From Candidatus Gastranaerophilales bacterium (GTDB taxonomy: Bacteria > Cyanobacteriota > Vampirovibrionia > Gastranaerophilales > Gastranaerophilaceae), in the NCBI GenBank assembly GCA_944323955.1, contig CALUUK010000005.1, positions 62,001 to 126,000 on the forward strand: a stretch of 64,000 bases of DNA, in the 5' to 3' direction. Both the position numbers and the translations under genes were made by a program. The notes beneath the pieces are model-generated. The model was given only the letters and a program-made list of their open reading frames with translations. It searched no databases and had not been told where the DNA came from. Shown here in pieces: positions 1 to 64,000 of the stretch (positions are counted from its first letter, which is position 1; each line of letters opens with the position of its first letter).

Positions 1-1
1 A

Positions 2-421
2 GGTATGTACATCTCAAGAATAGATGGTGATGTTGTTACATATGATATAAGAATGAAAAAACCGAATAATGAAGAAAATGATTATCTTCAAAATGCCCAG
101 ATGCATACTTTTGAACATTTGTTTGCAACATATGCAAGAAATACTCAATATTCGGACAGTATTGTATATATAGGTCCGATGGGCTGCAGAACGGGATTTT
201 ATTTCCTTGTCAGAGATAAAATAAGTCACAAGGAAGCGCTTCAAATAATGAAAGATAGCCTGGTTTTTATAAAAGATTTTGAAGGACAAATTCCCGGGTG
301 CGGTAAAAAAGAATGCGGTAATTATAAAGAACATAATCTTAATGCGGCCAAAGAAATTGCTGTTGATATGCTTGATGTACTCAAGGACTGGACAGAAGAG
401 AAAATGGTTTATGAAAAATAA
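2..421 (+). CDS. luxS: S-ribosylhomocysteine lyase LuxS (5' end outside window)
   Basis: LuxS cleaves S-ribosylhomocysteine to homocysteine and DPD, the precursor of autoinducer-2. The visible part opens with MYISRIDG, which in full-length LuxS (about 155-160 residues) follows some 20 N-terminal residues, so the true start lies upstream and the Met at base 5 is internal. Seen: the zinc motif HTFEH, the catalytic-Cys stretch GCRTGFY, and the second zinc site ECGNY. The end overlaps mtn by 11 bp, so the two are probably co-transcribed and act in consecutive steps of S-adenosylhomocysteine recycling. Family identity is secure; whether AI-2 is used as a signal here cannot be seen. Confidence 0.96.
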   Translation, partial: GMYISRIDGDVVTYDIRMKKPNNEENDYLQNAQMHTFEHLFATYARNTQYSDSIVYIGPMGCRTGFYFLVRDKISHKEALQIMKDSLVFIKDFEGQIPGCGKKECGNYKEHNLNAAKEIAVDMLDVLKDWTEEKMVYEK

Positions 422-1133
422 AAAAACAATTTGTATAATCGGCGCGATGGAGTGTGAAATCGAAAAATTAAAACAAAAACTCCAAGGATTTAAAACCGCG
501 CATCATGGCAAAATGATTATTTATACGGGAAAACTGCACTCTCATAAGGTTATCTTAACTCAAAGCGGAGTGGGAAAGGTTAATGCTGCAATTACTCTGC
601 AGTATATTATAGATAAATATAATCCGGATATTGTTATAAATACAGGGATTGCCGGCGGGATTTCTTCCGAGCTCAGTGTAGCTGATATTGTTATAGGAAC
701 CGAACTTGTTCAGCATGATTTTGATGTATCCGCAATCGGATATGCGAAAGGTTATATGTGTACTGGTATTAATCCTGATAAACCTACTGTTTTTTGTTCT
801 GATGAAAGTTTAATAGCAAAATATGAAGAGGTAATTTCAGGTATGATTCCCGAAATTAAAATTCACAAAGGTATAATTGCCTCGGGTGATATTTTTGTAT
901 CGGATAATAATCGTAAAAAAGAGATTAAAAATATATTTAATGCCGCTGCGGTTGAAATGGAAGGTGCTGCAATTGCTCAAACCGCTTGTAAGAATGAAAT
1001 ACCGTTCATTGTTCTCAGAGCAATTTCGGATTTGGCAGATGACAATGCTGCGATTGAACATGAGTTTGTTGAAACACGAGCCGCGGAAATTTCTGCATTA
1101 TCCGTCGAGAAACTGTTGGAAAAGTTGGACTAA
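411..1133 (+). CDS. mtn: 5'-methylthioadenosine/S-adenosylhomocysteine nucleosidase
   Basis: This enzyme (MTAN/Pfs) hydrolyses S-adenosylhomocysteine and methylthioadenosine to adenine plus the ribosyl thio-compound. It makes the substrate of LuxS. The 240-residue protein starts MKNKKTICIIGAMECE, the usual N-terminus with the catalytic Glu of IGAMxxE. It continues with NTGIAGG, then VEMEGAAIAQ (nucleoside-binding Met-Glu) and LRAISDLAD with the catalytic Asp near the C-terminus. I chose the ATG at 411, inside the luxS 3' end, because the family N-terminus begins there. A longer reading frame from 279 only adds luxS shadow sequence. Confidence 0.96.
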   Translation: MKNKKTICIIGAMECEIEKLKQKLQGFKTAHHGKMIIYTGKLHSHKVILTQSGVGKVNAAITLQYIIDKYNPDIVINTGIAGGISSELSVADIVIGTELVQHDFDVSAIGYAKGYMCTGINPDKPTVFCSDESLIAKYEEVISGMIPEIKIHKGIIASGDIFVSDNNRKKEIKNIFNAAAVEMEGAAIAQTACKNEIPFIVLRAISDLADDNAAIEHEFVETRAAEISALSVEKLLEKLD

Positions 1134-1142
1134 TTATTTTGG

Positions 1143-1361
1143 CTAAAATTCAAACAGCTGTTTTTCATCAATTTCAAGAACTTCCGCAAGTTTGAACAAA
1201 AGCTCAATACTTATACCTCTTTTGGCTGTTTCGACTTTTGCCAGGTGTTCTCTTGATACGTTCAAAATTTCAGCAAGCGCATTTTGAGAAAGATACTTTG
1301 CTTTTCTGTATTTCGCTACATTTTTACCGAATTTAATTAATTTTTCACTGCTGTAAATCAT
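1143..1361 (-). CDS. XRE-family HTH transcriptional regulator
   Basis: A 72-residue Cro/C1-type helix-turn-helix protein. The segment from KFGKNVAKYRKAK through LAEILNVSREHLAKVE to LLFKLAEVLEID covers the five-helix XRE fold and nothing else, so it is a single-domain DNA-binding protein. The ATG at 1361 is preferred over a TTG five codons upstream. A perfect 7-bp inverted repeat (1367-1391) lies directly upstream and could be its own operator. It is tail-to-tail with mtn, 9 bp away. Its target is unknown; control of luxS-mtn is possible but nothing in the sequence shows it. Confidence 0.85.
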   Translation of the reverse strand: MIYSSEKLIKFGKNVAKYRKAKYLSQNALAEILNVSREHLAKVETAKRGISIELLFKLAEVLEIDEKQLFEF

Positions 1362-1366
1362 TCTAT

Positions 1367-1391
1367 AATTGTGCAATTTTCAGACACAATT
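1367..1391. promoter_or_regulatory. Inverted repeat upstream of XRE gene (candidate operator)
   Basis: AATTGTG and CACAATT form a perfect 7-bp inverted repeat with an 11-bp spacer ending 5 bp before the XRE start codon. This placement is typical of an autorepressor site. No binding evidence exists. Confidence 0.4.
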
Positions 1392-1427
1392 GTATGTAGT
1401 CTTAAAGTGCATATTTGAATATACTTT

Positions 1428-1649
1428 CTACTTATCTTTAAGTGAAAAGTTTATGCCGTTGTTGTCAAAGTATATATCCAGCTTCTTTTTTTTAAAGTAA
1501 TTCTTAATAAATTTTTCCGCTTTTTTATTTTGTTTTTCCAGCGAAAAATATTGACCCTGGCATGTGTCATGCATGTGAATATCCGCATTGAAGTTCTTCT
1601 TCAGGAGCGTTTTCAAATGCAGATATTCATCAAAATTTAAAATATACAT
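1428..1649 (-). CDS. Small conserved protein, RDAC-like
   Basis: A 73-residue protein with a central IHMHDTCQGQYFSLE stretch. This resembles the small 'RDAC family' proteins known from anaerobic bacteria, whose signature is a His/Arg-Asp-x-Cys-x-Gly-Gln-x-Phe segment; I recall the resemblance and could not check it. The rest is Lys-rich with no membrane segment or signal peptide. It begins 3 bp after the trxB stop on the same strand, so it is probably co-transcribed with trxB, and the conserved Cys would fit a thiol-related role. That functional link is inference only. Confidence 0.6.
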   Translation of the reverse strand: MYILNFDEYLHLKTLLKKNFNADIHMHDTCQGQYFSLEKQNKKAEKFIKNYFKKKKLDIYFDNNGINFSLKDK

Positions 1650-1652
1650 TTA

Positions 1653-2603
1653 TTATACTTGTACTTTTTCTTGTTCTTTTATACGTTCAATGTATTTAGC
1701 AGCACTGCAGGCAGCCACTGCACCATCTGCTGCTGCGGTAATAACCTGTCTTAAAGGAGTATTTCTTACATCACCTGCTGCATAAACGCCTTCCAGAGAG
1801 GTTTGCATATTGCTGTCTGTCTCAATAAATCCCTGCGTATTTTGCTGCAATTGACCTGCAAACATATCGGTATTCGGTTTAAACCCGATGTAGGGGAATA
1901 CTCCGTCAACCTTTAAAACGGATTGTTCATTATTTTGAGTGTTTTCTAAAATAATATTTTCGACCGAATTATTGCCTTGAATTTCAACAGGAACTGTATT
2001 TAATATAAATTCAATTTTTTCGTTATTTCGGGTGCGTTCCTGTACTATTTTGTCGGCTCTGAATTCATCGCGTCTGTGTATAACATATACTTTTTTTGCA
2101 AATTTTGTTAAATATGCGGCTTCTTCAAGTGCCGAATTACCGCCTCCTATAACGGCAACGGTTTTATCTTTATAGAATGCACCGTCGCAGATTGCGCAGT
2201 AACTTACGCCTCTGCCTTTAAATTCGTCTTCGCCTTTTATATTAAGTTTTTGAGCGGAAGCGCCGGTTGCTATAATTACGGAGTTTGCTTTAAATATTGT
2301 ATCATTTGTTTCAATTGTTTTTATTTCACCGTTGAGATTAACTTTTTCAATTTCAGTCATGGGAAATTTTTCGACACCGAATCTGTCAGCGTGTTCTTCA
2401 AATTTTTCCATAAGTTCAAATCCGCCGATTAAGGAAAATCCCGGATAATTTTCTATTTCAAGATAATTAGAGGGTTGTCCTCCAAACATATTTATATCAA
2501 TAATTGCCGTTTTAAGATTTCCCCTTGCGGCATAAATAGCTGCCGAAAATCCGGCAGGGCCTGATCCCAGAATGATTGTATCAAAGATTAATTCTTTTTT
2601 CAT
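1653..2603 (-). CDS. trxB: Thioredoxin-disulfide reductase
   Basis: FAD/NADPH flavoprotein that reduces thioredoxin. The 316-residue protein has the FAD motif GSGPAGFSAAIYAAR at the N-terminus, the redox CxxC as CAICDG (usually CATCDG) near residue 139, the NADPH motif GGGNSALEEA, and the C-terminal FAD segment GVYAAGDVRNTPLRQ. Length is normal for low-molecular-weight TrxB. A strong GAGAGGG ribosome site precedes the ATG. No thioredoxin gene is in the window; the small RDAC-like gene follows directly. Confidence 0.96.
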   Translation of the reverse strand: MKKELIFDTIILGSGPAGFSAAIYAARGNLKTAIIDINMFGGQPSNYLEIENYPGFSLIGGFELMEKFEEHADRFGVEKFPMTEIEKVNLNGEIKTIETNDTIFKANSVIIATGASAQKLNIKGEDEFKGRGVSYCAICDGAFYKDKTVAVIGGGNSALEEAAYLTKFAKKVYVIHRRDEFRADKIVQERTRNNEKIEFILNTVPVEIQGNNSVENIILENTQNNEQSVLKVDGVFPYIGFKPNTDMFAGQLQQNTQGFIETDSNMQTSLEGVYAAGDVRNTPLRQVITAAADGAVAACSAAKYIERIKEQEKVQV

Positions 2604-2623
2604 TTTCCCTCTCTCTTCAAATT

Positions 2624-3121
2624 TTACATTCCAAATATGCCCGAGATACCCGAGCCTGATATTTTAGTGCCTTTTACCTGATACTCGACGTAATCTTCTT
2701 TAATAAGTTTCCCGTTTTGGAATGTTTTTATACTTATTTTATCAACTCCTGTGAAATTGTCACCTTGTAAAGTTAAAATCGGAGTTTCAACAGATTCTTC
2801 ATCAGGATAGAAGGACTTTTTCTCGAATTTTACGGTTTGACCTTTTACGTCATCCACCGTTATTTGTGCTCTTGCACCCGATAACGGATTACTCAGAGAA
2901 ATGATGTCTCCGGTTCTTGAAAGAACCCAGATATCCATACTTTTTGAGTTGATAAGTTCTTTATCCGTAGATTTCGTACATACGGAAACTACTTTCCAGT
3001 TGCCGAAAAATTCTTTCGGCACTTTATCGGACATGCTGACGGAACCTTCTATTACCGCAGCATTTGAAGATAAAGAACACATAAAAAATAAACTTAATAA
3101 AACAAATAAAATCTTTTTCAT
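2624..3121 (-). CDS. Exported protein of unknown function
   Basis: A 165-residue protein with a clear Sec signal peptide (MKK, a hydrophobic run to about residue 18, then cleavage near SSNA-A). The mature part looks like a small beta-rich domain: EFFGNWKVVSVCTKSTDK, then alternating hydrophobic strands ending in a Gly/Ser-rich tail. No family is recognised. It has one Cys, not in a lipobox, so it is more likely periplasmic than a lipoprotein. It lies 20 bp upstream of trxB on the same strand and may share its transcript. Confidence 0.7.
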   Translation of the reverse strand: MKKILFVLLSLFFMCSLSSNAAVIEGSVSMSDKVPKEFFGNWKVVSVCTKSTDKELINSKSMDIWVLSRTGDIISLSNPLSGARAQITVDDVKGQTVKFEKKSFYPDEESVETPILTLQGDNFTGVDKISIKTFQNGKLIKEDYVEYQVKGTKISGSGISGIFGM

Positions 3122-3211
3122 ATTATCTATTTAATAATATTTTTCTAATAATCAAATCCGACTGGTCGGGTAATAGATTTTCTGTTTTTTCGTTTATCAA
3201 AATTTGTAATA

Positions 3212-4012
3212 TTATTTTATAAGTATTTTAGAAATGTTAATTTCTACTGGATTTTCAACATTATAAAAAAGTTTTGATGAATCGGCAAACTGTTTGGGAT
3301 TTGAACTTACATAAAACTTAGGTTCATAATCTTTAGAATTATTTTTAAGTCCTGATGTTTTAATATCATCCGCAATATACTGTGCAAAAAATTGTGCAGG
3401 GTCTATAAAGATATCTTTATCCGCAAACTTTGATAAAACATCCGTAAGATAAGGATAGTGTGTACAGCCGAGAATTATTTTTTGAGGTTTGTTTTTCATT
3501 ATTGCCTCTATGGCAATCTTTATATTCTCTATATTTTCAGGTTTATCCTGCAATTTATTTTCAACAATATATGCCCATTCGGGGCAAGCATATTCGATAA
3601 TTTTAACTTTTTTATTGTAGAAATTAATACTTTTTTGATATGCATGGGTTTTTATTGTAGCTGCTGTTGCGAAAACACCTACGACGGAATAATTTTTTTC
3701 TGCTATATATTTTGCTGCCGTTTGTGTAATCGGATATATTTTAAAAGGATATTTATCTTTAAATGTGTCATATACGGTTGCAGATGTGGTATTACAAGCC
3801 ATAACAACAGCTTTTACGTTTTGTTTTTCAAAAAAATCAAACAAATTTTTTGCAATACTAATAAGTTCTTCTTTTGATTTATTACCGTAGGGCAAATTTT
3901 TTGTATCACCGAAGTAGATATAATTTTCGTCAGGCAGTAAATTAATAAGTTTTGCAAAAACACTTAATCCGCCGACGCCTGAATCAAATACCCCTATAGG
4001 CTTATTTTCCAT
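3212..4012 (-). CDS. murI: Glutamate racemase
   Basis: Makes D-glutamate for peptidoglycan. The 266-residue protein shows IGVFDSGVGGLSVF with the first catalytic Asp, YFGDTKNLPYG, the first catalytic Cys in MACNTTSA, and the second Cys in LGCTHYPYL. Length is normal. Its start lies inside the 3' end of the amidase gene (11-bp overlap), so translation is probably coupled and the pair forms a cell-wall operon. Confidence 0.96.
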   Translation of the reverse strand: MENKPIGVFDSGVGGLSVFAKLINLLPDENYIYFGDTKNLPYGNKSKEELISIAKNLFDFFEKQNVKAVVMACNTTSATVYDTFKDKYPFKIYPITQTAAKYIAEKNYSVVGVFATAATIKTHAYQKSINFYNKKVKIIEYACPEWAYIVENKLQDKPENIENIKIAIEAIMKNKPQKIILGCTHYPYLTDVLSKFADKDIFIDPAQFFAQYIADDIKTSGLKNNSKDYEPKFYVSSNPKQFADSSKLFYNVENPVEINISKILIK

Positions 4013-6011
4013 TTTTTATTTGCTCCGTTAAATAATCATATATTCCGTCTGCAATTGCCTTTGCTGAAGCAAATTGTCTTGTATCCGACATTAACGATGT
4101 ACGTTCCTGCTCGTTTGATATGAACCCTAATTCCAGTAAAACAGCGGGTGCTTCTGTGTGATTTATAACATAAAACTTGGACTTGAACAAGCCTCTGTCT
4201 GCTGCTGAAACATTTGATATCATTTCTTTGTGTATTACTTTGGCTACTTCACATCCTCTTTCACTGTAATAGTGTGTTTCAATTCCGTTTACTTCGGATT
4301 TTACGCTGGAGTTAATATGTATACTTACAAAGATATCGGCATTATTATTATTTGCTATTTCGACTCTGTCCGCAAGAGAAAGGGTTTTATCGACGGCTCT
4401 TGTCATTATAACATTTTTAAATCCCATTTCTTTAAGTTCTTGTTTGACTTTCAGGGCAATAGAAAGGGTAAGATCTTTTTCAAGCACATTACCTCTCATT
4501 GCGCCGGTATCATTTCCGCCGTGGCCGGGGTCAAGAATTATAATTTTATTCTTAACTTTATTAAGTATTGCCTGTTGTTTTTTGCTTAACTTTGCGGGTT
4601 TTTGTTTTGTGAGCGAATTTTTATCTATTTTTATCGGTTTAATATCACCTTGCGGTCTGACTTTTTCTTCATCTTCATTGTCTTTTTTTATTATAGCCGT
4701 TGGTTTTGTTGTGAAGACAAATCTTAGCTGAGTAGCATTTAAAGATTCATAGCAATCGGTTAAAGTTTGGGCTTTTACCGGAAAAGAGAGTTTATATTTA
4801 TTTGCTCCGAGTTGTTTTGCGTTAAATCCGGTTTTATTTGCGGCTGATAATTCGTTAAAAGAAGTTGTATTAAAGTTTGCCAGATTATAAATTGTCATAT
4901 TTATAAATCCGTTTTCACGTTTAAGCGAATATACAATCGGATTTGTGAATGATATGTTTATCAGGTTTGTTGATGCATTAATTTTTTGTTCTTTAAAATA
5001 AGATAATTCGCTGAGCGTGTTTGTAAGATTTATGCCGGAAAGTTTGTTTGAGTTTGCAATAAGCAGAGTTTGTAAGTTTGATGAATAAACAGGCATGTAA
5101 AGTTCAGGAGTCGGAGTGTTGATTACTATTCTTGCTTTTGAAGGTTCAAACTGTCCTATTTTAACTGTTTCTGTTTCGGATAATTTTATTTCTTTATTTC
5201 TCAGTTCCTGTAAGACGATGGTATTTGGCAAATCAAATACTATTCTTGACGGTTCTGAAAGAATAAAAGATTTTTCTATGTTTATTACTCCGATTCCCGA
5301 TAAGAAAATATTCCCGTTTTTAGGAATAATATTTTCGAGGAAAAATCTTGATTTTAATTTTGCCTGTTTTTGTTCAATATTTGGGCGGACAAGTTCTTTA
5401 TCTTCATTTTTGAATGCCTGTTGAACCTGATTAAATATTTCATCAGAGACTTCTATTTTTGGTCTTTCTTCCGCTATAACAACAGCTTTATCATAATAAT
5501 CAACCGCAGATGTGCTTGTTTCACGGTAGACCTGAGTTAAGTATTTAGGAAGCGGTATTTCACTGTTGAGTTTAATAATAATATTATTTTTTATTTTAAG
5601 AACTTTAATCTGTGATGCATCATAATTTTTTGCTTCCCATATTACAATGCGGACAATATTCGGATTTACCGAGTTTTGGGCAATTCTTAGTTTTTCCAAT
5701 CTGCTGTGTTTCAGTTCATATGTTGAATTTGGAAAGGTTATTATTGCATTTTCTATGTCAAAGAATATTCTGTCAGGTTCGGAGAGAATTTTTTTAGTTA
5801 TTTTTATATCATCCGGATTTTCATTAGCGGAGGTTCCCAAGAAAATAATTGAGTCTGAATTATCAAAATTAATACTGTTAATTTTCAAAGGTTGGGCGGC
5901 GAAAGCTCTATAGCCCATGAAGAAAGTTGAAACATAGCTGTTTGTATTTGCAAACGGCATAGTGCTCAAACAAGAATATAAAACTAACAGTATTAAAAAC
6001 CGCTTTCCCAT
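4002..6011 (-). CDS. amiC: N-acetylmuramoyl-L-alanine amidase with AMIN domains
   Basis: Periplasmic enzyme that cuts the peptide stem from glycan and is normally needed to split daughter cells. The 669-residue protein starts with a hydrophobic export signal, followed by at least two AMIN-like repeats (about 42-150 and 225-320; each contains the SEPxRIxFD signature) that target the septum or pole. It ends in an Amidase_3 domain (about 490-660). Zinc ligands are visible in LDPGHGG, the Glu of LEKDL and SIHINSS, with the late catalytic Glu in LLELGF. The start codon has no Shine-Dalgarno sequence but a promoter ending 7 bp before it. Confidence 0.93.
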   Translation of the reverse strand: MGKRFLILLVLYSCLSTMPFANTNSYVSTFFMGYRAFAAQPLKINSINFDNSDSIIFLGTSANENPDDIKITKKILSEPDRIFFDIENAIITFPNSTYELKHSRLEKLRIAQNSVNPNIVRIVIWEAKNYDASQIKVLKIKNNIIIKLNSEIPLPKYLTQVYRETSTSAVDYYDKAVVIAEERPKIEVSDEIFNQVQQAFKNEDKELVRPNIEQKQAKLKSRFFLENIIPKNGNIFLSGIGVINIEKSFILSEPSRIVFDLPNTIVLQELRNKEIKLSETETVKIGQFEPSKARIVINTPTPELYMPVYSSNLQTLLIANSNKLSGINLTNTLSELSYFKEQKINASTNLINISFTNPIVYSLKRENGFINMTIYNLANFNTTSFNELSAANKTGFNAKQLGANKYKLSFPVKAQTLTDCYESLNATQLRFVFTTKPTAIIKKDNEDEEKVRPQGDIKPIKIDKNSLTKQKPAKLSKKQQAILNKVKNKIIILDPGHGGNDTGAMRGNVLEKDLTLSIALKVKQELKEMGFKNVIMTRAVDKTLSLADRVEIANNNNADIFVSIHINSSVKSEVNGIETHYYSERGCEVAKVIHKEMISNVSAADRGLFKSKFYVINHTEAPAVLLELGFISNEQERTSLMSDTRQFASAKAIADGIYDYLTEQIKNGK

Positions 6012-6018
6012 ATTAATA

Positions 6019-6046
6019 ATAATAAACTTAAATATATTAATATCAA
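6019..6046 (-). promoter_or_regulatory. Promoter of amiC-murI, leaderless geometry
   Basis: On the minus strand TTGATA, a 16-bp spacer and TATTAT are followed by 7 bp and the ATG of amiC, putting the first transcribed base at or next to the start codon. Confidence 0.5.
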
Positions 6047-6094
6047 ATTTTTAATTAAAATTCATGAAAGCAATCAAATATTAATCTGAGGAAT

Positions 6095-6123
6095 TAAACC
6101 CTCGTTATCTTGCGGGGTTTTTA
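6095..6123 (-). terminator. Terminator of array gene 6
   Basis: Minus-strand hairpin of AAACCCC-type arms around AAGATAA, directly after the stop codon. It belongs to the same hairpin family found after other array genes, though its stem has weaker pairing here. Confidence 0.6.
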
Positions 6124-6423
6124 TTAATATTGTAATGGTTCATCAAATGCTGCACTAACTATAAATCCAATTGAAATAAGAAAAATCGTATAGCAAAGCA
6201 TAAGAATGTTTAAAGACAAAATAATTCTTTGAGCAATCTTGTTTTTAAATATTCTTTTTAATATATCTAAAAGAATTGAAGCAATTAACGGGGGAATAAA
6301 ATAAATGTATACACTTAGTGCTACTTTAGATGGCAAATAATATGCCATGTCAACGCGAGTTTCATTGTAAATTATATAAAAAATCGTAATAATGAAAATG
6401 ATAACCGAGAAGTTTTTATACAT
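6124..6423 (-). CDS. Array paralog 6: small three-helix membrane protein
   Basis: A 99-residue protein, last of six tandem paralogs. Layout: MYKNFSVIIFII starts helix 1 (about 5-20); a variable, partly acidic loop (21-38) follows; helix 2 is about 39-58 with the conserved PPL; then a basic loop KRIFKNKIAQR; and helix 3 is about 68-90. The basic second loop and N-terminal Lys predict N-terminus inside and the variable loop outside. It shares the C-terminal EPLQY with paralogs 1 and 3. The ribosome site GGAGGAAATAGT is strong. Family unknown; no enzyme motif. Confidence 0.85.
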   Translation of the reverse strand: MYKNFSVIIFIITIFYIIYNETRVDMAYYLPSKVALSVYIYFIPPLIASILLDILKRIFKNKIAQRIILSLNILMLCYTIFLISIGFIVSAAFDEPLQY

Positions 6424-6444
6424 ACTATTTCCTCCAAAAAGAAG

Positions 6445-6471
6445 ATGTTATAATCTTTGGTATTATAACAT
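6445..6471 (-). promoter_or_regulatory. Promoter with perfect palindrome, array gene 6
   Basis: A perfect 10-bp inverted repeat, ATGTTATAAT / ATTATAACAT around a 7-bp spacer. The minus-strand arm contains an extended -10 box (TGTTATAAT) and the other arm falls just after the predicted transcription start. This is a good geometry for an operator. Confidence 0.6.
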
Positions 6472-6478
6472 GATAATA

Positions 6479-6502
6479 AAAACCCACTTTTTAGTTGGTT
6501 TA
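6479..6502 (-). terminator. Terminator of array gene 5
   Basis: AAACCAAC / GTGGGTTT hairpin on the minus strand followed by a T-run. The same sequence recurs after array gene 2 (7729-7751). Confidence 0.55.
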
Positions 6503-6511
6503 AGATACTTG

Positions 6512-6862
6512 TTAATTCTTTATATAATCTTTATATAGTTCATCTGTCCAATCTTGATATATTGCATCTTTTGGTATGGTATCACTTGTTAAATCCATTC
6601 CAAGATATAGTGAAAGAAGAAGAATTGTATATCCGAGTGCAAGAATGTTTAAAGCCAGAATAACTCTTTGAGCAATTTTGTTTTTAAATATTCTTTTTAA
6701 TATGTCCAAAACAACAGAACATATTAATGGTGGTACAAATTCTATATAGACATTTATTGTTTCTTGTGATGGTAATTTATATACAGAATCTCCATAAAGT
6801 TCAGAAAAAATAATGTAAATTATTACAAGAATAAATATGATAACTGAGAAATTCTTATACAT
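6512..6862 (-). CDS. Array paralog 5: small three-helix membrane protein, longest form
   Basis: A 116-residue paralog with the same plan: MYKNFSVIIFIL, outside loop with Gly-Asp-Ser, helix 2 with PPLICSVVLDILK, basic loop KNKIAQR, helix 3. It differs by an extended, charged C-terminal tail (TDELYKDYIKN). The 3' end of this tail is still recognisable as decayed DNA behind paralog 2, which shows that this form is ancestral to that copy. It has a GGAG ribosome site and its own promoter and terminator. Confidence 0.83.
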   Translation of the reverse strand: MYKNFSVIIFILVIIYIIFSELYGDSVYKLPSQETINVYIEFVPPLICSVVLDILKRIFKNKIAQRVILALNILALGYTILLLSLYLGMDLTSDTIPKDAIYQDWTDELYKDYIKN

Positions 6863-6900
6863 ATTATTTATCTCCAGAAGAAATTCTTATATTCTTAGGT

Positions 6901-6910
6901 ATTATAACAT
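6901..6910 (-). promoter_or_regulatory. Extended -10 promoter, array gene 5
   Basis: Minus-strand ATGTTATAAT (extended -10) about 40 bp before the ATG, directly downstream of the previous gene's terminator. This is the B-type leader, without the full palindrome. Confidence 0.5.
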
Positions 6911-6914
6911 ATTC

Positions 6915-6944
6915 AAAACCCCCGTTATCTTGCGGAGGTTTGTT
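6915..6944 (-). terminator. Terminator of array gene 4
   Basis: Minus-strand hairpin AAACCTCCG / CGGGGGTTT (one G-U pair) immediately after the stop codon of the preceding array gene. Confidence 0.7.
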
Positions 6945-6950
6945 TCTGTC

Positions 6951-7289
6951 TTACCATTCAGCAAATGCTGACGAAACCATTGAATAGATTGTAAACCAAA
7001 ATAAAGCTGAGATTAATACTAAGATATTTAGGGCCAAAATAATCTTTTTTACAATTTTATTTTTATATATTTTACTTAATATATCTAAAAACAAAGCAAT
7101 TATGAATGGTACATATAAATGATAATAAAAATGCCATTCTTCTATAGGTGGAAAAACTCGGTTTGGTTTATAATATAACCATTCAGTTGCATATGGTGGC
7201 CAATTTGGTTCTGAATTTTGTAATGTTGTGCAATATATTACTGTAAGTGTTGCAAGAATAAACAATATAACCGAAAAATTCTTATACAT
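6951..7289 (-). CDS. Array paralog 4: divergent small membrane protein
   Basis: A 112-residue paralog and the most divergent member. It keeps MYKNFSVILFIL, the middle PFIIALFLDILSKIYKNKI and helix 3. Its outside loop is expanded to about 40 residues and is rich in Trp, Pro and Tyr (NWPPYATEWLYYKPN). Variation is again concentrated in the loop between helices 1 and 2. It has its own promoter and terminator. Function unknown. Confidence 0.82.
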   Translation of the reverse strand: MYKNFSVILFILATLTVIYCTTLQNSEPNWPPYATEWLYYKPNRVFPPIEEWHFYYHLYVPFIIALFLDILSKIYKNKIVKKIILALNILVLISALFWFTIYSMVSSAFAEW

Positions 7290-7327
7290 ATTATTTATCT
7301 CCTAAAGATGTTCTTATGTTCTTTGGT

Positions 7328-7337
7328 ATTATAACAT
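7328..7337 (-). promoter_or_regulatory. Extended -10 promoter, array gene 4
   Basis: Minus-strand ATGTTATAAT upstream of a B-type leader with a TAGGAGATAAATA ribosome site. Confidence 0.5.
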
Positions 7338-7343
7338 ATTAAA

Positions 7344-7372
7344 ATCCCCCGCTGTTTTGCGAGGGGCTTTTA
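7344..7372 (-). terminator. Terminator of array gene 3
   Basis: Minus-strand CCCCTCGC / GCGGGGG hairpin with loop AAAACA, directly after the stop codon; nearly identical to the hairpin at 8142-8171. Confidence 0.7.
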
Positions 7373-7672
7373 TTAATATTGTAATGGTTCATTAAATACA
7401 GCACTAACTATAAATCCAATTGAAATAAGAAAAATCGTATAGCAAAGCATAAGAATATTCAAAATCAAAATAATTCTTTGAGCAATTTTGTTTTTAAATA
7501 TTCTTTTTGATATATCCAAAACAACAGAACATATTAATGGTGGTACAAAGTCCATATATGAGTTTATTGCTTCTATTGATGGTAGTTTGTAATTAGAATA
7601 AAGATAGTTTTCATCATATATGATATAGATAATAGTAATAATAAAGATAATAACCGAGAAGTTTTTATACAT
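7373..7672 (-). CDS. Array paralog 3: small three-helix membrane protein
   Basis: A 99-residue paralog very close to paralogs 1 and 6 at both ends (MYKNFSVIIFIITIIYIIY ... EPLQY), but with a different loop (YLYSNYKLPSIEAINSYMDF). Helix 2 (PPLICSVVLDIS) matches paralog 5 rather than 1 and 6, a mosaic pattern that suggests recombination or gene conversion between copies. The ribosome site is GGAGGAAATAGT. Function unknown. Confidence 0.85.
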   Translation of the reverse strand: MYKNFSVIIFIITIIYIIYDENYLYSNYKLPSIEAINSYMDFVPPLICSVVLDISKRIFKNKIAQRIILILNILMLCYTIFLISIGFIVSAVFNEPLQY

Positions 7673-7693
7673 ACTATTTCCTCCAAAAAGAAG

Positions 7694-7720
7694 ATGTTAT
7701 ATTCTTTGGTATTATAACGT
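7694..7720 (-). promoter_or_regulatory. Promoter with near-palindrome, array gene 3
   Basis: A-type leader; ATGTTATATT / ATTATAACGT inverted repeat with two mismatches, carrying the -10 box TATAAT on the minus strand. Confidence 0.5.
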
Positions 7721-7728
7721 GATAATAA

Positions 7729-7751
7729 GAACCCACTTTTTAGTTGGTTTA
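7729..7751 (-). terminator. Terminator of array gene 2
   Basis: Same AAACCAAC / GTGGGTT hairpin as at 6479-6502. It lies about 60 bp after the present stop codon, with decayed coding DNA between. Confidence 0.5.
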
Positions 7752-7760
7752 AGATACTTG

Positions 7761-7813
7761 TTAATTCTTTATATAATCTTCATATAATAATATATTTTTC
7801 TGTATATATCAAT
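7761..7813 (-). pseudogene. Decayed 3' tail of array paralog 2
   Basis: The minus-strand stretch ending GATTATATAAAGAATTAA matches the last codons of paralog 5 (which encode DYIKN and stop), including the sequence after the stop. Here it lies outside the open frame, so paralog 2 lost its C-terminal extension through an earlier stop. Confidence 0.6.
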
Positions 7814-8089
7814 TTAGTAATAAAATATTAATCCGAGTAAAATGAGAAAAATAGTATAACAAAGCATAAAAATATTCAAAATCAAAATAATTCTTTGAGT
7901 AATTTTATTTTTAAATATTTTTTTTAATATATCTAAAAAAATCGAAATTATTAACGGTAAAACAAAGTACATATAGACATTTATTGATATTTGAGATGGC
8001 AGATAATATGCTTTGTCGTAATAGTTTTCTGCGTATATTATATAAATAACTGTAATGACAAAAATAATGACAGAAAAATTCTTATACAT
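7814..8089 (-). CDS. Array paralog 2: C-terminally shortened membrane protein
   Basis: A 91-residue paralog with MYKNFSVIIFVI, loop ENYYDKAYYLPSQISI, helix 2 and basic loop KNKITQR, but ending shortly after helix 3 (LLGLIFYY). Compared with the 116-residue paralog 5 it lacks the charged tail, whose DNA relic lies just downstream. All three helices are intact, so it may still be functional. Confidence 0.8.
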   Translation of the reverse strand: MYKNFSVIIFVITVIYIIYAENYYDKAYYLPSQISINVYMYFVLPLIISIFLDILKKIFKNKITQRIILILNIFMLCYTIFLILLGLIFYY

Positions 8090-8127
8090 ATTATTTATCT
8101 CCTAAAGATGTTCTTATGTTCTTTGGT

Positions 8128-8137
8128 ATTATAACAT
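8128..8137 (-). promoter_or_regulatory. Extended -10 promoter, array gene 2
   Basis: Minus-strand ATGTTATAAT followed by a B-type leader; it starts right after the terminator of array gene 1. Confidence 0.5.
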
Positions 8138-8141
8138 ATTC

Positions 8142-8171
8142 AAAACCCCCGCTGTTTTGCGAGGGGTTTTT
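8142..8171 (-). terminator. Terminator of array gene 1
   Basis: Minus-strand CCCCTCGC / GCGGGGG hairpin with flanking A/T runs directly after the stop codon. Confidence 0.7.
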
Positions 8172-8172
8172 A

Positions 8173-8472
8173 TTAATATTGTAATGGTTCATCAAATGCT
8201 GCACTAACTATAAATTCGATTGAAATAAGAAAGAATGTATAGCAAAGTGCAAGAATATTTAAAGCCAAAATAATTCTTTGAGCAATCTTGTTTTTAAATA
8301 TTCTTTTTAATATATCTAAAAGAATAGAACCCAATAATGGGGGAATAAAATTATCATAAACATCTATTGCTATTTTGGATGGTAATTTGTAATAAGAATC
8401 AACAAAAATTTCAGAATAAATGATATAAATAACCGTAATAATAAAGATAATAACCGAGAAGTTTCTATACAT
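8173..8472 (-). CDS. Array paralog 1: small three-helix membrane protein
   Basis: A 99-residue paralog and the first in transcription order. It starts MYRNFSVIIFIITVIYIIY, has loop SEIFVDSYYKLPSKIAID, helix 2 with PPLLGSILLDILK, basic loop KNKIAQR and C-terminal EPLQY. Its ATG lies 1 bp after the stop codon of the 471-residue gene. Its promoter and leader sit inside the last codons of that gene, so it may be expressed both from its own promoter and by read-through. Confidence 0.85.
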   Translation of the reverse strand: MYRNFSVIIFIITVIYIIYSEIFVDSYYKLPSKIAIDVYDNFIPPLLGSILLDILKRIFKNKIAQRIILALNILALCYTFFLISIEFIVSAAFDEPLQY

Positions 8473-8473
8473 T

Positions 8474-9889
8474 CTATTTCCTCCAAAAAGAAGATGTTAT
8501 ATTCTTTGGTATTATAACATGATAAATAATAAAGTAAGGTATAATCTGCCCTCGTTCCTGTCTTATTCGTGCCGTCCTGACTAAATCACTTAGCTCATTT
8601 GGATTAAAATCATAGGTATCAGCAATAAGCAGGTCAAGCTCGCCGTTTTTGTTTATATGCATGTCTAAAATATCCGCGTTACCCAGTGCGTATCCAAAAT
8701 TTCTATCTTTGAACTCTAGGCTGGAGTTAATGTGTATATTGTTTTTTAATACTTTCTCATTTTTATTTATTTTTTCTTTAAAAACAGAATGATTTCCGAG
8801 CACTTCGGCAAGTCTTTTTGAAGAATCAGAGTCTGCTTCAATATATATACCTTTTGTTGTTAAAAGTTTATCTTCTCCGATTTGTTCTGATATTTTCTCC
8901 CTTAAATAATCCTGCAGGTCACTATCCACTTGAAGATAATTATCAAAAATTGTATGCTGCCTTGCATAATCGGTGTTCATATAAAATCTTGCTTTAGACA
9001 TATGCAAGTTCTCTGCTGCCTCTGGACCATAATTTTTAGACGCAGTTTCTTTTATTTTTGCATTATGAATATAATCAATTGCGATATCACTACGAATGCT
9101 ATGTCTTTGGGGTTTTCGAAGGCGTCTTTTTTCATCCATATTAACCTTTTTCTTTAGAGCATTAATTTCATTTCCATATAAAGTCAAATCATATTTTTTT
9201 TGAAGAGGCATATCGGCTAAAGTACCTTGAGGAAAAAATAATTTATCGGGGTCTGAAATAGCCGGAATTGATGAAGCAGAGGGATTAGACGGGTTATATT
9301 CATAGAGTTTTTGTACGGGATGAAGGGCAAAATCCATACGATTTTGAAACTGCTGAAAATATTTTTGATAATATTCATCATCAGAGCCATATAGAACATC
9401 AGCTCTGTTTTGCATTTTATCGAAACGGTTTAAATCTTCATTAATAGCAGATTGTTTTTTCTTTTTCATTAAAGATAAATCTTGTTCGATAGATTGATGA
9501 GAGACTGCAGGCTTAACAAAATTTGAATTAATTTTTGTAAGGTTTGACGGTTGTTTATTTAAAGAATTAATCATTTTTTGATTTTGCAGCTGCTGTTGTT
9601 TTAATAACTTTCTTTGATTTTCAAGAGATTTAATTTCATTTTCTTTCTGCTGAATTTTATATTTAGTAAGGGCATAATCTTGTTTAGCCTGATTAATTTG
9701 TTCTTTATAATCAGTTGTTACATTATATTGTTCAACAGACGGCTCGTAAAACGGAATATCTGAAAACTGCGGGTATTTTTGTTTTGATTTTGAAGATGAA
9801 TCAGGCTCTTTGTAGTAAACATCTTCTCTAATACCTCCTTGTAAAACAAAATTGTCTTGATTTTGATGCTGATTTGTTTTTTTGTGCAT
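8474..9889 (-). CDS. Unknown 471-residue coiled-coil protein preceding the array
   Basis: The start at 9889 follows AAGGA; a frame 13 codons longer lacks a good ribosome site. The N-terminal third is Gln/Lys-rich, with a predicted coiled coil (KYKIQQKENEIKSLENQRKL, about 75-115). A disordered middle follows, then a more compact C-terminal domain (about 290-460) containing GNADILDMHINKNGELDLLIADTY-like sequence and RQERGQIIPYF. No signal peptide, no recognised family. The last roughly 17 codons (from YHVIIPKN to FWRK and the stop) coincide with the array promoter/leader, and the same codons reappear before array gene 3. Confidence 0.75.
   Translation of the reverse strand: MHKKTNQHQNQDNFVLQGGIREDVYYKEPDSSSKSKQKYPQFSDIPFYEPSVEQYNVTTDYKEQINQAKQDYALTKYKIQQKENEIKSLENQRKLLKQQQLQNQKMINSLNKQPSNLTKINSNFVKPAVSHQSIEQDLSLMKKKKQSAINEDLNRFDKMQNRADVLYGSDDEYYQKYFQQFQNRMDFALHPVQKLYEYNPSNPSASSIPAISDPDKLFFPQGTLADMPLQKKYDLTLYGNEINALKKKVNMDEKRRLRKPQRHSIRSDIAIDYIHNAKIKETASKNYGPEAAENLHMSKARFYMNTDYARQHTIFDNYLQVDSDLQDYLREKISEQIGEDKLLTTKGIYIEADSDSSKRLAEVLGNHSVFKEKINKNEKVLKNNIHINSSLEFKDRNFGYALGNADILDMHINKNGELDLLIADTYDFNPNELSDLVRTARIRQERGQIIPYFIIYHVIIPKNITSSFWRK
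8494..8520 (-). promoter_or_regulatory. Promoter with near-palindrome, array gene 1, inside a coding 3' end
   Basis: ATGTTATATT / ATTATAACAT inverted repeat (one mismatch) with the minus-strand extended -10 TGTTATAAT. The same bases are codons for HVIIPKN of the upstream gene. Confidence 0.5.
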
Positions 9890-10188
9890 GATACATTCCT
9901 TTCTTTGCAGTAGTAAAAGACAGAACATTTATTCTGCCCAAAGAGACATACGGCTCTTCTTATTAATAATTTTATCCGTAATTTCGTATTAAATTTACCT
10001 GTTATTGTTTTTATATTTACAATAAAATGTTTAATAAACTCTAATACAGAAGCATATTTACATTATAACATACTTTCCTGATTATGCAAGTGTGTGTAAA
10101 ATATATAACAACATATTGTACAAAAAGACATAATAAAGCCCCTAAAGCAATATTTGCATTTAGGGGTTTAAAAGAATTTTGTTTATTT
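9890..10188. other. Gene-free stretch between two minus-strand genes
   Basis: About 300 bp with the EF-hand gene's terminator at its right end (10134-10170). The rest is AT-rich, presumably holding the promoter of the 471-residue protein; I see no clear -35/-10 pair and no RNA gene. Confidence 0.5.
10134..10170 (-). terminator. Terminator of EF-hand gene
   Basis: Perfect 8-bp stem CCCCTAAA / TTTAGGGG with a 12-nt loop, 19 bp past the stop codon. Confidence 0.75.
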
Positions 10189-10752
10189 TTATGAGTTTGA
10201 ATTTCCGTTTATAGTAGGACGAACCGAGTCCAAAACGCTTGATGTATCATCTTCTACGCCGTCATTGTAATATAAACTGGTGTTTGAGGCTTTATATGAT
10301 TTGTATTTCTTTTCTACTTCGTATTGATTACAATCCATACTGAATTTTGTTATTTCATCGCTGGTTACTCTGCCGTCACCGTTTGCATCAATCTGGTTAA
10401 AATAAGTTAAAACTGTTGATAATAAAGAAGAATCTCCGCTGCCTGAAGCACATAAAGATTGAATTTCACTATAAGTTAAACCTTGTGATTGCATTGTATT
10501 CATAAGGTTTTGCAAGTCCGCTCCCGTAATCTCACCGTCGCCGTCTTTATCTACAGATGCGAAATTACTTGTTAAATATTGAACAAAGCTGTAATTACTG
10601 CCAAGATTTAGCAATTGAGAACTTGTAAGATTTGATAAATCGTCCAGAGAAATACCCTTTCCCGAAGAACTGTTGCTCATCAATGTCGAATAGGTGGAAG
10701 TTAATCCTGACATCGCACTTGCTAAAAGCGCCTGACCGTTTAATATACTCAT
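10189..10752 (-). CDS. EF-hand calcium-binding protein
   Basis: A 187-residue protein with two canonical EF-hand loops, DKDGDGEITGAD (about 68-79) and DANGDGRVTSDE (about 122-133), each flanked by helix-forming sequence. The N-terminus (MSILNGQALLASAMSGL) has no signal peptide, and the Ser/Asn-rich tail looks disordered. Ca2+ binding is expected from the loops; partner and location are unknown. It is a single-gene unit with an AAGGAG ribosome site and its own terminator. Confidence 0.85.
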   Translation of the reverse strand: MSILNGQALLASAMSGLTSTYSTLMSNSSSGKGISLDDLSNLTSSQLLNLGSNYSFVQYLTSNFASVDKDGDGEITGADLQNLMNTMQSQGLTYSEIQSLCASGSGDSSLLSTVLTYFNQIDANGDGRVTSDEITKFSMDCNQYEVEKKYKSYKASNTSLYYNDGVEDDTSSVLDSVRPTINGNSNS

Positions 10753-10860
10753 AATATGCTCCTTTTTAAATACTTACTGCTTGCCGTACTAACATATTAA
10801 TGATTTTTTTGGAAAAGTAAATCCTTTGTTCAAACTATTTTTATTAAAAACCAAAAACTA

Positions 10861-10898
10861 AGGTCAAACCTACAATCATAAAAGATTGGGTTTGACCT
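10861..10898. terminator. Bidirectional terminator after Cys-rich gene
   Basis: Perfect 10-bp stem AGGTCAAACC / GGTTTGACCT with T-rich sequence on both sides; probably ends the 10926-11396 transcript. Confidence 0.75.
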
Positions 10899-10925
10899 GT
10901 TTTTCTGTAGTTCGGCTCTTATTTT

Positions 10926-11396
10926 CTATTTTTTGTTTTTGTTATAAATTCTTTCCTGGTCGCTTGAAAGTGTTGCTTTGAATTGATTTTCGTAGCATTC
11001 GCAAATTTTCTTTTTTGTTTTTTCAAGTTCTTTTATAACATTTTTTTGTTTTCTTATCTCGGAAGCATTTGCGCAGCATTCTTCAAGCTCTTTTAGTTTT
11101 GCACATTCGCATTCAAGTTTTTCTTCCAAACTTAAAACTTCCTGTTCGTATTTTTCCTGTATTTTTTTAGCATTACAGATTTGGGCATTGCTTAAATTCA
11201 TTCCGCTGAAAACACTGTTCATATTCTTTTCTGTACATAAAAAAGAATCACAATCCGATTCGGTATATGTTTGAGGACATGGTTTTTCGCATTTTGGTAC
11301 ACTCTGCGGTTTTTTGCAGCAATTATCATGTGTCGCAAATGCAGACATAGAACATAAGCAGAATAGTGATAAAATTAAAAGACTGATTTTTTTCAT
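10926..11396 (-). CDS. Cys-rich periplasmic Spy/CpxP-like protein
   Basis: A 156-residue protein with a signal peptide (MKKISLLILSLFCLCSMSAFA). A Cys-rich segment follows (CC, C, C, C, C up to about residue 55), then a helical region beginning MNLSNAQICNAKKIQEKYEQEV and ending ATLSSDQERIYNK. The paired 'LS-xx-Q' entries around long charged helices resemble the Spy/CpxP chaperone fold. The roughly 15 cysteines are unusual for that family and suggest disulfides or metal binding. The name is a fold-level guess. Confidence 0.65.
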   Translation of the reverse strand: MKKISLLILSLFCLCSMSAFATHDNCCKKPQSVPKCEKPCPQTYTESDCDSFLCTEKNMNSVFSGMNLSNAQICNAKKIQEKYEQEVLSLEEKLECECAKLKELEECCANASEIRKQKNVIKELEKTKKKICECYENQFKATLSSDQERIYNKNKK

Positions 11397-11490
11397 TTTT
11401 TCTCCTCCGTGAAAACTTAGTACAGAAATAAGTATTTATCACGGGAAGAAAATTTATATTACCTTACAGGGTATTTAAAATGACACAATA

Positions 11491-11522
11491 AAAAAGAGAA
11501 ATCCTTTTGGATTTCTCTTTTT
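11491..11522 (-). terminator. Terminator of rplJ-rplL
   Basis: Perfect 14-bp stem AAAAAGAGAAATCC / GGATTTCTCTTTTT with a TTTT loop, 19 bp after the rplL stop. Confidence 0.9.
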
Positions 11523-11540
11523 ATGAAATATAGTTTAAAA

Positions 11541-11915
11541 CTATTTGATTTCAACAGTAGCGCCTGCAGCTTCAAGTTGTTTTTTAATAGCTTCGGCATC
11601 TTCTTTTTTAACGCCTTCTTTAATAGCTTTAGGAGCACCGTCAACTAAATCTTTAGCTTCTTTTAAGCCAAGACCTGTTATAGCTCTAACTTCTTTAAGA
11701 ACAGCGATTTTGTTAGCACCTGCAGAAGCTAAAATAACGTTAACTTCTGATGCTTCTTCCTGAGCAGCTTCGCCTGCAGCAGGAGCAGCAACTGCAGCAA
11801 CTGCAACGGGAGCAGCAGCAGATACGCCGAATTTTTCTTCCATAGCTTTAACTAATTCAGCTGCTTCGATTAATGTTAATTTTTCAATTGATTCTAAAAT
11901 AGATTCTACGCTCAT
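11541..11915 (-). CDS. rplL: 50S ribosomal protein L7/L12
   Basis: Stalk protein that recruits translation factors. 124 residues: N-terminal dimerisation part ([29 protein letters not shown]), an Ala-rich hinge, and the C-terminal factor-binding domain with [23 protein letters not shown] and a final VEIK. It lies 52 bp downstream of rplJ and ends in a strong terminator, so rpoB/rpoC are not in this transcript. Confidence 0.98.
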
Positions 11916-11967
11916 TTTATTTCTCCTTTTAATTTGTTTTTCTTTTACTAACTACTTTTTATATCAG

Positions 11968-12489
11968 TTAACTTGCTTTTTGTTTTGCAACTTGATCCAT
12001 TGCTCGTACAAGTCCTGACATAACTGCGTTAACAGCACCAACGATACCTGTAGCGGGTGAATTTATGCTGCCAAGCATTTTTGCATAAAGTTCTTCTTTG
12101 GACGGAAGATTTGCAAGAACTGCTGTTTCTTTTGCGTCTAATAGTTTACCGTCCAAAGCTGCTGCGATAATTTCGCCTTTTTTTGCTTCTTTAATAAACT
12201 TTGTTACAACTTTTGCGGGTGTAACTTCATCGTGAAAACCGAAAGCAATAGCAACAGGTCCTTTTAATGCGTCTTCAAGAACTTCAAATTGTGTTCCTTT
12301 TGATGCAACTTTTGCAAGGGTGTTTTTCGTTACCATATAATCACTGTTTTCTTTTTGAAGTGCACGGCGAAGTTTTGTTATTTCTTCAACCGTAAGTCCT
12401 CTGTATTCAGTAACTACGGCAACTTTAGCCTTTGCAAAATTTTCTTTCATTGCTTCAATTTTTTCTTGTTTGAAGGCTTTTGTTGACAT
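11968..12489 (-). CDS. rplJ: 50S ribosomal protein L10
   Basis: Base of the ribosomal stalk; binds 23S rRNA and L7/L12 dimers. 173 residues with VVTEYRGLTVEEITKLRRAL, YMVTKNTLAKVA and GPVAIAFG typical of L10. It has an AAGGAG ribosome site 7 bp before the ATG. It is preceded by an L10-binding leader and an attenuator rather than by rplK-rplA, so this is a split stalk operon, probably autoregulated by L10. Confidence 0.97.
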   Translation of the reverse strand: MSTKAFKQEKIEAMKENFAKAKVAVVTEYRGLTVEEITKLRRALQKENSDYMVTKNTLAKVASKGTQFEVLEDALKGPVAIAFGFHDEVTPAKVVTKFIKEAKKGEIIAAALDGKLLDAKETAVLANLPSKEELYAKMLGSINSPATGIVGAVNAVMSGLVRAMDQVAKQKAS

Positions 12490-12530
12490 TTTTTGCTCCT
12501 TATTGTGTAATTATCGACCTATTTGACCGC

Positions 12531-12563
12531 AAACAAAAAATTTACGGCACAACCGTAAATTTA
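12531..12563 (-). terminator. Attenuator in the rplJ leader
   Basis: Perfect 10-bp stem AAATTTACGG / CCGTAAATTT with a 5-nt loop. On the minus strand it is followed by a run of T, 50 bp before the rplJ start. A terminator placed upstream of the gene implies transcription attenuation, as known for the rplJL operon of Bacillus subtilis. Confidence 0.8.
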
Positions 12564-12613
12564 TCAACAAACTATAAATAACCAATCCTAAAAATTGACT
12601 TATTGACTTTTGT

Positions 12614-12740
12614 TAATCCTCGGCCGGGTATATTTTAAGGCTTGCCTGATAAATTTGGTTTTCTGCCGGACTGTAATGTCTCTGAATTATGCATACTTAC
12701 CGATTTATCCTGTACAGCCCCCGACTGTCTACGGTTATGT
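12614..12740 (-). ncRNA. L10 leader (ribosomal protein L10 binding RNA)
   Basis: The minus strand holds CCGTAGACAG at 12725-12734 and GGCCGAGG around 12618-12625. These are the two ends of the conserved L10-leader motif, here separated by about 100 nt of pairing arms. It sits between a divergent promoter region and rplJ, where this Rfam-type element is expected. It fits feedback by free L10, acting together with the attenuator just downstream. Confidence 0.75.
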
Positions 12741-12828
12741 GTAAAGTTTATATAAAACATGTTTTAAAATCAAGTACTAAAAATATGCCTGTGTCAAAAT
12801 ATTAACTTTTTTAAAGTATAGAATTTAT

Positions 12829-12857
12829 TTGCAAAGTAAAATCTATTCTGATACAAT
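12829..12857 (+). promoter_or_regulatory. Promoter of infC-rpmI-rplT
   Basis: TTGCAA (12829-12834), a 17-bp spacer and TACAAT (12852-12857) place the start near 12864, about 25 nt before the ATT start codon of infC. This excludes the TTG and ATG upstream of it as starts. Confidence 0.6.
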
Positions 12858-12888
12858 AATGCCAGTAGAAAACAAGGAGGATACGACC

Positions 12889-13407
12889 ATTAGTAGAGAT
12901 AACCAACCCAATGCATTGTTAAACAGAAACATTAGAGCAAAAGAAGTCAGATTAATTGACGAAGAAGGTAATAATCACGGCGTAGTTGCGACATCAAAAG
13001 CTCTTATGATGGCAGAAGAAAGGGGGTTGGATTTAATAATCGTTTCTCCTAATCAGGAACCGCCCGTTGCCAAGATTTTAGATTACGGCAAATATAAATA
13101 TGAAATTGAAAAACGTGCAAAAGAATCCAAAAAGAAACAGCATACAGTTGAAATTAAAGAAATTAAAGTAAGATATAAAATTGATGTGCATGATTATAAT
13201 GTTAAAATTAATGCCATCAAAAAATTTATTGCAGCCGGCAACAAAGTAAAAATTGTTGTTATGTTAAGAGGCCGTGAAATGCAGCATAATCATCTGGCAT
13301 ATGATTTGGCAAACAGGTTTTTGACCGATCTGGAAGGTGAAAAAATTAATGTTGAAAAGAAACCTTCTATGGACGGCAGAAATGTTGTTACAATTCTGGC
13401 TCCGTAG
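12889..13407 (+). CDS. infC: Translation initiation factor IF-3 (ATT start)
   Basis: IF-3 keeps 30S subunits free and checks start-codon pairing. 172 residues: the N-domain from LLNRNIRAKEVRLID, the linker and the C-domain with EIKVRYKIDVHDYNVK and VVMLRGREMQH. I start it at ATT (12889). AAGGAGG lies 8 bp upstream, the residues from there (ISRDNQPN) match the usual IF-3 N-terminus, and the promoter leaves no room for an earlier start. Non-AUG starts in infC are known elsewhere and let IF-3 repress its own translation. Confidence 0.95.
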   Translation: MSRDNQPNALLNRNIRAKEVRLIDEEGNNHGVVATSKALMMAEERGLDLIIVSPNQEPPVAKILDYGKYKYEIEKRAKESKKKQHTVEIKEIKVRYKIDVHDYNVKINAIKKFIAAGNKVKIVVMLRGREMQHNHLAYDLANRFLTDLEGEKINVEKKPSMDGRNVVTILAP

Positions 13408-13543
13408 TCTGATTAAGAAAATTTCATACGGACGCTTGCATTAGAGCATGTTTGTTTTAAAATATTTATAAAGGTTTGAATATGCGGATGGCATGTCGTA
13501 TGTTCGGCCTGTTTACAGTCAAGTAAAAAAAGGAGAGAAAACT

Positions 13544-13753
13544 ATGCCTAAGATGAAAACGCACCGCTCAGGCGCAAAAAGGTATAAAATTACCGCCGGC
13601 GGCAAAATTTTAAGAAGAAAAGCAGGTAAGGGACACTTACTTCAACACAAAAGTGCTTCAAGAAAAAGAAGACTTTCTTCTATGGTTGAGGTTTCTGCTA
13701 CACACAGAAATCTGGTATTAAAAGAGCTTCCGTATGCGAAGTGCTCGGGTTAA
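13544..13753 (+). CDS. rpmI: 50S ribosomal protein L35
   Basis: 69 residues beginning MPKMKTHRSGAKRYK and ending in LKELPYAKCSG, with the central basic KGHLLQHKSASRKRR typical of L35. AGGAGAG precedes the ATG at 13544; a longer frame from 13493 lacks both a ribosome site and family match. The 136-bp gap after infC contains potential long-range pairing (CATACGGAC with GTCGTATG) and may hold the L20 control site, which I cannot prove. Confidence 0.96.
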   Translation: MPKMKTHRSGAKRYKITAGGKILRRKAGKGHLLQHKSASRKRRLSSMVEVSATHRNLVLKELPYAKCSG

Positions 13754-13779
13754 TTGAATTAGAAGAAAGGAATTGAAAA

Positions 13780-14130
13780 ATGAGAATTAAACGCGGTAAT
13801 GTCCTAAGAAAAAGACATAAAAAGATATTAAAACTTGCTAAAGGCTTTAAAGGCGCAAGAAGCAGAATCTTCAAAGTAGCTAATACTGCCGTAATGAAGA
13901 AACTTAAATACCAATACAGAGACAGACGCCACTTAAAAAGAAGCATGCGTCGTTTATGGATTGTAAGAATCAATGCTGCCGTAAGACAACACGGACTTAG
14001 TTATTCAAAATTTATGAATGCATTGAAAAAATCTTCTGTTGCTGTTAACAGAAAAATGTTAGCTGATTTGGCAGTTAACGAACCTGAGGCATTCTCGGTT
14101 GTTGTTGAAACGGCAAAAGCTGCAAAATAA
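13780..14130 (+). CDS. rplT: 50S ribosomal protein L20
   Basis: 116 residues starting [15 protein letters not shown] (usual MARVKRG...), with [17 protein letters not shown] and [21 protein letters not shown], the hallmark of L20. It follows rpmI by 26 bp with a GAAAGGA ribosome site, completing the conserved infC-rpmI-rplT operon that L20 normally autoregulates. It ends in a strong terminator. Confidence 0.98.
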
Positions 14131-14150
14131 ATGATTTCCATTTGAGAATT

Positions 14151-14178
14151 AAAGAGCTCCTTTAAGGAGCTCTTTTTT
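14151..14178 (+). terminator. Terminator of infC operon
   Basis: Stem AAAGAGCTCC / GGAGCTCTTT followed by T-run, 20 bp after the rplT stop. Confidence 0.9.
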
Positions 14179-14258
14179 CTATTTGTTATAAAGACATGTT
14201 CATGGTAAAAATATACTTAAACGGATAATCCCAAAAATTTATTAGTAAGGAGAAAAGA

Positions 14259-16907
14259 ATGACAGAAAAGAGAGTATGGTTGTTCAGAGAAGGTAACTCC
14301 AAAATGCGCAATGAACTTGGCGGTAAAGGGGCTAACCTTGCGGAAATGACCAATTTAGGACTTCCCGTTCCCCCGGGACTTACAATTACAACCAAAACCT
14401 GTATGGATTATATCAATAACGGCAATAAAATGCCTGATGGTCTTATGGATGAAGTTAAAGAAAAATTAAAAGATGTTGAATTGCAAACAGGTAAAAAATT
14501 TGGTGATAGCACAAATCCGCTGCTTGTTTCAGTTCGTTCGGGCGCAAGAGTTTCTATGCCGGGTATGATGGAAACTATCCTGAACCTCGGTTTGAATGAC
14601 GAAACCGTCGAAGCAATGATTAAATTGACAAATAATCCCAGATTCTGCTACGACAGCTACAGAAGATTTTTAACAATGTTCGGTTCGGTTGCCTGGGAAA
14701 TGGACAGACAAAAATATTTTGAATCTGAAGTTGAAAAAGTAAAAGAACGTGAAGGCGTTAAAGAAGATACCCAAATTTCTGCAGACGGATGGAAATCTTT
14801 AATTCCAATATACAAAAAAGTTATCAAAGAAGTAACGGGTAAAGAATTCCCTCAAGATCCGTATGTTCAATTGCAAGAGGCTATCGAAGCAGTATTCAGA
14901 AGCTGGAATATTCCGCGTGCGGTTGCATACAGAAATATGAATAAAATCGACCATAATTTCGGTACGGCAGTAAACGTACAAACTATGGTCTTCGGAAATA
15001 TGGGTAATGACTGCGCTACAGGCGTTTCCTTTACAAGAAACCCTGCAACGGGTGAAAACAAATTCTACGGTGAATATCTTGTAAATGCACAGGGTGAAGA
15101 TGTTGTTGCAGGTATTAGAACCCCAAAACAAATCTCGGAACTTGAAACTGATATGCCGGATATCTATAAACAATATGTAGAAATTGCAAAACAGCTTGAA
15201 AAAGGCTATCACGATGTACAGGATATGGAATTTACCGTTGAAAGAGGAAAACTCTGGATTCTTCAAACAAGAAACGGTAAAAGAACTGCAAAAGCCGCAA
15301 TAAAAATAGCGGTTGATATGTTCAATGAAGGCATAATTACAAAAGAAGAAGCAATTATGCAGGTTGATCCATATAGTGTATATCAGGTATTATTGCCTTG
15401 CTTTAACCCTGATAAAGTAAAACATGCACATAAAGTGTCCAAAGGTGTAAATGCTTCTCCCGGTGCTGCTGTCGGTAAAATAGTATTTGATACCGAAGAA
15501 GCGGCTCAACGAGGAGAAAACGGGGAAAAGGTTATTCTTGTAAGAATTGAAACCTGCCCTGATGATATTCACGGTATGGCTGTTTCTCAAGGTGTATTAA
15601 CATTAAGAGGCGGTGCTACATCTCACGCTGCAGTTGTTGCAAAAGGTATGGGTAAACCTTGTGTTTCCGGCTGTGAAGATTTAAAAATTGATTTGAATAA
15701 TGAAACAATCACTTGCGCAGACGGCACGGTATTCCATAAAAATGATATTATTTCATTAGACGGCGGAACCGGCGAAGTTATGGAAGGTGCGATTGAGCTT
15801 GTTGAAGCCGGTATTGATGAAGATTTTGAAACCTTCTTTAAATGGGTTAATGAAATCAAAAAATTAACCGTTGAAGCTAATGCCGATACTCCTAAAGATA
15901 TTGAAAATGCTTTGAAATTCGGAGCTGAAGGTGTCGGCCTTTGCAGAACGGAACATATGTTTATGGATCCTGACAGATTGCCTTGGGTTCAAAAAATGAT
16001 TATTGCAGGTACAAAGGAAGCAAGAAAAGAAGCTCTTGATAAACTTCTTCCTATGCAGTATTCGGATTTCTATGCAATGTTTAAAGGAATAGGCGAACTT
16101 CCTTTAACAATCAGATTATTGGACCCGCCGCTCCACGAATTTTTGCCTTCTAAGGAAGAATTGATTGCAAAAGTTGCTGCAAAGAAAGCATTAAAAGAAG
16201 ATGCATCGGAAGATGAAAAGATGCTTGAAATTGTTGAAAACTTATCAGAATCCAACCCGATGATGGGACTTCGCGGATGCCGTCTGGGATTAACATATCC
16301 TGAAATTAACGAAATGCAGGTAAGAGCTATCTTCTCGGCTGCATGTGATGTTAAAAAAGAAGGTGTTAATGTTAAACCTTGGGTTATGATTCCTTTAATC
16401 GGTCATGTTAACGAGCTTAAAGCAGCTGAAGAAGTTCTTGTTAAAGTTGCTAAAGATGTTATGGAAGAAAAAGGTGTTCAGCTTGAATATAAATTCGGTA
16501 CTATGATTGAAATTCCGCGTGCAGCATTAACAGCAGGCGAAATTGCAAAAAGAGCGGAATTCTTCTCATATGGTACAAACGATTTGACACAGATGACATT
16601 CGGATATTCAAGAGATGATGCGGAAGGAAAATTCTTGAAGAACTATGTAGAACAAAAGATTTTACCTTATAATCCGTTCATCACTCTTGATAAAGAAGGC
16701 GTCGGAAGATTAATTGAGATGTCAATAAAAGAAGGAAGAGCCGTAAATCCGAAATTAAAAGGCGGTATTTGCGGTGAACACGGCGGTGATCCCGACAGTG
16801 TTAAATTCGCACATAAACTCGGATTAGACTATGTTTCATGTTCACCGTACAGAGTTCCGCAGGCAAGACTTGCAGCTGCTCAGGCGGTCATTGAAGAGTC
16901 AAAATAA
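14259..16907 (+). CDS. ppdK: Pyruvate, phosphate dikinase
   Basis: Interconverts pyruvate + ATP + Pi and phosphoenolpyruvate + AMP + PPi, often run in the glycolytic direction by fermenters. The 882-residue protein has the N-terminal ATP-grasp part (GGKGANLAEM), the swivelling phospho-His domain with GGATSHAAVVAKGMGKPCVSGC (His near residue 456), and the C-terminal PEP barrel ending GGICGEHGGDPDSV and CSPYRVPQARLAAAQA. Length is standard. Single-gene unit with an AAGGAG ribosome site and terminator. Confidence 0.97.
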   Translation: MTEKRVWLFREGNSKMRNELGGKGANLAEMTNLGLPVPPGLTITTKTCMDYINNGNKMPDGLMDEVKEKLKDVELQTGKKFGDSTNPLLVSVRSGARVSMPGMMETILNLGLNDETVEAMIKLTNNPRFCYDSYRRFLTMFGSVAWEMDRQKYFESEVEKVKEREGVKEDTQISADGWKSLIPIYKKVIKEVTGKEFPQDPYVQLQEAIEAVFRSWNIPRAVAYRNMNKIDHNFGTAVNVQTMVFGNMGNDCATGVSFTRNPATGENKFYGEYLVNAQGEDVVAGIRTPKQISELETDMPDIYKQYVEIAKQLEKGYHDVQDMEFTVERGKLWILQTRNGKRTAKAAIKIAVDMFNEGIITKEEAIMQVDPYSVYQVLLPCFNPDKVKHAHKVSKGVNASPGAAVGKIVFDTEEAAQRGENGEKVILVRIETCPDDIHGMAVSQGVLTLRGGATSHAAVVAKGMGKPCVSGCEDLKIDLNNETITCADGTVFHKNDIISLDGGTGEVMEGAIELVEAGIDEDFETFFKWVNEIKKLTVEANADTPKDIENALKFGAEGVGLCRTEHMFMDPDRLPWVQKMIIAGTKEARKEALDKLLPMQYSDFYAMFKGIGELPLTIRLLDPPLHEFLPSKEELIAKVAAKKALKEDASEDEKMLEIVENLSESNPMMGLRGCRLGLTYPEINEMQVRAIFSAACDVKKEGVNVKPWVMIPLIGHVNELKAAEEVLVKVAKDVMEEKGVQLEYKFGTMIEIPRAALTAGEIAKRAEFFSYGTNDLTQMTFGYSRDDAEGKFLKNYVEQKILPYNPFITLDKEGVGRLIEMSIKEGRAVNPKLKGGICGEHGGDPDSVKFAHKLGLDYVSCSPYRVPQARLAAAQAVIEESK

Positions 16908-16922
16908 TCATTTTGAAATAAG

Positions 16923-16954
16923 AAAAAGGAGAAGGAAAAAACCTTCTCCTTTTT
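16923..16954. terminator. Bidirectional terminator between ppdK and 16962 gene
   Basis: AAAAAGGAGAAGG / CCTTCTCCTTTTT perfect 13-bp stem with T-runs on both strands, shared by two convergent genes. Confidence 0.85.
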
Positions 16955-16961
16955 TAATTTT

Positions 16962-17678
16962 TTATATATTTGCGCCGTTATCTGATATTTTTTGCGACGC
17001 TTTTTTGGAATTTTCAAACTCAACAGACAGCGACACAGTGAAATTTATAGATTCCATATCACGTGACATCGCTTCTTTACAGGCAAAAATATCTTCGGAT
17101 GAAAGTCCTTTAAATATGTTCTTTTTTCTGTGAGATGTTATTTTATATAATTCCTGTGCTCTTGAATCATAACCTGGAAGATTGTTTTTAAATCCGAAAT
17201 ATTTATAAAGTGCTCTTGCAGCCGTGTATATTTCAACGTCCTTTATATCAAAAATAAACATAGGTTCGGTTTTAAATTTCAGCTGCGGCGGTTTTTCATT
17301 GAGCAGTCTTAAAAGATTATGTAAAAGAAAAGCCTTCTTACCGTTTAACCCTACAATAAACCCTTCTTCTTCCTGAAATTTTTCCAGGATTTTTTCCGCA
17401 TAAGGTATTCTGTATATGTTGATTTTATAATCTTCCAAATGTTTTATGAGCTCTTCCGGTGACTTTATATATTTAATTACTATGTCTTTTACAAGGGCAT
17501 CAATTTCTTCTTTAATTTTCTTTGTTTCGGAAGAAAATTCCATTGTATAGTTTGCACCCATTGAACGTTTTGTTGTGGAACCGCTGTAATTTACGCTTTC
17601 GGGGCTATGCTTTTTCCCTCTGAAAACAGAATTTAATTTGTTAATTATTTTATTTTGTATTTCTCTTATATAATCCAC
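16962..17678 (-). CDS. Uncharacterised 238-residue protein
   Basis: No family recognised. The sequence is hydrophilic and mostly helical, with no signal peptide or membrane segment. It begins MDYIREIQNKIINKLNSVFRGKK, has a Ser/Thr-rich stretch (about 28-50), and a central part (YAEKILEKFQEEEGFIVGLNGKKAFLLHNLL) that looks globular. AGGAAA precedes the ATG. It is a single gene between convergent ppdK and divergent ABC permeases; context gives no clue. Confidence 0.7.
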   Translation of the reverse strand: MDYIREIQNKIINKLNSVFRGKKHSPESVNYSGSTTKRSMGANYTMEFSSETKKIKEEIDALVKDIVIKYIKSPEELIKHLEDYKINIYRIPYAEKILEKFQEEEGFIVGLNGKKAFLLHNLLRLLNEKPPQLKFKTEPMFIFDIKDVEIYTAARALYKYFGFKNNLPGYDSRAQELYKITSHRKKNIFKGLSSEDIFACKEAMSRDMESINFTVSLSVEFENSKKASQKISDNGANI

Positions 17679-17752
17679 TTTATTTCCTGTTACATATTAT
17701 GCAAATATTATTGGTAGAGTTTATAATCAATATTATCATAAGGTTATAAGGT

Positions 17753-18625
17753 TTGAATATTTATTATAAAAAATATATTGCATATTTATTTTTGTTTCCT
17801 GCACTTGTATTGCTTGGTATATTCTTTTTTATACCATTTTTTCAAACTTTTGTAATCAGCTTAAAAGACTATTCGACCGATATTTATAATCCGGCTTTTG
17901 CAGGGTTAAGAAATTATGCTGTTCTTTTGCACTCAAAAGAATTTTATACCGCACTGACAAATACATTTTTATTCCTTATTCTGGTTGTACCTTTTTTGTC
18001 AATATTCCCTCTTATTGTTGCAATTTTTATCAACGGAAAAATACGGGGTGTTTCATTATATAAAGTATTGATTTATCTTCCTGTTGTGGTATCAATAGTT
18101 GTTGTTGCAATAGCTTTTAAATGGCTTTATGCGCAGGAGGGAATTTTAAATTACTTTTTGCAGCTTATAAACATTTCGCCTATCGGCTGGTTGACTGATA
18201 CACGTTTTGCAATGCTGTCTGTAGCAATAGTAACAATATACAAAGGCATAGGTTATTATATGATGATATATCTTTCCGCATTGATTGGTGTTCCGAAAGA
18301 TTTGTATGAGGCTGCGGAAGTTGACGGGGCAAATGAGTTTTTTAAGCATCTTACGGTTACAATTCCGCACTTAATGCCTACAATTGCACTTGTTGTTACT
18401 GTTTCATCTATCTCTGCATTAAAAGTATTTGCCGAAATATATGTTATGACAAAAGGCGGGCCTCTCAATTCTACAAAAACAATTGTATATTATATATATG
18501 AACGCGCATTTGAAAATCTTGATTTATCAATGGCTTCCTGTGCTTCCGTTGTTCTTCTTATACTAATCCTTGTCTTTTCAATCATAAATATTACTTTCTT
18601 TGAGAATAAGAGGTATAAATTATGA
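17753..18625 (+). CDS. Sugar ABC transporter permease, MalF/UgpA type
   Basis: Inner-membrane permease with about six hydrophobic helices in 290 residues. The EAA loop that docks the ATPase is visible as DLYEAAEVDGANEFFKHLTVTIPHLMP (about 183-209). Start is TTG with AAGG 9 bp upstream; no ATG is available before the first helix. The 3' end overlaps the next permease by ATGA, so the two are a coupled pair. No solute-binding protein or ATPase gene is nearby. Confidence 0.9.
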   Translation: MNIYYKKYIAYLFLFPALVLLGIFFFIPFFQTFVISLKDYSTDIYNPAFAGLRNYAVLLHSKEFYTALTNTFLFLILVVPFLSIFPLIVAIFINGKIRGVSLYKVLIYLPVVVSIVVVAIAFKWLYAQEGILNYFLQLINISPIGWLTDTRFAMLSVAIVTIYKGIGYYMMIYLSALIGVPKDLYEAAEVDGANEFFKHLTVTIPHLMPTIALVVTVSSISALKVFAEIYVMTKGGPLNSTKTIVYYIYERAFENLDLSMASCASVVLLILILVFSIINITFFENKRYKL

Positions 18626-19467
18626 TTAGAAAATTTATTAAAGGCTTCAGTTCCCATACATTTCTTATATTAATGTCATTTTTATCGTTATTTCCCTTTT
18701 TATGGCTGACATCAACCGCATTAAAAGGAATGGATGAAAATATATTTCAATATCCGCCGTATTTTTTACCCCGGGATTTAACATTCGCAAATTTTATACA
18801 GGTTTGGAAACAGATACCTTTTTTGACCTATTTTTTTAACAGCTTTATTGTTGCGGCTTTTACCGTAATTTTAAATCTGGTTTTTTCGTCACTTGCGGCG
18901 TATCCTCTGGCCAGAATGGAATTTAAAGGAAAAAAAGTTGTTTTTTCTCTTATTCTTTCAACAATTATGATTCCTTTTCAGGCAATAATGCTTCCGGTTT
19001 ATTTAATAGTATTAAAATTACATATGGTTGATTCTTACGGATGTGTTCCGGGATATCTGGGTTTGATTCTTCCGTTTGCTGTTAATGCATTCGGAATATT
19101 TTTGATGCGTCAGGCCTTTCTTTCCGTACCTAAAGAGATGGAAGAAGCAGCATTTATTGACGGTTGTTCCTTATTCAATATCTGGAGAAAAATACTTCTG
19201 CCCATGACATCACCTACGCTTGCAGTACTTGCAATTTTTACTTTTATAGGTTCCTGGGGAGAGTTTCTCTGGCCGAGTATTGTTCTTACCAAAAAGACAT
19301 TGTATACTCTGCCTGTCGGCGTAAATGATCTTCAGGGAATGTTTAGCGCCAATTGGAGATTAATTGCTGCCGGGTCAATTATATCAATTATTCCGATAAT
19401 AATTTTCTTTATAATTATGCAAAAGTATTTTGTTTCAGGACAAAATGAAGGAGCAGTTAAAGGATAA
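18622..19467 (+). CDS. Sugar ABC transporter permease, MalG/UgpE type
   Basis: Partner permease of the preceding gene; 281 residues, about six helices, EAA loop as EMEEAAFIDGCSLFNIWRKILLPMTSP. It shows the usual SSLAAYPLARMEFKGK and PVYLIVLKLHMVDS segments of CUT1 carbohydrate importers. The substrate cannot be told from permeases; a shared ATPase (MsmX-like) and a binding protein elsewhere would be needed. It is followed directly by a strong terminator. Confidence 0.91.
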   Translation: MIRKFIKGFSSHTFLILMSFLSLFPFLWLTSTALKGMDENIFQYPPYFLPRDLTFANFIQVWKQIPFLTYFFNSFIVAAFTVILNLVFSSLAAYPLARMEFKGKKVVFSLILSTIMIPFQAIMLPVYLIVLKLHMVDSYGCVPGYLGLILPFAVNAFGIFLMRQAFLSVPKEMEEAAFIDGCSLFNIWRKILLPMTSPTLAVLAIFTFIGSWGEFLWPSIVLTKKTLYTLPVGVNDLQGMFSANWRLIAAGSIISIIPIIIFFIIMQKYFVSGQNEGAVKG

Positions 19468-19498
19468 AAAATCCTCCTTATATAAAGGAGGATTTTTT
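19465..19498 (+). terminator. Terminator of ABC permease operon
   Basis: AAAAATCCTCC / GGAGGATTTTT stem with loop TTATATAA-like sequence and T-run, overlapping the stop codon region. Confidence 0.9.
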
Positions 19499-19515
19499 TA
19501 TTATACTAAATTTTT

Positions 19516-19764
19516 TTAGCCGTTACAATTGATTCCGCCGTCTTCATTGTCATCGTATGTTCCGAATATATCATCTTCAAACTGTGAAAAACTCATAATT
19601 GAAACATTTTCATTATTACCTTGTGAGTAATCGCAATCAGGAGCGTATGATTCAAATATATCATCACTTTCATTTATACTTTCCAGTGCTTTTTCGTTAA
19701 ATCCCATCATTCGTGAGCAATTGCTCTGGTTCTCATTGTATCCGAAACTGAAATTAAAGCTCAT
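19516..19764 (-). CDS. Small acidic protein of unknown function
   Basis: 82 residues rich in Asn, Asp, Glu and Ser, likely disordered, starting MSFNFSFGYNENQSNCSRMM and ending DNEDGGINCNG, with three Cys. A GAGGA ribosome site 5 bp before the ATG and an own promoter (TATAAT inside a palindrome) support that it is real. No relatives are recognised. The SFSFG-like start recalls the x-Phe-Gly segments of other proteins here. Confidence 0.65.
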   Translation of the reverse strand: MSFNFSFGYNENQSNCSRMMGFNEKALESINESDDIFESYAPDCDYSQGNNENVSIMSFSQFEDDIFGTYDDNEDGGINCNG

Positions 19765-19787
19765 GCTATCCTCGATTTCTTGAATTA

Positions 19788-19817
19788 GGTATATATTATA
19801 TATAAAAAATATATACC
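19788..19817 (-). promoter_or_regulatory. Palindromic promoter of small acidic gene
   Basis: Perfect 10-bp inverted repeat GGTATATATT / AATATATACC; the minus strand carries TATAAT between the arms, so a dimeric regulator could cover the -10 box. Confidence 0.45.
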
Positions 19818-19854
19818 CTAAAAATTGCCTTTTTATGCGGAGTAAAAATAATAA

Positions 19855-19897
19855 AAAATCCGAAAAGACCTGACAAATTGAGGATTTTCGGGTTTTT
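19855..19897 (-). terminator. Terminator of TolC-like gene
   Basis: CCGAAAA / TTTTCGG stem with 18-nt loop and A/T-runs outside, 24 bp after the stop codon. Confidence 0.65.
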
Positions 19898-19920
19898 TCG
19901 TGTTAATTTTTCTTAATATA

Positions 19921-21426
19921 TTATAATTGTTCGACTGAAGTTTTCTTTTTCTTTTCTGATTTTTTTATACATTTTTTATCACAGCTGATAGCCGAACCGA
20001 AAGAATCAATAATTTCCTGAAAATGGTGGGTTATTGCATGGTTTGATTTTGAATGAATATCTACCATATGATAATGCATTGCTTCTTCAAGCTGAATCAA
20101 AGCAATATTATAGTTATATATACTGTCAGCATAGTTCTGCAAAAGTTGTATATAATCTTTTCTTGCGTCTTGAAGTGAAGTGTAGTCTATATTTTTTGCA
20201 AGATATTGTTTTTCAATTAATTTCAGGTTGTTTAAACCTTCATCTATATATGATTTTGCAATAGGTATTTGTCTTTGAGATTTTTCAACGTTATTTAAAG
20301 CTCTTTTAACTTCAAAAAACAAATCTTTTTTATACAATGTAATTTCATTATCTGCAATGTCAATCTGTGCTTGAGCAGCTTTTATACCATGCTTTAATTC
20401 CATTAAATTAACTTTTGATGTCAGATTTACACCGACTCTTAATCCGTTGTTTCCTGTTTCCGAATTGATTTTATCGAAAGTATAGCCCATATCTGCGGTT
20501 AAATCAGGCATATATGTTTTCTTTACGTATTTTAAAGATTGTTCCATTGCATTTTTTGTTGCTGTTAAAACATTTAATTCCGGACTGTTTGCATATGCAA
20601 TATCAATAGCTTTATTCATATCAAAGTCAAATGTTTTTGGTTCAAAAGGTTTTGATGAAAGCTGGTCGGGATTTTCAAAAAAGTCATCATCAAAATGAAA
20701 TGTCGGCGTATGTGTTATGGAAAAATCAGGAATATTTTCAAGATACATTGAATTTGAAAGATTTATTATTCCGTTCCTATAGTCATTTAGGGCATCCAAT
20801 AATTTGATTTCCGCATCGCATAAATTAATTTTTGCGGTTTCGGATTCATATTTGTTTCTGTCTTCTGATATTTTGACAAAATATTCATTTATTTTTTTAT
20901 TATATTCCGCAATGTAAACCATGGCTTTTGCAAGAAGCAGTTCATAATATTTTGTTTTAACATCAAATAAAACAGAGCATACGCTGTCGGTAAATTCATA
21001 TTCGGCGCCGATTCTGTAAAAGTCTTCCATTTTAATATAAGCGGTTGTTTTCCCGAAATTCCATACAAGCTGGTTAATGGAAGCTGCAACCGAGGGAAAA
21101 TTTTTGTAGTGGGAATAGAAATATGATGATGAAGTAGAATTGTTTTCATTATAAAGTCCCACTCCGGCACTTATAACCGGGAAGTATTGAGATTTAGCTA
21201 TTCCTACATTTGCTTTTGCCAGGTCAAGCTGATATTTTTTTCTTTTTATCTGCGGGCTGTTTTTGAATGCTTCAAGAACGCAGTCTTCAAGAGTTATTCT
21301 GCTTCCGTTTTTTATTTCCAGCGCTTTAAACGTTGCTTGATCGCTGTTCTCTTCGATTGCATAAGAATAACTTCCAAACAGTAAAATAATTCCGGCTATA
21401 ATAAAACTGATTTTCTTTCTCGGCAT
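19921..21426 (-). CDS. TolC-family outer-membrane efflux protein
   Basis: Outer-membrane channel of a tripartite exporter. About 501 residues: a hydrophobic signal (ISFIIAGIILLFGSYSYA), then two long homologous helical halves. The first starts ITLEDCVLEAFKNSPQIKRKKYQLDLAKANVGIAKSQYFP; the second begins MNKAIDIAYANSPELNVLTATKNAMEQ. Both are OEP repeats. The start is taken at ATG 21426, exactly 6 bp after TATAAT and without a Shine-Dalgarno sequence; a GTG at 21441 lies inside the -10 box. No adaptor or inner-membrane pump gene is adjacent. It implies a Gram-negative envelope. Confidence 0.88.
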   Translation of the reverse strand: MPRKKISFIIAGIILLFGSYSYAIEENSDQATFKALEIKNGSRITLEDCVLEAFKNSPQIKRKKYQLDLAKANVGIAKSQYFPVISAGVGLYNENNSTSSSYFYSHYKNFPSVAASINQLVWNFGKTTAYIKMEDFYRIGAEYEFTDSVCSVLFDVKTKYYELLLAKAMVYIAEYNKKINEYFVKISEDRNKYESETAKINLCDAEIKLLDALNDYRNGIINLSNSMYLENIPDFSITHTPTFHFDDDFFENPDQLSSKPFEPKTFDFDMNKAIDIAYANSPELNVLTATKNAMEQSLKYVKKTYMPDLTADMGYTFDKINSETGNNGLRVGVNLTSKVNLMELKHGIKAAQAQIDIADNEITLYKKDLFFEVKRALNNVEKSQRQIPIAKSYIDEGLNNLKLIEKQYLAKNIDYTSLQDARKDYIQLLQNYADSIYNYNIALIQLEEAMHYHMVDIHSKSNHAITHHFQEIIDSFGSAISCDKKCIKKSEKKKKTSVEQL

Positions 21427-21432
21427 GATTTC

Positions 21433-21438
21433 ATTATA
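21433..21438 (-). promoter_or_regulatory. -10 box of TolC-like gene, leaderless geometry
   Basis: TATAAT followed by 6 bp and ATG; first transcribed base predicted at the A of ATG. No convincing -35. Confidence 0.45.
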
Positions 21439-21483
21439 CACTAATTATTTTATATTTTATATTTATTTTAAAAACTGTATAAA

Positions 21484-22620
21484 TTAGTTTAGGACTTGTG
21501 TTTTTCCCTGTTTTTTCTTCATAAACTTTTTGCGTTTCATTAAATCAACGAAAGCCTCAAGTCTTGTAATATAACCTGCTCTTCCCGTTTGCTCATCCAA
21601 GATGAGGGTAAGAATCGGTATTTCGCAATCTTCACGCATTGTAGGAAATATATTTTGTGACATAATTTCGGGCATACAGGTGAAAGGACTTACATGTATA
21701 ATGCCGTCAATACCGCGTTCATTAGCATATGCAACGTCACTTACGGATTCCAGCGCGTCGCCTCCGATATCACGCATTAAATATGGACGAGCCATTCTGA
21801 ATGCTCTTTCGAGATGTGTTTCACCTTTTTTAAACCATTTGGGAATAATTGCATCTTTTAAGAAACTTGAGACGGTAAGGCTTCTTCTTGTTTGTACGCC
21901 CATTCTGCCGAGTTCTTTTTCTATATTCTGATTTGAAAAAGGGTCCTGAACAAGAAATATTTCACCTGTTATATCAACATTCACAATTTCTCTGTTAATA
22001 TCAATTTCTGTTTTTTTAATTTCTTCAACTGCTGCTTTTTCAGCTTTTTTTAACTGTCTTACGTTATCGGCATCAATGATAATATTTAACGCTTTATGAT
22101 AATTTTTTTCAGCCGTTCCCTGAACTGTTTCTCTTGCTCTGTAATAAGAAAAAAGGTTTTCAATTCTGTCAAGTACAAACACTTTTCTTACCGCAATATT
22201 AATAGCTTTTATTATAGTTATGGGATTTCTTGTATCACTAAGCTCGTTTAAGAATTTATACATGCCCTTAAACCCGTCATAAAGCTGAAGTTCAATATAT
22301 TTTGAATCGTAACCCAAATCTTTTAATACATGTCTTATACTTTGACCGTATTCACCCAATCTGCATATACCGGGCGATGAAATCATTGCGACATAGTCTA
22401 CATCTTTTTCCAATGCTTGCATGAAATTTCCGAGAATTAATTTATAAGGCAGGCAAATAGAATCAGGGCTGTATTTAGAACCGAGTTCCAGCGTTTTTTT
22501 ACTTGAATACGGAGGAACAAAAGGCTCAACCCCAAGTTTCTTAAGAGCCGCAGACCAGGCAATATAAACATTACCCATATGCGGAAATGCTACTTTTTTT
22601 ATTTTATTTTCTTTAGTCAT
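21484..22620 (-). CDS. Dehydratase-activase-related protein (COG3581/DUF2229-like)
   Basis: 378 residues beginning KKVAFPHMGNVYIAWSAALKKLGVEPFVPP. Conserved Cys stretches DSICLPYKLILGNF, GICRLGEYGQ and PFTCMPEIMSQNI are hallmarks of the family related to 2-hydroxyacyl-CoA dehydratase activases, found in anaerobes. In many bacteria this domain occurs next to or fused with the BcrAD/BadFG ATPase domain; here it stands alone, and its partner is not in the window. The Cys residues probably hold an iron-sulfur cluster (inference). It follows the winged-helix gene by 7 bp. Confidence 0.82.
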   Translation of the reverse strand: MTKENKIKKVAFPHMGNVYIAWSAALKKLGVEPFVPPYSSKKTLELGSKYSPDSICLPYKLILGNFMQALEKDVDYVAMISSPGICRLGEYGQSIRHVLKDLGYDSKYIELQLYDGFKGMYKFLNELSDTRNPITIIKAINIAVRKVFVLDRIENLFSYYRARETVQGTAEKNYHKALNIIIDADNVRQLKKAEKAAVEEIKKTEIDINREIVNVDITGEIFLVQDPFSNQNIEKELGRMGVQTRRSLTVSSFLKDAIIPKWFKKGETHLERAFRMARPYLMRDIGGDALESVSDVAYANERGIDGIIHVSPFTCMPEIMSQNIFPTMREDCEIPILTLILDEQTGRAGYITRLEAFVDLMKRKKFMKKKQGKTQVLN

Positions 22621-22627
22621 TTAAAAA

Positions 22628-23227
22628 TTATACCTGCAGCATATATCCGCCGTTATCGGCGTTTTTCAGAATATCTTCGTTTAATTTGCTTCTCAGATTT
22701 TTGATGTATTTATATACATAATCTCTCGGAAGTTCAAGAATAGTTGCTAAATCTTTAGCATATACTATGGTATTTTTATTCGCGAGAAAATGTTCAAACA
22801 CCAGATGTTCACGTGCTGTTAATGCTTTTTTGAACGAAAATTCCACATTGTCATCAACCGGCAATTTAATTTCAACTTCCGATTTTGGTTGTTCATTTCC
22901 TTTTTGTTCCGCAGTTTTTTCTTTTGAAGGTTGTTTTTTAACGTTTTCTTCTTTTGCTGCGGCTTCTTTATTATGTTTTTTCTCTGTTATTTCTTTTTCT
23001 TTTTTAAAGGATTTAATAGCTATTGTTTGTATTTTTTCCGTTGCGGGAACATATTCTTCAACAGACATTGAATTAAGCGTTCTCATCATAACATTATCTA
23101 CTAAACTGTCATCATGTTTTTCGGACTGAATAACTTTACCTAATCTTGCCGCATACTCTTCAAGAGTAATACGTTCCAATGAGCTTCTCCACTTACGAAT
23201 TTCTTCTTTGCTCAAGTATTCGCTCAT
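22628..23227 (-). CDS. Winged-helix protein with OmpR-like C-terminal domain
   Basis: 199 residues. The N-terminal 70 hold a helical stretch (LSKEEIRKWRSSLERITLEEYAARLGKVI), then a Lys/Glu-rich disordered linker (about 75-120). A C-terminal part follows (about 133-199: LTAREHLVFEHFLANKNTIVYAKDLATILELPRDYVYKYIKNLRSKL) that reads like the winged-helix DNA-binding domain of OmpR/PhoB regulators. No receiver domain is present, so signal input must be different. It is probably co-transcribed with the activase-related gene. Confidence 0.7.
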   Translation of the reverse strand: MSEYLSKEEIRKWRSSLERITLEEYAARLGKVIQSEKHDDSLVDNVMMRTLNSMSVEEYVPATEKIQTIAIKSFKKEKEITEKKHNKEAAAKEENVKKQPSKEKTAEQKGNEQPKSEVEIKLPVDDNVEFSFKKALTAREHLVFEHFLANKNTIVYAKDLATILELPRDYVYKYIKNLRSKLNEDILKNADNGGYMLQV

Positions 23228-23465
23228 ACCTAAAATCTCCTTGACTCTGTATCGTATAACTGTAAGATTGTCAGAATCTTTTGAATATAAAAGCCTAATC
23301 CAAAATATCTTTCATAATCTGTTTACCTTATCAAATTTATCATAAATCGCAAGTAAAATCTTAAAAAAAATCTGAATATAAATAAACTTTTACAAACCTA
23401 AAATGTACACTAAATAATTGTTTACATGATATTTGACTTTTTGAATTTACGGATGAGAGTAATGT
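23228..23465. other. Gene-free stretch with candidate operator
   Basis: AT-rich 238 bp upstream of the winged-helix gene and behind the NrtR-like gene. The only clear structure is the imperfect palindrome at 23404-23426; no RNA gene or terminator hairpin is seen. Confidence 0.4.
23404..23426. promoter_or_regulatory. Imperfect palindrome TGTACAC-N9-GTTTACA
   Basis: 7-bp arms with one mismatch, next to the NrtR-like regulator gene and upstream of the winged-helix gene. This is a plausible operator for either regulator, but unproven. Confidence 0.35.
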
Positions 23466-24146
23466 CTATGAGAAAAAATGTCCTCTTTTGGAATTTAATG
23501 TAATATTGTCAAAAGAATATAACCTTGCGGGGCGTTTTGAACCCAGTTTTGTATATTCGTTTAGTTCTTTAAGAACCGAACCTGTTAAAACTTTTTTTCT
23601 GAAATTACGCTTATCAAGTTTCATATCCAGTATGAGTTCATATGATTTTTGTAATTCGGTAAGAGTGAATTTTTCCGGCAGAAGCTGAAATGCAATGGGG
23701 CAAAATTCAAGACGTTCGCGCATTCTTTTTATGGAATATTCAATAATTTCTTTGTGGTCGAATGCAAGTGTAGGTAAATTATAAACTTCATGCCATTGAA
23801 CTTCCGTAATGCCTTGAGAAGTGTCAAAAGATAATTTAATATCATCACTTCTTATTAAAGCAAAATATGCGCAGGTGATAACCCTTGAGCTCGGATATCT
23901 TAAAGGATCGCCGAAAGTATATAACTGTTCAAGATAGATGTTATCAACGTTGGTTTTTTCTTTAAGTATTCTGAGAGCAGCATTATCAAGATTTTCAGAT
24001 AACCGTATAAAACCGCCCGGAATAGCCCATCTTCCTTTAAACGGTTCATTCGCACGTTTAACAAGAAGTACTTGAAGTTTGTTATCTTTGATTGTGAAAA
24101 TAACTACGTCGGTTGTAATTTCGTGTGTCTTTATCTCTTGAAACAT
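23466..24146 (-). CDS. NrtR-type Nudix-domain transcriptional regulator
   Basis: 226 residues: an N-terminal Nudix domain (about 10-140; VVIFTIKDNKLQVLLVKRANEPFKGRWAIPGGF) and a C-terminal winged-helix domain ending KRPARLYSFD, the architecture of NrtR repressors that sense ADP-ribose and control NAD or sugar genes. The Nudix box reads with R-I-L-K-E-K instead of R-E-U-x-E-E, so hydrolysis is probably lost and only ligand sensing kept, as known for NrtR. It has a strong purine-rich ribosome site. Targets unknown; no NAD gene is in the window. Confidence 0.85.
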   Translation of the reverse strand: MFQEIKTHEITTDVVIFTIKDNKLQVLLVKRANEPFKGRWAIPGGFIRLSENLDNAALRILKEKTNVDNIYLEQLYTFGDPLRYPSSRVITCAYFALIRSDDIKLSFDTSQGITEVQWHEVYNLPTLAFDHKEIIEYSIKRMRERLEFCPIAFQLLPEKFTLTELQKSYELILDMKLDKRNFRKKVLTGSVLKELNEYTKLGSKRPARLYSFDNITLNSKRGHFFS

Positions 24147-24162
24147 ACTCTCTTTTACCTTC

Positions 24163-24762
24163 TTAAATTCCTTGATTGGATAAATAAGATTTTAAAATAG
24201 CTTCATGCTGTGCTCTAAAATCTATTTCTTCTTCTTTTTGTATATCGGCTATTCCCTTAATTGAATCCTGATAACGAAGAATTGCCGGATCAGGATTAAC
24301 TTTAAAATTGTTATAGCTGTTCATTATTGATGAAACAAATTTTCTTGTTTCGGAAAAAGGAGGGAGCCCTTTATATTTTTTCACGTTTCCCGGGCCCGCA
24401 TTATAAGCAGCCAGTGCAAGTTCTTTTGTTCCGAACATTTTATACATTAATTTATAATATTGGATGCCGCCTTTAATATTATCGTTTATATGGTAAGGAT
24501 TATATCCCATTTTTTTGGCGGTTGCAGGCATAAGCTGGAAAACACCTATGGCGCCGTATTTACTTTTTCTGTCCTGACGAAAATTGCTTTCCGCCTTTGC
24601 AATACTAAGTGCCATTGCAGGATCCATTCCCATTTCAATCGAATGTTTAACGATTAAATCTTTAACTGTTACTTTGGAAACAGCCTCTGCCATTGATTTT
24701 ACGGGATATAAAAATACTATGAAAACGATAATAACTATGTATATTAATACTTTTCGAGCCAT
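24163..24762 (-). CDS. Lytic transglycosylase (SLT domain)
   Basis: Cuts peptidoglycan glycan strands, leaving 1,6-anhydro ends. 199 residues: one N-terminal hydrophobic segment (signal or anchor, residues 5-25), then the SLT domain (about 33-140). Catalytic Glu58 is in SIAKAESNF, followed by GAIGVFQLMPATAKKMG and LALAAYNAGPGNVKKYKGLPPFSETRKFV, all canonical. The C-terminal 50 residues are charged. A GAGGA site precedes the ATG. It may supply remodelling for envelope machines; no partner is adjacent. Confidence 0.93.
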   Translation of the reverse strand: MARKVLIYIVIIVFIVFLYPVKSMAEAVSKVTVKDLIVKHSIEMGMDPAMALSIAKAESNFRQDRKSKYGAIGVFQLMPATAKKMGYNPYHINDNIKGGIQYYKLMYKMFGTKELALAAYNAGPGNVKKYKGLPPFSETRKFVSSIMNSYNNFKVNPDPAILRYQDSIKGIADIQKEEEIDFRAQHEAILKSYLSNQGI

Positions 24763-24837
24763 ATATATCCTCTGGTGCTTATTTTATCAGCTTTCAAGTG
24801 TCATTAATACAATATTATTACAAAAAAAATTTAATTC

Positions 24838-24869
24838 AAGTGTTACACTGTATAATTGCTGTAACACTT
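24838..24869. promoter_or_regulatory. Perfect inverted repeat between RHH and transglycosylase genes
   Basis: AAGTGTTACA / TGTAACACTT, 10 bp perfect, 12-bp spacer. It could terminate the RHH transcript (T-rich sequence follows on the minus strand) or be an operator for the downstream gene. Confidence 0.45.
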
Positions 24870-24892
24870 ATGATTTGAACGCTTAGAACAAT

Positions 24893-25081
24893 CTAATCGA
24901 GCAATTTGTCAAGTAATTCGGCATTAGAATTGACTTTTTTGATATCAAAAGTTACATTGCGCCTTATATAACTGCGAAGAGCTTCTCTTATAAGTTCACT
25001 TCTGGTTCTTTGCTCTTGCTCGGCAACCTCATCAATTTGCCCCAGAAATTTATCGGGAATAGATAATAACACTTTAGCCAT
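24893..25081 (-). CDS. Ribbon-helix-helix (CopG-like) DNA-binding protein
   Basis: 62 residues: the N-terminal strand AKVLLSIPDKFLGQIDEVAEQ, helix pair EQRTRSELIREALRSYIRR, then a short tail. This is the MetJ/Arc/CopG fold that binds DNA as a dimer. Such proteins are often antitoxins, but no toxin gene is within reach, so a lone regulator is more likely. A 10-bp perfect inverted repeat lies 24 bp downstream. Ribosome site AAGGA. Confidence 0.82.
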   Translation of the reverse strand: MAKVLLSIPDKFLGQIDEVAEQEQRTRSELIREALRSYIRRNVTFDIKKVNSNAELLDKLLD

Positions 25082-25168
25082 AGTTCTTCCTTGTACTTTT
25101 CCTATAATATATATTGTATACTATTTCTGAAATATAGTCTATAATTTGATACAAACAGGAGACATATT

Positions 25169-26401
25169 ATGAATAACATAAGAAAAAAACATGAACTTAT
25201 AGATCTTTTTTGTACACTGGTACAGATACCCTCTCCTTCTTTGAAAGAGGAAAAAGTAATAAATAAAATACTTGAAATATTTAAAGAAAATAATATTGAG
25301 GCAAAAAAAGACGAATACGGAAATGTCCATGCTTTTGTTGCACCGACAGATAATAATAAAAAATCTCTTTTGTTAAGCTCGCATATGGATGTAGTAGGGG
25401 ATGATTCGCCGGTTAATATAAAATTAAACGGAAATATCATAGAAACGGATAAAACAAGAACTCTCGGCGCCGATGATAAAGCAGGTGTTGCCGCAGCTAT
25501 ACTTTTAGCAATAGAAACGGCACAAAACAAAGATTTTAAGCATGGCGGACTTGAAATTATTTTTACAAGAGATGAAGAACAAAATATGTCCGGAATTCAT
25601 AATGTTAAAACAGAGCAAATAAATTCGGAATATGTGCTTGTCATGGATGCCGATAAACTCGGACAGGTTCAGATTGCAGGTGCAAGTTATACAAAACTTA
25701 CCGTAAATGTAAAGGCATTAAAAGGCGGACACTCCGGTATTGATATTGATGATAAAACAAGATTAAATGCTGCAAAACTTATTGCGGAACTTGTTGAACA
25801 AATCCCTCAGGGGGTTTATAAAAAAGACGAATTCGGTGTTGTAACATCAATTAATTTAGGTGTAATTATCGGAGGCGGTATTGAAACTGCAATAGATAAT
25901 ATAAAATACTCCGATATAAAAAGTAATAAATATCAGGAATGTATTATTGACCGGGCTGTTACCAATGTTATAAACACAAAAGCAGGTGCTGCATATTCAA
26001 TAAGAAGTTCAAGCAGAGATTTTGAAAATAACCTTATTGAAGAGATTAAAACAATTGCGGATAAATTCAATAAAAAATATGAAGGACTTGCGGTTTGTGA
26101 GATTGAGACAAGCATGCATCTTCCCCCGTTTGAAAAAAGTGATGATGAAACTTTAATTGAAGTTGCAAAAGAGGCGGGTAAAAATATTGATTTAGATGTT
26201 GAAATTTCATCCTTCCATGCCGGTGCGGAAACTCATATATATGCAAACAGCAAAAATAAAAACGGGGTATTTCTAAAACCCACTTTAGTCGGTCTTGCGG
26301 ATATATTTAATATGCATTCCGCAGATGAAAAAATGGACTATAAAACATATTTGAGAGGTTACGAATTTTTAAAAGAATTCTTTAAAATATTTAATAAATA
26401 A
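25169..26401 (+). CDS. M20-family tripeptidase (PepT-like)
   Basis: Zinc aminopeptidase that releases the first residue from tripeptides. 410 residues with LLSSHMDVVGD (metal His/Asp), LGADDKAGVAAAILLAIE (bridging Asp and the PepT-style ADDK), FTRDEEQNMSG (catalytic Glu-Glu), VMDADKLGQ and the late metal His in FHAGAETHIY. The insert between is the usual dimerisation lid. Start ATG after AGGAGA. It is divergent from the RHH gene. Confidence 0.9.
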   Translation: MNNIRKKHELIDLFCTLVQIPSPSLKEEKVINKILEIFKENNIEAKKDEYGNVHAFVAPTDNNKKSLLLSSHMDVVGDDSPVNIKLNGNIIETDKTRTLGADDKAGVAAAILLAIETAQNKDFKHGGLEIIFTRDEEQNMSGIHNVKTEQINSEYVLVMDADKLGQVQIAGASYTKLTVNVKALKGGHSGIDIDDKTRLNAAKLIAELVEQIPQGVYKKDEFGVVTSINLGVIIGGGIETAIDNIKYSDIKSNKYQECIIDRAVTNVINTKAGAAYSIRSSSRDFENNLIEEIKTIADKFNKKYEGLAVCEIETSMHLPPFEKSDDETLIEVAKEAGKNIDLDVEISSFHAGAETHIYANSKNKNGVFLKPTLVGLADIFNMHSADEKMDYKTYLRGYEFLKEFFKIFNK

Positions 26402-26441
26402 AAGAATTAATTAAGAAAAATTAATAACTTGAAAATAGCAT

Positions 26442-26469
26442 TTGCATTTTGATATTGAAATGGTATCAT
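26442..26469 (+). promoter_or_regulatory. Promoter of rpsO
   Basis: TTGCAT, 16-bp spacer, TATCAT; start near 26476, giving a leader of about 60 nt to rpsO. Confidence 0.4.
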
Positions 26470-26536
26470 CATCTTACAAATACTAAATTTAAGACTTACC
26501 CACCGAACAAAGTCACAAATTAAGAAGGAATTTAAA

Positions 26537-26812
26537 ATGACAATTAACCTTAAAAACAAAGCCGCAATTGTTGAACAATACGGAAAAAATGCAAAAGATA
26601 CAGGAAGCGTCGAAACCCAGATCGCTTTATTAACTGAAAAAATTAAAGAATTAACTGAACACCTTAAATCTAATGCAAAAGATTTCCAGGGCAGACGCGG
26701 TCTTTTGATGATGGTAGGTAAAAGAAAAAGACTTTTATCTTACCTGAAAGAAAGAAATCTTGATGATTACAGAAAATTAATTAAAAAACTGAACATCAGA
26801 GAATCTAAATAG
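26537..26812 (+). CDS. rpsO: 30S ribosomal protein S15
   Basis: 91 residues, with [45 protein letters not shown] and the C-terminal [14 protein letters not shown] characteristic of S15, which binds the 16S rRNA central domain. Single-gene unit with AGAAGGA site and strong terminator; the 60-nt leader may carry the S15 autoregulatory fold, but I see no defined motif. Confidence 0.98.
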
Positions 26813-26813
26813 C

Positions 26814-26847
26814 AAAAAAAGAACCGCATCTTGCGGTTCTTTTTTTG
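26814..26847 (+). terminator. Terminator of rpsO
   Basis: Near-perfect AAAAGAACCGCA / TGCGGTTCTTTT stem with 3-nt loop and T-run, directly after the stop. Confidence 0.93.
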
Positions 26848-26865
26848 CTTTCTTCAGCTGTTGAT

Positions 26866-26893
26866 TTGACGTTATCTATTTTGAGAGTAGAAT
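26866..26893 (+). promoter_or_regulatory. Promoter of metK
   Basis: TTGACG, 16-bp spacer, TAGAAT; start near 26900, leaving about 30 nt of leader, too short for a SAM riboswitch. Confidence 0.6.
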
Positions 26894-26929
26894 TATATAA
26901 GTAATTAAAAATCATGAAAGCGAGTTAAC

Positions 26930-28201
26930 ATGAGTTCAAAAAGATATTTATTTACGTCTGAATCAGTAACGGAAGGTCATCCCGATAAAGTATGCGACCA
27001 GATTTCCGATGCTATTCTTGATGAATTTTTATCAAAAGATAATAAATCAAGAGTTGCTGCGGAAACATCGGTTACAACCGGCATGGTGCTTGTTGCCGGA
27101 GAGATAACTTCCTCCTGCTATGTTGATATTCCGCATGTTGTGAGAACTACAATTGAAAATATCGGTTATACAGGAAAATCTTCAGGCGGTTTTGACAGCC
27201 ATACTTGTGCTGTTATTACGAGTATAGATGAACAATCATCAGATATTTCCGGCGGAGTAAATAAAGCATTTGAAACAAGAGATAATAATGCGGATACTTC
27301 TAAAGCTGAAACTAATGATATAGGTGCCGGCGACCAAGGTATAATGTTCGGTTTTGCATGTAATGAAACTCCCGAATTAATGCCCCTGCCTATTAGTTTG
27401 GCTCACAAACTTTCTTACAGATTAGCTCAAATCAGAAAACAGGGACTTGTTGATTATTTGAGACCTGACGGAAAATCACAGGTAACTGTTGAGTATGAAA
27501 ATGATAAACCCGTAAGAATAGATACTATCGTTATTTCAACGCAACATGATGAAGAAATAAACGGTATTTCGGATAATACTAAAATTCAGGAAATTATTAA
27601 AAAAGACATGATTGAACTTGTTATAAATTATGTCTTTAAAGATGAAGTTTTAAAACCCGATAGCTCAACAAAATATCTGATAAATCCTTCAGGCAGGTTC
27701 GTAATCGGAGGACCTCAGGGTGATGCCGGATTAACCGGAAGAAAAATTATTGTTGATACATATGGCGGTTATTCAAGACACGGCGGCGGTGCGTTCTCAG
27801 GAAAAGATCCTACAAAGGTTGATCGCAGCGCAGCTTATGCAGCGAGATATGTTGCAAAAAATATAGTAGCTGCGGGTCTGGCTGAAAAATGCGAAATTGA
27901 ACTTGCTTATGCAATCGGTGTTGCAAAACCCGTTTCTATTTTCGTAGAAACTTTTGGGACAGGTAAAATCTCAGACGATGAAATTATGAAATTAATTGAA
28001 AAGAATTTCGACCTGAGACCTATTGCAATAATCAATCAATTTGATTTAAGAAATCTTCCTGCCAAAAATGGCGGTAAGTTCTATCAAAAACTTGCTGCAT
28101 ACGGACACTTAGGCAGAACCGATTTTGATGTACCTTGGGAGCATACAGATAAGGTAAAACTCCTTCAGGAACAAGCATCAAGTCTTATGGCTAATGTATA
28201 A
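26930..28201 (+). CDS. metK: S-adenosylmethionine synthetase
   Basis: Makes SAM from methionine and ATP. 423 residues: [25 protein letters not shown] (ATP and Mg site), [13 protein letters not shown] (the conserved signature), [21 protein letters not shown] and [20 protein letters not shown]. It is slightly longer than the roughly 385-400 typical for bacteria because of an extra charged stretch near residues 110-125. With mtn and luxS it provides most of the SAM cycle in this window. Short leader, no riboswitch. Confidence 0.97.
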
Positions 28202-28205
28202 AAAT

Positions 28206-28239
28206 AAAAAAGAGAGCGGATTATTCGCTCTCTTTTTTT
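28206..28239. terminator. Terminator of metK, overlapping cca 3' end
   Basis: AAAGAGAGCG / CGCTCTCTTT stem, T-run on both strands; one arm contains the last codons of cca, so both convergent genes share it. Confidence 0.88.
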
Positions 28240-29450
28240 ATGTTATTTTTTATGAATACCGTTTCTTCTTCTTTTGTTTTCAGTTTCCCGTCAAGTTTTT
28301 CTTTTAATATTAAATCAAATATATCAGAAAAAGATTTTGAAGGCTTGAATCCCAATTCAATTAAATCTTTCCCCGTTGTTAAAATTTCTGTATTCTTTAA
28401 TTCAGATAAAAACTTTATTACATTTTTATCTCCGGAAAGCAGATAATATATTAAAACAGCCTGATTATCAGCATCTTTATAACTTTTATATATCTGTAAA
28501 TTATCTTGTTTTTCCGTATTACAAAATAAAAATTCTCTGACCTGATTTATAATTTTTATTTCACGTGCCGTTAAATTAAATCTTAAAGAAGTATAATCCG
28601 AATTAATAACCAGACAGACAAAATAAATAAACCGGATATCCGGTTTTTCCGGAATATTTAATGTTTTTATTTCGTTAAGTCGTGATTTATTAATGACCTG
28701 CACCGGATTATCACAAAAAAGTTTATAGCTTTCACTTTCGATAAATCTTTCATAGATATCTTCTTTATCTATTGAAAAATATTGTTTAACCTCTGATTTA
28801 ATACGCTCTAACGGCATGTTTTTATCGGGAATTTTTAAATATTGCAGCATTAAATTATATGTTTTTTCATCGATTTCAAAATCAAAGCGTTCTTTGAACT
28901 TTAATGCTCTTATTATTCTTGACGGGTCATCAATAAAACTTTTTTCATGTAATATTTTAATTTTCTTATTTAATATGTCTTGATATCCGCCAAAATAATC
29001 AACGAGTTCATATTTTTTATTATCCGTAAGTTTTATTGCAAGTGTATTAATTGTGAAGTCGCGTCTTTTAACATCATTTTTAAGATTACATCCAAAATTA
29101 TGAGCCTTGGGAAGTATTCCCGAACCTGTATAAATTTCTTCTCTTGTGGAGGCAAAATCTATCTCAACACCTGACGGAAAGATTATTTTTGCAGTTTTTA
29201 AATTTTCCTGAATTTGTATAATTCTGCACCGTACTTTTGAGGATAAAAATTCGGCAAATTCAATGGCATCTCCTTCAACCGCAATATCAATATCTTTAAT
29301 TTTATTATGCATTATAAAATCACGTACAATACCGCCGATTAAATAAATATCAACTCCGAAAATCATTGCATTATCTGCGGAAAGCTCAATTGCAAGCCGG
29401 CTTTCTTTTGTAAGCATGTTTTCAAATTCTTGTTTTAAAGATAAAGACAT
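28221..29450 (-). CDS. CCA tRNA nucleotidyltransferase / poly(A) polymerase family
   Basis: Class II nucleotidyltransferase, most likely adding or repairing tRNA 3' CCA; the tRNA-Leu here lacks an encoded CCA, so such an enzyme is required. 409 residues: IYLIGGIVRDFI, catalytic KDIDIAVEGD, RRDFTINTLAIKL, and the neck motif DDPSRIIRALKFKERFDF. CCA-adding and poly(A) activity cannot be separated by eye. No Shine-Dalgarno site; TATAAT ends 6 bp before the ATG, so the mRNA may be leaderless. Confidence 0.9.
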   Translation of the reverse strand: MSLSLKQEFENMLTKESRLAIELSADNAMIFGVDIYLIGGIVRDFIMHNKIKDIDIAVEGDAIEFAEFLSSKVRCRIIQIQENLKTAKIIFPSGVEIDFASTREEIYTGSGILPKAHNFGCNLKNDVKRRDFTINTLAIKLTDNKKYELVDYFGGYQDILNKKIKILHEKSFIDDPSRIIRALKFKERFDFEIDEKTYNLMLQYLKIPDKNMPLERIKSEVKQYFSIDKEDIYERFIESESYKLFCDNPVQVINKSRLNEIKTLNIPEKPDIRFIYFVCLVINSDYTSLRFNLTAREIKIINQVREFLFCNTEKQDNLQIYKSYKDADNQAVLIYYLLSGDKNVIKFLSELKNTEILTTGKDLIELGFKPSKSFSDIFDLILKEKLDGKLKTKEEETVFIKNNIKKESE

Positions 29451-29456
29451 AAGAAA

Positions 29457-29462
29457 ATTATA
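29457..29462 (-). promoter_or_regulatory. -10 box of cca-like gene, leaderless geometry
   Basis: TATAAT-N6-ATG on the minus strand. It lies just past the 3' end of the upstream 29468 gene; weak -35 TTTAAA 17 bp further up. Confidence 0.45.
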
Positions 29463-29467
29463 TCAAA

Positions 29468-31159
29468 CTATGCAAAATCTTTAAACACATCGCTTAAATC
29501 TTCTTTAGCATATTTAAAATAGCTTGTATTTATGCTCTGTTTCTTTTGTTCTGCATTTTTAAATACATTGTTTAAACCGCTTTGAGCAGGTTTTTCTCCG
29601 TTATTTATTGCAGGGTTTTTCTGTTCTTTTTCTGCTTTTTTTGCTTCAAACTTTCTTGTAATAAATATATTCAGTTTTGATATACCTATACCCAGAACAA
29701 GCCCTGAATACAAGTAACCTGCAACTTGAGAACCTGCTATTTTAAGAATTTTGGATTTTGTTGCGCTGTCCGCACTCTTGAACATTTCAGAGAATTTTCT
29801 TACCTTGCCGTCTTTTGCGATATCTTTCATCTTTGGTAGCAGAACTTCATCAAAAGACTTAACACCGGCTTTAGAAAGCCAATTAAACGCATATCCGAGT
29901 TTACTTTTGCAGTTTTCTTTTACTACCGGATTGTTTATAAGTTCTTTTCCGCCAATTCCGCGGGCAATTAATTTAGAAACCAAACCGCCGAATATCAGCC
30001 AGTTTGTAAATCCTAACGTATCTTTAATTACACATTCTCTAAGTTCATTTTTATCTCTTGCTGCCATGAACCGGCTTGTAATTGTTAAGCCGTACAAAAG
30101 TTTAAACTGGTTTATTGACGCAAACTTACTGTTAAATTGAGTGTTTTGTCCTAATTCTGAAAGTTTACCTATAGTTCTTATGGCAAAAGCCGAAAATCCC
30201 ACACCTATTGCGGTTTTCAATGCTTTAAAACCTTTTGAGTCGTCTGCTTTTCTGTCTTGCACCCCTACGAAGCCGTCTTCTCCTGTGCGTTTCTTTGTCA
30301 AATACGTATTAAGCGGCTGTACGGACATACATAAAGCTGCACAGACAGCAAGTCCGAGAACAGTGCTTATTGTTTTATTTGAAGATAATGCTTTAACAAA
30401 TTTCTGTAAACCCTCTTTTGTTCTTCCTTCAAAAGAATTTGAAAGGACAACTGCATTATCGACAAGTTCTCCAAGAGTAGAAGATACGCTTTTTGCGGCA
30501 CCGTCTGCTTTTAATACATATGAAGCTGATGCTCCCGTATCTTTAACTATTTGGGACATAACAAGATTTTTTAAGTCTTTTACTTCCTTTTTTAATATCG
30601 ATTTTGAATCGGAAGAATTTGCAAGTTCTTTTGATTTATCAGCTAATTTAACCAGATTTTCAATAACCTGTGAAGAAGTATCAGCGGAAACATTTTTCCA
30701 TTCGGTTCCGCTTAAGCCTTTTATACTTTTTAAAAATCCTTCAAAATACTGCTTTTGATTGCCGCCTGCATTTTCCCACAGCGCAGACATATTCTTAACG
30801 GTATTTCCGCTTGCATATATGTTCTGGGCTTTGACTTTGAATTCGTCATTGAATTTTCCCGATGTTAACAAAGATGCGGCATAGCCTATTAAACCGACAC
30901 ATGCAAAAAGAAGCCAGCTTGAACCTTCTCTTATCCCTGATTCAATACCTGCCTGAATACCACGGTTTTTTGTTTCCACCGCGGTTCTTGGAATAACCAT
31001 TGAACATAAGTCAACCGCACTTGCACCTATTGCCTGACTGTTACTTAAAGCTCTTAGCCCGGTTAACACAGCTGTTTCCGGCCCTTTAAAACTGCAGGTT
31101 TTCTTATTGGTTTCTGTTTGTTTTATTGAAATTTTCGGCTGATTTATTTTCTCTATCAT
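29468..31159 (-). CDS. Large unknown membrane protein with N-terminal SFKG segment
   Basis: About 563 residues (574 if the upstream ATG at 31192 is used; neither has a convincing ribosome site). The N-terminus is hydrophilic up to TCSFKGPETAVLTGL, without a signal peptide. At least six hydrophobic segments are scattered through the protein (for example LLFACVGLIGYAASLL, VLGLAVCAALCMSV, SQVAGYLYSGLVLGIGI). The C-terminus is charged and contains KKAEKEQKNPAINNGEKP. No domain recognised. It resembles the 52800 and 53956 proteins in style: soluble tagged start, internal helices, Lys-rich tail. Confidence 0.78.
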   Translation of the reverse strand: MIEKINQPKISIKQTETNKKTCSFKGPETAVLTGLRALSNSQAIGASAVDLCSMVIPRTAVETKNRGIQAGIESGIREGSSWLLFACVGLIGYAASLLTSGKFNDEFKVKAQNIYASGNTVKNMSALWENAGGNQKQYFEGFLKSIKGLSGTEWKNVSADTSSQVIENLVKLADKSKELANSSDSKSILKKEVKDLKNLVMSQIVKDTGASASYVLKADGAAKSVSSTLGELVDNAVVLSNSFEGRTKEGLQKFVKALSSNKTISTVLGLAVCAALCMSVQPLNTYLTKKRTGEDGFVGVQDRKADDSKGFKALKTAIGVGFSAFAIRTIGKLSELGQNTQFNSKFASINQFKLLYGLTITSRFMAARDKNELRECVIKDTLGFTNWLIFGGLVSKLIARGIGGKELINNPVVKENCKSKLGYAFNWLSKAGVKSFDEVLLPKMKDIAKDGKVRKFSEMFKSADSATKSKILKIAGSQVAGYLYSGLVLGIGISKLNIFITRKFEAKKAEKEQKNPAINNGEKPAQSGLNNVFKNAEQKKQSINTSYFKYAKEDLSDVFKDFA

Positions 31160-31365
31160 ATAATGTTTTCTTTGTTCCTTTTGGTTTAACATCCAAAAAA
31201 AATTTTTTTGCTATTTTTTAATCAAATTTTACATGGCGCAAACTTTTCGGTCATTCAAAATAAAAAATATTGTAACAAAATCATTTTTTTTCTTTACAAA
31301 ATAAATAAAAAAATTAAAGTAAAAAAACAATTTGCCGATTATTTATTTGTATAAAAAGAGGAACT

Positions 31366-31629
31366 ATGGAAAATCAGCCTATTATAAAAAATCCGTTTGG
31401 GATAAATATTAATATTCCGCAAAAAACAATACAAGAAATACAGAAAGTTGCGGAAAAAGAAATACAGGAAATAACAGTAAACCCGTTTATTGAATATTTT
31501 GAAGAAAATGACAAGGTTTTTTCCGGTGAAGTTGCCGAGGAAATAAGAAAATATCAGGCACAGATATATACTCTGGGACAGGTTATGCGTGAAGGTCATC
31601 CTGTTACTACTTTTCAGGCAACCATGTAA
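31366..31629 (+). CDS. Small unknown protein
   Basis: 87 residues, MENQPIIKNPFGININIPQKTIQEIQKVAEKEIQEITVNPFIEYFEEND and so on; amphipathic helices, no signal or membrane segment. It carries an N-terminal NPFG (residues 9-12), matching the x-Phe-Gly segment of several other proteins here. GAGGA 3 bp before ATG is short but clear, and a strong terminator follows. Function unknown. Confidence 0.72.
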   Translation: MENQPIIKNPFGININIPQKTIQEIQKVAEKEIQEITVNPFIEYFEENDKVFSGEVAEEIRKYQAQIYTLGQVMREGHPVTTFQATM

Positions 31630-31640
31630 TCTATTTTGGT

Positions 31641-31676
31641 AAAAAGTCCCTCATCTTTGAGATGAGGGACTTTTTT
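31641..31676 (+). terminator. Terminator of 31366 gene
   Basis: GTCCCTCATC / GATGAGGGAC perfect stem with A-run before and T-run after. Confidence 0.92.
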
Positions 31677-31701
31677 ATATTTTTAAATTGTTTTATTAAG
31701 C

Positions 31702-31724
31702 AAAAAAAAGGTCGCATAGCGACC
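31702..31724 (-). terminator. Minus-strand terminator, GGTCGC stem
   Basis: Six GC-rich base pairs, loop of 3 and eight T on the minus strand. This is a typical intrinsic terminator for the 35.7-31.9 kb operon or the candidate small RNA. Confidence 0.85.
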
Positions 31725-31798
31725 ACAGTCTTGTTATGGAGAAAAGGAGTGAAGGAAAATAAGTAATAAAGAATTTGACTATATAATAACAATACCCG
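31702..31798 (-). ncRNA. Candidate small RNA (or 3' UTR) with CU-rich segment
   Basis: On the minus strand a TATAAT box (31805-31810) predicts a start near 31798. The RNA would contain the pyrimidine stretch CCTTCACTCCTTTTCTCC, able to pair with ribosome-binding sites, and ends in the GGTCGC / GCGACC hairpin plus eight T (31702-31724). No protein frame of note is inside. Alternatively this is just the terminator region of the gene ending at 31855, 130 bp upstream. Confidence 0.35.
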
Positions 31799-31854
31799 TG
31801 TTCTATTATATATAATCTATATATTTGGTATATATTAACATTTTTTAAAATTAC

Positions 31855-32484
31855 TTAAAATTTACCGCCCAAAAGGTAATATTCGGAGCAATAGAAACCT
31901 CCGCCGATGGGAGAACAGCTCGATTTCAGCGCTGTATGATCTTTCCCTTTTCCAAGCGCAGATATATTATCTTTATGAAGGTTAACGAAGAATATATCTT
32001 TACCGATTCTGTTGGGGTTATCATTTCCGTTAATATCCACAAGCATTAAATATGAAGGATTATTATTTCCCTCCTGCAGGGAATTTTGTCTGATACCTAA
32101 GTAAACCCCGTCTTTCCTTTGCAGAAATTTATCAAAAATAAACTGTGATGTTTTTGATAAAAATCTTCCGTTCATTTTTCTGTATTTATATTTATTGTCT
32201 AAATAGTTATCGGTCTTTAAATTCATATAAGGAGCAATTCTTTTTATGATGTAATCATCCGAAACTGCCTTTCCGTCACTATCTGCAGACGGAATTATAT
32301 CGCCTTCGTAAAGTTTAACAAGTGAAAAAGCATACTCTAGCTGTTCATAAACCGATTTCCATTTTGCAATTCTCTGGGCTTGTTTCATATCAAATAAATC
32401 AAAAGGAATCAGTAAAATAATCAGTGCTGTCAATATAAATATAATAAGTGCGCTTTTTATTATTTTTAAGGCAATTTTTTTCAC
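31855..32484 (-). CDS. Membrane-anchored pseudopilin-like protein
   Basis: 209 residues with one N-terminal membrane helix (about 12-28) and an extracytoplasmic part. Features shared with pilin-like proteins of this group are the amphipathic stretch after the helix (AKWKSVYEQLEYAFSLV) and the late LVDINGNDNPNRIGKDIFFVNL block. It lacks the prepilin peptidase motif (Gly-Phe-Thr-Leu-x-Glu), so it is probably not processed as a pilin. GTG start overlapping the PHP gene's stop (GTGA). Function unknown; the pilin relation is from pattern only. Confidence 0.65.
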   Translation of the reverse strand: MKKIALKIIKSALIIFILTALIILLIPFDLFDMKQAQRIAKWKSVYEQLEYAFSLVKLYEGDIIPSADSDGKAVSDDYIIKRIAPYMNLKTDNYLDNKYKYRKMNGRFLSKTSQFIFDKFLQRKDGVYLGIRQNSLQEGNNNPSYLMLVDINGNDNPNRIGKDIFFVNLHKDNISALGKGKDHTALKSSCSPIGGGFYCSEYYLLGGKF

Positions 32485-33326
32485 CGGGCAAGTTCCATTC
32501 TTCGTTTTTCTTTTATAAGTTCATCATAAATCCACTCGGGGATGAAGTTTTTACCGAGAATGACATTCCCGTTCAGCGGATTTGGTGCATGAAAATCCGA
32601 ACCGCCCGTTACAATAAGCCCGTATTTTTCAGCTAATGTTGAAAAATATTCTATAATAGCCGGAGAATGTTTTCTGTGGTAGGCTTCGAGCCCCCTCAAG
32701 CCGAAATTCATCATTTCTTTTGTAAGATTATCTGCAATATCTACATCATAAGGATGTGCAAAAACGGGGATGCCTCCTGCATCATAAATAACTTCGACGG
32801 CATCAAACGGGCTTACTGTTTTTCTTTGGACATATACGTTTGAATCATCATTAATATATTTATTATATGCTTCTATAACGCTTGAAGTTCCGCCTGCATT
32901 TGTAATTGCTTTTGCGATATGCGGACGCCCGATACTTCCGCCTTGGGCAACTTGTTTCACTATGTTATCAAAAGGAATTTTAATTCCTTCTTTTTTTGCG
33001 AGCAGCGTAAGTATTTCTTTTGTTTGTTTTGTACGTGCCTGCTGCTGGGTTTTGAGCAGTTTTTGGAAATCGCTGTTATTTAAATCCATAAAATAACCCA
33101 GTATATGTACTTCATAGCCTTTGTAGAGTGTATTAATTTCAACTCCCGGAATAATTTCAAGAGATTTATCATTTGCATATTCAACAGCGAGATTGTATGA
33201 CAAAATATTGTCGTGATCTGTGATTGCAATCGCGCCAAGTCCTGCATCTATTGCGGTATCGACAATTTTTTCAGGTGAAAAAACGCCATCCGAATAGGAT
33301 GTGTGGATATGTAAATCGACTTTCAC
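32481..33326 (-). CDS. PHP-domain phosphoesterase
   Basis: 281 residues of the PHP metal-dependent phosphatase family (COG0613, which includes RNase AM/YciV-like exonucleases and 3',5'-nucleoside bisphosphate phosphatases). Seen: VDLHIHTSYSDGVFSPEKIVD, AITDHDN, GVEINT, PVFAHPYDVD and the late GSDFHAPN, supplying the metal His/Asp set. GTG start after GAGGA. Its place behind RNase Y and YmdB suits a role in RNA or nucleotide turnover; that is inference. Confidence 0.88.
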   Translation of the reverse strand: MKVDLHIHTSYSDGVFSPEKIVDTAIDAGLGAIAITDHDNILSYNLAVEYANDKSLEIIPGVEINTLYKGYEVHILGYFMDLNNSDFQKLLKTQQQARTKQTKEILTLLAKKEGIKIPFDNIVKQVAQGGSIGRPHIAKAITNAGGTSSVIEAYNKYINDDSNVYVQRKTVSPFDAVEVIYDAGGIPVFAHPYDVDIADNLTKEMMNFGLRGLEAYHRKHSPAIIEYFSTLAEKYGLIVTGGSDFHAPNPLNGNVILGKNFIPEWIYDELIKEKRRMELAR

Positions 33327-33330
33327 TTCC

Positions 33331-34158
33331 TCATCCTTTCATAATAATATTTTCCTCACTAACATTCATTTGTACGTTAATTCTTTTTATTGCTTCGGTT
33401 TTACCGGTTAAAACATCAACGGTAACAATTACACCGTTAATCTGGTTTTTACCCGAAGCTGCAACTTCAAGTCTTTCGGGGATTGATGTTAAGAGACGTT
33501 TTACCGAGGTTTCGTATTCCATTCCTATAACGCCTTCCGAATCTCCGCAAAAACCGGCGTCAGTTATATATCCGCAGCAATTTTCATATATTCTTTCATC
33601 TGCGGTCTGAACATGTGTATGGGTGCCGAAAATACCGGTAACTCCCATTTTTGCAAAATATTTTGCCATACATATTTTTTCTGCGCTTGCTTCCGCATGA
33701 ATATCAATAATAATTACGGGAGTTTCTTCTTTTATTTCATTTACTGCGTTTTGAAGAATTTCCCATGGTGAATCCACAAGTCCCATAAATGTTCTGCCGA
33801 GAACATTTATTACTCCGATTTTAAGTCCGTTTTTTTCTATAATGCCATAGCCTTTTCCGCGGGTGCCGCCGGGATAATTAATCGGTCTTATAAGTTTATC
33901 CGCTTCATCTATATATTCAAAAATTTCCCGTTTGTCCCAGATATGGTTGCCGGAAGTGAGGCAGTCTATACCGCATTCCAAAAGCTCATTATAATTCTTC
34001 CTTGTTAAACCGAATCCATGGGATGCGTTTTCGGCATTTGCTATAATAAAATCGGGTTTATTTTCTTTTAAAGAGGCAATATAATTTTTAACAGCCCATC
34101 TGCCGGGTCTGCCGACTATATCGCCTAAAAACATAACAGTTATTTTATTTGTCATCAC
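33331..34158 (-). CDS. ymdB: YmdB-family metallophosphoesterase
   Basis: 275 residues; 2',3'-cyclic nucleotide phosphodiesterase family (TIGR00282) known in Bacillus subtilis, where ymdB follows rny as here. Motifs: [55 protein letters not shown] and [14 protein letters not shown], all metal ligands. It starts 4 bp inside the rny end. The family affects biofilm and stress behaviour in Firmicutes; here only the enzymatic class is safe. Confidence 0.93.
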
Positions 34159-35702
34159 TTCGCAATTTCTGTTGTTCTGATTTCTCTTACAACAGTAACT
34201 CTGATTTGTCCCGGATAATCAAGTTCTTCTTCTATACGTTTTGCGATATCTCTTGCCAATCTTGTACTTGCAAGGTCATCAAATTTATCGGGCTGAACAA
34301 CAACACGGATTTCACGACCTGCCTGAACAGCGAATGATTGTTTAATACCTTCATAACTTAAAGCAATTTCTTCAAGTTTTTGTAATCTTTTTATATATAT
34401 TTCAAGAGTATCACGTCTTGAACCGGGTCTGCCCGCCGAAATGGCATCGGCTAACTTTACGAGTACTGCTTCAATTGTATTTGCCGTAACATCATCGTGG
34501 TGAGCTTCAATGGCATGAATAATTTCTTCTTTTTCACCGTATTTTCTTGCAAGTTCGACGCCCAGCTCTATATGTGTACCTTCTTGTGTTTGGTCAATCG
34601 CTTTTCCTATATCGTGCAAAAGTCCCGCTCTTTTTGCCACTTTGACATTTGCCCCGATTTCGGCTGCAATCATACCTGCAATATGCCCTACTTCTAATGA
34701 ATGCTGCAGCACATTTTGACCGTAGCTTGTTCTGTAATACAGTCTTCCTAATGTTTTAATCAGTTCCTTGTTAAGGTTCATTATGCCCATTTCCATTGCG
34801 GCATTTTCACCTTCTTTTTTAATCTTATTTTCAATTTCCTGACGTGATTTTTCAACCATTTCTTCAATGCGAACAGGGTGAATACGTCCGTCCGAAACCA
34901 GTTTCTCAAGTGCTAACTTGGCTATTTCTCTTCTTACCGGATCAAAACATGAAAGTACGACGGCCTCAGGTGTATCATCTATTATTAAATCGACTCCCGT
35001 AAGTGTTTCGAGTGTTCTTATGTTTCTTCCTTCACGGCCGATTATTCTGCCTTTCATTTCATCTGACGGAAGGTTTACGGAAGTTACCGTTGATTCGACA
35101 ACCTGATCTATTACGCATCTTTGCATAACTGTTGTCAATATTTCTTTAGCTTTTTCATCCGCAATTTCTCTTATATGATTTTCATTTTCTCTGATAAGAT
35201 TATTTGCTTCCTGCTGAAGATCTACTTTTAATTGTTCAAGAAGCAGATGTTTTGCTTCTTCCGATGTAAGTCCCGAAATTCTTTCGAGTTCTTCAATCTG
35301 TTTTTGTATTTGTTCTGCCAGATAGTCTTCTTTATCAAGCAATTCATCTTTTTTCTTTGCAAGTTCCTGTTCTTTGTTTGCCACTTGAAGTTCTTTATCT
35401 TCAAGCTGTTCTTCTTTTTTTGTTAATTTTGATTCAAGTCTTGAAAGTTCTTGTCTTCTTTCTTTCATTTCCTCTTGAAATTTATCGACATCTTTTTGTA
35501 CTGCTTCTTTCGCTGCAATCATGGCTTCTTTTTTATAAAGACTGTTTCTTTCTTCCATACTTTCAAGAAATGATGCTTTTTCTTTTTGTTCTTTTCTCGA
35601 ACTGACGAAAAAAATACATATAACGGCAATAAATCCCAAAAGCAGAATGATAGTATTAATATCTATATTAATTGTCCTATACCTCGTTCTTCCCAAGGGC
35701 AC
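34155..35702 (-). CDS. rny: Ribonuclease Y
   Basis: Membrane-tethered endonuclease that starts mRNA decay. 515 residues: membrane helix (about 14-33), long coiled coil (35-155, repeated Lys/Glu heptads), KH domain with [30 protein letters not shown], and HD domain with [11 protein letters not shown] and HHDDV. The start is uncertain: the frame opens with GTG at 35702 and there is no ATG before the membrane helix. A GAGG lies 9 bp before an in-frame ATT (35672), and neither GTG nor TTG has a good ribosome site. Confidence 0.95.
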
Positions 35703-35851
35703 GGAAAAATGTGCACCTTTATCTATTCAATATATATTAATGCTTTTATTTATTCATTTTATATAAAAAATAATTATTATTACTCATAGTAGTAATGATA
35801 CCATACACGAGTAATATTTAACAACCTTTTTTATAATTTTGAATTTTTTAC

Positions 35852-35880
35852 TTTACATAAAAATTTTTTTATATTATAGT
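35852..35880 (+). promoter_or_regulatory. Promoter of tRNA-Leu
   Basis: TTTACA, 17-bp spacer, TATAGT; start about 10 bp before the mature tRNA. Confidence 0.6.
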
Positions 35881-35896
35881 TCTGGTTAAAGCGTAA

Positions 35897-35982
35897 GCCT
35901 TGGTGGCGGAAGTGGTAGACGCGTTGGACTTAAAATCCAATCAGGGTCAAACCTGGTGCCGGTTCAAGTCCGGCCCAAGGCA
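35897..35982 (+). tRNA. tRNA-Leu (anticodon UAA)
   Basis: 86 nt. Acceptor stem GCCTTGG / CCAAGGC with discriminator A. Anticodon stem TTGGA / TCCAA encloses CTTAAAA (anticodon TAA). There is a long variable arm as in class II tRNAs, and T-arm GCCGG-TTCAAGT-CCGGC. The CCA end is not encoded. Confidence 0.96.
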
Positions 35983-35989
35983 AATTTTC

Positions 35990-36014
35990 AGACACTCTGT
36001 TGAGTGTCTTTTTT
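35990..36014 (+). terminator. Terminator of tRNA-Leu
   Basis: AGACACTC / GAGTGTCT perfect stem, 4-nt loop, T-run. Confidence 0.88.
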
Positions 36015-36028
36015 ATTGGCTTTTAATT

Positions 36029-36607
36029 TTATAAATTTTCTTCTATCCATTTAAGCATAGGAATTAGGGCATTTGCGCGGTGAGAGATTTTATTTTTTTC
36101 TTCTTCCGGTAATTCTGCCATTGTTTTGTTATATTCGGGAATGAAAAACACGGGGTCAAAACCGAAGCCGTTTGAGCCTTTTGCGCAATCATCAATATAA
36201 CCGAATACTTTTCCTGTTTCGCTATGGAGGGTTTTTCCTTGCGCGTCAACAAGCACCATAGAGCATATAAAATGTGCACCGCGCCAATCATAGGGTACAT
36301 CTTTCATTTCATTTAAAAGTTTTTCGATTTTTTCTTTCTGCGTGGGAGCATATCTTGCGGAATACAATCCGGGCCGGCCTTCAAGCGCGTCAACACATAA
36401 TCCCGAGTCATCGGCAAGACAGTATGTTTTTGTAATTTTACTTGCTTCAACTGCTTTTATTGCTGCATTTTCTTTAAAAGTGCTGCCGTTTTCCACAGGG
36501 TTAAAATCACCTTTTATCACGTCAAAAATTATATTCGGATTTTTATTTATTGCATTAATTTCTTCTAATTTATGCGGATTAGATGTTGCGAGTATAATTT
36601 TAATCAT
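36029..36607 (-). CDS. rdgB: XTP/dITP diphosphatase (RdgB/HAM1)
   Basis: House-cleaning pyrophosphatase that removes non-canonical purine NTPs. 192 residues starting MIKIILATSNPHKLEEI, with ENAAIKAVEASK, LADDSGLCVDALEGRPGLYSARYA, GSNGFGFDPVFFIPEYNKTMAELPEEEKNKISHRANAL, the complete family signature. I chose the ATG at 36607, 1 bp after the uppS stop; the frame extends further up but only as uppS shadow. Confidence 0.95.
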   Translation of the reverse strand: MIKIILATSNPHKLEEINAINKNPNIIFDVIKGDFNPVENGSTFKENAAIKAVEASKITKTYCLADDSGLCVDALEGRPGLYSARYAPTQKEKIEKLLNEMKDVPYDWRGAHFICSMVLVDAQGKTLHSETGKVFGYIDDCAKGSNGFGFDPVFFIPEYNKTMAELPEEEKNKISHRANALIPMLKWIEENL

Positions 36608-36608
36608 A

Positions 36609-37352
36609 TTATTTACCAAATCTTCTTTGTCTTTTATTAAAATCCAAAATGGCATCGGCAAGCGCTTCTTTGTCAAAATCAGGCCAGAAGGTATCGGTTA
36701 CATAAATTTCGGTATAAGCTGCCTGCCAAAGCAGGTAATTGCTTATTCTTTTTTCACCGCCCGTTCTTATTAAAAGTGCGGGGTCGGGAATATTATTGGT
36801 GTATAAATTTTCTTCTACTGTTTTTTCGGTAATTTCTTCGGGAGAAAGTTCCCCGTTTTTTATTTTTTGTGCAATACGTTTCATTGCGTTTGTTATTTCA
36901 AGACGCGAACCGTAATTAAATGCTATTTGAAGATTCAATGTTTTATTGTTTATGGTTTCTTTTTCGCCGAATTCAATCACCTGTTTAATATCATCCGATA
37001 AAGAGGTTCTGTCGCCTATAAAACTTAGTTTTATGTCGTTTTTATTAAATTCCGGGACTTCATCAACAATTGTTTTTGCAAGCAGAGCCATTAAAAAATC
37101 CACTTCATCTTTCTGCCTGTTCCAATTTTCCGTTGAGAAAGCATAAACAGTAAGATATTTAACTCCAAATTCAGAGCAGGCTTTAAGAATGGTTCTCAAC
37201 GATTCCACACCTTTTTTATGACCTGCTGCGGAGGGAAGAAGTTTATTTTTTGCCCAGCGGCGGTTTCCGTCCATGATAATCGCTATATGCTGCAGATTAG
37301 TATTTTTAACAATTGTTTGAATTTCTTCCGTTGAATTTTGTATTTTTAACAT
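36609..37352 (-). CDS. uppS: Undecaprenyl diphosphate synthase
   Basis: Makes the C55 lipid carrier for cell-wall and polysaccharide synthesis. 247 residues: HIAIIMDGNRRWAKNKLL (catalytic Asp and Arg), GHKKGVESLRTIL, TVYAFSTENWNR, LQIAFNYGSRLEI and DPALLIRTGGEKRISNYLLWQAAYTEIYV. Length and motifs are standard. AAGG precedes the ATG; rdgB follows directly on the same transcript. Confidence 0.96.
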   Translation of the reverse strand: MLKIQNSTEEIQTIVKNTNLQHIAIIMDGNRRWAKNKLLPSAAGHKKGVESLRTILKACSEFGVKYLTVYAFSTENWNRQKDEVDFLMALLAKTIVDEVPEFNKNDIKLSFIGDRTSLSDDIKQVIEFGEKETINNKTLNLQIAFNYGSRLEITNAMKRIAQKIKNGELSPEEITEKTVEENLYTNNIPDPALLIRTGGEKRISNYLLWQAAYTEIYVTDTFWPDFDKEALADAILDFNKRQRRFGK

Positions 37353-37449
37353 ATTACCTTGCCGCCGGGATAATCTATAATAGTCATGGTATCACAAATA
37401 AAAAGGTGAGAGAATATTATTGTTAATTTTTGCTCCTAAAGAGTGTTTG

Positions 37450-37458
37450 TGTTACAAT
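37450..37458 (+). promoter_or_regulatory. Extended -10 promoter of gyrA operon
   Basis: TGTTACAAT (TGn plus TACAAT) gives a start near 37465 and a leader of about 80 nt to the TTG start of gyrA. Confidence 0.5.
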
Positions 37459-37546
37459 ATGGGTATCATGAATACAATTCATGCTTGAGTGAGAGGAGCG
37501 GCATTGCTGCTGCCGAATAAAGAAAAGCTATAAAAGGGGTATTGTT

Positions 37547-40108
37547 TTGGCTCAACAGAATTTTTTTGAGGATGGAAAGATAGTTCCCGTTAATATCAGG
37601 GAACAAATGAAACAATGTTATATAGATTACGCAATGTCGGTTATTATAGGTCGTGCGCTTCCTGATGTGCGCGACGGATTAAAACCCGTTCACAGACGTA
37701 TTCTTTTTGCTATGAATGAACTTGGTATGGCACCTGATAAACCGTTTAAAAAATGTGCGAGAATCGTCGGTGAAGTTTTGGGTAAATATCACCCGCACGG
37801 TGATACTGCAGTTTATGAATCTTTGGTTCGTATGGCACAGGATTTCTCTACAAGATATCTGACCGTAGACGGGCATGGAAACTTCGGCTCGGTAGACGGC
37901 GACGGCGCCGCAGCTATGAGGTATACCGAAGCAAGAATGCATAAAATTACAACCTCTATGCTTGCTGATATTGATTGTGAAACGGTTGATTTCGTGCCGA
38001 ACTTTGACGGTTCTTTGGAAGAACCGTCCGTACTTCCGGTCCGCCTTCCCATGCTTTTGTTAAACGGAGTTTCAGGTATTGCCGTAGGTATGGCGACAAA
38101 TGTTCCGCCGCATAATTTATGTGAAATAGTTGACGGTACAATTGCTTTAATTGATAACCCGAATTTAACCACGGATGAATTGATGCATTATGTTAAAGGT
38201 CCTGATTTCCCCACAGGCGCAAGTATTATCGGAGTTTCCGAAATAAGGAAAGCATATGAAACGGGCAGAGGCTCTATTAAAATGTCTGCAATTTCTTCTT
38301 TTGAAGAAATTCCTGCAGGCGGCGGACGCCAGGGCAGAACCGCTATTGTTATTACCGAAATTCCTTATCAGGTTAACAAAGCTGTTTTGATTACTAAAAT
38401 TGCGGAACTTGTCAGAGATAAGAGAATTGAAGGCATATCCGATATCCGTGATGAATCCGACAGGGAAGGTATGCGTATTGTTATTGAACTTAAACGTGAC
38501 GCTAAACCCGATGTTGTCAGAAATAATTTGTATAAATATACCCAGTTAACAGCAACTTTCGGTGTGAATATGCTTGCTCTTGTCGGCCAACAGCCCAGAT
38601 TAATGAATTTGCTTGAAGTTTTAACCGAATTTATTGAGCACAGGGTTGAAATTATTACAAGAAGAACTCTGTTCTTCCTTAAAAAAGCTAAAATGAGAGC
38701 TCATATTTTAGAAGGTTTATTAATTGCTCTTGCAAGTTTGGATGATGTTATTGAACTTATTAAGAAATCTAAAACGGCCGATGACGCAAGAGTCGGCTTA
38801 ATGTCTAGATTCGGACTCGATGTTGACCAGGCTAATGCAATCCTTGAAATGCAGTTAAGACGTTTGACAGGTTTGGAACAGGATAAAATCAAAGCTGAAT
38901 ATGATGAATTAAAGAAGAAAATTTTCGAATATGAAGAAATTCTTGCGGATAGAAATAAAGTTCTTTCAATCATTAAAAAAGAACTTAACGAAGATAAAGA
39001 AAAATACGGCGATGACAGAAAAACACAAATTTTGCCCGAAGCTGATGAAATGACAATTGAAGACCTGACGCCGAATATTGCCATGGCTGTGTTTATAACA
39101 CGCCAGGGATATATCAAGCGTATTTCTTTAGATACTTTTGAGCGCCAAAATCGTGCAACACGCGGAAAAGGCGGTATAAAAACAAAAGAAGATGATGATG
39201 TCGGACACTTCTTTACCGCAATGATGCACGATAAAGTATTGTTCTTCTCAAGTAAAGGTACGGTATACAGCTTAAATGTTTATGATTTCCCCGAAGGCTC
39301 AAGACAGGCAAAAGGTCTGCCTATTATCAACGTTCTGCCGCTTGAACAGGATGAACAAATTACTGCCGTTGTTCCCGTATCAAACTTTGATCCCGAGTCT
39401 AATCTTATAATGCTTACAAAGAAAGGTTATATCAAGAGAATAGGACTTGATAATTTCGCAAATATAAGAAAGAACGGTATTATAGCTATCGGGCTTGAAG
39501 AAGGCGACACTCTAAACTGGGTAAAACAGGCTAATAATACTGATGAAGTCTTTATCGCAACAAGCTGCGGTATGGCTATAAGATTTGCCATAGATGATTT
39601 AAGACCTTTAGGCAGAAGTGCAAGAGGTGTTAACTCTATGAAACTTAGAGCGGGTGATACAATCATAGGCTGTGATATTATTCCGAGAAACTTTGATGCT
39701 GACTTGCTGGTTGTTACATCTGACGGATTCGGAAAACGTTCTAAAATGTCGGAATTCAGAGCACAAAACAGAGGCGGTATAGGACTGATTGCAACTAAAT
39801 TTAAATCTGCTGCTTCAAGACTTGTTGCTTTAACTGTCGTTGAAGAAACGGATGAAATTATGGTTGTAACTCAAAACGGTATCGTTACAAGAATAAAAGC
39901 AAGCGATATTTCACGTCAGGGAAGACCTGCAACAGGCGTAAGAATACAAAACTTAATGGAAAATGACTCCGTTATGGCCGTTAATAAGATTGTTTCAACA
40001 GAAACAAAGGAATCCGTAACCGAAGACGATATGATGGATACTGTTGAAGAAGCAATCCAGAATAAACTTGGAGATATTGATAATGAACAAAATAATATCG
40101 ACGAATAA
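37547..40108 (+). CDS. gyrA: DNA gyrase subunit A
   Basis: Breaks and rejoins DNA in the type II topoisomerase gyrase. 853 residues: N-terminal catalytic domain with active-site Tyr126 (AMRYTEARM), quinolone-resistance region [17 protein letters not shown], tower and coiled-coil gate, and six-bladed C-terminal domain with a GyrA-box-like [10 protein letters not shown] and an acidic tail. TTG start after AAAGGGG. At the position equivalent to E. coli Ser83 it has Thr87, and Glu91 in place of Asp87. ParC is unlikely because the GyrA-box is present. gyrB is not in the window. Confidence 0.96.
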
Positions 40109-40457
40109 AGCACCAAAAGCAATAGGGCCGTATTCGCAGGCGTATCTTTGCGGCAATACTCTTTATTGCTCGGGTCAGATTGCAATAAATCCCGAAACTA
40201 ATGAGTTTGTTGATGCAGGTATAGAAGCGCAGACAAATCAGGTGCTTAATAATATAAAAGGACTTCTGGAAGCTGCGGGTTTTACTTTTGCCGATGTTGT
40301 CAAAACAACTTGCTTTCTTGCCGATATGAAATATTTTTCGGTATTTAATTCAATATACGAAACCGCGTTTATTTCAAAACCCGCGCGCTCATGTGTTGCG
40401 GCTAAGGATTTACCTAAAGGCGCACTTGTGGAAATAGAAGTTATTGCGGTTAAATAA
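40083..40457 (+). CDS. ridA: RidA family enamine/imine deaminase
   Basis: Hydrolyses reactive 2-aminoacrylate-type enamines formed by PLP enzymes. 124 residues: [45 protein letters not shown] and [22 protein letters not shown], with the substrate-binding Arg and catalytic Glu in the usual places. It starts inside the gyrA 3' end (26-bp overlap) after GGAG, which suggests translational coupling. Confidence 0.95.
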
Positions 40458-40903
40458 TGAAGGCAGTTATCCAAAGAGTAAAAAATGCTTCCGTTACAAT
40501 TGATGATGAACTTTTTAGTTCAATCAATAAGGGATATCTTGTTTTATTCGGCGTAGAAAAAGGTGATACAAAAGAACAGGCCGATTGGCTTTGTAATAAA
40601 ATATCAAATTTGCGTTGTTTTTCGGATGAAAACGGAAAAATGAATTTATCAATAAAAGATGTGCAGGGTGAAATGCTTATAGTATCACAATTTACACTTT
40701 GCGGAGATATTAAAAAAGGCACGCGCCCTTCTTTTGATAATGCAATGAAACCTGATGATGCAAATATGATGTATGAGTATTTTGTTTCAAAAACAAAAGA
40801 ACAAAATATTCCCGTTAAAACAGGGGTATTTGCCGCCCATATGGAGGTAAATCTCTTAAATGACGGGCCTGTAACTTTTATAATCGAGGCGCCAAAAGTA
40901 TAA
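40457..40903 (+). CDS. dtd: D-aminoacyl-tRNA deacylase
   Basis: Removes D-amino acids and glycine mischarged on tRNAs. 148 residues: [18 protein letters not shown], the catalytic SQFTLCGDIKKGTRPSF (SQxTL motif) and the cross-subunit NDGPVTFIIEA (Gly-Pro motif). It starts at the last base of the ridA stop codon (TAATG), so the two are coupled. Confidence 0.97.
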   Translation: MKAVIQRVKNASVTIDDELFSSINKGYLVLFGVEKGDTKEQADWLCNKISNLRCFSDENGKMNLSIKDVQGEMLIVSQFTLCGDIKKGTRPSFDNAMKPDDANMMYEYFVSKTKEQNIPVKTGVFAAHMEVNLLNDGPVTFIIEAPKV

Positions 40904-42190
40904 ATGATTTCAAGAATTAATAAATATATTATAAGTTTATTAAATCTTCCCGAAATAATATTTATAATTATTGCATTTATTTTCGGCAGTATATTTTTAT
41001 TTCTTACGCCGCCGGGGTGTGTACCTGATGAGCCTTGTCATATGTATAGAAGCTGTGATGTGGCATCGGGACACTTAATAAGTGAAATAAGACCCGAACT
41101 CAGACCTTATGATGATGTTTTATCAAAAATTCTGGCAGAGCGTTTTCCCAATGATAATCTGCATTTTGCAATGAGGTATTCACCTGTAATGTATTTCGCT
41201 CCCGCAGTTGGAATAAAAGCAGGGAATATGGTTTTTGATAACGGCTTATCGATTTTTTATTCCGGAAGATTTTTCAGTCTGCTTTTTTATATTGTTCTTA
41301 TTGCAGCGGCAATAAGAATTACTCCCGTATTTAAATATCCGTTTATGTTTACGGCATTGCTGCCAATGTCATTGTTTTTAGGGATGAGTTATAACGCCGA
41401 TTCATTCGGTATCGCTTTTACTTTCTTACTTTTCGCATATCTGTTCAGGTTAATGTTTTCTAAAGAAGGTATAAATAATAAACAGTCAGGCATACTGGGT
41501 TTCCTTTCCGTTACGGGAGCTCTGGCAAAAGGTTTAATATATCCCGTATTTTTGTACTTTTTTCTGCCGATTAAGAAACATAAATTTAAGATATTGTTCT
41601 TTTTGCTGTTTATAACCTTTATTGCCTTTTATTATTCGAGTAATTATTTAAACTTTATAAATACAAATCATACCTGTGAAGTAATTAATGATAAATCTTA
41701 TATTTTGCATTATCCTCTTCGTACATTAAATGCTGTTATAATGACTACAAAAGAAAAAGGATATATTTATGTACAGCAATTGATAGGCTATTTAGGGTGG
41801 CTTTCAGTTCCGATACCTGAAGCTGTCTGCAGAAGAACAATTCTGGTATTTTGTTTGATGCTTTTGGTTCTTCGGGAAAATATTAAAGTTAATATAAAAA
41901 TATTTTCGGGAATTTTCTTTCTGTTGTTTTATTTTTTGATTTTATATATGGAACTAATAACCTGGACACCTGTCGGTAAGACAATAATAGAGGGGGTTCA
42001 GGGCAGATATTTTATACCTCTTTTGCCTTTTGTTATGCTTGCTTTTCCGTCTTTCAAATTAAATCTTGGTGAACATTGGAAGTATTTATTTAAAGCATTT
42101 ATAATATTTTTTATAATAAATCTTCTTTACGTATCATGCTTAGGACTTGAGACTTATTATTATGAATTAAATATAAATAATTTTATGTAA
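40904..42190 (+). CDS. DUF2142 membrane protein
   Basis: 428-residue integral membrane protein with about 9-11 hydrophobic helices. Its first loop, TPPGCVPDEPCHMYRSCDVASGHL, matches the DUF2142 hallmark (P-x-x-PDEP-x-H), a family related to GT-C-fold membrane glycosyltransferases, and SPVMYFAPAVGIKAG follows. It likely uses a lipid-linked sugar donor at the outer face of the inner membrane (inference). It begins the base after the dtd stop and ends the gyrA operon. Confidence 0.82.
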   Translation: MISRINKYIISLLNLPEIIFIIIAFIFGSIFLFLTPPGCVPDEPCHMYRSCDVASGHLISEIRPELRPYDDVLSKILAERFPNDNLHFAMRYSPVMYFAPAVGIKAGNMVFDNGLSIFYSGRFFSLLFYIVLIAAAIRITPVFKYPFMFTALLPMSLFLGMSYNADSFGIAFTFLLFAYLFRLMFSKEGINNKQSGILGFLSVTGALAKGLIYPVFLYFFLPIKKHKFKILFFLLFITFIAFYYSSNYLNFINTNHTCEVINDKSYILHYPLRTLNAVIMTTKEKGYIYVQQLIGYLGWLSVPIPEAVCRRTILVFCLMLLVLRENIKVNIKIFSGIFFLLFYFLILYMELITWTPVGKTIIEGVQGRYFIPLLPFVMLAFPSFKLNLGEHWKYLFKAFIIFFIINLLYVSCLGLETYYYELNINNFM

Positions 42191-42304
42191 TAAAAATTTG
42201 TTTCAAAAAATAAAACAAAAAATTTTATTTTCATTTTTTTATTATAATGGTTAAGTAATCAAATTATTTTTTATTTTGATAAAAAACAATTAAGGAAATG
42301 TAAA

Positions 42305-42532
42305 ATGAATATATCACCGATAAGCATAAATATAGGCAGTGTAGATAAAGCTGCTGCGGACGCACGAAATTATATTCCGACAACAGTTCGTCATAATTCT
42401 CTTGCTGATATGGAATTTAATATAATAGCAGATACCATAAGATGCCAGAATTTGAAAAATCAAATGAATGTCAGACTTATGAATTTAAGAAAAAGTCTTA
42501 ACAGATGTATGGCTATGAATTTATATAAATAA
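42305..42532 (+). CDS. Small basic protein of unknown function
   Basis: 75 residues, MNISPISINIGSVDKAAADARNYIP then a helical Arg/Asn/Met-rich half (RCQNLKNQMNVRLMNLRKSLNRCMAM, in two pieces). No signal or membrane helix. AAGGAAA ribosome site 6 bp before ATG and a terminator after support a real gene. No family recognised. Confidence 0.7.
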   Translation: MNISPISINIGSVDKAAADARNYIPTTVRHNSLADMEFNIIADTIRCQNLKNQMNVRLMNLRKSLNRCMAMNLYK

Positions 42533-42553
42533 AATAAAAAACATAAAAAATAT

Positions 42554-42585
42554 AAAAAGAGAACCAAATACGGTTCTCTTTTTTG
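42554..42585 (+). terminator. Terminator of 42305 gene
   Basis: AAAAAGAGAACC / GGTTCTCTTTTT stem with 6-nt loop. Confidence 0.9.
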
Positions 42586-42772
42586 TTGCCTTAAAAAAAA
42601 ATATCATTAAATATATATTGCGGCAGGTATGATTTCCCAATAAAAAAGCTGATTCGGATAAAGTTTTATAATATTTTGTTAACAAAACTTAATATTATAA
42701 CATCCGCAAACTAAAGTTCATGCCAAACAGGTCGATAACATGAGCAGAGTAACAATCAGAATGGAGAGAACA

Positions 42773-43786
42773 ATGGGCTTAGCAGCATCACAGGCAAGAT
42801 TTCTCGGAATAACAGCAAGAAAATCAAACATAGAATATGAAGGTCAGCAAGTAAACCAACAACGTATGGCACTGGCACAGGAAGTCAATTCTTTATATAA
42901 TCAGTTATTAACATTGAAAGTTCCTGTTGCACCTGATGCAACCGAATATTATTCAACAACATATTCTTTTGAAGTAACCGGTACCGAAAGTTTGGACGGA
43001 ACGTACAGTATTTCAAATTATTATAAACAAAACGAAGGCGGTTATCACGTAGAAGGTATCCGTACATATTCGACGGAAGGTGCTACCGGTAAATGGATAG
43101 ATAAATCTACCGTACAAAAAGTTGCAGTTTATGATGAAAGCGGTGAAATAACAGGATATAATTACGTTTATACTCCGCTCGGAACGGAAGATCCGATAAC
43201 ACTTACGGCTGTTGATTCTTCGTCTGCGGGAACTATTAAAGAATTTATGAAAGACGAAGGTGCTTATAAAAATGTAAGTGATGCCGATATAGAAAATGAC
43301 AACCTTTATTATTATAAAGACAGCAATTCGGGTGTTACATATTATTTCTCGCAGTATCAAATGGATCATAAAGACGATGCTGCAAATCCTACTTCTGTCT
43401 ACTACTATACAGTAGGTTCAAAAACAAAAACGGAACCTTTTGAATTTAATAATGCAAGTCTTGGTTTTGATGAAAAAACGGGCAGAATTAATTCCATTAC
43501 ACCTAATAACGGTGAATTTTCACAAAAAGATGTCAATGCAACAAAAACATATGACTCTGAAGGTTATGAAGCTGCATTGGTTGATTATACAATGAGCAAA
43601 GATGAGTACAACAAAGCTGTTGCTGACTTAAATGCTCAAACCGAATCTTTGCAGGAAGAAGATAAAGTTCTTGAATTAAGATTGAATCAAATCGATACCG
43701 AACAAAATGAGCTTAATACAGAATTAGAAGCCGTAAAACAAGTGTTGGATAAAAATATTGAAAATACGTTCAAAACATTTGCTTAG
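42773..43786 (+). CDS. Unknown protein with MGLAASQARFLGITARK N-terminus
   Basis: 337 residues. The start at ATG 42773 has GGAGA 5 bp upstream and is preferred to ATG 42740. The N-terminal 60 residues form a helix (LAASQARFLGITARKSNIEYEG, then QQVNQQRMALAQEVNSLYNQLL). The C-terminal 80 form a coiled coil (DLNAQTESLQEEDKVLELRLNQ). A Tyr/Thr/Ser-rich beta-type middle lies between. This helix-beta-helix plan resembles flagellin and hook-junction proteins, but no flagellar gene is near; it may be a surface polymer. I know similar N-termini from gut Melainabacteria, function unknown. Confidence 0.72.
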   Translation: MGLAASQARFLGITARKSNIEYEGQQVNQQRMALAQEVNSLYNQLLTLKVPVAPDATEYYSTTYSFEVTGTESLDGTYSISNYYKQNEGGYHVEGIRTYSTEGATGKWIDKSTVQKVAVYDESGEITGYNYVYTPLGTEDPITLTAVDSSSAGTIKEFMKDEGAYKNVSDADIENDNLYYYKDSNSGVTYYFSQYQMDHKDDAANPTSVYYYTVGSKTKTEPFEFNNASLGFDEKTGRINSITPNNGEFSQKDVNATKTYDSEGYEAALVDYTMSKDEYNKAVADLNAQTESLQEEDKVLELRLNQIDTEQNELNTELEAVKQVLDKNIENTFKTFA

Positions 43787-43845
43787 AAAAATGTTTTGAA
43801 GACGGCAGTAAGTAAACATCAATAAACACAGGTAAGGAATGTAAA

Positions 43846-44658
43846 ATGAGTTATAGAAATGACAGTTATTTGGTAATTTCAAATAAATACGGCAGTTTGA
43901 GCAGTGATGCTACGGCTATGTTATTTGAAACATATGACTTGTTAAGAGACATTACCGTGTCAGGTTCATCTTCCGATGGTGCAGGTTTTGGTACTGCAGG
44001 CAGCTTTTTGTGGAAACTCGCAAGTATGATTGCTCCGAGTTCATTTATGTCAACAATGGGCGGCGGTACGGCTCTGAATATTCCCGGTACTTCTTATTGG
44101 ACTCCTACTTCTACAACAAGCGGCACAAGTTCAGCTTTCGGTATCGGTTCATTATCTCAGTATTCCGGTTTTACCGGAGGTGCTGCAAGTCCTGTTGTAC
44201 AAGGTTTTGGTACAACATCACAAGAAGGATATCTGACAGGCGGTGCATCTTCTTTAACTTCCGTATCTGATATAGCCGGTTCTGCGGGTGTTAATGCATT
44301 GACCTATACAGCAGGTCTGGCATCCGGCTTTGGTTTCGGTGACAGTTTCTTATTGCCTGCAGCAGGTGTTGTATCCGGCTTCGGCGGCATATTGCAGTCA
44401 ATGTCTCCTTATTTGGGTTCTTTCGGTTTGGGAACAACTCTTATAGGTAACTTACTCCAGGGTGTTTCAAGTGCTCCTCTGGCGGCTTATCAAAAAGTTT
44501 CCAGCAGTATTTTAAACAACGCCGATGCAATATTACAAAACAAAATTAAAAACATTGAAACGGTAGTTAAAATGCTTGATGCTCAGAATGATGTCGTTAA
44601 GAAGATGTTAAAAGATGATATTGAGGGTATGAGTGAGAAATTACAAAATCTCGGATAG
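43846..44658 (+). CDS. Gly/Ser-rich protein of unknown function
   Basis: 270 residues: helical start MSYRNDSYLVISNKYGSLSSDATAMLFETYDLLRD, a low-complexity Gly/Ser/Thr/Phe-rich middle (about 40-205), and a C-terminal helix or coiled coil (NNADAILQNKIKNIETVVKMLDAQNDVVKKML). No signal peptide. It follows the 42773 gene by 60 bp, with its own AAGGA site. Same end-helix/variable-middle plan, so the two may build one structure (inference). Confidence 0.7.
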   Translation: MSYRNDSYLVISNKYGSLSSDATAMLFETYDLLRDITVSGSSSDGAGFGTAGSFLWKLASMIAPSSFMSTMGGGTALNIPGTSYWTPTSTTSGTSSAFGIGSLSQYSGFTGGAASPVVQGFGTTSQEGYLTGGASSLTSVSDIAGSAGVNALTYTAGLASGFGFGDSFLLPAAGVVSGFGGILQSMSPYLGSFGLGTTLIGNLLQGVSSAPLAAYQKVSSSILNNADAILQNKIKNIETVVKMLDAQNDVVKKMLKDDIEGMSEKLQNLG

Positions 44659-44680
44659 TTTTAATTCTCCTTTTACACAT

Positions 44681-44709
44681 AAAAAAGAGCCTCTTTTGGG
44701 GCTCTTTAT
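44681..44709. terminator. Terminator between 43846 gene and GH77-like gene
   Basis: AAAGAGCCTC / GGGGCTCTTT with TTTT loop; one arm covers the stop codon of the convergent gene, so it serves mainly the plus strand. Confidence 0.75.
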
Positions 44710-46652
44710 CGTATGTATTCAAATTTGTGTTTAAGAATTCCGTCTCTTTCTGCCATATCCGCTTCTTTCTGCGTCATAGGACCTTTTTCCCTCAGTATTT
44801 CGGCAGCCTCATTGCATTTTGATATTAATTTATCATTTATGTTGCTGTGTTTCATTGACATTGCAACTGAAAGAACTTTGGGCATGTTTATTCCGTATCC
44901 GTTTGCAAGTTGTGAAAAATAAAATCTTTCATAATCGGAAGGGATTCTTACTGTCCAATTGGAATCATCAGCTTTACCTGAAATATTTATTCTTTCTGAC
45001 ATTCCGAACATATCAGGCAGAGTAAAAAATTGTTTTTTTGCCGTGAAGATTTCCGCCAATTTTGCCGTGCGGAAATCTTCACGTTTTTGTTCTTCTTCAG
45101 AATTTGACCTGTAGTCGGAGTTATTAAATTTAAGAATATTTTCATCCAGATGATAATCTCTCTTCATACCTTCAAGATGAAGTGCTCTTTTAACCGTATC
45201 TATAGCCATGTTAATAAGTGAATCATTGTCATGATTGCCTGCACCGGTATAAAACATACCGTCTTTATATCCTTTTTCAAGAAATTTTGCGGGGGTTTCA
45301 TCGTATTCTGCATATGCAGTGGAATATAAATGCGGATATTTATTCATTGTCATATTTCTGCCTTTATCGGCGGAAATTCCTACCATTTCAAGCATTATTT
45401 CTCCGCTGCTTTTTGCTTTTTTTGCGGCAGCAATCATAATATTAAAGATGGTGTTGTTTATTTCGGGCATTTTTACTTCTTCGTAATTTCCGTTTATTGT
45501 CTGATAAACAAACGGTGTTACAAACTGCCATGCCGCATCGGCTCTTATGCCGTCATATCTTTTAAAAAATGTTGTATATTTATCAAATAAGAGTTTTCCT
45601 GCAATGCCCAGTTTTGATATATCTCCGTCTTCACCGCATTCACCGAGCTTTGTATAATCAAGAGCAGGCAGCCCCCATGTCTGAATGTAGTTTGTATCCG
45701 GACAATTCGGATCCGGTCCGCCGTAGTATAAATTTTCTCTGAAACATTCTTTGTTTGCCCACATCTCGCTCATTGAAAATCCTAAGAGACAATCCCCGTA
45801 TAGTTTTATGTTTTTTGATTTTGTGAATGAATGGCTTTCTTTTTGCTGTTTATCCGCCAAAAATTGTACAAAATCCGAAAATTCCATATCATCTTTACGG
45901 ATTTCTTTAAGTTCTTTGATTCTGTTTTGTCTTATTTGTTCGTTTGTATTTGTATCGTATAGATTCTTATCGGGCTCGCTCCATTCGTTAAAGTTTTGTG
46001 TTCCGTATATATCTGAAAGTACCGTAAAGAGTGCTTCTTTCTCAAGCCAATCTTTATTTTCACGTTTAAAACAATTAAATTCGCTGTTTAGTTTCAATAC
46101 TTGCGGATTTTTTTCTTCAATTCCTTTTTTGAAATTATTAAAAGCAAGATTTAATGCTTTCGTTTGAATACCTGTTTCTGACGGTGTTCCCGTGACATAT
46201 GAATAATCGGTCTTGTATTCTCTTTTGTGTTTATCATAGGGATAATTTTTGTCTAAATTCTTAATATATTTGGCAGAAAGCAGTTTACCGTATCTTTTTA
46301 AAGTGAGTTTTGATAAATCTATTATGTGTTCGCCAAAAGCAAAAGTCGTACCGGAATATGGTGATGCATTGCCTGATGTGATTTTGCCTTGAGGTTCGAG
46401 TTGAACGGAAGTAATTCCTGTCATTTTTTCTGTAAATTTAATAAAAGGAATCATTGCTTGTGACCAGGTAGTACCTATTGCCGTGTTTTTTTTCTTTTCA
46501 GACGGAATATTAAAATCAAAAATAATTGCCGATGTATCTTCTAAACCTAAGTTTTCTCTTGCATCATTAAGTAACTCTGAATAAGCAATGTTCTCACGGG
46601 TAGTGAAAGCTCTGCCGAAGTTAGGTTTATATGTTATCGGATTTATTTGCAT
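44706..46652 (-). CDS. Divergent GH77 (4-alpha-glucanotransferase-like) protein
   Basis: 648 residues. The core shows the order expected of MalQ-type amylomaltases: YGDCLLGFSMSEMWANKECF, NYIQTWGLPALDY, RYDGIRADAAWQF with the nucleophile Asp, IMLEMVG with the acid/base Glu, and TGAGNHDND with the third Asp. Flanks differ strongly from standard MalQ, so substrate and even activity are open. The N-terminus is MQINPITYKPNFGRAF, an x-Phe-Gly segment and no signal peptide, so it is cytoplasmic or exported by another way. GAGAG site before ATG. Convergent with the 43846 gene. Confidence 0.78.
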   Translation of the reverse strand: MQINPITYKPNFGRAFTTRENIAYSELLNDARENLGLEDTSAIIFDFNIPSEKKKNTAIGTTWSQAMIPFIKFTEKMTGITSVQLEPQGKITSGNASPYSGTTFAFGEHIIDLSKLTLKRYGKLLSAKYIKNLDKNYPYDKHKREYKTDYSYVTGTPSETGIQTKALNLAFNNFKKGIEEKNPQVLKLNSEFNCFKRENKDWLEKEALFTVLSDIYGTQNFNEWSEPDKNLYDTNTNEQIRQNRIKELKEIRKDDMEFSDFVQFLADKQQKESHSFTKSKNIKLYGDCLLGFSMSEMWANKECFRENLYYGGPDPNCPDTNYIQTWGLPALDYTKLGECGEDGDISKLGIAGKLLFDKYTTFFKRYDGIRADAAWQFVTPFVYQTINGNYEEVKMPEINNTIFNIMIAAAKKAKSSGEIMLEMVGISADKGRNMTMNKYPHLYSTAYAEYDETPAKFLEKGYKDGMFYTGAGNHDNDSLINMAIDTVKRALHLEGMKRDYHLDENILKFNNSDYRSNSEEEQKREDFRTAKLAEIFTAKKQFFTLPDMFGMSERINISGKADDSNWTVRIPSDYERFYFSQLANGYGINMPKVLSVAMSMKHSNINDKLISKCNEAAEILREKGPMTQKEADMAERDGILKHKFEYIR

Positions 46653-46713
46653 TATTTTCTCTCGAATTATTACAAAATTTATAAAACGCGTAAATATATC
46701 TTTTGACAGCTAT

Positions 46714-46743
46714 TTTACAAAATACGGAAAATTCTTATATAAT
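46714..46743 (+). promoter_or_regulatory. Promoter of 46750 gene, leaderless geometry
   Basis: TTTACA, 18-bp spacer, TATAAT, 6 bp, ATG: the predicted first base is the A of the start codon, and no Shine-Dalgarno site exists. Confidence 0.6.
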
Positions 46744-46749
46744 TCATAT

Positions 46750-47196
46750 ATGAGACAACGAGGTTTTTTTGATTTTATACTTATAATACTGGCTTTGGGA
46801 TTAATGTTTTTCTCTGCTTCCGATGTTGTAATTAATCCTGATAAAAAGGTTGAGAGTTCTTCTCCTGTGTATGAAAAGGATTATGTGAATAAATATTGTA
46901 CCGGAAAAACGGAATATGTTCTTCCTGATAAAACAAGGATTGACTGTCTTACTCAAGATTATGCAATAGAATTTGATTACGCTAAAAAGTGGGCGGAAAG
47001 TGTGGGACAATCTTTATATTATGCCAAACAAACAGGCAAAAAACCTGCGGTTGCATTGATATTGAAAAAAGAATCCGATAAAAAGTATATTGACCGTATA
47101 AAAAATATCGGTTTGGATATAACCGTTTTTGAGATTCATTCGGTTGATTATGACGGAAAGATTACGGATGAGTTTCGTAACTTTGTAAAAAATTAA
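46750..47196 (+). CDS. Membrane-anchored PD-(D/E)XK nuclease-like protein
   Basis: 148 residues: one N-terminal hydrophobic helix (FFDFILIILALGLMFFSAS), then a domain with TRIDCLTQDYAIEFDYAKKWAESVGQSLYYA and KKPAVALILK. The Asp, the Glu-Phe-Asp and the Lys that follow fit the PD-(D/E)XK nuclease core seen in small endonuclease-like proteins. Anchoring or export of such a domain is unusual. I start it at ATG 46750; a longer frame from 46588 has no support. It is head-to-head with the GH77-like gene. Confidence 0.7.
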   Translation: MRQRGFFDFILIILALGLMFFSASDVVINPDKKVESSSPVYEKDYVNKYCTGKTEYVLPDKTRIDCLTQDYAIEFDYAKKWAESVGQSLYYAKQTGKKPAVALILKKESDKKYIDRIKNIGLDITVFEIHSVDYDGKITDEFRNFVKN

Positions 47197-47290
47197 GTAT
47201 ATTAACTTTTATCAAATAAGTTAAAAAAAAGTCATGCCATGCTGCTCTTTTAGTGTAGAATGAAAATACGATTATGAAAGAACGGATTTT

Positions 47291-48604
47291 ATGTTAAACA
47301 AAAAAGTCAAGTCAATAATTCTTGCGGCAGGCAAAGGCACAAGAATGAAGTCTGACCTTCCGAAGGTTCTCCATTCCATATTTAATAAACCTATTCTCGG
47401 GTATATAATCGATGCGGCTAATAATACGGGATTTGTTGATGAGAGTTTTGTTATTGTCGGGCATGAGGCTGAAAAAGTAAAGGAATTTGTCAGCGGATAT
47501 TGTTCGAGTGCAAAATGTGTGCTTCAATCTCCGCAATTGGGAACGGGTGATGCCGTTAATAAAGCGGCTCCTTATTTAAAGGATTTTGACGGGTATGTGA
47601 TTATTCTTAATGGTGATATACCGTTGATTACGGCAGAAACTTTGAAAAAATTTGTTGCGGCACACACTGAAGCCAATGCTGATTTGACTGCTATGTCTGC
47701 TATTTTTGATAATCCTTTTGGACTTGGCAGAATTGCAAGAGATAAAGATGGTAAGTTTATTGCTATTGTTGAAGAAAAAGATACCACAGAGGAACAAAAG
47801 GCTATAAAAGAAATAAATGCCGGCGTATATTGTCTGAATTGGAGAACTGTTGCTCCCGCATTTAATAACCTGCAAAATAATAATGCCCAAGGTGAATATT
47901 ATCTTACAGACATAGTTAAATGGGCTGTCGAAAATAAACTTAATGTTCAATCTTATATACTTGAAAATAATGAAGAAATTTTCGGAATAAATTCAAAAAT
48001 TCAACTTGCTGAGGCAGCAAAGTTCTTAAATAAGAGAACTGTTGTACGTCTGATGGAAGAAGGAGTCCAAATTGTTGATCCCGATACAACATTTATATCT
48101 CCCGAAACAACAATAGGGTCTGATACATTGATTCTTCCCAATGTATATATTACGGGCAAAAATATAATAGGAAAACATTGTAAAATAGGTCCTTTTGCTC
48201 ATATCCGCGACGGCGCGCAAATAGGTAATAACGTTCGTATCGGTAATTTTGTGGAAATAAAAAAATCCGTTATAAAGGACAACACCAATGTTTCACATCT
48301 CAGCTATATAGGTGACAGTGAACTCGGTTCCAAGGTTAACATAGGTGCAGGTACTATAACCGCAAATTATAATCCGATTTCAAAAGTAAAAAGCAAAACA
48401 ATAATAAAAGACGGTGCGAATACAGGTTCAAACTCGGTATTGGTTGCGCCCGTGACAATTAATGAAATGGCATCCGTTGCTGCAGGAAGTATTATTACAA
48501 AAGATGTTGAAGCATATTCATTAGCAATAACACGCTCACCTATGAAAGTTATTTCGGACTGGGTGAGATTACAAATAAAAAAATTATCAGGAGGCAATAA
48601 ATAA
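47291..48604 (+). CDS. glmU: Bifunctional UDP-GlcNAc pyrophosphorylase / GlcN-1-P acetyltransferase
   Basis: Makes UDP-N-acetylglucosamine for peptidoglycan. 437 residues: uridyltransferase domain with IILAAGKGTRMKSDLPKVLH, LGTGDAVN and ILNGDIPLI; then a left-handed beta-helix with IGNFVEIKKS, VSHLSYIGDSELG, NIGAGTITANYNP (usually NYDG) and SNSVLVAPV. The C-terminal arm is shorter than in E. coli (456 residues). The stop shares a base with the prs start, the same glmU-prs order as in Bacillus. Confidence 0.95.
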   Translation: MLNKKVKSIILAAGKGTRMKSDLPKVLHSIFNKPILGYIIDAANNTGFVDESFVIVGHEAEKVKEFVSGYCSSAKCVLQSPQLGTGDAVNKAAPYLKDFDGYVIILNGDIPLITAETLKKFVAAHTEANADLTAMSAIFDNPFGLGRIARDKDGKFIAIVEEKDTTEEQKAIKEINAGVYCLNWRTVAPAFNNLQNNNAQGEYYLTDIVKWAVENKLNVQSYILENNEEIFGINSKIQLAEAAKFLNKRTVVRLMEEGVQIVDPDTTFISPETTIGSDTLILPNVYITGKNIIGKHCKIGPFAHIRDGAQIGNNVRIGNFVEIKKSVIKDNTNVSHLSYIGDSELGSKVNIGAGTITANYNPISKVKSKTIIKDGANTGSNSVLVAPVTINEMASVAAGSIITKDVEAYSLAITRSPMKVISDWVRLQIKKLSGGNK

Positions 48605-49614
48605 TGGAATTAGAATTGGCATTTCCGCAGGGTGAAAAGACTATTAATCCCACGCATGATATAAAACTCTTTGCGGGACGCTCAAATATGGAACTGGCAG
48701 AAGAAATTGCACAATATCTCGGAACTACAGTAGGCCCGATGATAGTGAAAAATTTTGCGGACGGCGAGATATATGTTCAAGTCCAGGAAAGTATCAGGGG
48801 CGATGATGTATTTATAGTCCAGCCGATTTGTAATCCCGTTAATGAAAACCTGATGGAACTTTTGATTATAATCGATGCTTTTAAACGTGCAAGTGCAAAG
48901 TCAATTACGGCGGTAATTCCTTATTACGGTTATGCAAGACAGGACAGAAAAACATCGGGAAGAGAAGCTATTACGGCGAAACTTGTTGCTGACCTTTTAA
49001 CAACCGCAGGTGCCGACAGAATTCTTGCAATGGATTTACATACGGGACAAATTCAGGGCTTTTTTAATATTCTTGTTGACCACATCTATGCAACAAATGT
49101 TATTGTTGACTATGTTAAAAAACTTGAAATTCCTAAAGATGATTTGGTGATTGTAAGTCCTGATATGGGCGGTGTTACACGTTCAAGATATTTTGCAAAA
49201 CAAATGGATTGTCCGATGGCAATTATAGATAAAAGAAGAAACCGTCATAATGAAGCTATCGCAGTTAATATTATCGGCGATATTGCGGATAAAACCTGTA
49301 TAATGTTTGATGATATTATTGATACGGCAGGAACGATTTGCGGTGCGGCACAATTATTGAAGGAAAAAGGCGCTAAAGATGTATATGTATGTGCTACACA
49401 TCCGGTATTTTCAGGCCCTGCACTTGAAAGACTTGAAAAAGCACCTATTAAAGAAGTGATTGTGACGAATACAATTCCGTTAAATAAGAGCTTTTTACCC
49501 GAAAAAATTAAGCAATTAAGCGTTGCACCATTATTGGGCGAGGCTATTTCAAGAATTCATGACGGTGAATCTGTCAGCTCTTTATTCGGGTTTGAGAAAG
49601 AATACGATAAATAG
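48604..49614 (+). CDS. prs: Ribose-phosphate pyrophosphokinase
   Basis: Makes PRPP, used by HisG and nucleotide pathways. 336 residues: a 15-residue N-terminal extension, then IKLFAGRSNMELAEEIAQYLG, NFADGEIYVQVQESIRGDDVF, YYGYARQDRKTSGREAITAK (ATP loop), VVSPDMGG-like segment and the PRPP loop MFDDIIDTAGTICGA. AGGAGG site; start inside the glmU stop. Confidence 0.97.
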   Translation: MELELAFPQGEKTINPTHDIKLFAGRSNMELAEEIAQYLGTTVGPMIVKNFADGEIYVQVQESIRGDDVFIVQPICNPVNENLMELLIIIDAFKRASAKSITAVIPYYGYARQDRKTSGREAITAKLVADLLTTAGADRILAMDLHTGQIQGFFNILVDHIYATNVIVDYVKKLEIPKDDLVIVSPDMGGVTRSRYFAKQMDCPMAIIDKRRNRHNEAIAVNIIGDIADKTCIMFDDIIDTAGTICGAAQLLKEKGAKDVYVCATHPVFSGPALERLEKAPIKEVIVTNTIPLNKSFLPEKIKQLSVAPLLGEAISRIHDGESVSSLFGFEKEYDK

Positions 49615-49704
49615 TTTAAAAAATTTAGTTCCGGATTTAAAATTTTAAGTCAAACGGCAAACTGAAATGAAATCTGACAGCCTATATTTCTTTACGTCTT
49701 AATG

Positions 49705-49790
49705 CTTAATGAGGCAGCAACAAGGCGGAGCGCTGTTCGAGCACGTAAAGTGCGAGTTGCGAAGCAGCAGGACTTTTGTTTTTTTTATTC
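49705..49790. repeat. GC-rich structured intergenic element
   Basis: A roughly 65-bp island of about 60% G+C in AT-rich surroundings. GCTGTTCG (49732-49739) pairs with CGAAGCAGC (one bulge), with an inner GCAC / GTGC stem, followed by a long T-run (49774-49787). It may act as the prs terminator, but its composition and extra GCAGC copies suggest a dispersed repeat element. Confidence 0.45.
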
Positions 49791-49828
49791 TTGCTGATAT
49801 TTATTAATATTAATTTGCTAATATTAGA

Positions 49829-50896
49829 TTATATATTTATAACCTTTAATATTTCATGTAAATCCGCATTAGTTTTCTTAACCTCAGCAGCCGAATATTT
49901 TATTGCGCTGTCGGGATCTTTTAATCCGTTACCTGTTAGAATACAAACGCAGGTTGAATTTTCTTTTATTAAACCGGCTTTATTGGCTTTAATAAGTCCT
50001 GCAACAGAAGCGGCACTGCCGGGTTCGGCTAAAATACCTTCCGTTGATGCCATTAATTTATAGGCTTCTATAATTTCAGCATCCGTAACGGAATCAATTG
50101 TTCCGTTAGATAAATCTCTTGCACGTTCCGCTTGTTTCCAGCTTGCGGGATTTCCTATTCTGATTGCTGTTGCAATAGTTTCAGGATGAGCTATTCTCTC
50201 TCCTCTTACTATGGCGGCGGCACCTTCTGCCTCATATCCCATCATTTTAGGAAGATGAGAAGATTTTTTAAGTGCATAAAATTCTTCATATCCTTTAAAG
50301 TATGCCGTAATATTTCCTGCATTTCCGACAGGTATAAAGTGATAATCAGGAGCATCTCCAAGTGCTTCAATTATTTCAAATGCACCTGTTTTTTGACCTT
50401 CTATTCTGTATGGATTTACGGAATTAACAAGTGTTATGGGTGAATTTTTAGAAATTTCAATGACCATTTCAAGTGCTTCGTCAAAATTCCCTTTTATTGC
50501 TATTATTTCAGCGCCGTACATCATTGCTTGTGATAATTTTCCGAGAGCTATATATCCGTCGGGGATTAAAACGAAGACTCTTACGCCCGCTTTTGCACCG
50601 TATGCGGCGGCAGCTGCCGAGGTATTACCGGTAGAAGCGCAGATTATTGCTTTAGAACCGTCTTCAACGGCTTTTGTAACAGCCATTGTCATCCCTCTGT
50701 CTTTAAAACTTCCGGTAGGGTTTGCTCCTTCATATTTTAGATAAACATTTGCGTTTAAGCCGATTTTTTTTGCAAAATTGTCTGCTTTAATTAAAGGTGT
50801 ATTTCCCTCGTTTAGTGTGATAACGGGAGTTTTATCCGTTACGGGAAGATATTGTCTGTATTTGTTTATTAATCCTTGATAGTGATTCTTTTCCAT
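49829..50896 (-). CDS. thrC: Threonine synthase
   Basis: PLP enzyme converting O-phosphohomoserine to threonine. 355 residues: [19 protein letters not shown], the PLP-lysine in [34 protein letters not shown], and [13 protein letters not shown], typical of the short (archaeal/cyanobacterial-type) threonine synthase. It follows hom by 9 bp with an AGGAG site, forming a hom-thrC operon; thrB (homoserine kinase) is not in the window. Confidence 0.95.
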
Positions 50897-50905
50897 ATTT
50901 ATCTC

Positions 50906-52177
50906 CTAGTTCATAACCCTTAAAAGGTTATCTATATTCTTTATACTGTCTGATTTAAGCATTTCTTTCAGAGCATTTTGCACATCAGATTCTTTGCTTT
51001 TTTCCGTAATAACAACAATTTGAGCGGTATTGTCGGGATTTATGCCTTTTTGCATAATAGTGGAAATACTTATATTATTTTTACCGCAGATTGTTCCTAT
51101 AATTCCTATTGCACCCGGGTTATTGCTTGCATTAATAGAAATATAATAATCGTTATAAGTATCTCCGATTTCAATCTGGTCGGCAATTTCTTCGTGATTA
51201 CATACAGTTTGCGGCAAAGGACAAGGCGATGTTTTTAATTCTGATGCCAGAATAAGCAGGTCACCGACAACCGAGCTTGCGGTTGGTTCCGCACCCGCTC
51301 CGGGTCCTGTAAGTACTAATTCTCCAACCGGATATCCCGTTAACATAATAGAGTTTGTTGCATTATTTACCTTTGCAAGCAAGTGTTTTTTTGCAACAAG
51401 CATAGGATGAACTCTTACATCAATTTTTCCGTCTTCAAGCACCTGCCCCATTGCTATAAGTTTTATTCTGTATCCTAAGTCTTTTGCTGATTGAATATCC
51501 TGAGGTTTTATATTTGTTATTCCTTCACGGTATATTTTATCGATTGAGACCTTTTTGTTGAAAGCAATTGTGGAAAGAATTGAAATTTTATATGAGGCAT
51601 CATAGCCTTCAACGTCGCCTGTCGGGTCTGTTTCTGCATAACCGAGTTCTTGAGCCTGTTTTAATGCCGTATCATAAGAAAGATTTTGTTCATGCATCTT
51701 TGTAAGAATGTAATTTGTTGTACCGTTTAAAATAGCGGCTATTTTTGTAATCTTATTTGCCGACAAAGTTGTTTTAACCGGCATTATTATCGGAATACCG
51801 CCCGCAACGGCTGCTTCATAAAGAATAATAATATTTTTTTCTTTTGCAAGTCTGAACAATTCGCTTCCTTCTTTTGCAAGGAGTTCTTTATTTGCAGTGA
51901 CTATATGTTTGCCGTTATTTATTGCGGTTTTTAAAAGATCAAAAGCGGGATTCACACCGCCTGCAACTTCTATAACAACATCAATATCAGGATCATTTAC
52001 AACTTGAAACGCATCATTAGTCAGTATTGTTTCATCAAAATTTTCAATATTTCTTTTTTTATTAATGTTTTTTACGGCTATTTTCTTTATTTCGATATTA
52101 TCAATTGTTTGAAGAACCTTATAAACTCCGGTTCCCACCGTTCCAAACCCGATAATGCCTACCTTTAATTTTTCCAT
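50906..52177 (-). CDS. hom: Homoserine dehydrogenase
   Basis: Reduces aspartate semialdehyde to homoserine for threonine and methionine. 423 residues: NAD-binding KVGIIGFGTVGTGVYKVL, TANKELLAKEG, AAVAGGIPIIMP, NGTTNYILTKM and YAETDPTGDVEGYDASYKISIL, with a C-terminal ACT domain (about 345-423) that usually gives threonine feedback. AAGG site before ATG. Links to the methionine/SAM cycle genes through homoserine. Confidence 0.96.
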   Translation of the reverse strand: MEKLKVGIIGFGTVGTGVYKVLQTIDNIEIKKIAVKNINKKRNIENFDETILTNDAFQVVNDPDIDVVIEVAGGVNPAFDLLKTAINNGKHIVTANKELLAKEGSELFRLAKEKNIIILYEAAVAGGIPIIMPVKTTLSANKITKIAAILNGTTNYILTKMHEQNLSYDTALKQAQELGYAETDPTGDVEGYDASYKISILSTIAFNKKVSIDKIYREGITNIKPQDIQSAKDLGYRIKLIAMGQVLEDGKIDVRVHPMLVAKKHLLAKVNNATNSIMLTGYPVGELVLTGPGAGAEPTASSVVGDLLILASELKTSPCPLPQTVCNHEEIADQIEIGDTYNDYYISINASNNPGAIGIIGTICGKNNISISTIMQKGINPDNTAQIVVITEKSKESDVQNALKEMLKSDSIKNIDNLLRVMN

Positions 52178-52215
52178 AACGGCCTTTCTTCAAATGTCTC
52201 ATAAAATATTATACT

Positions 52216-52247
52216 AAAAAAGAGATAACTTTAAAGTTATCTCTTTT
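52216..52247 (-). terminator. Terminator of zinc-ribbon gene
   Basis: AAAAAGAGATAACTTT and its complement form a perfect hairpin (centre TTTAAA) with T-runs, 19 bp after the stop codon. Confidence 0.88.
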
Positions 52248-52265
52248 TCTTATATATAAATTGAT

Positions 52266-52547
52266 TTACTGATTTTGTTCAGCTTCTTTCATTGCTGCAA
52301 AACAGTCCTTGCAATAAACTTCTTTTCCTTCAATCGGTTTAAAAGGAACTTTCGTTTGACAGCCGCATTTGGAACATGTTACTTCATACAATTTTCTTCT
52401 GTTTTTTTGTCTTCTGTTTTTTCTGCATTCAGGGCAGCGTTTGGGTTTATTTACAAGACCTCTTTGTGCATAGAATTCTTGTTCACCTGCCGTAAACACA
52501 AATTCACTTCCGCAATCTTCGCAAATAAGTTTTTCGTCTTCGTACAT
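52266..52547 (-). CDS. Double zinc-ribbon protein
   Basis: 93 residues with two Cys-pair modules. The first (CEDCGSEFVFTAGEQEFYAQ to CPECR) matches the 'probable zinc-ribbon' domain (zf-trcl type); the second (CSKCGCQTKVPFKPIEGKEVYCKDC) is a CxxC-x17-CxxC knuckle. These small proteins are common in gut and environmental bacteria and thought to bind nucleic acid or stress-related partners; function unproven. AAGGAG site, own terminator. Confidence 0.85.
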   Translation of the reverse strand: MYEDEKLICEDCGSEFVFTAGEQEFYAQRGLVNKPKRCPECRKNRRQKNRRKLYEVTCSKCGCQTKVPFKPIEGKEVYCKDCFAAMKEAEQNQ

Positions 52548-52799
52548 CTGGTTTCTCCTTAAATTGGTAATTTGCTTGTAAATAATTTGCGATAGGAATT
52601 AATTTCGGGAAATTTAATTACTAAATAGTTATCTACAAACATCATTTTATAATTTTATTTTCAATTTAGCAAGAAAATTGTAATGACATGTGTTTGAGTA
52701 TTATTAAGATATGTAAAAAAACGAAAAGAACATGTCTTCCATCTGGCAATAATATTGATTTAGAATACTTATGATTTCGGGTACATGTGTGAGGCAATA
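52548..52799. other. Gene-free control region with three ACATGT sites
   Basis: Divergent region between the zinc-ribbon gene and the 52.8-58.4 kb operon. It holds ACATGT at 52686, 52730 and 52783, spaced 44 and 53 bp, and no clear RNA gene. -10-like TAGAAT and TATGAT occur near 52760-52777. Confidence 0.4.
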
Positions 52800-53954
52800 A
52801 TGTTCTATAAAATAGGAGTTCAGAACAATACCATCAGGGGAAATAATCAGGTTTCTTTTGGTAAGAAGGAATCTGACAAAAAAAGTGTCTGCGAAAATCA
52901 TGACCGTTTACTGGTTGAAGAAATGGATAAACATCCGATATCAACTTCATTAAAAATAAATGCCGAAAAACTGACAAATGCATTTGTAAAATATCCGATA
53001 AAGGGATTTAAAGGCAGCAAAAATGCCAATTTCTATCAATTCCTGCAAATGGGAACAGTTCCGTATCTGCTTGGCAGTGCTGCAATGATGGCTGTATTTA
53101 ATCTGGCAAGGATAGGCTTTAATACTCCAAATGCAAAAAGTGCCGCGAAATTGGGTAATAAAATGGCGCTTGGTGTTGCTTTTTACGGTATTATGAAAAA
53201 TCTCTCCAAAAAATTTATTGAGCTTCCCGTTAAGCATGTCCGCGGTATAGATGTAAATATGCCTTATGACAAGATAGTATATGAACTTCCCGAAAAAGGA
53301 AATGAAAACAATTTAGTTCAGCATGAAAATCATAAAGCATTTGAAAGTGTTGATTTCCCGCGTTGGGATTTATTCTATAACAATGAATATTTTGGTGATG
53401 AAAGAAACAGTTATTACAAAAAAGTAAGTGAAAAGTTCGGCTATGATCCCGGAGAAATAGATCATTCCGATCAAAAAATGAAATCTGTTATTAAAGAAAC
53501 GGTTGTTAAAACAAAACTGTTTACAACTCTTTCTTCGTATTTCTGGGCAGCATCTGCAGTTGGTGTTGCAATGCAGGAACCATGGGAAAAAATGTTGTTT
53601 AACCCTATTCAAAGATTGAGAAATTTAAAAGATCATGCCAAAATTAAAAAAGTCATGCCCGATGATTTCTTTATTATAGATTTTGCAAAAAAACTCGGAA
53701 AGAGCTTCGGTGAATTTATCGGAGTAGATTTCGGAAAAATTGTTAAGAATCTTAAAAATCATGAGAAAATAACAAAAGGGCTGGAAAAGGCTACCAAAAC
53801 TCAGGTTGCGGGAAGAGTACTTTTTGGTGCGGCATTGGGATTAACGGTATTAGGCAATTTCTTCGCTCTTAATGACTTTAGTAAAGATAAGGGGTCAAAA
53901 ACTCAGGCGTCAACTTCGCTGATTGATGACAGCAGGGAAAAGGTAGTTTGTTAA
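52800..53954 (+). CDS. Unknown membrane protein with N-terminal VSFG segment
   Basis: 384 residues starting MFYKIGVQNNTIRGNNQVSFGKKESDKK; ATG 52800 has GAGG 5 bp upstream (an upstream ATG at 52785 has none). A soluble, charged start is followed by a hydrophobic pair (VPYLLGSAAMMAVFNLA and LGVAFYGIMKNL), a charged middle (about 140-235), a further hydrophobic stretch (LSSYFWAASAVGVAM) and a late one (VLFGAALGLTVLGNFFAL). Fold and function unknown. First gene of a tight four-gene operon with a GH13 enzyme. Confidence 0.78.
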   Translation: MFYKIGVQNNTIRGNNQVSFGKKESDKKSVCENHDRLLVEEMDKHPISTSLKINAEKLTNAFVKYPIKGFKGSKNANFYQFLQMGTVPYLLGSAAMMAVFNLARIGFNTPNAKSAAKLGNKMALGVAFYGIMKNLSKKFIELPVKHVRGIDVNMPYDKIVYELPEKGNENNLVQHENHKAFESVDFPRWDLFYNNEYFGDERNSYYKKVSEKFGYDPGEIDHSDQKMKSVIKETVVKTKLFTTLSSYFWAASAVGVAMQEPWEKMLFNPIQRLRNLKDHAKIKKVMPDDFFIIDFAKKLGKSFGEFIGVDFGKIVKNLKNHEKITKGLEKATKTQVAGRVLFGAALGLTVLGNFFALNDFSKDKGSKTQASTSLIDDSREKVVC

Positions 53955-53955
53955 T

Positions 53956-56301
53956 ATGTCAAATTTGCTTAATTCAATACTATCAAATCAATCAATACAA
54001 CCTTCAATTCAGGCTAAAACTCCTGAGTTTACGTTTGATGCCGACGGCAAAGTAAAACCGTTAAACTATAAAGGAAAACTTTTACCGTCAAGACTTTTTG
54101 CTACTCCCAAAGAATATGCACATGATTTGAAACAGGATATATTAAGTATCGGAAAAGCGGCAAAAGGTAAAGCTAATGACTACGAACTGGGCAGAATTAA
54201 TGACGTTGCAATGAAATTGGGTTCTTTAGGACTGGCTTCATATCTTTTTATTAAGAATCCGTTAAAACTTGATAAAGCAATGCAATTTATCGGATTCGGC
54301 ACCTTCTTCGGCGGTATGGCTTTGTGGCCGAAATTAGCGATTCAGGCTCCTTTAAGAGCAAGAACAGGGGTTGATATTCATCAAAAATATATTGACTCTC
54401 AAGGTCGTAAAAAGATGCTGCATCAAGATCCTCAATATGATTTGACCGATTTGTATTCAAGGGAAGACCTTGACACAATGGGCGAAAAACTAAAAGTGAG
54501 TGATGATATTCATGACAGGGATAACTTTATAAAACAAAGAGCCAAGAAAACCGCTATTCAAGGTAATACTCTCTGGATGATGAGTTCATTTGTTACTCCT
54601 ATTTTAAGCGCAATGGGGTGTAAAGCACTTGAAGAACCGGTTGGTAACTTAATTGAAAAGGGCAGCCTTATTTCTTCTGCCATAAATCTTGAAAAAGGCA
54701 TGGGACCTGTTCAAAAGATTAAAAATTTCTTTGCCGAAAAATCACTTCAAAGATTTTTGAGAAAAAATTCCGGAAAAGCAATGACTGACGAATTAATTTC
54801 TCAAATAACTCAAAAACTGGGTGATTCGGCTAACTCTGCCGATATAAGTGCGGCAATAAAAGAATCATTAAAACAGATGAAACAAAAGCCGGCATTAAGT
54901 GCAGATATGGTTTCTTCTGCCATTGCGGGAATAAAAGATATTTCTTCGGAAAAAATAGCTGCCGCAATGACAAATCCTGAAGTTGCAAGTGCTATAGAGT
55001 CAGGTTCTGTGGATAAAGTTGCGGATTTATTATCAAAGGCTGCTTTTGACGGAAAAAGAACAGGCCGTCAGTCACAGGTTAAGTCAACAATCAAAAACTT
55101 AATTAATAAGTCTATAAAAGAACAATCAGTTTCTGATTTAACGGATGAAGTTGCAGGAAAAATTAAAGGTTTGCAGTCTTCATTATTGTCTTTCTCTTCA
55201 GACAGGGCTTTGCTTGATAAATATTTAGGCGCAAGAGTTGTTGAAAAAGACGGTACGTTTATTGCAAGACAATGGAACAGAGTATGTACCAAAGTTCTTA
55301 AAATACTAAAATTAAATGATGCGGAACTCTCTGCTCTTGCAAACGGAGAAATAAGCGTATTGGATAAAAAGTTTACTCAACTGGCTGCAGACAGCGCAAA
55401 ATACGAACAGGCAATAGCTGAGATTACTAAATTAATTAACAAATATGAAGCACAATTGGGTAATGCCTCTGAAGGTGACAGAGCATTTATTTCAAAAGTA
55501 CAGGCAAAGGCTCATGAAATGTGCGCTAAAGCAGTAAAAGGAATTGACTCTGACGATTTATCAAAAGTTGCTGACGCAATAAAAACCAGCGAAAATACAA
55601 TAGTAAGAAATGCCGGTGAAAGAACAATGGGGGCACAATCTTCTTTCTATCGTCTGCTTCAAACATTTGAACTTTATAAACAATTGGATAAGAATGCAGG
55701 GGGCGATCTTACAAGCAAATTAACAGAAGCTCTTAAGAAGCAGGGTATAGAGCCTACACAAACCATGATTGATAAATTACTTAAATCATGCAAGCATATA
55801 CTTTTAGAAGCTAAAACTACGGATTATACCGAAAAACTTGCAGCAAATAATTTTAATCTTTCACAAAACGAATATAAAGCGGTAATGAGTGTGTTATTTG
55901 ATACAAAGAATAAAAGCACTCAGGTTAAACGGGTTCTGGAAAAGCAATTTGGTCCCGAAGAAACGGCTAAAATTCTTAAAGGGTTTGAATCATATAAATC
56001 TCAATTCAGAGAAAAAGTTGTTAATTGGGAAAACCCGATGAAATCGAGCTTTGCCGATTATCTTCTGGATGAAGCAACTCATAGTCCGAATGCAACTGAA
56101 AGAAGCAATCTTGTCGGTTCAACCGTAAAAGACACAATTCAAGGTTGTGCAAGAAAAATGAAAAATACAAAATTCTGGACAAAAATGTTCGGTATTTCAC
56201 TGGCAGTTATAACCGCAGCAACATTAATAATCGGTTTAACTTTCGGCAGAAAAAGTAAAATGGAAAAGCAAGCAGAACAAGAAAGTAAAATAAATGGCTA
56301 A
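53956..56301 (+). CDS. Large unknown protein with C-terminal membrane anchor
   Basis: 781 residues. The N-terminal 150 contain two hydrophobic stretches (LGSLGLASYLFIKNP, FIGFGTFFGGMALWPKLAI). A long, helical, Lys/Ala/Ser-rich middle follows (about 250-690) with repeated short helices such as ITQKLGDSANSADISAAIKE. A strong C-terminal helix (ISLAVITAATLIIGLTFG) with basic tail ends it. No enzyme motif. Gap to the preceding gene is 1 bp and it overlaps the GH13 gene by 8 bp, so the proteins are made together. Confidence 0.76.
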   Translation: MSNLLNSILSNQSIQPSIQAKTPEFTFDADGKVKPLNYKGKLLPSRLFATPKEYAHDLKQDILSIGKAAKGKANDYELGRINDVAMKLGSLGLASYLFIKNPLKLDKAMQFIGFGTFFGGMALWPKLAIQAPLRARTGVDIHQKYIDSQGRKKMLHQDPQYDLTDLYSREDLDTMGEKLKVSDDIHDRDNFIKQRAKKTAIQGNTLWMMSSFVTPILSAMGCKALEEPVGNLIEKGSLISSAINLEKGMGPVQKIKNFFAEKSLQRFLRKNSGKAMTDELISQITQKLGDSANSADISAAIKESLKQMKQKPALSADMVSSAIAGIKDISSEKIAAAMTNPEVASAIESGSVDKVADLLSKAAFDGKRTGRQSQVKSTIKNLINKSIKEQSVSDLTDEVAGKIKGLQSSLLSFSSDRALLDKYLGARVVEKDGTFIARQWNRVCTKVLKILKLNDAELSALANGEISVLDKKFTQLAADSAKYEQAIAEITKLINKYEAQLGNASEGDRAFISKVQAKAHEMCAKAVKGIDSDDLSKVADAIKTSENTIVRNAGERTMGAQSSFYRLLQTFELYKQLDKNAGGDLTSKLTEALKKQGIEPTQTMIDKLLKSCKHILLEAKTTDYTEKLAANNFNLSQNEYKAVMSVLFDTKNKSTQVKRVLEKQFGPEETAKILKGFESYKSQFREKVVNWENPMKSSFADYLLDEATHSPNATERSNLVGSTVKDTIQGCARKMKNTKFWTKMFGISLAVITAATLIIGLTFGRKSKMEKQAEQESKING

Positions 56302-58036
56302 TTACATAGACAGATATTTCCCCATAGCGCCGTCAGCTCCCGTTCAAAAAGGACCCGAGCCTGTTGCGGTTATGCCTTCAAATGCCGATGCTTCACGTTC
56401 TATGCAACCGTTTGGGGCAAATATACTTGAAAGATATATGCAAAATCAAGGTATAAATGCTGCTCTGGCCGTTACTCCGGTTAATAACAATCAGGCTTCG
56501 TCAGTATACCATAATGATTTAAGAACAAAGTTCCAGAATAACGATGCCAAAATAATGGGTATTATTATCAGAAATTTTGGTGCAAAAGATAAAACCGGAA
56601 ATGAACTTTTGCGAGACGGTGATATAAGAGGTAATTTTAATAATGCCGTTGACCGACTTGATGAATTGAAAAACCTGGGAATTAACACATTGCATGTTCT
56701 TCCCGTTAATCCTCCCGGTAAAAATAATGCAATGGGAACGGCAGGTTCTGTATATGCTCCTTTGGATTTCCTTCAAATAGATCCTGCATTGGATGATCCC
56801 AATGACCCAAGAACGGTAAAAGAAGAATTTAAGAATTTTATTAATGAATGTCATAAACGCGGAATAAGTGTTATGCTTGACCTTCCGAGTTGTGCTTCTT
56901 TTGATCTGTTTAACGCAAGGCCGGAACTAATGGCTTTTGAAAAAGACGGTACACCTAAAACTCCTCAGGGGTGGAATGATATAAGAATGTTTAATCCCTG
57001 GAAAGATAAGACAAGAGGTGAACTGAACGAAGATTTGCTTAAAATGCATAAAGACTTTGTCGATATGTGTATTGATTTAGGCGTTGACGGTATCAGAAGT
57101 GATGTTTCAAGAACTAAACCTACACAATTCTGGGACATATTGATTAACTATTCAAGACAAAGAGATCCTGAGTTTGCTTGGCTTGCGGAAAGTTATACGT
57201 ACGAAGATGCATCACCGATGTTAAATATGGACTATGACAGACCCGAAGATTGTTTAAGAGCCGGTTTTGACAGCTATTACGGACAATTCCACAATTTCCA
57301 TGAATGGCATAATGCAAGCGACTTGATTAATTATGTCAGAGAAAATATTAATATGTCGCAGAATCTTGATTCCGGAAAATCTTTAATTGGTTCTTTCGGA
57401 ACTCATGATGATATTTCTATTATGAACCATGGCGGCGTAACATTTTCAAATCTTGTATCCGGACTTCAGGCAACACTTCCAATGTTAAATCCTTATTATT
57501 TTGACGGATATCAAACAGGTGATGATTATTTGTATGACTTTGAAGGTACAACTGATTCTCAAACGGATACAGATTCCGAAGAATGTACCGTTCATAGAGG
57601 AAGACCTGATATTTTCAATTTCTCAAGACCTTTAATCGGTGATCATCCGGAAATAGGCGATTTTATGAAGGCAACTCTTGATGTAAGAAAGAAATACGGT
57701 AATTTGCTCACTCTGGGATCATTTATACCTTTGCCGATTGAAAACAATAAAAATGATAAAATTATAGCTTATGCCCGTCATTTAAACGGAAAAACTCTTG
57801 TTGTAATTGCAAACAGGGATGTAAATACAAGACAGGGCGGAACGATTAATATTCCGGGCTTATCCGCTTCTCAGAAACTTAATAATTTGTTCCCGACCAC
57901 CGGAGAACAATCCGTGCTTCAGGCTGATGAAGGAAAGATTAATGTTGATCTGGGACCGGGCAGAATTCATTTATTTGAAGTTAATACTCCCGACATAGAA
58001 AAATCGGGACTTGAAGTACTAAAACAAAAGCAGTAG
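56294..58036 (+). CDS. GH13 alpha-amylase-family enzyme
   Basis: 580 residues: a 70-residue Pro/Ala/Asn-rich start with PFGAN at 39-43 and no signal peptide; then a TIM barrel with INTLHVLPVNPPG, ISVMLDLPSC (region I), VDGIRSDVSR with nucleophile Asp270 (region II), WLAESYTY with acid/base Glu299 (region III) and SFGTHDDISIM with His371-Asp372 (region IV). A beta-sandwich end (LVVIANRDVNTRQGG) follows. Active on alpha-glucans by family; exact activity open. It overlaps the preceding membrane-protein gene. Confidence 0.85.
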   Translation: MANYIDRYFPIAPSAPVQKGPEPVAVMPSNADASRSMQPFGANILERYMQNQGINAALAVTPVNNNQASSVYHNDLRTKFQNNDAKIMGIIIRNFGAKDKTGNELLRDGDIRGNFNNAVDRLDELKNLGINTLHVLPVNPPGKNNAMGTAGSVYAPLDFLQIDPALDDPNDPRTVKEEFKNFINECHKRGISVMLDLPSCASFDLFNARPELMAFEKDGTPKTPQGWNDIRMFNPWKDKTRGELNEDLLKMHKDFVDMCIDLGVDGIRSDVSRTKPTQFWDILINYSRQRDPEFAWLAESYTYEDASPMLNMDYDRPEDCLRAGFDSYYGQFHNFHEWHNASDLINYVRENINMSQNLDSGKSLIGSFGTHDDISIMNHGGVTFSNLVSGLQATLPMLNPYYFDGYQTGDDYLYDFEGTTDSQTDTDSEECTVHRGRPDIFNFSRPLIGDHPEIGDFMKATLDVRKKYGNLLTLGSFIPLPIENNKNDKIIAYARHLNGKTLVVIANRDVNTRQGGTINIPGLSASQKLNNLFPTTGEQSVLQADEGKINVDLGPGRIHLFEVNTPDIEKSGLEVLKQKQ

Positions 58037-58042
58037 GTAAAT

Positions 58043-58351
58043 ATGAAAGTTTCTTTTTCTCCGGTAAATACTTTATATCAAAAACAATCTTTCGGCGCGG
58101 TATCAAAAGAGTATGAAAAAGCTGCCTTAAAATCCAAACAGGATAAAATTACTACCGCGAAAACGAAAAAAGTTATTTCCGAATGCACGACATTGGCAAT
58201 AGGTACTGCTATTTTGTATTTTGCAATGAAGTATAATTTAAAGATGAATGGTATTAAATCTGCTGCCAGAAAGGCAAATCAGGCTGCACAAATACCGCGT
58301 CCCGAAATTGCTTTGAGTCCTGCGGATATAGCATCACAAATTATGAGATAA
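58043..58351 (+). CDS. Small membrane protein with N-terminal SFG segment
   Basis: 102 residues: MKVSFSPVNTLYQKQSFGAVSKEYEK, then a Lys-rich stretch, one hydrophobic helix (ECTTLAIGTAILYFAMKY), and an Ala/Pro-rich tail. Last gene of the 52.8-58.4 kb operon, 6 bp after the GH13 gene. Its 3' end overlaps the convergent deoC by 11 bp. Function unknown; a small membrane partner or adaptor for the GH13 enzyme is conceivable. Confidence 0.75.
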   Translation: MKVSFSPVNTLYQKQSFGAVSKEYEKAALKSKQDKITTAKTKKVISECTTLAIGTAILYFAMKYNLKMNGIKSAARKANQAAQIPRPEIALSPADIASQIMR

Positions 58352-58991
58352 TTAATTTTACTCCGGAACTTGTTCCGAGTCTTAATGCCCCCGCCTGAAT
58401 TAAAGCCAGAGCCTCTTCTCTTGTTTTTATACCGCCGGAGGCTTTAATTTTAACATTGCTGTCTTTTAATGTTTCATACATTAACTTTATATCTTCAACT
58501 TTTGCTCCGACACCGTTTTTTACAAAGCCGGTTGATGTTTTTGCAAAATCTGCACCCGCTTCTTTTATAAGCTCACAGCATTTTATTATCTCTTCTTTTG
58601 TTAAAAGGTCGGTTTCAATTATAACTTTTAAAATTTTATCTCCTACAGCTTTTTTTACTGTTTTTATATCATTAAGAACATAGTTATAGTCTGCGTCTTT
58701 AACAGCTTGAACAGAAAGTACCATATCCACTTCGTCGGCGCCCTGCTCAACTGCTTTTTTTGCTTCAAACGCTTTTATTTCGGTAAGTGATGCTCCTAAT
58801 GGAAATCCGGCAACCGTAACAATTTTAATTCCGCTTCCCTGTAAATATCCTGCCGCAAGCATAACATTACAAGGGTTTATACAGACTCCAAAAAATTTAT
58901 GCTGCTTTGCTTCATCAAAAAGCTGTAAAAGTTCTTTTTTTGTCGCATCCTGCTTCAAAAGAGTATGCTCTATATATTTATTTATTTCCAT
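58341..58991 (-). CDS. deoC: Deoxyribose-phosphate aldolase
   Basis: Splits 2-deoxyribose 5-phosphate in deoxynucleoside salvage. 216 residues: YIEHTLLKQDATKKELLQLFDEA, VAGFPLGA, EVDMVLSV, LKVIIETDLLTKEEI (usual ETALL), the Schiff-base Lys in DFAKTSTGF, and IKASGGIKTREEA. Length is standard. AAGG site before ATG. Confidence 0.95.
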   Translation of the reverse strand: MEINKYIEHTLLKQDATKKELLQLFDEAKQHKFFGVCINPCNVMLAAGYLQGSGIKIVTVAGFPLGASLTEIKAFEAKKAVEQGADEVDMVLSVQAVKDADYNYVLNDIKTVKKAVGDKILKVIIETDLLTKEEIIKCCELIKEAGADFAKTSTGFVKNGVGAKVEDIKLMYETLKDSNVKIKASGGIKTREEALALIQAGALRLGTSSGVKLIIS

Positions 58992-58994
58992 TTT

Positions 58995-59759
58995 TCACCT
59001 TATGCTCTCAAGTATATTCACTGTTTTAAATCTTTTCGGGGAATAATATTCTATATAATTTTTAAGTAAATTAATGCAGCTGTCACATATTTTTTCTGTT
59101 ACCAGATTATCATATTTTGTAGTTGTTTCAAATTTTTCTTCTGAAATTACGGATAAGAATTCTTTTATTTTATACGGGATTTTTATTCTTTTTGACACTC
59201 CGTCAGCACAATTCTTGCAAAGCGTTCCTCCGTTTTCAACGGAAAAATAAATATCATCTTTACCAAGGGGCTCCAGACATTTTACACAAGAATCAAGTTC
59301 AATTGAATAACCTGTTATATTCATTATTTTAAGCTGAAATTTCAGCAGGCATAACATAATATGTTCTTTTTTTTCTGCTTTTGAAATTTTTTCAAGAAAC
59401 GAATAAAAAAGATTAAAAATTTCTTCACTGTTAGGGTCATTTTCTATGCCGAAATTGCTTACTATTTCACTTGCATACATTGCATAGAACAATTTGTTCA
59501 TATCTCTTCTTAGATTAAAGAAGGTGTTAATTGCTTCGGCCTGACATATTGTATCAAGGTTTCTGCCTTTGTTAAGCATGAGTTTATTTGCAACAAGCAT
59601 GTCCATTCTTCCGCCGAGTTTACTTGCCGGTTTTTTTATCCCCTTTGCAACCCCTTTTATTAATCCTTTTTCTTTTGAATACATTACGATTATTTTGTCT
59701 GCTTCGCTTATACTGTAGGATTTCAGGTTTATGACATTTGTTGTAAACCTATCTTTCAT
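58995..59759 (-). CDS. recO: DNA repair protein RecO
   Basis: Recombination mediator of the RecFOR pathway. 254 residues: N-terminal OB-fold (VINLKSYSISEADKIIVMYSKEKGLIKGVAKGIKKPASKLGGRMD), helical core, and a Cys4 zinc site (CVKCLEPL ... CKNC) at about 158-183. The N-terminal KGLIKGVAKG is the family signature. Starts 6 bp after the pilT stop; deoC follows 3 bp after its own stop, so pilT-recO-deoC form one unit. Confidence 0.92.
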   Translation of the reverse strand: MKDRFTTNVINLKSYSISEADKIIVMYSKEKGLIKGVAKGIKKPASKLGGRMDMLVANKLMLNKGRNLDTICQAEAINTFFNLRRDMNKLFYAMYASEIVSNFGIENDPNSEEIFNLFYSFLEKISKAEKKEHIMLCLLKFQLKIMNITGYSIELDSCVKCLEPLGKDDIYFSVENGGTLCKNCADGVSKRIKIPYKIKEFLSVISEEKFETTTKYDNLVTEKICDSCINLLKNYIEYYSPKRFKTVNILESIR

Positions 59760-59765
59760 TAGAAA

Positions 59766-60854
59766 TTAAAAAACCTCGCTTCCGGAGTATACTCCTCCGA
59801 TATAATGTTTAAGTTCAATTTCATTATCGGAATGAGCAAGTGCAACTTCTTCAGTGATAAGATGATTTTTAACAAGATGATAAAGGCTTTGGTTAAAAGT
59901 GAGCATATTATCATATCCGCCCTTTTGAACCAATTTATAAATTTCTTCAAGTTCATCTTTTTTCATAAAATCTTTAATTGTAGGAGTTGAGAAAAGGATT
60001 TCCGTTGCAGGTATTCTGCCAATGCCGTTTGCCTGCGGAAGCAGTTTTTGTGAAATGCTTCCTCTGAATACTTCCGCGAACTGACTTCTTATCATTTCTC
60101 TTTCATTAGGATTGAAGAAACTCAAAATACGGTTAATTGTCTGAACAGCATTAAATGTGTGCAGCGTAGCGAATATAAGGTGTCCTGTTTCTGCTGCGTG
60201 AAGGGCACTTTCAACTGTTTCTTTATCTCTTATTTCACCGATTAATATAACATTCGGGTCTTGTCTTAAGGCAAACTTAATTCCGTCAATATAATTCGGA
60301 GTATCAATTCCGATTTGACGCTGTGTCAAAATGGATTTTTTACTTTTGTAAACATATTCGATAGGATCTTCTATTGTTATTATATGTTTTCTGAAATTAT
60401 TATTAATATGGTTCAGCAATGCGGCAATTGTTGTTGATTTACCTGAGCCTGCCACACCTGTTACAAGTACAATACCGTTATCAAAATGGGTAAATTTTTC
60501 TATCATCGGCGGCAGATTGAGAATATCAAATGTTGCGATATTATAAGGAATAATACGTATTGTCATAACTCTTCGTCCGAAAGACATTGCAACATTGACC
60601 CTGAAACGGGCTAAGTTTTCGATTTCATACGGAAAGTCAAAATCATAAGAATATGAGATTGTATCACGCATTGATGACGGTGCCATTTTTTCTATTGCAG
60701 CATTTATATCTTGTTCCGTCATAGGTTTTGTTTTTATTTTGACAATATTACCGTCAATTCTGAATGACGGAACATCATCAGAAATGCAGTGTATATCCGA
60801 TGCTTTTAATTCTACAGCTTTTTTCAGCAAAGTATTTATTGAAGTCTCGCCCAT
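59766..60854 (-). CDS. pilT: Type IV pilus retraction ATPase PilT
   Basis: Hexameric secretion-type ATPase that retracts pili (twitching). 362 residues: N-terminal PAS-like part (LKASDIHCISDDVPSFRIDG), Arg-rich linker, Walker A GVAGSGKST at 133-141, Asp box with IITIEDPIEYVY, Walker B with VILIGEIRDKETVESALHAAETGHL, and His box ATLHTFNAVQTINRIL. AAAAGG site before ATG. No pilin or PilB gene is in the window except the pilin-like protein at 31.9 kb, so the role in pili is by family. Confidence 0.92.
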   Translation of the reverse strand: MGETSINTLLKKAVELKASDIHCISDDVPSFRIDGNIVKIKTKPMTEQDINAAIEKMAPSSMRDTISYSYDFDFPYEIENLARFRVNVAMSFGRRVMTIRIIPYNIATFDILNLPPMIEKFTHFDNGIVLVTGVAGSGKSTTIAALLNHINNNFRKHIITIEDPIEYVYKSKKSILTQRQIGIDTPNYIDGIKFALRQDPNVILIGEIRDKETVESALHAAETGHLIFATLHTFNAVQTINRILSFFNPNEREMIRSQFAEVFRGSISQKLLPQANGIGRIPATEILFSTPTIKDFMKKDELEEIYKLVQKGGYDNMLTFNQSLYHLVKNHLITEEVALAHSDNEIELKHYIGGVYSGSEVF

Positions 60855-60935
60855 ATTTTAATACCTTTTCATACCGTTTATTATGATTATATTCTTTTTT
60901 TTAGAATTTGAAAAGCGATAATACCCGCATGAAAT

Positions 60936-61706
60936 TTAGCTTTTATTTTGTGCTGTTTTTATTTTCGCGGATTTCCAAAGATTATCCCATTCCTCCAATG
61001 AAAGCTGCTCGGGTGCTTTGTTTGTTGATTCTTCCATCATACGAAATCTTTTGACAAATTTCTTATTGGCGCTTAACAATGCCTGTTCGGCATCTATATT
61101 ATTCCATCTTGCAAGATTAACAACCGCAAAGAGTATATCGCCAAGCTCTTCTTCTTTATCTTCACGGGAAGATGCTTCGGAAAACTCTTTTATTTCTGAT
61201 AAAACACAATCATAAAGTGATTTCTCATCAGGCCATTCAAAACCGACATTAACGGCTTTTTTGCTGATTTTCTGTGCACTCATAAGTGCCGACTGTGCTT
61301 TTGAAATTCCGTCCATTACGGATTTTCTGTGCGGTTTTTCTTCTTTCTTTAATTTTTCCCAGTTATCAATAATTTCTTCCGTTGATCTTACTTTAATATC
61401 TCCGAAAACATGAGGATGTCTGTGCACAAGTTTATCAGCGATTCCTTTTGCAACATCTTCTATATCAAAGACTTTTTCTTCTTTTGCTATCTGAGCATGC
61501 AATACAACTTGAAGAAGAACATCTCCCAATTCTTCTCGTAAATGTTTCATATCGTTATCATCAATGGCATCAACGGCTTCATATGCTTCTTCAAGCATAT
61601 TTTTCCTGAGTGTTTGATGGGTTTGTTCCCTGTCCCATTTACACCCGTTTTCACTTCTTAAAATATCTATTATCTCTATTAGTCTTTCAATATTAGGATA
61701 GTTCAT
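60936..61706 (-). CDS. mazG: Nucleoside triphosphate pyrophosphohydrolase MazG
   Basis: Hydrolyses (d)NTPs to monophosphates. 256 residues with two tandem MazG domains: the first (MNYPNIERLIEIIDILRSENGCKWDREQTHQTLRKNMLEEAYEAVDAI, EELGDVLLQVVLHA) and the second (SLYDCVLSEIKEFSEA, KEEELGDILFAVVNLARW), plus RHPHVFGD between. Start at the last base of the hisG stop codon, after GGTG, so translation is coupled. Confidence 0.94.
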   Translation of the reverse strand: MNYPNIERLIEIIDILRSENGCKWDREQTHQTLRKNMLEEAYEAVDAIDDNDMKHLREELGDVLLQVVLHAQIAKEEKVFDIEDVAKGIADKLVHRHPHVFGDIKVRSTEEIIDNWEKLKKEEKPHRKSVMDGISKAQSALMSAQKISKKAVNVGFEWPDEKSLYDCVLSEIKEFSEASSREDKEEELGDILFAVVNLARWNNIDAEQALLSANKKFVKRFRMMEESTNKAPEQLSLEEWDNLWKSAKIKTAQNKS

Positions 61707-62572
61707 TATTTCACCATCTGATCCACTGTCATGATAAGAATACCTTTGCCGCCCAGCTTTTTAAGTTTAGCTATGCTGTCAAAAACTTTATCGGCATCAA
61801 CAACTACATGCATTACGACATTTTTATCATCGCCTGCAAGTGTCATTAGTGTAGGTGAAGACAACCCGGGTAAAAATGCTCTTATATCATCCAGTGAACT
61901 TTTTGGCACATGGGCCATTAAATATTTCTTTTCTCTTGCATCAATTACTGATTTTAATGCCTGAAGAACAACCTGTGTTTTTTCTTTTTTGTCTTCGTTT
62001 AAATTCTTGTTTGCAATTACAATCGCGGTTGATTCTAAAATTTTGTCTATAATTCTTAATTTGTTTGATTTTAAAGTTGAGCCTGATGATGTAATATCAA
62101 CAACCACATCCGATAAACCAAGTCTCGGTGTAATTTCGGTTGCTCCCGAAATTTCTATAATTTTGGGTGTTTTCCCCAGTTTTTCAAAATATTCTCTTGC
62201 TATGTTAGGAAATGAAGTTGCAATTTTAAGATTTTGCGGAAGGTCCGATGATGTTTTATAAGAGTCTTCTTCTTTTACGGCAACAATCATTTCGCAATAA
62301 CCGAAATCAAGGTCCATTATTTTATCAACATCTGCTTTTAATTCCGTTAATATGTCAAAACCCGTAAAGCCTATATCTGCAATACCGTTTTCAACAAACA
62401 TAGGAATATCTTGAGTTCTGACAAAAATTATGGAATATTTTTTATCTTTTGTTGTTACCTGAAGGCTTCTTTCATCTTTTGACGGAAAGACAAGCCCGGC
62501 ACAGTTAAGCAGGTCATAAATTTTTTCAGACAATCGGCCTTTGTTTGGGATTGCAATATTTAACATTTCCAT
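61706..62572 (-). CDS. hisG: ATP phosphoribosyltransferase (long form)
   Basis: First enzyme of histidine synthesis; joins PRPP and ATP. 288 residues: LNIAIPNKGRLSEKIYDLL, IADIGFTGFDIL, SFPNIAREYFEKLGK, the PRPP loop in VVDITSSGSTLKSNKL, and the C-terminal ACT-like regulatory domain (about 210-288) of the long HisG, which needs no HisZ. AAGGA 7 bp before ATG. No other his gene is in the window. Confidence 0.95.
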   Translation of the reverse strand: MEMLNIAIPNKGRLSEKIYDLLNCAGLVFPSKDERSLQVTTKDKKYSIIFVRTQDIPMFVENGIADIGFTGFDILTELKADVDKIMDLDFGYCEMIVAVKEEDSYKTSSDLPQNLKIATSFPNIAREYFEKLGKTPKIIEISGATEITPRLGLSDVVVDITSSGSTLKSNKLRIIDKILESTAIVIANKNLNEDKKEKTQVVLQALKSVIDAREKKYLMAHVPKSSLDDIRAFLPGLSSPTLMTLAGDDKNVVMHVVVDADKVFDSIAKLKKLGGKGILIMTVDQMVK

Positions 62573-62586
62573 TTCATATTCCTTTT

Positions 62587-63930
62587 TTATTCTTGTTCTT
62601 CAAAATTTTCAGTATCTTTTATTGTTATAACAATGTCACTTGTTGTACAAAAACTTCTTACGGGTGCATGAACAAATTTAAATTCTGCAATTTTCGGAAC
62701 TTTTCTTCTTATTGTTCTTATTATATCCGTTGAAATCTGTGTGTTATAACCTATAATCTCGGATTCGGAAATTTGTGCGGCTCTTCCCATGCAATTTACG
62801 TCATACCCCAGACTTTTAAATTGTTCTCTTATTTCATAAGCATTTATTTCCTGTTCACGTGTAAAGACTATGCCCAATGAAATATCATCTTCCGTCATAT
62901 CCGCTTTCTTATGATAAATAAGCCGATTGATTGTCTGCTGGGTTTTTTCCGGGTCCAGTATCCAATAACTGATAATTCCTTTTTTATTCGGACCGCCGGG
63001 AAGTGTTACAAATTCAACTTTATTCAAATCTATTTCACGCGCAACAGATGCATATTGTGAAAGTTGATACAAATTCATGTCTGTCCTTGTGTAAAGACTT
63101 GCTATTTTTAAAAGTTCGGGAATTTTCTTTACAGTTTCAGGTGATTTTAATTGTTCTATCAGTGCTTTTACAAATTTCTGCTGTCTGTATACTCTTCCGA
63201 TATCTCCAAGCATATCCTTTCTGAACCTTAAATACTGCTCGGCATGTTCTCCGTCCAGAATGTGGTTGCCTTTGTTGAAGTTAATATACAGATGGGCACT
63301 GTAGTCATTATAGTGCATATTTTGATCAATATATATCGGAACTCCGCCTATTGCATCAATTAATTTCCTTACTCCTTCGGCATTTACAATCATATAATTA
63401 TGAATTCTTATTCCGAGAGTTTCTTCAATTGTCTTTTTTGTAAGTTCAATACCGCCAAGGGCATAAGCGGCATTAATTTTTTGTACACCGTGTTCATCTG
63501 CCAGATATACTTTACTGTCCCGCGGTATGGATATGGCATTTACGCCTTTGCCTTGAAGGTCAATATTAAGAATAATCATTGTGTCGGAACGAACACCCGA
63601 GAACGGCAGAGTATTCGGCCCGTTGGAATCTACGCCCAGAAGCAGAATATTTTGATATCTGTTGAGCATTTTTAAATTAAATTTTGATTGGGTTAAATCA
63701 GGTTTTTTACTGATTTTTACGCCCTGAAGATTTTTATCCGTATAGCTTGAAATAATTGCTGAAATATTATCATAGTTACTTATTATGAACATTAAAAAAG
63801 CTGTTGCCGCAACAACAAAAAAAGATATAAAAATAATTCTGAGCGTAAAAACAAATCCGCCTTCTTCGTTGCGCTCTTTATATTTTAAAAATACACTGTA
63901 TTGCTCGTCTTTGTCTTTTAATTCAGTCAT
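62587..63930 (-). CDS. LytR-CpsA-Psr family ligase with LytR_C domain
   Basis: Attaches lipid-linked polymers to the cell wall. 447 residues: cytoplasmic start, one membrane helix (LRIIFISFFVVAATAFLMFII), then the LCP domain: ILLLGVDSNG, GVRSDTMIILNIDLQGKGVNAISIPRDSKV, HGVQKINAAYALGG, the VGRVYRQQKF-like GDIGRVYRQQKFVKA; and a C-terminal LytR_C domain (about 350-447). In a Gram-negative-type cell the acceptor polymer is uncertain. AGGA site before ATG. It is upstream of hisG-mazG with 14 bp gap. Confidence 0.9.
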   Translation of the reverse strand: MTELKDKDEQYSVFLKYKERNEEGGFVFTLRIIFISFFVVAATAFLMFIISNYDNISAIISSYTDKNLQGVKISKKPDLTQSKFNLKMLNRYQNILLLGVDSNGPNTLPFSGVRSDTMIILNIDLQGKGVNAISIPRDSKVYLADEHGVQKINAAYALGGIELTKKTIEETLGIRIHNYMIVNAEGVRKLIDAIGGVPIYIDQNMHYNDYSAHLYINFNKGNHILDGEHAEQYLRFRKDMLGDIGRVYRQQKFVKALIEQLKSPETVKKIPELLKIASLYTRTDMNLYQLSQYASVAREIDLNKVEFVTLPGGPNKKGIISYWILDPEKTQQTINRLIYHKKADMTEDDISLGIVFTREQEINAYEIREQFKSLGYDVNCMGRAAQISESEIIGYNTQISTDIIRTIRRKVPKIAEFKFVHAPVRSFCTTSDIVITIKDTENFEEQE

Positions 63931-64000
63931 TTTATAATGTCCTGCCCATCTCTTATAATATTACTTCAAAAAAAGAAAATTAGTATATGCCGAATGGGTG

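Follow-up and report, generated by a model that had tools for sequence, protein, structure and literature searches.

The six tandem genes at 6124-8472 (minus strand) of the window, the 64,000-nucleotide stretch of a Candidatus Gastranaerophilales (Vampirovibrionia; gut-dwelling relatives of cyanobacteria) genome analysed here, most probably form a homogeneous polyimmunity locus, in which genes for inner-membrane immunity proteins are arranged in tandem behind the gene of a periplasm-acting polymorphic toxin (8474-9928, minus strand). We assign this reading a probability of about 0.8. It is based on homology, linkage, the tandem copies, a toxin 3' end with a promoter motif that the copies share, the island nature of the locus and N-termini that are also those of cell-wall hydrolases. 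Points against it are a toxin domain of no recognised family, motif or fold, a loop dN/dS below 1, a window toxin that has neither MuF nor HPRD, and an immunity profile with a reach limited to the genus. The kind of system is known, and the toxin domain and the immunity family appear to be undescribed.

The toxin gene, which the preliminary description overlooked, is located directly upstream of the array and ends 1 bp before it. Both belong to an island of about 4 kb (6012-10188), which is flanked by an EF-hand gene (10189-10752) and amiC (4002-6011). The EF-hand gene and amiC are only 85-183 bp apart in 22 of 29 relatives' loci, and the island is missing at the corresponding site. The genome contains six paralogues of the array genes, all of them in the array.

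The preliminary description of six paralogous three-helix membrane genes in tandem was borne out, with all six on the minus strand. On the basis of the ORF list and the paralogue alignment, genes 1 (6124-6423), 4 (7373-7672) and 6 (8173-8472, for which an AlphaFold2 model was also used) encode 99 residues each. Gene 2 (6512-6862; 116 residues) has a different and longer C-terminus, gene 3 (6951-7289; 112 residues) is the most diverged and carries a 16-residue insertion in loop 1, and gene 5 (7814-8089) encodes 91 residues. The proteins are 43-80% identical to the first copy, and 26 columns are invariant in the alignment of the six. The motifs reported as common to all copies, namely the N-terminus MYKNFSVIIF, PPL in the second helix and the basic loop KNKIAQR, are each exact in four of the six. 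Gene 3 has MYKNFSVILF, VPFI and KNKIVKK instead, gene 5 has VLPL and KNKITQR, and gene 6 begins with MYRNFSVIIF. The AlphaFold2 model of the immunity protein (mean pLDDT 82) showed three predicted helices at residues 5-22, 33-58 and 62-93. The charge pattern places loop 1 outside, as had been proposed, together with the C-terminus. The array proteins tested gave no Pfam or NCBIfam match above the cut-off, in agreement with the earlier statement that no known family is recognised; a housekeeping family was ruled out by the same result.

Loop 1, which joins helices 1 and 2, was indeed the most variable part of the core. The mean pairwise residue difference was 0.50 in loop 1, 0.16 in TM1, 0.30 in TM2 and TM3 and 0.04 in the basic loop (permutation p = 2e-4, computed without the outlier copy 6951-7289 and its loop insertion). 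The C-terminal tail was as variable as loop 1 (0.56). The suggested selection for variety agrees with the excess of variability in the loop over the rest of the core, but the dN/dS ratio was about 0.6 for the pooled loop and 0.04 for TM1, and exceeded 1 only in the short C-terminal tail. These ratios do not demonstrate the expected positive selection limited to the loop, and relaxed constraint and diversifying selection are indistinguishable from them. Identity between the copies is mosaic.

The intergenic gaps of the array are 82-141 bp long and contain -10 motifs and some terminator-like sites, which suggests, as far as can be judged from the sequence, separate transcripts rather than one polycistronic message. 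The 3' end of the toxin gene (8474-8525, minus strand) serves as the leader of gene 6, with TATAAT at 8511-8516 and a GGAGG ribosome-binding site. It is identical in 51 of 52 nucleotides to the relics that form the leaders of gene 4 (7673-7724, minus strand; TATAAT at 7711-7716) and gene 1 (6424-6475, minus strand; TATAAT at 6462-6467). TATAAT is located at 6901-6906 and 7328-7333 in the leaders of genes 2 and 3, and at 8128-8133 in the leader core of gene 5. Every array copy bears a piece of the toxin gene 3' end with this putative -10 promoter motif. In five of the six leaders the motif reads TGTTATAAT, which was also present in 26 of 29 homologous toxin 3' ends (a count that ignores kinship). 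The presence of TATAAT in all six leaders is consistent with the claim that each copy has its own promoter, but a generic promoter scan of the leaders was not above chance. The accompanying claim of a terminator for each copy was likewise upheld only in part. Four terminator-like sites were found against 0.7 expected, and the scan placed two of them on the coding strand, as stem-loops after gene 6 (8146-8165, minus strand) and after gene 4 (7346-7365, minus strand); the others are weaker variants identified by eye.

The toxin gene, assigned from its ORF and homologues, encodes 484 residues as listed, and its true start is possibly the second methionine. No signal peptide was recognised. Conservation in two alignments and the AlphaFold2 model delimit a predicted C-terminal toxin domain of about 208 residues (8474-9100, minus strand), hereafter the D-x-Y-D-F-N domain. 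The model of 8474-9154 (pLDDT 91.5) has a mixed alpha/beta fold, and the invariant polar residues of the domain look like an active site. Invariant positions include K87, Q91, S145, N152, D161, D179, Y181 and N184, numbered as in the first row of the alignment. The domain gave no significant fold match in PDB or BFVD and showed no recognised family or motif. The best Foldseek match in PDB, 9jdi (the C-terminal domain of the T6SS effector BtpeA), was not significant (E 0.1, probability 0.16, TM 0.26), and weak matches to DUF6402 (best E 0.009), seen for two toxin members, found no confirmation when relatives were searched for the family. Near its N-terminus the toxin has a motif, DKMQNRADVLY (D/EKxxxRAxxLY; codons 9389-9421, minus strand), that is common to other toxins, including those of M23 and lysozyme types. 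The window toxin contains neither a MuF domain, by profile search, nor an HPRD motif.

In the relatives, this one C-terminal domain is joined to several N-termini (HPRD, GYTR, coiled-coil and MuF), and one set of N-terminal motifs is joined to several C-terminal domains (GH108, phage lysozyme, M23 and D-x-Y-D-F-N). Orphan C-terminal cassettes were also found (6058-6369 of locus L045, 5978-6355 of locus L082 and many short fragments). Varied N-termini, varied C-termini, orphan cassettes and an immunity gene directly downstream are the features of polymorphic toxins. The array shows those of homogeneous polyimmunity, with at least four tandem paralogues in the same orientation and only toxin 3'-end relics between the copies. 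Since GH108, lysozyme and M23 domains occur on the N-terminal module, and some of these muramidase, lysozyme or M23 toxins adjoin LprI-like (lysozyme-inhibitor-like) genes, delivery to the periplasm is probable. A membrane immunity protein would therefore make sense. The T6SS sheath protein VipB/TssC (PF05943) was found neither in this genome nor in six relatives, and the E. coli control was positive.

The D-x-Y-D-F-N domain was found in 103 of 192 genomes of the order. Homologues of the toxin C-terminus were present in 21 of 58 relatives and at 43 GTDB loci. A first profile scan of contigs with the array alignment gave no match. In the immunity profile search, matches above the threshold of E 1e-6 did not extend beyond the genus, whereas the toxin occurs across the order; the immunity proteins elsewhere are therefore unrelated or too diverged. 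In view of this genus-level reach of the profile, linkage was tested through the neighbours of toxin genes. A membrane-protein gene (at least two TM helices by a simple hydropathy rule, within 350 bp) followed the toxin-domain gene in 29 of 30 cases, against 20 of 130 in the background (Fisher p ~1e-17). An earlier test that required the same strand gave lower values (20/30 against 12/130), since it missed a subclade with convergent immunity genes. The membrane proteins of the window and of the relatives matched each other in a profile-to-profile comparison (E 4.8e-6). These facts make the suggestion of bacteriocin immunity essentially right, as related membrane genes lie directly behind polymorphic-toxin genes in many genomes; the phage receptor and surface sensing options found no support. 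Copy number differs between species of the genus: six copies are present here, six matches (five in tandem) in genome G140, and one to four in other members. Tandem arrays were also seen at loci L052 (five copies), L054 (three), L055 and L061 (two each).

In the mechanism we propose, the C-terminal domain of the toxin would enter the periplasm of other cells, whether kin or competitors, and attack an envelope target. Our best guess is that it acts as an enzyme, either on a membrane-bound precursor of the cell wall or directly on the inner membrane. The immunity protein would reside in the inner membrane, and its periplasmic parts, loop 1 and the C-terminus, would block the toxin; experiments have established that membrane immunities to toxins of the periplasm exist (PMC5277000, PMC5821083). 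Gene 6 is presumed to be cognate to the resident toxin, and genes 1-5 may be diverged or displaced immunities retained against related toxins. The array would grow whenever a unit that includes the final ~50 nt of the toxin gene is duplicated in tandem or recombined. Since this end holds the -10 motif and a ribosome-binding site, every copy could stay expressed. A wider interpretation is tentative and falls somewhat short of even odds. It would be an undescribed and order-wide system, probably derived from phages, whose related N-terminal modules carry envelope toxins (lysozymes, M23 and the new-fold D-x-Y-D-F-N domain) to the periplasm. Displaced immunity genes, kept expressed by the promoter embedded in the toxin 3' coding end, would then build up into a heritable record of the toxins met in the past.

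It is worth noting that there are other interpretations of these results. Only the toxin-adjacent gene may be a working immunity gene, the other five being neutral duplicates subject to drift and gene conversion, with a weakly constrained loop. The loop dN/dS, the mosaic identity and the shortened copy 7814-8089, which has lost its C-terminus, would fit this explanation. We consider it rather unlikely, however, in view of six intact frames, strong purifying selection on TM1 and the basic segment, retention of the promoter motif and ribosome-binding site in all copies, and the recurrence of intact-copy arrays in other species (L052, L054). Superinfection exclusion by the membrane proteins, with the family of ORF 8474-9928 as phage structural or injected proteins, seems very improbable. 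Homologues do occur in prophage-like modules, where terminase lies on one side and portal/head-tail adaptor genes on the other (L064, L070), and the one at L082 is fused to Phage_Mu_F beside a major head gene. Most copies, however, are in chromosomal settings without phage genes, viral contigs (IMG/VR) and phage records contained no relatives, the N-terminal module bears lysozymes and M23 domains beside lysozyme-inhibitor-like genes, and detached C-terminal cassettes are typical of toxins.

Two further explanations concern the toxin itself. An inner-membrane pore-former, whose assembly the immunities would block as for pore-forming colicins, departs from the polyimmunity reading in toxin action only. 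Integral-membrane immunity is usual for pore-formers (PMC5821083), but the predicted alpha/beta fold, the apparent active-site residues and a hydrophobic stretch confined to isolated members in a simple scan make this action unlikely. A lipid II hydrolase of the colicin M kind is more doubtful still. D-x-Y-D is common to the toxin and the colicin M motif DXYDX5HR (PMC5821083), and the immunities to colicin M-like bacteriocins, BmiA with three TM helices and PmiA with four, are likewise small membrane proteins with poor sequence conservation (PMC5821083, PMC5277000). Membership was nevertheless rejected, as HR was absent at the required place in all 26 members, none of the 26 matched PF14859, and colicin M was absent among the 50 best PDB fold matches; no TonB-type bacteriocin layout was recognised.

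The locus resembles the homogeneous polyimmunity loci of Zhang et al. 2012 (PMC3482391), with at least four paralogous immunity genes that follow one another in the same direction, uninterrupted by any full toxin gene, and a copy number that varies between relatives. It differs in that the immunities are integral-membrane, whereas most known polyimmunity proteins are cytoplasmic, in that the array lies directly behind its own toxin, and in that each copy has its own -10-motif leader instead of belonging to a single tight operon. Vampirovibrionia, moreover, is outside the four phyla given there for extended loci. The MuF toxins of temperate phages (Jamet et al. 2017, PMC5576092) likewise have a toxin domain at the C-terminus and a small gene that follows, and the homologue at L082 has Phage_Mu_F and lies beside head genes. 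By contrast, the MuF domain is absent from the window toxin and from most relatives, most copies are chromosomal and the toxin domain is not in Pfam. The orphan modules of CDI and Rhs systems (PMC3150448) likewise consist of detached toxin C-termini and immunity genes downstream of an intact toxin. Here, however, most of what follows the toxin is immunity genes, the toxin being represented between them by 3'-end relics only, and no CdiA or Rhs architecture was recognised.

If the polyimmunity reading is true, it would extend the polymorphic-toxin inventory by one toxin domain and one membrane-immunity family, both of them new, and would give the uncultured gut Vampirovibrionia an antagonism system that over half of the genomes sampled from the order possess. 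Two questions would become testable, namely by what means small membrane proteins block toxins in the periplasm and whether an immunity array confers protection against non-kin toxins. The embedded promoter motif suggests a simple route by which recombination at the toxin 3' end would yield expressed, independent immunity genes.

The array at 6124-8472 (minus strand) consists of six ORFs, the products of which (91-116 residues) form one family by alignment and are confined to these six copies in a whole-genome search of the 1.96-Mb genome. An AF2 model of the array protein showed three helices (pLDDT 82), in agreement with the preliminary description. The statement there that no known family was recognised also holds, since searches of Pfam and NCBIfam gave no match over the model cut-offs. 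Helices 2 and 3 are joined by a lysine- and arginine-rich stretch that identifies the cytoplasmic face, which by the positive-inside rule would place loop 1 (between helices 1 and 2) and the C-terminus outside.

The array is best accounted for by the upstream gene, ORF 8474-9928 (minus strand), which ends 1 bp ahead of gene 6 (8173-8472). Its ~210 C-terminal residues, the predicted toxin domain, are present in 21 of 58 relatives and in 43 GTDB loci, on contigs assigned to Candidatus Gastranaerophilales wherever named; a profile search across the order found the domain in 103 of 192 genomes, belonging to 26 of 45 genera. In de-duplicated loci, 29 of 30 toxin-domain genes have, within the next 350 bp and on either strand, a gene whose product contains two or more TM helices (background, 20/130; Fisher p 1e-17). 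In one toxin subclade (L074-L084) this neighbour, the likely immunity gene (106-137 residues, 2-4 TM helices), is convergent to the toxin rather than co-directional. Many neighbours resemble the array proteins in length, in having three helices and in the pattern IP..I, KN..K and NI..IY, and profile-profile comparison with the array proteins gave an E-value of 4.8e-6. Tandem arrays occur in other loci as well: L052 has five copies, L054 has three, and L055 and L061 have two each. Detached toxin C-termini lie next to full modules in L045 and L082, and short C-terminal fragments were found elsewhere as well. Toxin-linked neighbours, tandem copies and detached C-termini are the hallmarks described for polymorphic toxin-immunity loci and homogeneous polyimmunity loci (PMC3482391). 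Judged from sequence, the array is real and largely explained as a putative polyimmunity locus in which membrane proteins serve a polymorphic toxin. Systems of this kind have been described before; what appears to be new is the host lineage, the promoter motif embedded in the toxin gene, and the families to which the toxin domain and the immunity proteins belong.

The toxin-domain model was of high confidence (pLDDT 91.5, pTM 0.86), and no PDB or BFVD structure resembled it significantly. Among the residues that do not vary between members are K, Q, S, N, D and D-x-Y-x-F-N; because these polar residues cluster, the predicted domain may be an enzyme. Its substrate would be, as a best guess of low confidence, a membrane-linked cell-wall precursor. 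Colicin M carries a D-x-Y-D motif and, in some lineages, has three- or four-helix membrane immunities (PMC5821083, PMC5277000). The window toxin shares D-x-Y-D; however, neither the HR part of the colicin M motif nor the colicin M profile was found in any of 26 members, nor the fold among the 50 best PDB matches, and colicin M membership was rejected.

The N-terminal modules bear on the compartment. Locus L130 of genome G019 (G019:C2:181000-191000) holds, at 849-8094, four neighbouring genes with a near-identical N-terminus (W-D-E-S-E-H-P-R-D-x-x-G-K-F-T and a RADLLY motif, partial in one) and differing hydrolase C-termini (GH108 in two, phage lysozyme in two), and is a compact cluster of putative polymorphic cell-wall toxins. 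Between them lie convergent genes for small exported proteins, of which one or two resemble LprI. In L129 of genome G002 (389-1090), a GYTR/RAELLY N-terminus (GYTRxDGTEVSGYTR, RAELLYPTM), shared with a neighbouring D-x-Y-D-F-N toxin, precedes a peptidase M23 domain; LprI-like and signal-peptide proteins are convergent to this gene. Among the LprI lysozyme-inhibitor-like genes adjoining the hydrolase genes of both genomes, two are over the Pfam cut-off and one is under it. The window toxin also has the RAxxLY motif. Since the module carries cell-wall hydrolases beside exported inhibitors, delivery to the periplasm is implied, and membrane-bound immunity to the D-x-Y-D-F-N toxin would fit this. 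One toxin homologue is a MuF fusion adjoining a major head gene. In prophage-like regions (L064, L065, L070), other homologues, each with one or two proteins of six to seven TM helices, are inserted between the gene for the large terminase subunit and those for portal/head-tail adaptor proteins. An origin or a delivery route derived from phage seems likely. The T6SS sheath VipB/TssC was absent from this genome and six relatives.

Regional variability was computed on five copies, excluding the outlier at 6951-7289. The fraction of residue pairs that differ is 0.50 for loop 1, 0.30 for helices 2 and 3, 0.16 for helix 1 and 0.04 for the basic segment; a permutation test of the loop excess gave p 2e-4. 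The variation of loop 1 is genuine and exceeds that of the other core parts. The proposed selection for variety in the outward loop was partly supported in this respect, but positive selection on the loop was not supported: pooled Nei-Gojobori dN/dS was ~0.58 for loop 1 (0.04 for helix 1; 1.3 for the short tail). Nucleotide identity in 30-nt blocks is a mosaic among gene pairs, with genes 2 and 4 matching at 29/30 in one block, which suggests gene conversion among the copies.

The 3'-terminal 52 nt of the toxin gene are repeated ahead of genes 1 (6124-6423) and 4 with 98% identity, and a 24-nt core of this 3' end ahead of genes 2, 3 and 5 with 96% identity. The repeated stretch includes TGTTATAAT, the putative embedded promoter motif, and a GGAGG. 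Among 29 distinct toxin 3' ends with a V-[IV]-I-P site, 26 have TGTTATAAT; the GTT-ATA expectation from the codon usage of the same genes is ~21%, in a comparison that ignores kinship of the sequences. A generic promoter scan gave a result within chance level; terminator-like sites were above chance. The simplest history would be duplication or recombination of a unit whose start lies within the 3' end of the toxin gene; every immunity copy would thereby retain its signals.

In this genome, the toxin and six immunity genes (4.2 kb) separate an EF-hand protein gene (10189-10752) from amiC. Of 29 relatives' loci, 22 have the EF-hand gene 85-183 bp upstream of amiC and two have a gap of ~960 bp with no toxin; for the remaining five, no EF-hand gene was found within the DNA examined. 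In the two wide gaps (L098, L105) the amiC strand has no long ORF, and the extra DNA is possibly another or a decayed insertion. Within the genus, the EF-hand gene and that of a 156-residue protein with a signal-peptide-like N-terminus (10926-11396) are conserved near amiC, next to the ribosomal L7/L12 and L10 genes.

Follow-up and report, generated by a model that had tools for sequence, protein, structure and literature searches.

The window analyzed here is a 64,000-nucleotide stretch of Candidatus Gastranaerophilales DNA (assembly GCA_944323955.1, contig CALUUK010000005.1, positions 62,001 to 126,000). It contains a 471-codon open reading frame, the proposed toxin gene, followed on the same minus strand by an array of six small membrane-protein genes of 91–116 codons each (6124–8472). 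The gap between the end of the toxin reading frame (8474) and the start of array gene 1 (8472) is 1 nt. Counted from an earlier ATG at 9928, the toxin reading frame has 484 codons. Its product comprises a variable N-terminus and a C-terminal domain (residues ~241–471), with DTYDFN at residues 424–429. The array genes belong to one family, with gene 1 matching the other five at 43–80% identity in a search of its own genome. The genes and flanking signals are as follows.

10062..10070, minus strand: TGTTATAAT upstream of the toxin gene, candidate toxin promoter
8474..9889, minus strand: 471-codon reading frame, proposed toxin, ATG at 9889
8173..8472, minus strand: array gene 1, 99 aa, small hydrophobic multi-TM protein, proposed cognate immunity protein
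8146..8165, minus strand: intrinsic terminator after gene 1 (terminator scan), its T-tract extending into the gene 2 −10
7814..8089, minus strand: array gene 2, 91 aa
7373..7672, minus strand: array gene 3, 99 aa
7346..7365, minus strand: intrinsic terminator after gene 3 (terminator scan)
6951..7289, minus strand: array gene 4, 112 aa
6512..6862, minus strand: array gene 5, 116 aa
6124..6423, minus strand: array gene 6, 99 aa

Hairpins resembling the terminators of genes 1 and 3 are seen by eye between the remaining units and directly adjoin the next −10. At 10189–10752, on the upstream side of the toxin gene, is a reading frame with EF-hand-like repeats (DKDGDGEITGADL, DANGDGRVTSDEI).

All six array genes are preceded by a 48–51-nt element that reads (YH)VIIPKN... 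to a stop codon and also contains the ribosome-binding site. Only for gene 1 is this element the true end of an open gene.

8474..8524, minus strand: toxin tail YHVIIPKNITSSFWRK and stop, also putative promoter, leader and ribosome-binding site of gene 1
8511..8519, minus strand: extended −10 TGTTATAAT of gene 1, made by the H-V-I-I codons
8091..8138, minus strand: tail copy YVIIPKNIRTSLGDK and stop before gene 2, with TGTTATAAT at 8128–8136
7674..7724, minus strand: tail copy YHVIIPKNITSSFWRK and stop before gene 3, with CGTTATAAT
7291..7338, minus strand: tail copy before gene 4, with TGTTATAAT at 7328–7336
6864..6911, minus strand: tail copy YVIIPKNIRISSGDK and stop before gene 5, with TGTTATAAT at 6901–6909
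6425..6475, minus strand: tail copy YHVIIPKIITSSFWRK and stop before gene 6, with TGTTATAAT at 6462–6470

The −10 is made by the codons CAT GTT ATA ATA CC, which encode the end of the YHVIIP strand. In each of the six leaders the distance from TATAAT to the ATG is exactly 44 nt, and in five the hexamer has the TGnTATAAT form TGTTATAAT, the gene 3 leader having CG for TG. The leaders of genes 1, 3, and 6 read YHVIIPK(N/I)ITSSFWRK and stop, that of gene 6 differing by one change, and those of genes 2, 4, and 5 are a sister version, YVIIPKNIR(T/I)S(L/S)GDK and stop. The first three match over 48 of 50 nt, with reading frames 80–83% identical; the gene 2 and gene 4 leaders match over 50 of 50 nt, with reading frames 61% identical. 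This likeness is far above chance. The identity of the gene 2 and gene 4 leaders (window positions 8090–8139 and 7290–7339) alongside 61% identical genes may reflect gene conversion or strong selection. The sequence TGTTATAATACC occurs five times in the 1.96-Mb genome, always in the array, and is lacking from the gene 3 leader. Array matches that reach back to toxin residue 427 were rejected as tail, as they cross stop codons and nothing beyond the last ~16 codons is real tail.

A reading of this locus from its sequence alone had claimed that the 3′ end of the 471-residue gene is also the leader of gene 1, and that gene 3 is preceded by an in-frame tail into which no coding region runs. Both hold: the toxin reading frame ends in YHVIIPKNITSSFWRK at 8474, directly before the gene 1 start, and the gene 3 leader is the same 51 nt, with stop codons just upstream. 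The duplicated unit which that reading took to include the coding 3′ end is found before all six genes, wider than claimed, and the ribosome-binding site within the element and the terminators abutting each next −10 go beyond it. The same reading assigned a promoter to the tail, and here the bases do carry TATAAT, an extended −10 and a ribosome-binding site; promoter activity itself is a putative property.

Homologs of the 471-residue protein are present in 49 of the 193 other genomes searched (50 of 194 with its own genome), and a profile search places the domain in 22 of 41 genomes of the genus. Named relatives are mostly Candidatus Gastranaerophilales MAGs, and the region common to homologs is mostly the C-terminal 230 residues. 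When the C-termini are aligned, as the sequence-only reading had proposed, the alignment of same-genus homologs reaches the tail or continues into it. Homologs are alignable through VIIPKN, after which residues differ freely. Among 29 aligned domains the Pro of IIP is conserved in at least 90%, and K92, G107, N157, D184, Y186, F188, and N189 are invariant. An AlphaFold2 model of the domain (mean pLDDT 91.1, pTM 0.85) has a final core strand, 212–220, that takes in YHVII, with VIIP at its end. The conserved Pro and the predicted final strand indicate that the tail belongs to the protein and predates the array. Tails from other genera retain the hydrophobic residues and the Pro with other codons, and 16 of 17 have no TATAAT, from which it follows that the coding strand arose before the −10 box. 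The membrane gene is on the opposite strand in nine of these 17 tails, a natural control in which a −10 would be useless, but the same-strand cases mostly lack TATAAT too (6/7).

These comparisons bear on the converse history, in which the leader is the older part and became joined to a gene whose reading frame had formerly stopped earlier. The leader is indeed more conserved than the array reading frames, and residues after VIIPKN vary freely between homologs. Retention of strand and Pro in other genera with different codons and almost always without TATAAT, the often convergent membrane gene there, and the position of the strand within the predicted fold all speak against a fusion, which the homologs largely refute, and we regard it as very improbable. 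A coding-first origin of the tail is supported by sequence and model, and with it the earlier suggestion that the promoter came from coding DNA. In four sister-genus loci (L081, L082, L084, L085) the membrane gene is convergent and ends at or within the toxin stop codon. The immunity gene is likewise convergent in pore-forming colicin operons.

Codon choice in the strand was examined in 61 tails, drawn by a loose-cut-off HMM from the loci analyzed, which represent part of all homolog hits; repeats within a genome are included, and window leaders 2–6 stand outside this set. Exact TATAAT is found at V-I-I in 20 of 31 in-genus tails (those with at least 80 open residues upstream). Among short orphan tails 11 of 13 have it, and among tails of other genera 1 of 17. 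The exact hexamer is missing from 11 of the 31 in-genus tails, and of the 23 in-genus tails that precede a membrane gene, 4 contain neither TATAAT nor TAAAAT. When synonymous codons are shuffled inside each gene according to that gene's own usage, the mean is 4.0/31 and the maximum 10 in 5000 draws vs the 20 observed; after clustering at 60% identity, 12 of 22 tails have TATAAT, vs a mean of 2.4 and a maximum of 8. In a column-wise codon test over 99 columns (18 of 20 in-genus rows, two near-duplicates having been dropped), excess codon identity, a measure of synonymous constraint, ranks I459 first, I460 fourth, and V458 eighth, and the neighboring columns I455 and P461 show no excess. One homolog (L064) has H-I in place of H-V, and its codons still yield TATAAT. 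Judged from these sequences, the V-I-I codons are locked inside the genus, the −10 bases being constrained in their own right.

The hexamer might instead be a by-product of AT-rich codons in a tail kept only by its protein sequence and recent recombination. Codon counts do show the genes to be AT-rich, and some loci are nearly identical, such that the tails are not all independent. The shuffles nevertheless fall well short of the observed count, I455 and P461 vary freely, and scraps of ~16 codons persist before orphan genes, where no protein needs them. We consider a codon by-product quite unlikely.

A sigma-70 −35/−10 scan picked up none of the six leader TATAATs, which have no −35 partner. 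Upstream of genes in these loci TATAAT shows no sense-strand excess (67 sense, 62 antisense), and this precluded a calibration of the usual promoter in these genomes; TGNTATAAT occurs there 16 times in sense and 11 in antisense. Elsewhere in the genus, 30 TGTTATAATACC hits, part of all hits, comprise 11 toxin tails or scraps, 18 unrelated sites, and one unclear case. By sequence criteria five of the six leaders do have an extended −10 of the form TGnTATAAT, plausibly spaced from the start codon, and we infer that the tail −10 may be an active promoter.

A multi-TM reading frame, as counted by a simple hydropathy scan, immediately follows the tail on the same strand in 23 of the 31 in-genus cases; it is on the opposite strand in two, none is found in four, and in two the contig ends. 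One locus scored as having none (L054) has two 3-TM reading frames ~300–700 nt further on. The membrane-gene reading frame sometimes overlaps the toxin stop codon, and TATAAT or TAAAAT was found before its ATG in 26 of 37 cases, at a distance of 36–72 nt. The promoter-like tail is not peculiar to this array and accompanies most single toxin/membrane-gene pairs of the genus, a result outside the scope of the sequence-only reading.

Orphan tails of varied lengths precede membrane genes in other genomes. Nine of the 13 have a membrane gene directly downstream, and all nine have TATAAT. Three genomes in which the profile search finds no toxin-domain match (G017, G020, G036) have, behind the tail YNVIIPKNVKIGTKVK and its stop codon, a gene related to array gene 1. 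Many genomes are fragmented MAGs whose contigs often end near these loci, so the absence of the toxin from these three is less than certain. In comparison with the toxin-bearing genome G035, homology extends at least about 360 nt rightwards and ends leftwards exactly at TATAATGTTATAAT, the 5′ edge of TATAAT, in two different surroundings, one of them shared by G017 and G020. The retained scrap would be just what an expression unit needs.

Such an edge could also be a recombination or cassette site, its promoter-like appearance being secondary. Coincidence of the left boundaries at TATAATGTTATAAT in two separate surroundings would suit this, as would identical leaders before differing reading frames in genes 2 and 4. 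The right boundaries differ, however, at about 360 to 680 nt, and a fixed two-ended cassette was rejected on this ground. Other orphan tails extend further, with 27 to 95 residues before the Pro, and the left end is therefore not fixed either. A cassette site is very unlikely to be the main explanation.

Taking together the copied tails, their descent from coding sequence, the constraint on synonymous codons at the −10, the neighboring membrane genes, and the orphans cut at the promoter edge, we think it likely that these are toxin and immunity genes in which the immunity promoter resides in the last codons of the toxin gene, and that the tail travels with orphan immunity genes. The product of the upstream gene would be an antibacterial toxin, and each of the six array genes would specify a small membrane protein conferring immunity. 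YHVIIP, the final β-strand of the toxin, would double as the extended −10 box TGTTATAAT, and from 44 nt before the immunity start (36–72 nt in relatives) would allow immunity to be transcribed without the toxin. Where an immunity gene is duplicated or moved without the toxin, selection would keep the end of the toxin gene before each copy as promoter, leader, and ribosome-binding site, giving separate promoter–gene–terminator units. That array genes are probably immunity genes, and that tail scraps precede orphan copies elsewhere, had no place in the sequence-only reading.

The 29 N-termini are, by eye, of several kinds and are joined to a shared C-terminal domain, with a putative immunity gene directly downstream, as in polymorphic toxins; six copies behind one toxin, with toxin-less copies in the three genomes above, correspond to an orphan immunity array. 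The pair might otherwise serve prophage exclusion or another membrane function, and some homologs do lie beside phage structural genes (head–tail adaptor and major head genes in L067). Variable N-termini with a shared C-terminal domain, diverse adjoining membrane proteins, orphan arrays, and a possibly colicin M-like fold are better suited to toxin and immunity, and the window copy is located near ribosomal protein genes, not phage genes. An exclusion or other membrane role is unlikely.

The C-terminal domain is not named by any Pfam, NCBIfam, PHROGs, or PDB-sequence match; Pfam has no name for the membrane genes, and Pfam Colicin_M is not among the hmmscan hits for the domain. A PF14859 search of the window's own genome returned nothing, but its controls were empty too. 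Among solved structures, Foldseek ranks pectocin M2 highest (E 0.016). VIA-align has 11 colicin M-family entries (Z 6.3–4.1) and the T6SS effector BtpeA (Z 4.5) in its top 12 rows; the top alignment covers 139 residues at 4.4 Å and the next unrelated row has Z 3.8, and all Z scores are below 8, values that according to the tool may mean only a common arrangement. The viral Foldseek library gives nothing below E 0.001, viral contigs contain no relative of the query, and a literature search for BtpeA found no paper mentioning it. In the text excerpted from PMC8469651, the colicin M active-site sequence begins DKYDFN and the motif is DxYD(x5)HR. Across the 29 sequences, D184 and Y186 of the DxYD part are invariant, D187 is conserved in at least 90%, and an invariant FN follows; the HR is not conserved at the corresponding columns. 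Immunity to Pseudomonas colicin M-type toxins is a four-helix membrane protein (PMC5821083, excerpted text). The likeness to colicin M consists of the best structural matches, the DxYDFN core, and an adjoining integral-membrane protein of putative immunity function, comparable to the PmiA-type immunity proteins in these excerpts, whereas the HR, any sequence-level match, the bacterial group, and the N-termini set the domain apart. In the structural comparisons this unnamed family comes nearest to the colicin M-type toxins. That the system functions as colicin M toxins and their membrane immunity proteins do seems reasonably probable, with a colicin M-like attack on lipid II as the supposed action, and we do not file it as a member of that family. 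No colicin M-like toxin of Gastranaerophilales was described in the literature searches made.

In nuclease colicin operons a constitutive immunity promoter lies inside the colicin gene; we know of no array of tail scraps for these operons. Closer precedents come from the V. cholerae T6SS, where promoters inside effector genes drive tsiV1–3, that in vasX within the last 253 bp (PMC3857813). As described in the excerpt of that paper, the immunity promoter likewise lies towards the 3′ end of the effector gene, acts independently of how the effector itself is controlled, and is shown by reporters rather than placed at particular codons. Here, in contrast, the putative −10 is in the last β-strand, conserved across many homologs, and appears to travel with orphans. 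Both CDI and T6SS offer examples of orphan toxin/immunity modules and of immunity arrays (PMC3150448, PMC5361080). In the excerpted accounts of cdiA-CT/cdiI orphans and V. cholerae arrays, immunity arrays also occur without full toxins, some with toxin fragments, but the fragments include the toxin domain or the arrays are displaced modules. The scrap described here is ~50 nt, just what expression needs, and the window copies look tandem-duplicated. Among the open-licence PMC papers that the searches listed, none, judged by title and the start of the abstract, places a promoter in conserved toxin codons or describes orphan genes that carry one as a scrap. Effector genes with internal promoters and arrays of orphan immunity genes are already known, and the portable strand that is also a putative −10 box is a new form of them.

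A broader account, which we favor by a small margin over doubt, is that in one gut Gastranaerophilales genus selection for an immunity promoter fixed the codons of a toxin strand and so made a portable promoter cassette; orphan genes would have spread with the scrap only, into genomes that have lost the toxin or never contained it, and the toxin would represent a new, distant colicin M-like family. Such an arrangement would be a sequence-level answer to making immunity without toxin, and would explain toxin-gene scraps before orphan immunity genes as their promoters. As the promoter can be removed by synonymous changes with the protein unchanged, a clean test is possible. The tail also provides a DNA mark for finding orphan immunity genes.

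Several further features of these loci deserve mention. An HPRD..GKFT tag, e.g., HPRDDEGKFTYKNGG, occurs on the N-termini of L053, L055, L057, L060, L079, L128, and L129; the tagged reading frames of L128 and L129 have other C-termini, and the tag may be a shared packaging or delivery signal. In L067 the toxin or tail and the membrane gene sit just before the phage genes, identified in this locus by PHROGs matches; L064, L065, L068, L069, and L077 have a similar setting by eye. A stretch whose translation includes AGCGFYVRV, possibly a repeat element at the junction, is found upstream of the orphan gene in L071 and L072 and downstream of a copy in L048. In L061, five tandem membrane genes follow one toxin, mostly with 10–30-nt gaps that leave no room for tail scraps, and this array was made in another way than that of the window.
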